From DATKZS01 sp035527835 [NCBI: bacterium] (GTDB lineage: Bacteria > RBG-13-61-14): DNA of 7,828 nt. The stretch covers positions 1 through 7,828 of the forward strand of contig DATKZS010000068.1 in the NCBI GenBank assembly GCA_035527835.1, read 5' to 3'. This document shows positions 1-7,828 of the stretch, piece after piece. How positions within the stretch are numbered: position 1 is the first letter of the stretch; each line of letters starts with the position of its first letter. The position numbers were made by a program, and so were the translations under genes. The notes below the pieces were generated by a model, which was not told the DNA's origin, ran no database searches, and saw only the letters and a list, made by a program, of their open reading frames with translations.

Positions 1-1164
1 GGCATCTCTCCGGGCCTGGATTTTAATTCCCGCGGCCGGGACGACACCGAGAAGCTCAAGGCCAAGCTCAAGGGGCTGTTCGACGCGGGCGTCAGGTCGT
101 TCACCCTGTGCTTCGATGACATCGGGCCGCCGGGATCGAGCGTCAAGAAGAGCGCGGCAATGAAGCAGGCGCGGCTGGTGAACGAGGTTTATGACTACCT
201 GCAGTCGCTCGACCCGGGGACTGAGCTCTTTTTCGTGCCCACTGTTTACTCGCGGACCTATTCCTACTGGAAGAAGAAGAGAAGCGGGGAGGCCAGGTAT
301 CTCGAGGCCTTGGCGCAGGTGAACCAGAATGTGCTGATTTTCTGGACCGGGCCGGGCAACGTGTTCTCGGCCGAGATCAAGACGGACGAGGCCATGGAGC
401 TTAAAAAGCTCTGGGGCCGGCCGGTGCTGATCTGGGACAACTACCCGGTGAACGACATCGCGCTCCGGTTCAACATTTTCACCGGCCCGTATCTGGGGCG
501 CGACGCGGACCTGGGCCGTGCCGCAGGCGGGATTTTCCTGAACCCGATGTACCTGCCCAACGCGAGCCGGATCGCGCTGTCCACGGCCGGCGAGTACATG
601 ACCAGAAAGGATTACGACCCGTGGGGCGCGTATGACCGGGCGCTCCGGCTCGCGGGCGGGAGCGGGGAAGGCTACCGGAGCCTGAAGACGCTGGCGGACA
701 GTCTCATCCCGCATCCGGTGTTTTCCGAGCTTTCCGTGGAGCGGGTGCCGGCGTTCGGGGCGATCGAGGACCTGTGGTCGGCGCGGGCCAGCGGAGAGGG
801 AGTGGAGAAGGCCCAGGACCGGCTGGGGAAAATTTTCACGGACTTCGCGGCCAATCCTCAGGCGCTGCAAGCCAGTCTGGACCACGGCGAGCTAACGCCG
901 GAGCTCATGCCCGCGAGCGAGAAGCTTGCGTTATATGGAGAGGCCGGGCGGAATTGCCTGGAGCTGATGAACGAGCGGCGGCCGGACCGGCGCACGGTGC
1001 TGCGGCGCGAGATCCTGGAGCTGCAGGCGCGGTCACGGGTGATCCCCTGGAAAGTGGCCGATGAGACCAGCTCGCTCGCCTATTCGCTGATCGGGATCAC
1101 GCCCGGCCGGCGCAGCGTGCTCGACGACTTCATAAACCGCGCGCTCCGGGAAGTCCCGATGTGA
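1..1164 (+). CDS. GH84-type beta-N-acetylglucosaminidase, 3' part (5' end outside window)
   Basis: The frame is open from base 1 to the TGA at 1162-1164, giving 387 residues with the N-terminus missing. ATG 160 is internal, because clear family sequence lies before it. The visible part opens with ISPGLD and then shows LCFDD with a consecutive Asp pair at residues 39-40, the position of the paired catalytic acids of GH84 enzymes, which use substrate-assisted catalysis on the N-acetyl group. IWDNYPVND at about residues 144-152 matches the conserved substrate-binding stretch of the (beta/alpha)8 barrel. The last ~170 residues look helical, as in the domain after the barrel in bacterial GH84. The family removes beta-linked GlcNAc from glycans, mucins or glycoproteins. 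Any signal peptide or N-terminal domain would lie upstream of the window. The next gene has its own promoter, so this is probably the end of a transcription unit. The family is fairly sure; the natural substrate is unknown. Confidence 0.85.
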   Translation, partial: GISPGLDFNSRGRDDTEKLKAKLKGLFDAGVRSFTLCFDDIGPPGSSVKKSAAMKQARLVNEVYDYLQSLDPGTELFFVPTVYSRTYSYWKKKRSGEARYLEALAQVNQNVLIFWTGPGNVFSAEIKTDEAMELKKLWGRPVLIWDNYPVNDIALRFNIFTGPYLGRDADLGRAAGGIFLNPMYLPNASRIALSTAGEYMTRKDYDPWGAYDRALRLAGGSGEGYRSLKTLADSLIPHPVFSELSVERVPAFGAIEDLWSARASGEGVEKAQDRLGKIFTDFAANPQALQASLDHGELTPELMPASEKLALYGEAGRNCLELMNERRPDRRTVLRREILELQARSRVIPWKVADETSSLAYSLIGITPGRRSVLDDFINRALREVPM

Positions 1165-1181
1165 GAAGGGTGACCGCGCTC

Positions 1182-1211
1182 TTGGCAATTGCCCGCAAAT
1201 GGAAATATACT
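1182..1211 (+). promoter_or_regulatory. Candidate sigma70-type promoter for the GlpX-like gene
   Basis: TTGGCA at 1182-1187 (5 of 6 to TTGACA) lies 18 nt before TATACT at 1206-1211 (5 of 6 to TATAAT). The pair falls in the 84-nt gap after the glycosidase stop and ends 37 nt before the ATG at 1249, which implies a short leader containing the GGAGGA ribosome-binding site at 1237-1242. Assigned from consensus match and position only. Confidence 0.5.
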
Positions 1212-1248
1212 GAAAGCCTCGCGAGCCACGGATAATGGAGGAAAGATC

Positions 1249-2925
1249 ATGAGCGGCCCACTTCGTTACAACATCGCCGACGATCGGCTTGCTTACACCG
1301 GCCGGCACGAGGCCGAGGAGATGAGCCGGGACAAGGTGTCCACTTTTAACCTGAGGCACCAGGAGGTCTTGAGCTTTTACGGGCTCGAGCTCATGAGCGG
1401 CACGGTGTACATGATTGACGACCGGACCAACGGCCGTTCGAACCTGGGGGTGTTCCGGTCGAAGCAGCTCCGGCAGGCGGTGATCCTGGCGGCGGCCCTG
1501 CCGGCGGCGGCGGTGGTGATTCACGGGTTCGGCTCGCTGAAGAACGTTCCCAAGGACCTGCAGACCAAGGACCTGGAGAACAAGTTCAAGCGGATGAATG
1601 ACCGGATCGCGGCGCAGGTGATGGGCGAGGTGCTTCAAATCACCACGGAGAACCTGGCGGTTGGCGAGGAGGTGGTGATCGAGAGCGCGATCACGGAGGG
1701 GGTGCGGGCCAAGCCGGGGGTGGAGCCGGGCGGCAACCCGACCATCGCGGTGGGCACGGTGTACGGCAAGGAGGAGCACTGCCGGCGCTACGGCCGCGGG
1801 CTGGGGCCGGAGGTGGACATGCTCTCGATGGGCTCGGACGTGATTGACGGCACGGGCAAATCGGTGAAGGGCCTGCACAGCTCGCTCACGGCGCTGTTCG
1901 TGACCGAGTCGGGAGTGAAGCGGCACCTGCCGGACATCTACGTCGAGCGCTGGATGGCGGGCGCGCCGTTTCCCGAGTTCAACCCGCGCGAGACGAACCT
2001 GAAGGAAGAGGCCGACATCATCGCGGGCGCGTATAACATGAAGGACTACGCGGAGCTAAGCGCGTTTTTTCTGGACCGGCCGCGGCACCAGCCGGCCATG
2101 GACCAGTTGAACGCGATGGGGATCGCGACGCCGTTCGACAAGGACGGGGACCTGTTCCCGTCGCTGGTGATGGGGCTCGAGGGCTTAAGCTTCCCTGACG
2201 GGCGGCCGCTGAACAGCATGATCGGGGAGATCGGCGGGTCGGCGGAATGGGCGGTGGGCGTGCTGCCGCTGGTCTGGCGGGGCGGGCAGGCGCTGGGGAT
2301 GCTGACCAGCCAGAGCTCGCTCACCAGGAAGGACCTGAGCCCGGAGGAACTGTGGAACGATCGGTTCCACTACACCGAGGAAGAGCTGATGCTGATCCAG
2401 GACGCGCGGTTCGAGCAGAAGCCGTACTTCACCATCCGCGACATCCTGGAGCATCCGTTCGCGGGCGGGGTGAGCGCCTTCTCCGCCATCTCCGACAACT
2501 ACTTCCTGCCCGAGCTCAAGGGCGCGTCGCTCGACCGCGAAAAATGCACCATCACCACCAATACCCTGATGATCAACTCGCTGGGCATGATGGAGCACTG
2601 GCGCCTCACCTTCAAGTGCGTGGAGGGGATGGACGCCACCGCGCGGAAAATGGCCTCGCCCAAGGCCGTGCTGCGCGGGCTCGGCCACGACGGCCTCGGA
2701 GACAAGATCAAGGACATGGCAGATGACGCGACCGCGCTCTTCAGGCTCAAGCAGTTCTTCATCAACGAGTACTACCCTGCCATCATCCACACCGGCGGCA
2801 AAATGGTGCTGCTGGAAAAAACCATCGAGACGCTGATCGCGCGCAACGCCCTGTCCGAGCAGGACCGCGAGATCGTGCGCGCGGCGGTGCGGATCATTCC
2901 CGAGTGGTTCACCCGGGGGGCGTGA
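1249..2925 (+). CDS. GlpX-like (class II fructose-1,6-bisphosphatase family) protein with long extensions
   Basis: The protein has 558 residues. ATG 1249 is chosen because GGAGGA at 1237-1242 sits 6 nt upstream; an in-frame TTG at 1189 lies inside the promoter region and has no such site. Colinear GlpX landmarks are visible: GPEVD (186-190) followed by DVIDGT (197-202), matching GPEVD...DPIDGT of the lithium-sensitive phosphatase superfamily; KDGDL (298-302), matching the ITDGDV region; IGEIGGSAE (325-333), matching GIGGAPEG with its metal-ligand Glu at E333; and a C-terminal block at about 393-456 resembling the GlpX segment with TGVTDG and THSLVMRS. Known GlpX enzymes hydrolyse fructose-1,6-bisphosphate, some also sedoheptulose-1,7-bisphosphate, using divalent metal. 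Here the usual GEGE-x-DEAPM segment is altered to VVIESAITEG (142-151). The protein is also over 200 residues longer than ordinary GlpX (about 320-340), with an unrecognised ~100-residue N-terminus and a helical C-terminus after 460. Family membership is likely; substrate and activity are open. Confidence 0.65.
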   Translation: MSGPLRYNIADDRLAYTGRHEAEEMSRDKVSTFNLRHQEVLSFYGLELMSGTVYMIDDRTNGRSNLGVFRSKQLRQAVILAAALPAAAVVIHGFGSLKNVPKDLQTKDLENKFKRMNDRIAAQVMGEVLQITTENLAVGEEVVIESAITEGVRAKPGVEPGGNPTIAVGTVYGKEEHCRRYGRGLGPEVDMLSMGSDVIDGTGKSVKGLHSSLTALFVTESGVKRHLPDIYVERWMAGAPFPEFNPRETNLKEEADIIAGAYNMKDYAELSAFFLDRPRHQPAMDQLNAMGIATPFDKDGDLFPSLVMGLEGLSFPDGRPLNSMIGEIGGSAEWAVGVLPLVWRGGQALGMLTSQSSLTRKDLSPEELWNDRFHYTEEELMLIQDARFEQKPYFTIRDILEHPFAGGVSAFSAISDNYFLPELKGASLDREKCTITTNTLMINSLGMMEHWRLTFKCVEGMDATARKMASPKAVLRGLGHDGLGDKIKDMADDATALFRLKQFFINEYYPAIIHTGGKMVLLEKTIETLIARNALSEQDREIVRAAVRIIPEWFTRGA

Positions 2926-2958
2926 GGGGCCGGTTTTTTAAGGGGAGACAGGTTTTTG

Positions 2959-3036
2959 TTCGCACCGAGACACAGAGAACACAGAGATTTATTATTTAAT
3001 TTTTATTCCTCTGAGTTCTCTGTGCCTCGGTGCGAA
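2959..3036. repeat. Phased inverted repeat, locus A (28-bp hairpin arms)
   Basis: The left arm at 2959-2986 and right arm at 3009-3036 are reverse complements with only 2 mismatches in 28, separated by a 22-nt loop made almost entirely of A and T. Each arm is built of three related units: CACCGAGA (2963-2970), CACAGAGAA (2971-2979) and CACAGAGA (2980-2987), that is, 8, 9 and 8 nt. The inverted arm repeats the same phasing. No gene lies inside. It follows the GlpX-like stop by 33 nt and could act as a transcription terminator or barrier, although no clean T-tract follows. Related in layout to the repeats around 6346-6822 and 7266-7324. Confidence 0.85.
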
Positions 3037-3080
3037 ATAAATTCTTTCCTCCTCATTCCCAGTATCAAGCGAGTCCAGCC

Positions 3081-4061
3081 TTGAGCGATAGCACTGACGG
3101 ATCCAGGAAGGCGCGGAAGCTCGCGGCGCGCGCGCTGATGTGGGCGGGGGCCGCGGCGGTGCTGGTGTGGATTTTTCGGCGCGTGCCGCTGGACCAGGCG
3201 CTGGAGGCGCTGAGCGGGGTCCGGCTCGGATCGTTCCTGGCGGTGGCCGCGGGTTTTTCCGCGCTCACGCTGCTGCTCGATTCCCTGACCCATTACTGGC
3301 TGTTTAACCGCTTCAACCCTCCGCTCGATTTTTGGAGCACGCTACGCTGCCGCGGAGAGACCTACCTCTTGCTGTCGCTCGGGTTCCTCTACGGTCAGGG
3401 CGGGATGGCCTACGCGGTGAGCCGGCGGGCGAAAAAGCCGCTGGCCGAGGTCACCGGCTCGATCCTGTTCATCATGCTGAACACGCTGATCAGCCTGATG
3501 GTGTTCCCGACGCTGGCGCTGATTTTTTTCATCCGGGAGACGGCGGCGCCGGAGTTCCGGTCATCGCCGGAGTGGAGCATCGTGGTGCGGTGGCTGGTGG
3601 TGTCGTGGCCGCTCATTATTCTGCATTTTGTTTTCTGGGCGCGGCGGTGGGACAACCCTCTAAGGCGGCGGCTGGTGGGAGGGCTCGCGCGGGCTTTTGA
3701 CGATGCGGGGCCCAAGGACTACGCGGTGGCGATCGGGCTCCGGTCGGTTCAGACCGTGGCGTGGTGCGCGTTCACCTGGCTCGGGCTTCGGAGCTTCTCG
3801 GCCCAGGTCCCGCTCTTTGACCTGATGGCGCTCGGGCCGCTGGTCGGGCTGATCAGCGCCATCCCCACTCCCGGCCGCATCGGGCCCGGCCAGGCCGCCT
3901 GGCTCCTGCTCTTCTCCCACCGCGCCGACCCGGCCGCGCTGGTGGCATTCTCCATCGTCTGGGTGATGGGCATCAACGTCATGCGCTGGCTGATCGGCGC
4001 CCTCTTCCTGGCCCTGCCGGGAGCGGGTCCGCTACGAAGGCCTCAGGCCCCTGAGACGTGA
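3081..4061 (+). CDS. Multi-pass membrane protein, LPG-synthase TM / flippase-like family
   Basis: From TTG 3081 the protein has 326 residues. It begins with a short hydrophilic, basic N-terminus (SRKARKLAAR) followed by about 7-9 hydrophobic segments, at roughly 17-32, 50-74, 95-112, 123-150, 166-187, 213-237, 245-262 and 285-312. The segment ISAIPTPGRIGPGQAAWL (259-274) resembles the glycine/proline-rich signature near the C-terminus of the lysylphosphatidylglycerol synthase TM region family (UPF0104, flippase-like domain), which is linked to moving lipids or lipid-linked sugars across the inner membrane. The start is uncertain: an in-frame GTG at 3030 lies inside the right arm of the upstream hairpin and looks spurious, TTG 3081 has only a weak purine-rich site (AAGCGAG), and ATG 3141 would remove most of the basic leader. 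There is no fused synthase domain, so a lipid-transfer enzyme activity is not implied. No functional link to neighbours is evident. Confidence 0.7.
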   Translation: MSDSTDGSRKARKLAARALMWAGAAAVLVWIFRRVPLDQALEALSGVRLGSFLAVAAGFSALTLLLDSLTHYWLFNRFNPPLDFWSTLRCRGETYLLLSLGFLYGQGGMAYAVSRRAKKPLAEVTGSILFIMLNTLISLMVFPTLALIFFIRETAAPEFRSSPEWSIVVRWLVVSWPLIILHFVFWARRWDNPLRRRLVGGLARAFDDAGPKDYAVAIGLRSVQTVAWCAFTWLGLRSFSAQVPLFDLMALGPLVGLISAIPTPGRIGPGQAAWLLLFSHRADPAALVAFSIVWVMGINVMRWLIGALFLALPGAGPLRRPQAPET

Positions 4062-4073
4062 GCAGTATCTCTT

Positions 4074-4111
4074 GAGAAAAATCAGACGGGCTTCCCCAGG
4101 CCGTGGAAGCC
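4074..4111 (-). terminator. Possible intrinsic terminator for the minus-strand small gene
   Basis: GGCTTCC at 4089-4095 pairs with GGAAGCC at 4105-4111 around a 9-nt loop. Read on the minus strand, the stem is followed after about 7 nt by a run of five T (4075-4081 region). It lies just past the 3' end of the minus-strand gene and ends before the stop of the convergent + gene at 4061. The T-run is short and displaced from the stem, so this is a weak call. Confidence 0.35.
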
Positions 4112-4173
4112 GCCGCGGATGGAGGGAGTCACTTCTCGGCCGGCTTTTCCACTTCCGCTTCCTTTACCTTGAA

Positions 4174-4299
4174 TTAATGTTCTTGGCACTCGACGCTGCA
4201 GAAATGGTGCACGTACTCAGCGCCTTCCGCCGTGATGACCACGGAAGTGGGGATATCCTTCTTGCAAACTTCGCAATGCACTTTTTCAATCTCAACCAT
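4174..4299 (-). CDS. Small zinc-finger-like protein (DUF3330-like), 41 aa
   Basis: The minus strand encodes 41 residues from ATG (4299-4297) to TAA (4176-4174), preceded by GGGGTG at a 6-nt spacing. The protein has four cysteines in two pairs: CEVC at 9-12 and FCSVEC at 33-38. Between them lies KKDIPTSVV and an acidic stretch with EYVHH, giving the pattern C-x2-C-x21-C-x3-C expected of a small treble-clef or TRASH/YHS-like metal-binding knuckle. The wording CEVCxKxIP...YVxxFC...C recalls the DUF3330 small proteins, whose role is not well established; some occur near metal-resistance genes. The reading frame continues past the TAA for 14 Lys/Glu/Ala-rich codons to a TGA at 4131-4129, so the protein may once have been longer. 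It is convergent with the flippase-like gene. The coding call rests on the cysteine pattern, ribosome site and terminator. Confidence 0.6.
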   Translation of the reverse strand: MVEIEKVHCEVCKKDIPTSVVITAEGAEYVHHFCSVECQEH

Positions 4300-4440
4300 A
4301 TTTACACCCCGCAATATTTCCATATTCCAGCCGCCCAGAGCGGCCTGAAATGTTCCACCGGATACAATGTAAGGCCGGAGGCCGGATCACGCAAGGGGCG
4401 GGATGTTTTCGGGAATCGGACGGCTTTCAAGTCTCAAGTA

Positions 4441-4469
4441 TTGACATCTCACACGGGGCGGGACAAGAT
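4441..4469 (+). promoter_or_regulatory. Candidate promoter for the methylmalonyl-CoA mutase genes
   Basis: A perfect TTGACA at 4441-4446 is followed 17 nt later by CAAGAT at 4464-4469, only 3 of 6 to TATAAT. Transcription from here would give a leader of roughly 185 nt containing the REP-like inverted pair. The strong -35 and right location support it; the poor -10 makes it tentative. Confidence 0.3.
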
Positions 4470-4526
4470 AGTAAAGGCGTTTCGGATAGCATTTGTTATT
4501 TGGCGAGGCAGTGCCCGCGGCCTTTG

Positions 4527-4599
4527 GTGGGAGCGCCTTTGCGGGCGCGATTCTTGGAAGGGCCGGGACAATGGATCGCGCCCGGAAGGGCGCTCCCAC
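4527..4599. repeat. Inverted pair of REP-like palindromes (BIME-like)
   Basis: Arms at 4527-4551 and 4575-4599 are reverse complements with 2 mismatches in 25, separated by 23 nt. Each arm starts, from its outer end, with GTGGGAGCG and contains its own small palindrome: GCGCC/GGCGC around a short loop on the left, and GCGCCC/GGGCGC around GGAA on the right. An outer GTGG/GTAG-type tetranucleotide followed by an imperfect palindrome is typical of REP sequences mobilised by RAYT transposases, and head-to-head pairs are called BIMEs. No RAYT gene is present in this window. It lies 64 nt before the mutase start, so it could be in that mRNA's leader. Confidence 0.7.
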
Positions 4600-4662
4600 G
4601 CAAGGTAATGGACCTTTGTCAGAAGCCCTGATGTGAAAACCCGACCAAAAGGAGTGAGAGAA

Positions 4663-6327
<1,665 letters not shown>

Positions 6328-6345
6328 ATTTTAGGATTTTATTTT

Positions 6346-6379
6346 ACACAAAGGCGCAAAGTTCACAAAGGAAGAAAGA
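6346..6379 (+). repeat. Phased repeat, locus B left arm
   Basis: Three CRCAAAG units in the 8-9-8 layout: CACAAAGG (6347-6354), CGCAAAGTT (6355-6363) and CACAAAGG (6364-6371), then AAGAAAG. It begins 18 nt after the mutase stop and ends 10 nt before the ATG of the GxxExxY gene. It is the inverted partner of 6789-6822. Confidence 0.8.
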
Positions 6380-6389
6380 AGTTGCAAGA

Positions 6390-6788
6390 ATGGATGAAAA
6401 CGCATTGAGCAAGGAAATAATAGGAGCTGCCATTGACGTTCATCGCGCCTTGGGCCCCGGCCTGTTGGAATCGGTTTATGAAGAATGTTTATGCCGCGAA
6501 ATTATTCTCAGGAACATCGAATTTGAGCGGCAGGTATCCATTCCTGTCCAGTACAAAGGCGTCAAACTGGAGTGTGCTTATAAACTGGACATATTGGTTG
6601 ATGATAAAGTGGTCGTAGAAATCAAATCCGTGGAACAAGTGACTCCAGTCCATTTTAAGCAGCTTTTAACCTATCTGCGCCTCACCGATAAGAAACTGGG
6701 CTTATTGATAAACTTTAATGAAGAGGTTGTTAGAAAGGGCGTTCACAGGATAGTTAATGGTCTCTTGGCGCCTTTGACAAAGGACTGA
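6390..6788 (+). CDS. GxxExxY protein (PD-(D/E)xK nuclease-like family)
   Basis: The protein has 132 residues from ATG 6390. The signature GLLESVY (24-30, G-x-x-E-x-x-Y) follows IDVHRALGPG. A nuclease-like core is visible: D67 in KLDILVDD, then E77-I-K79, and Q91 in the helix HFKQLLTYLRL. This is the arrangement of PD-(D/E)xK nucleases, to which the GxxExxY family (Pfam PDDEXK_3) is assigned. Its cellular role is not established. The length is normal for the family, and no residue of the core looks lost. A GTG at 6324, overlapping the mutase stop as GTGA, is in frame and would add 22 residues encoded largely by the left repeat arm. I prefer ATG 6390, where family similarity begins, although only weak purine-rich sequence precedes it. 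Base composition is clearly more AT-rich than its neighbours, which suggests transfer. Confidence 0.9.
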   Translation: MDENALSKEIIGAAIDVHRALGPGLLESVYEECLCREIILRNIEFERQVSIPVQYKGVKLECAYKLDILVDDKVVVEIKSVEQVTPVHFKQLLTYLRLTDKKLGLLINFNEEVVRKGVHRIVNGLLAPLTKD

Positions 6789-6822
6789 TTTCTTTCCTTT
6801 GCGAGCTTTGCGCCTTTGCGTG
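6789..6822 (-). repeat. Phased repeat, locus B right arm
   Basis: Read on the minus strand the units are CGCAAAGG (6813-6820), CGCAAAGCT (6804-6812) and CGCAAAGG (6796-6803), followed by AAAGAAA. The 8-9-8 phasing matches the left arm at 6346-6379, with a few base differences. It starts immediately after the GxxExxY stop codon and ends 31 nt before the B12-subunit ATG. Confidence 0.8.
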
Positions 6823-6853
6823 AAAAAAACTCATCCATGGAAAGGAGTGCTAA

Positions 6854-7252
6854 ATGGAAGCAAAGATCAGGGTAGTGGTGGCGAAGCCGGGGTTGGATGG
6901 ACACGATCGCGGGGCGAAAGTGGTGGCCAGGGCCTTGCGGGACGCGGGGATGGAGGTGATTTATACGGGGCTTCGGCAGACGCCGGAGCAGATCGTGTCG
7001 GCGGTGGTGCAGGAGGACGCGGACGTGCTGGGGTTGTCAATACTCTCGGGCGCGCACGATTACCTGTTCCCGCGGATCGTGGAGCTGTTGAAGAAGGAGG
7101 GCCGGGAGGACGTGATGGTGCTGGCGGGCGGCATCTTTCCGCCGGAGGACGTGGACGGCCTGAAGAAGCTGGGCATTGCCGAGCTGTTCGGGCCTGGCGC
7201 CAACACCGACGAGGTGGTGAATTTCATCAAGGAGCATGTGAGGAAAAATTGA
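6854..7252 (+). CDS. mcmA2: Methylmalonyl-CoA mutase, small cobalamin-binding subunit
   Basis: The protein has 132 residues; AAAGGAG (6841-6847) lies 6 nt before ATG 6854. It is a complete Rossmann-like B12-binding domain of the base-off/His-on type. DGHDRG (15-20) supplies the D-x-H-x-x-G motif, in which H17 is the lower axial cobalt ligand. LSILSGAH (61-68) is the S-x-L element, and AGGIFPPED (91-99) is the GG motif near the nucleotide tail. The opening [18 protein letters not shown] matches the C-terminal domain of fused mutases almost word for word. It forms the active enzyme with the large subunit encoded at 4663-6327. It lies between two repeat loci, so co-transcription with the large subunit requires read-through across the GxxExxY cassette or a separate promoter. 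The length is typical of stand-alone B12 subunits. Symbol usage varies. Confidence 0.95.
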
Positions 7253-7265
7253 GGAGTTTATAAAC

Positions 7266-7324
7266 CGCGGAGGCGCGGAGGACGCGGAGAAAAAGTTTTT
7301 AAATTAAATCTTGGCGTCTTGGCG
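7266..7324. repeat. Phased inverted repeat, locus C (mismatched arms)
   Basis: The left arm has three units in 8-9-8 layout: CGCGGAGG (7266-7273), CGCGGAGGA (7274-7282) and CGCGGAGA (7283-7290). The right arm, read on the minus strand, has two: CGCCAAGA (7317-7324) and CGCCAAGAT (7308-7316); the third position is AT-rich sequence without a unit. Phasing agrees with loci A and B, but the arms carry different unit variants, so the hairpin is only partial (five or six pairs of seven per unit, counting G-T). An AT-rich 17-nt spacer joins them. It occupies the gap between the B12-subunit and epimerase genes. Confidence 0.7.
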
Positions 7325-7358
7325 TTGAATTTTGGGCCGGGAAGAAAGGAGAAGTTTC

Positions 7359-7766
7359 ATGAAGGTATTGCGGGTAGATCACATCGGGATCGCGGTTCCC
7401 AACCTGGAGGAGGCGAAGAAGTTTTACGAGGGCGTGCTGGGGATCAAGGCCAGCGGAGTGGAGGAAGTGAAGGAGCAGAAGGTGCGGGTGTGCTTCCTGC
7501 CGGCGGGCGACTCGGAGCTGGAGCTCTTGGAGTCCACCGCGCCCGACGGGCCCATCGCCAAGTTCATCGAGAGCAAGGGCGCGGGCATCCAGCACATCGC
7601 GCTCCGGGTGGACAACATCGAGGCGGCGCTGGAGGAGCTGAAAAAAGCGGGGATCAGGGTGATTGACGAGAAGCCCCGCTACGGCGCCGGCGGCGCCCGG
7701 ATCGCGTTCCTCCATCCCAAGGCCACGGGCGGGGTGCTCTTGGAGCTGACGGAGAGGAAGGACTGA
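7359..7766 (+). CDS. mce: Methylmalonyl-CoA epimerase
   Basis: The protein has 135 residues. ATG 7359 is chosen because AAAGGAG (7345-7351) sits 7 nt upstream; in-frame ATG-like extension to 7332 would include that site. It is a VOC-superfamily protein with two babbab modules. VDHIGIAV (6-13) supplies metal ligand H8, GIQHIALRV (76-84) supplies H79, and GVLLEL (125-130) supplies E129, matching the His/His/Glu ligands of known epimerases. The ELELLES segment (53-59) and [10 protein letters not shown] are also typical. The enzyme epimerises (S)- and (R)-methylmalonyl-CoA via metal-stabilised enolate, linking propionyl-CoA carboxylase or transcarboxylase to the mutase. The length is standard for the family. 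Its position directly after the mutase B12 subunit confirms the pathway, though a phased repeat lies between them. Confidence 0.93.
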
Positions 7767-7816
7767 TTCTCTAGAGGGCCGTTCGTAAATCCGGCCGGGC
7801 TGCAAGGAGGCTGATC

Positions 7817-7828
7817 ATGCGCTTGAAC
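7817..7828 (+). CDS. Start of a further gene, cut by window edge
   Basis: ATG 7817 is preceded by a strong AAGGAGG (7804-7810) at 6-nt spacing and opens with M-R-L-N before the window ends. It follows the epimerase stop by 50 nt on the same strand, so it probably belongs to the same operon. Nothing can be said of its product. Carboxylase subunits or the mutase chaperone MeaB often occur in such clusters, but this is only context. Confidence 0.6.

What the first reader, a model, noticed from the sequence alone, without database searches (positions are those of the whole stretch)
6346..6822. GxxExxY gene in a tight inverted-repeat cassette inside the mutase operon
An AT-richer PD-(D/E)xK-like gene is enclosed with almost no spare bases by inverted phased repeats, between genes for two subunits of one enzyme. 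The gene-less locus A and locus C could be empty forms or targets of the same system. If the nuclease-like protein recognises the phased repeats, gene and arms may form a minimal selfish element that uses no transposase, such as a homing-type endonuclease copied by repair.
Basis: partly seen in the sequence, partly recalled or inferred. Interest (0 to 1): 0.75.

Follow-up and report, generated by a model that had tools for sequence, protein, structure and literature searches.

The report
Nuclease gene inside mobile phased palindrome
A small nuclease gene sits in the loop of a palindrome built from short phased repeats, and similar gene-plus-palindrome units recur in many bacteria, are swapped at fixed sites between related species and have gene-less copies, so it looks like an undescribed kind of minimal mobile DNA.

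Summary
Observation confirmed. A GxxExxY (PDDEXK_3) gene at 6390-6788 is tightly enclosed by a 39-bp inverted repeat of phased CRCAAAG units between two methylmalonyl-CoA mutase genes. It is not a local curiosity. Matching inverted arms flank GxxExxY genes in 57 of 72 loci from many phyla (10 of 360 control places) and 81 of 83 Hymenobacter loci. The two arms of a cassette change together, and arm class follows protein lineage. In Hymenobacter 14 sites are shared between species; at the two largest, cassettes turn over independently of flanks: one pair has 95%-identical flanks but 67%-identical proteins and different arms. Empty sites, gene-less palindromes and remnants occur there too. One planctomycete has 122+122 arms but one matching gene. 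The protein keeps its catalytic residues. Best reading: a minimal mobile cassette laid out like RAYT/REPIN with an unrelated nuclease; that the nuclease acts on the arms is inferred. Homing is partly supported: same-site turnover is real, clear flank co-conversion is not seen, and gene-less copies exist. At genome level arms go equally with Y1_Tnp and four-helix-bundle genes; the latter share the layout with ~7-nt units.

The parts
6390..6788 (+). GxxExxY gene, 132 aa, PD-(D/E)XK nuclease, Cas4/lambda-exonuclease-like by fold comparison
   Evidence: PF13366 1.2e-43, TIGR04256 2.9e-45; D67, E77, K79, Q91, Y95 invariant in 52 of 52 aligned sequences; AlphaFold pLDDT 92.7; VIA Z 9.4 to SSO0001 (that SSO0001 is a Cas4 is recalled)
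6335..6373 (+). Left arm; three phased units at 6347-6370 (CACAAAG, CGCAAAG, CACAAAG; steps 8 and 9)
   Evidence: IR I2, 39 nt, 85%; pattern 21 of 21
6794..6832 (-). Right arm, inverted copy; units at 6797-6820
   Evidence: IR I2; pattern 21 of 21
4663..6327 (+). Upstream neighbour: methylmalonyl-CoA mutase large subunit
   Evidence: PF01642 4.2e-238, TIGR00641 1.1e-250
6854..7252 (+). Downstream neighbour: methylmalonyl-CoA mutase small, B12-binding subunit
   Evidence: TIGR00640 3.3e-53
2947..3048 (.). Locus A: gene-less palindrome, CACAGAG-like units, 22-nt loop
   Evidence: IR I1, 40 nt, 83%; arms scored 20 and 19 of 21
7266..7324 (.). Locus C: gene-less, asymmetric; CGCGGAG arm 7266-7289 (+), CGCCAAG half 7310-7324 (-)
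   Evidence: + arm 21 of 21; - half read by eye

Best explanation
The feature is one copy of a widespread minimal mobile cassette: arm, promoterless GxxExxY open reading frame, inverted arm. SHOWN by sequence comparison: arms and gene recur together; the arms match each other and change together; arm class follows protein lineage; at some fixed sites the cassette is absent, decayed or replaced by another as a unit; gene-less palindromes with the same arms exist in numbers. INFERRED: the GxxExxY nuclease recognises its own phased palindrome, probably extruded as a hairpin or cruciform, and cuts or processes it. Repair or strand transfer then copies the palindrome, with or without the gene, to another place or re-installs it at a preferred intergenic site. 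Gene-less palindromes would be non-autonomous copies served in trans, as REPINs are by RAYT. In the window such a cassette has entered the mutase cluster behind the large-subunit gene and is presumably read by read-through.
For: (1) Arms are a property of the gene: IR score >=12 in 57 of 72 loci against 10 of 360 random places in the same contigs, >=14 in 48 of 72 against 2 of 360; 81 of 83 Hymenobacter loci >=12, 75 of 83 >=20. (2) Arm class (..AG units or ..GAT units) needs 3 changes on a tree of 197 proteins with 137 rows labelled (shuffled mean 39, minimum 29); without two stray labels (L068, L280; removed after seeing the result) it needs 1. Both classes occur in Hymenobacter (31 and 38) and outside it (60 and 8). 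(3) Both arms change alike between same-site cassettes: 784 matched double changes against about 65 expected if arms were independent (pairs overlap, arms were chosen for symmetry). (4) Same-site turnover: L113/L146 flanks 95% and 95% nt, gene 67% aa, while L113's gene is 94% like L111's and L146's 95% like L140's. Site S1 (19 loci): flank against flank r=0.55 p=0.001, gene against flanks r=0.05 and 0.01, n.s.. (5) Site S2, 30 loci returned for 61 genomes, 26 with both flanks readable: 8 cassettes, 3 gene-less palindromes, 7 tight empty sites, 8 other (classes after the first by eye). (6) G127: 122+122 exact arms, mostly in inward pairs, two GxxExxY matches, one of them (L267) between the same arms, 35 bp perfect. 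(7) Y1_Tnp genes in 22 arm-bearing genomes carry palindromes of another kind (by eye); only 6 of 30 such loci hold any arm-like hit. (8) Catalytic residues are invariant, so activity is probably selected.
Against: No assay: nothing shows that the protein touches the arms. No target-site duplication was seen (by eye). In 149 Planctomycetota genomes exact arms go with GxxExxY (36 of 70 with the gene, 11 of 79 without), but as much with Y1_Tnp (42 of 94, 5 of 55) and with four-helix-bundle genes (37 of 75, 10 of 74); among genomes without Y1_Tnp the GxxExxY link vanishes (1 of 11 against 4 of 44). 34 of the 70 gene-bearing genomes lack exact arms of this one pattern. Some genomes have many arms and no detected gene (G134 105, G122 27, G174 15). 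Shared Hymenobacter sites mostly have their own gene clade (16 changes for 14 labels), and the 5-locus sites S5 (upstream flank r=0.93, p=0.006) and S4 (downstream flank r=0.93, p=0.011) look vertical, so free transposition is not common there. 15 of 72 loci show no clear arms. The host label (Hymenobacter or not) is as clustered on the tree as the arm class (3 changes).
Confidence: 0.5

Rival explanations
1. Homing-endonuclease-like gene: the nuclease cuts cassette-free or differently armed alleles of one site and is copied in by recombinational repair. The arms are recognition half-sites or protection.
For: Site-specific protein clades, patchy presence, broken copies and replacement at the same site in related species are what a homing cycle predicts. 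In L114/L127 upstream identity falls from 92-93% to 83-84% within 200 nt of the cassette, which could be a short co-conversion tract.
Against: Other swapped pairs show no such fall (L111/L133, 50-100 nt out: 90% and 98%; the innermost 50 columns, partly inside the arms, 78% and 86%); L113/L146 stay near-identical up to the upstream stop codon. Tight empty sites contain no arm sequence (by eye). About a hundred gene-less palindromes in G127 are not explained.
Confidence: 0.2
2. The GxxExxY gene is a passenger or host-useful cargo. The palindromes are made and moved by something else (a Y1/HUH transposase, or replication template switching), which also carries four-helix-bundle genes.
For: Arms are commonest in genomes with both GxxExxY and Y1_Tnp (35 of 59; 1 of 11 with GxxExxY only, 7 of 35 with Y1_Tnp only, 4 of 44 with neither). 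Unrelated TIGR02436 genes sit in similar phased palindromes (IR>=14 in 24 of 30).
Against: Y1_Tnp loci have palindromes of a different kind, and only 6 of 30 hold any arm-like hit. Arm class tracks GxxExxY lineage. The TIGR02436 arms mostly have other units.
Confidence: 0.2
3. Ordinary operon gene whose flanking stems act in RNA (RNase III processing, mRNA stability), inherited vertically.
For: Sense orientation behind a co-directional gene (84 of 98 upstream, 73 of 98 downstream); S5 largely vertical.
Against: Arm mismatches show no G-U excess on the sense strand (62 GU against 95 AC in Hymenobacter; 56 against 58 elsewhere). Cassette swaps and empty sites contradict simple vertical descent at S1 and S2.
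Confidence: 0.07

Closest known systems
RAYT (TnpA_REP) / REP / REPIN systems
   Same: A single gene lies among inverted palindromic repeats; many gene-less inverted pairs occur in the genome; gene and repeat co-diversify (abstracts and outlines of PMC3116915 and PMC8266576 seen).
   Different: Enzyme is PD-(D/E)XK, not HUH/Y1. Arms are runs of about 9-nt phased units (autocorrelation peak at lag 9) and the gene sits inside the palindrome. Y1_Tnp genes in the same genomes have their own, different palindromes.
Homing endonuclease genes (PD-(D/E)XK ones such as I-Ssp6803I, recalled)
   Same: Small nuclease gene, fixed sites, patchy presence, decay and replacement at the same site.
   Different: Carries its own inverted arms, has gene-less relatives, shows no consistent flank co-conversion, and in the loci looked at lies between genes rather than in an intron or intein.
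TIR transposons and MITEs
   Same: Inverted ends; gene-less forms with the same ends.
   Different: No DDE transposase, no target duplication seen; the ends are phased repeats that change in concert.
Cas4 / lambda exonuclease / RecB-type nucleases
   Same: Fold and Q...Y pair (the motif's assignment is recalled); PADLOC Cas4 at E=0.0012.
   Different: Only about 125-132 aa; the window protein has 3 cysteines, too few for the four that Cas4 uses for its Fe-S cluster (recalled). CRISPR context was not looked for.
23S rRNA intervening-sequence / S23 four-helix-bundle elements
   Same: Small ORF in the loop of a stem; TIGR02436 loci show phased inverted arms.
   Different: Unrelated protein; mostly ~7-nt units; the rRNA location and the link to DGR Avd are recalled, not tested.

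Membership tests
GxxExxY / PDDEXK_3 (TIGR04256, PF13366) | Match above the curated cut-off over the whole domain | tested here: met
   148.6 bits against 22 and 153.4 against 35
GxxExxY / PDDEXK_3 (TIGR04256, PF13366) | Catalytic D...ExK residues kept | tested here: met
   D67, E77, K79 invariant in 52 of 52 aligned (51 of 80 loci plus the window; rows with stops and some near-duplicates left out)
RAYT/REPIN | HUH/Y1 transposase as the enzyme | tested here: not met
   The only Pfam family of the protein is PDDEXK_3
RAYT/REPIN | GTAG-tagged REP palindromes | tested here: not met
   Arms are CRCRRAG- or CGGATT-type phased units; palindromes near Y1_Tnp genes look different by eye
RAYT/REPIN | Dispersed gene-less inverted pairs sharing the sequence that flanks the gene | tested here: met
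   One genome examined in detail, G127
Homing endonuclease gene | Cassette-free alleles at the same site in relatives | tested here: met
   7 of 26 readable S2 loci tightly empty; 0 of 30 distant mutase loci carry the gene
Homing endonuclease gene | Cleavage of the cassette-free site and conversion | not testable with these tools
   Needs protein
Homing endonuclease gene | Co-conversion of flanks | tested here: inconclusive
   No consistent fall in flank identity towards the cassette; one of the swapped pairs falls on one side
TIR transposon/MITE | DDE-type transposase | tested here: not met
   The one gene of the cassette is PDDEXK_3 only
TIR transposon/MITE | Target-site duplication | tested here: inconclusive
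   None seen by eye; no systematic empty/filled junction set
Cas4/lambda-exonuclease-like nucleases | Fold | tested here: inconclusive
   Best match SSO0001, Z 9.4; the following rows (Z about 6-8) include restriction enzymes and Hjc as well as Cas4 and LHK-Exo; Foldseek E 0.002 at best

The most novel reading that the evidence does not exclude
A categorically new class of bacterial mobile DNA: 'phased-palindrome cassettes', in which a tiny ORF lives in the loop of a palindrome whose arms are runs of 7- or about 9-nt units read by the ORF's own product. GxxExxY nucleases are one branch and four-helix-bundle (S23/Avd-like) proteins another. The arms act as a rapidly evolving specificity code, kept symmetrical by conversion between the arms, and cassettes of different code displace each other at fixed genomic sites.
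Probability: 0.3. Interest if true: 0.93.

Novelty: new variant of a known kind. Interest (0 to 1): 0.8.

Why it matters
GxxExxY genes are common: a match in 70 of 149 Planctomycetota and 41 of 61 Hymenobacter genomes sampled. I found no paper on their function. The survey gives the family a context, a candidate cognate DNA and a testable role, and may explain the CACAGAG-type palindromes scattered through such genomes. If the nuclease reads the units, many natural protein/arm pairs form a ready-made specificity data set. If such palindromes travel with two unrelated proteins, short phased palindromes may be a general vehicle of bacterial gene mobility.

Tried and rejected
Whole genome of the window: none held, so copy number and empty sites in its own species could not be examined. 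Rfam: no match at gathering scores. PDB sequence relatives: none at E<=1. Phages: no match in 50,697 records; plasmids: 7 of 72,556 records, all under 60% identity, so phage or plasmid cargo was not pursued. RNA-level hypothesis: tested by GU/AC mismatch counts and not supported. First guess that the swaps moved cassettes between sites: rejected, because shared sites mostly have their own protein clade. Idea that the arms are RAYT REPs: rejected on local evidence, although genome-level association cannot separate them. The site label on the first, smaller tree was superseded.

Literature. GxxExxY: 2 papers, PMC12085832 seen as listing only, PMC8934634 as one passage, where a gene that CRISPRone took for cas4 was reported as GxxExxY. 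PDDEXK_3: none. PF13366/TIGR04256 and related terms: 2 papers, PMC12085832 and PMC9756366, listing only. Twelve 15-mers of ..AG-type arms: none..GAT-type arms were not searched. PDDEXK with inverted repeats and homing: 1 paper, on mitochondrial plasmids by its listing. A six-term search on palindromic repeats and nuclease: 2 papers, off topic by their listing. REPIN with RAYT: 18 papers, 15 listed, of which I saw two abstracts and outlines. Four-helix-bundle with 23S intervening sequence: 1 paper, listing only. 'Not described' rests on these searches of open-licence PMC papers alone.

Limits. GxxExxY ends in loci come from tblastn matches. Orientation takes the longest nearby ORF; of 116 non-redundant loci 14 had too little flank, 4 gave no clear neighbour and 98 were counted, same-site orthologues separately. 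The 83 Hymenobacter loci are 83 of 95 matches; 11 short fragments and one copy with a stop (G075:C2:4768112) were not fetched. Arm classes are by regular expression; rows without a class are not counted. One search used only same-site pairs with IR>=15, at least 22 aligned columns and at least 70% arm identity, and arms chosen for symmetry, which inflates double changes. For TIGR02436 and Y1_Tnp loci the gene position was taken from the match coordinates. S1 and S2 site surveys saw the 30 best of the loci in 61 genomes.

Full report
WHAT IS THERE. The window is a GC-rich stretch with genes for a glucosaminidase-like protein, an FBPase-glpX-like protein, an ORF (3030-4061) without a family match, and a methylmalonyl-CoA mutase cluster (large subunit, small subunit, epimerase). 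Between the two mutase subunits lies a 132-aa GxxExxY gene, PF13366/TIGR04256, in a GC trough. It is enclosed by a 39-bp inverted repeat at 85% made of three CRCAAAG units at 8- and 9-nt steps on each side.

IS IT MORE THAN CHANCE? The family-wide answer is clear. Eighty GxxExxY loci, the best 80 of 113 found, were fetched from species genomes of many phyla. A three-unit CRCRRAG pattern (at least 17 of 21 positions) finds an upstream + arm within 350 nt in 42 and a downstream - arm in 52 of 81 loci (with the window), both in 38; shuffling the same 571 kb gives 24 hits in all. A motif-free inverted-repeat score, on the 72 of 81 loci with enough flank, is >=12 in 57 of 72 against 10 of 360 random places in the same contigs, and >=14 in 48 of 72 against 2 of 360. 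In Hymenobacter, whose arms use other units, 81 of 83 loci reach 12 and 75 reach 20, up to a perfect 81-bp arm pair. Over 138 arms the autocorrelation peaks at lag 9 (0.38), with shoulders at 10 and 8 and a second rise near 18.

ANATOMY. The cassette is arm, ORF, inverted arm, with little else; in the flanks printed, the ORF often starts and stops within tens of bases of an arm. It follows a co-directional gene in 84 of 98 loci and precedes one in 73 of 98; both in 64 of 98 (same-site orthologues included). There is little room for a promoter, so expression by read-through is inferred.

THE ARMS. Units differ between cassettes (CAGAG, CAAAG, CGGAG, CAGTG, CAGGG, CGGAT and others), but the two arms of one cassette agree. 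Between cassettes at one site both arms tend to carry the same changes: 784 matched double changes and 721 single ones over 6,718 compared columns, against about 65 matched expected for independent arms (pairs overlap and arms were chosen for symmetry). Clear small cases are L297 against L314 (2 matched, 0 single) and L320 against L321 (7 matched, 0 single). Mismatches show no sense-strand G-U preference: 62 GU against 95 AC in Hymenobacter, 56 against 58 elsewhere. So symmetry seems to be kept at DNA level, by conversion or by recognition, rather than for mRNA pairing. On a 197-protein tree the arm class (..AG or ..GAT units) needs 3 changes for 137 rows, shuffled mean 39; without two stray labels, dropped after the fact, it needs 1. 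Hymenobacter holds both classes (31 and 38) and so do the other loci (60 and 8). The host label alone (Hymenobacter or not) also needs only 3 changes, and the tree rests on 125 columns with many unresolved forks. Still, one class boundary runs through both host groups along the protein tree, at protein distances where unselected non-coding arms should have lost all likeness.

MOBILITY. Presence is patchy: 41 of 61 Hymenobacter genomes, 70 of 149 Planctomycetota. Matches per genome run from 1 to 19 in the 25 genomes, with broken copies among them. In Hymenobacter 83 of 95 matches were read; they fall into 34 sites, 14 of them shared (63 loci). Shared sites mostly have their own protein clade: 16 changes for 14 labels, shuffled mean 42. 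Within a site the cassette is uncoupled from its flanks at S1 (19 loci: flank-flank r=0.55, p=0.001; gene-flank r=0.05 and 0.01, not significant) and at S2 (8 loci: 0.73, p=0.001; 0.24, p=0.077 and 0.11, p=0.26). S3 (5 loci) points the same way without significance (0.86, p=0.086; 0.07 and -0.14). Against this, S5 (5 loci) is vertical on the upstream flank (r=0.93, p=0.006) and S4 (5 loci) on the downstream flank (r=0.93, p=0.011). The clearest case is L113/L146: flanks 95% and 95%, protein 67%, different arms, with homology ending at the stop codon of the upstream gene; downstream it resumes after about the first 15 codons of the next gene. Flank identity in other swapped pairs shows no consistent fall near the cassette: none in L111/L133 beyond the innermost 50 columns; in L114/L127 upstream it falls from 92-93% to 83-84%, downstream it does not. 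At S2, 30 loci were returned for 61 genomes and 26 had both flanks readable: 8 cassettes, 3 gene-less palindromes, 7 tight empty sites, 8 with other sequence. At S1, 8 of 30 returned loci carry the gene, and two relatives with 95-96% identical flank proteins keep only arm remnants by eye. For the window itself only distant relatives were reachable: among the 30 best mutase small-subunit loci in 247 genomes of the phylum of G005 (a Syntrophobacteraceae genome) none has the gene, and in 28 the two subunit genes were found 13-351 nt apart.

GENE-LESS PALINDROMES. Exact CRCRRAG arms occur in 47 of 149 Planctomycetota genomes; the reversed control pattern occurs in none. G127 has 122 forward and 122 reverse arms, mostly listed as inward pairs at about 80-260 nt. 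Of 22 distinct elements compared (one gene-bearing, some nested), 12 have related interiors and 10 do not. One of its two GxxExxY genes sits between the same arms, 35 bp perfect. This is the layout of a REPIN family with one gene-bearing copy. At genome level, however, arms go not only with GxxExxY (36 of 70 with the gene, 11 of 79 without) but as much with Y1_Tnp (42 of 94, 5 of 55) and TIGR02436 (37 of 75, 10 of 74), and without Y1_Tnp the GxxExxY link is gone (1 of 11 against 4 of 44). So this association does not single out GxxExxY. Locally the systems separate: Y1_Tnp loci have other palindromes (IR>=14 in 22 of 30), with an arm-like hit anywhere in only 6 of 30 loci.

THE PROTEIN. D67, E77, K79 and Q91...Y95 are invariant in 52 of 52 aligned sequences; that Q...Y is the RecB/Cas4-type motif is recalled. 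AlphaFold gives pLDDT 92.7. The best fold match is SSO0001 (Z 9.4; recalled to be Cas4). Rows at Z 6-8, a level the tool calls common, include LHK-Exo, a Cas4 (Pcal_0546), Hjc resolvase and restriction enzymes; Foldseek E-values are weak (0.002 at best). Enzymes of this fold act on DNA ends, flaps and junctions (general knowledge), which suits a substrate extruded from a palindrome.

BEST READING AND ITS LIMITS. A minimal mobile cassette whose nuclease serves its own palindrome, organised like RAYT/REPIN but with an unrelated enzyme. Shown: the linkage, the symmetry and joint change of the arms, the coupling of arm class to protein lineage, cassette turnover at some fixed sites, and the gene-less copies. 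Inferred: that the nuclease acts on the arms, and how the copy is made. Homing explains the site-bound clades and the turnover but not the arms or the gene-less copies. A passenger model is kept alive by the co-occurrence with Y1_Tnp and by the four-helix-bundle parallel.

NOVELTY. No paper found in my searches describes it. It fails a defining feature of RAYT/REPIN and of TIR transposons, and only part of the homing definition could be tested. I therefore call it a new variant of a known kind (palindrome-plus-enzyme mobile DNA) and keep 'new class' as the bold case.

Noticed in passing
L383-L412 (Planctomycetota, TIGR02436 four-helix-bundle genes): These unrelated genes also sit inside phased inverted repeats, mostly with ~7-nt units (AGTGGTT, TAGGGGT, GGTGTCT): IR>=14 in 24 of 30 loci (some arms are low-complexity); family present in 75 of 149 genomes. 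L407 has CACGGAG arms like GxxExxY.
   Followed up: partly
window 4521-4551 / 4575-4605: A third long hairpin (31 nt, 87%) of another type, GGGAGCGCC...GGCGCTCCC, between the ORF at 3030-4061 and the mutase genes.
   Followed up: no
L030, L047, L049; L045: GxxExxY genes among tandem arm repeats: both-strand or one-strand arms every ~100-126 nt in L030, L047 and L049; a one-strand array with many ~27-nt steps in L045.
   Followed up: no
G134, G122, G174, G156 (Planctomycetota): Many exact arms (105, 27, 15, 7) but no GxxExxY gene detected: gene loss, incomplete genomes, or another mover.
   Followed up: no
L257-L266, L323-L351 (G127): Many gene-less palindromes there also carry an outer mini-hairpin like TCGCCTTCGGCGA on each side, which the gene-bearing copy L267 lacks (by eye).
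   Followed up: no
L116 (G081): Its flanks match those of site S1 in the opposite orientation, so relative to those neighbours the cassette is inverted; counted here as a separate site.
   Followed up: no
S1 site loci, e.g. L121, L187, L189: Between the two amylase-like genes several species carry another gene whose start reads like a short-chain dehydrogenase, with or without the cassette (by eye).
   Followed up: no
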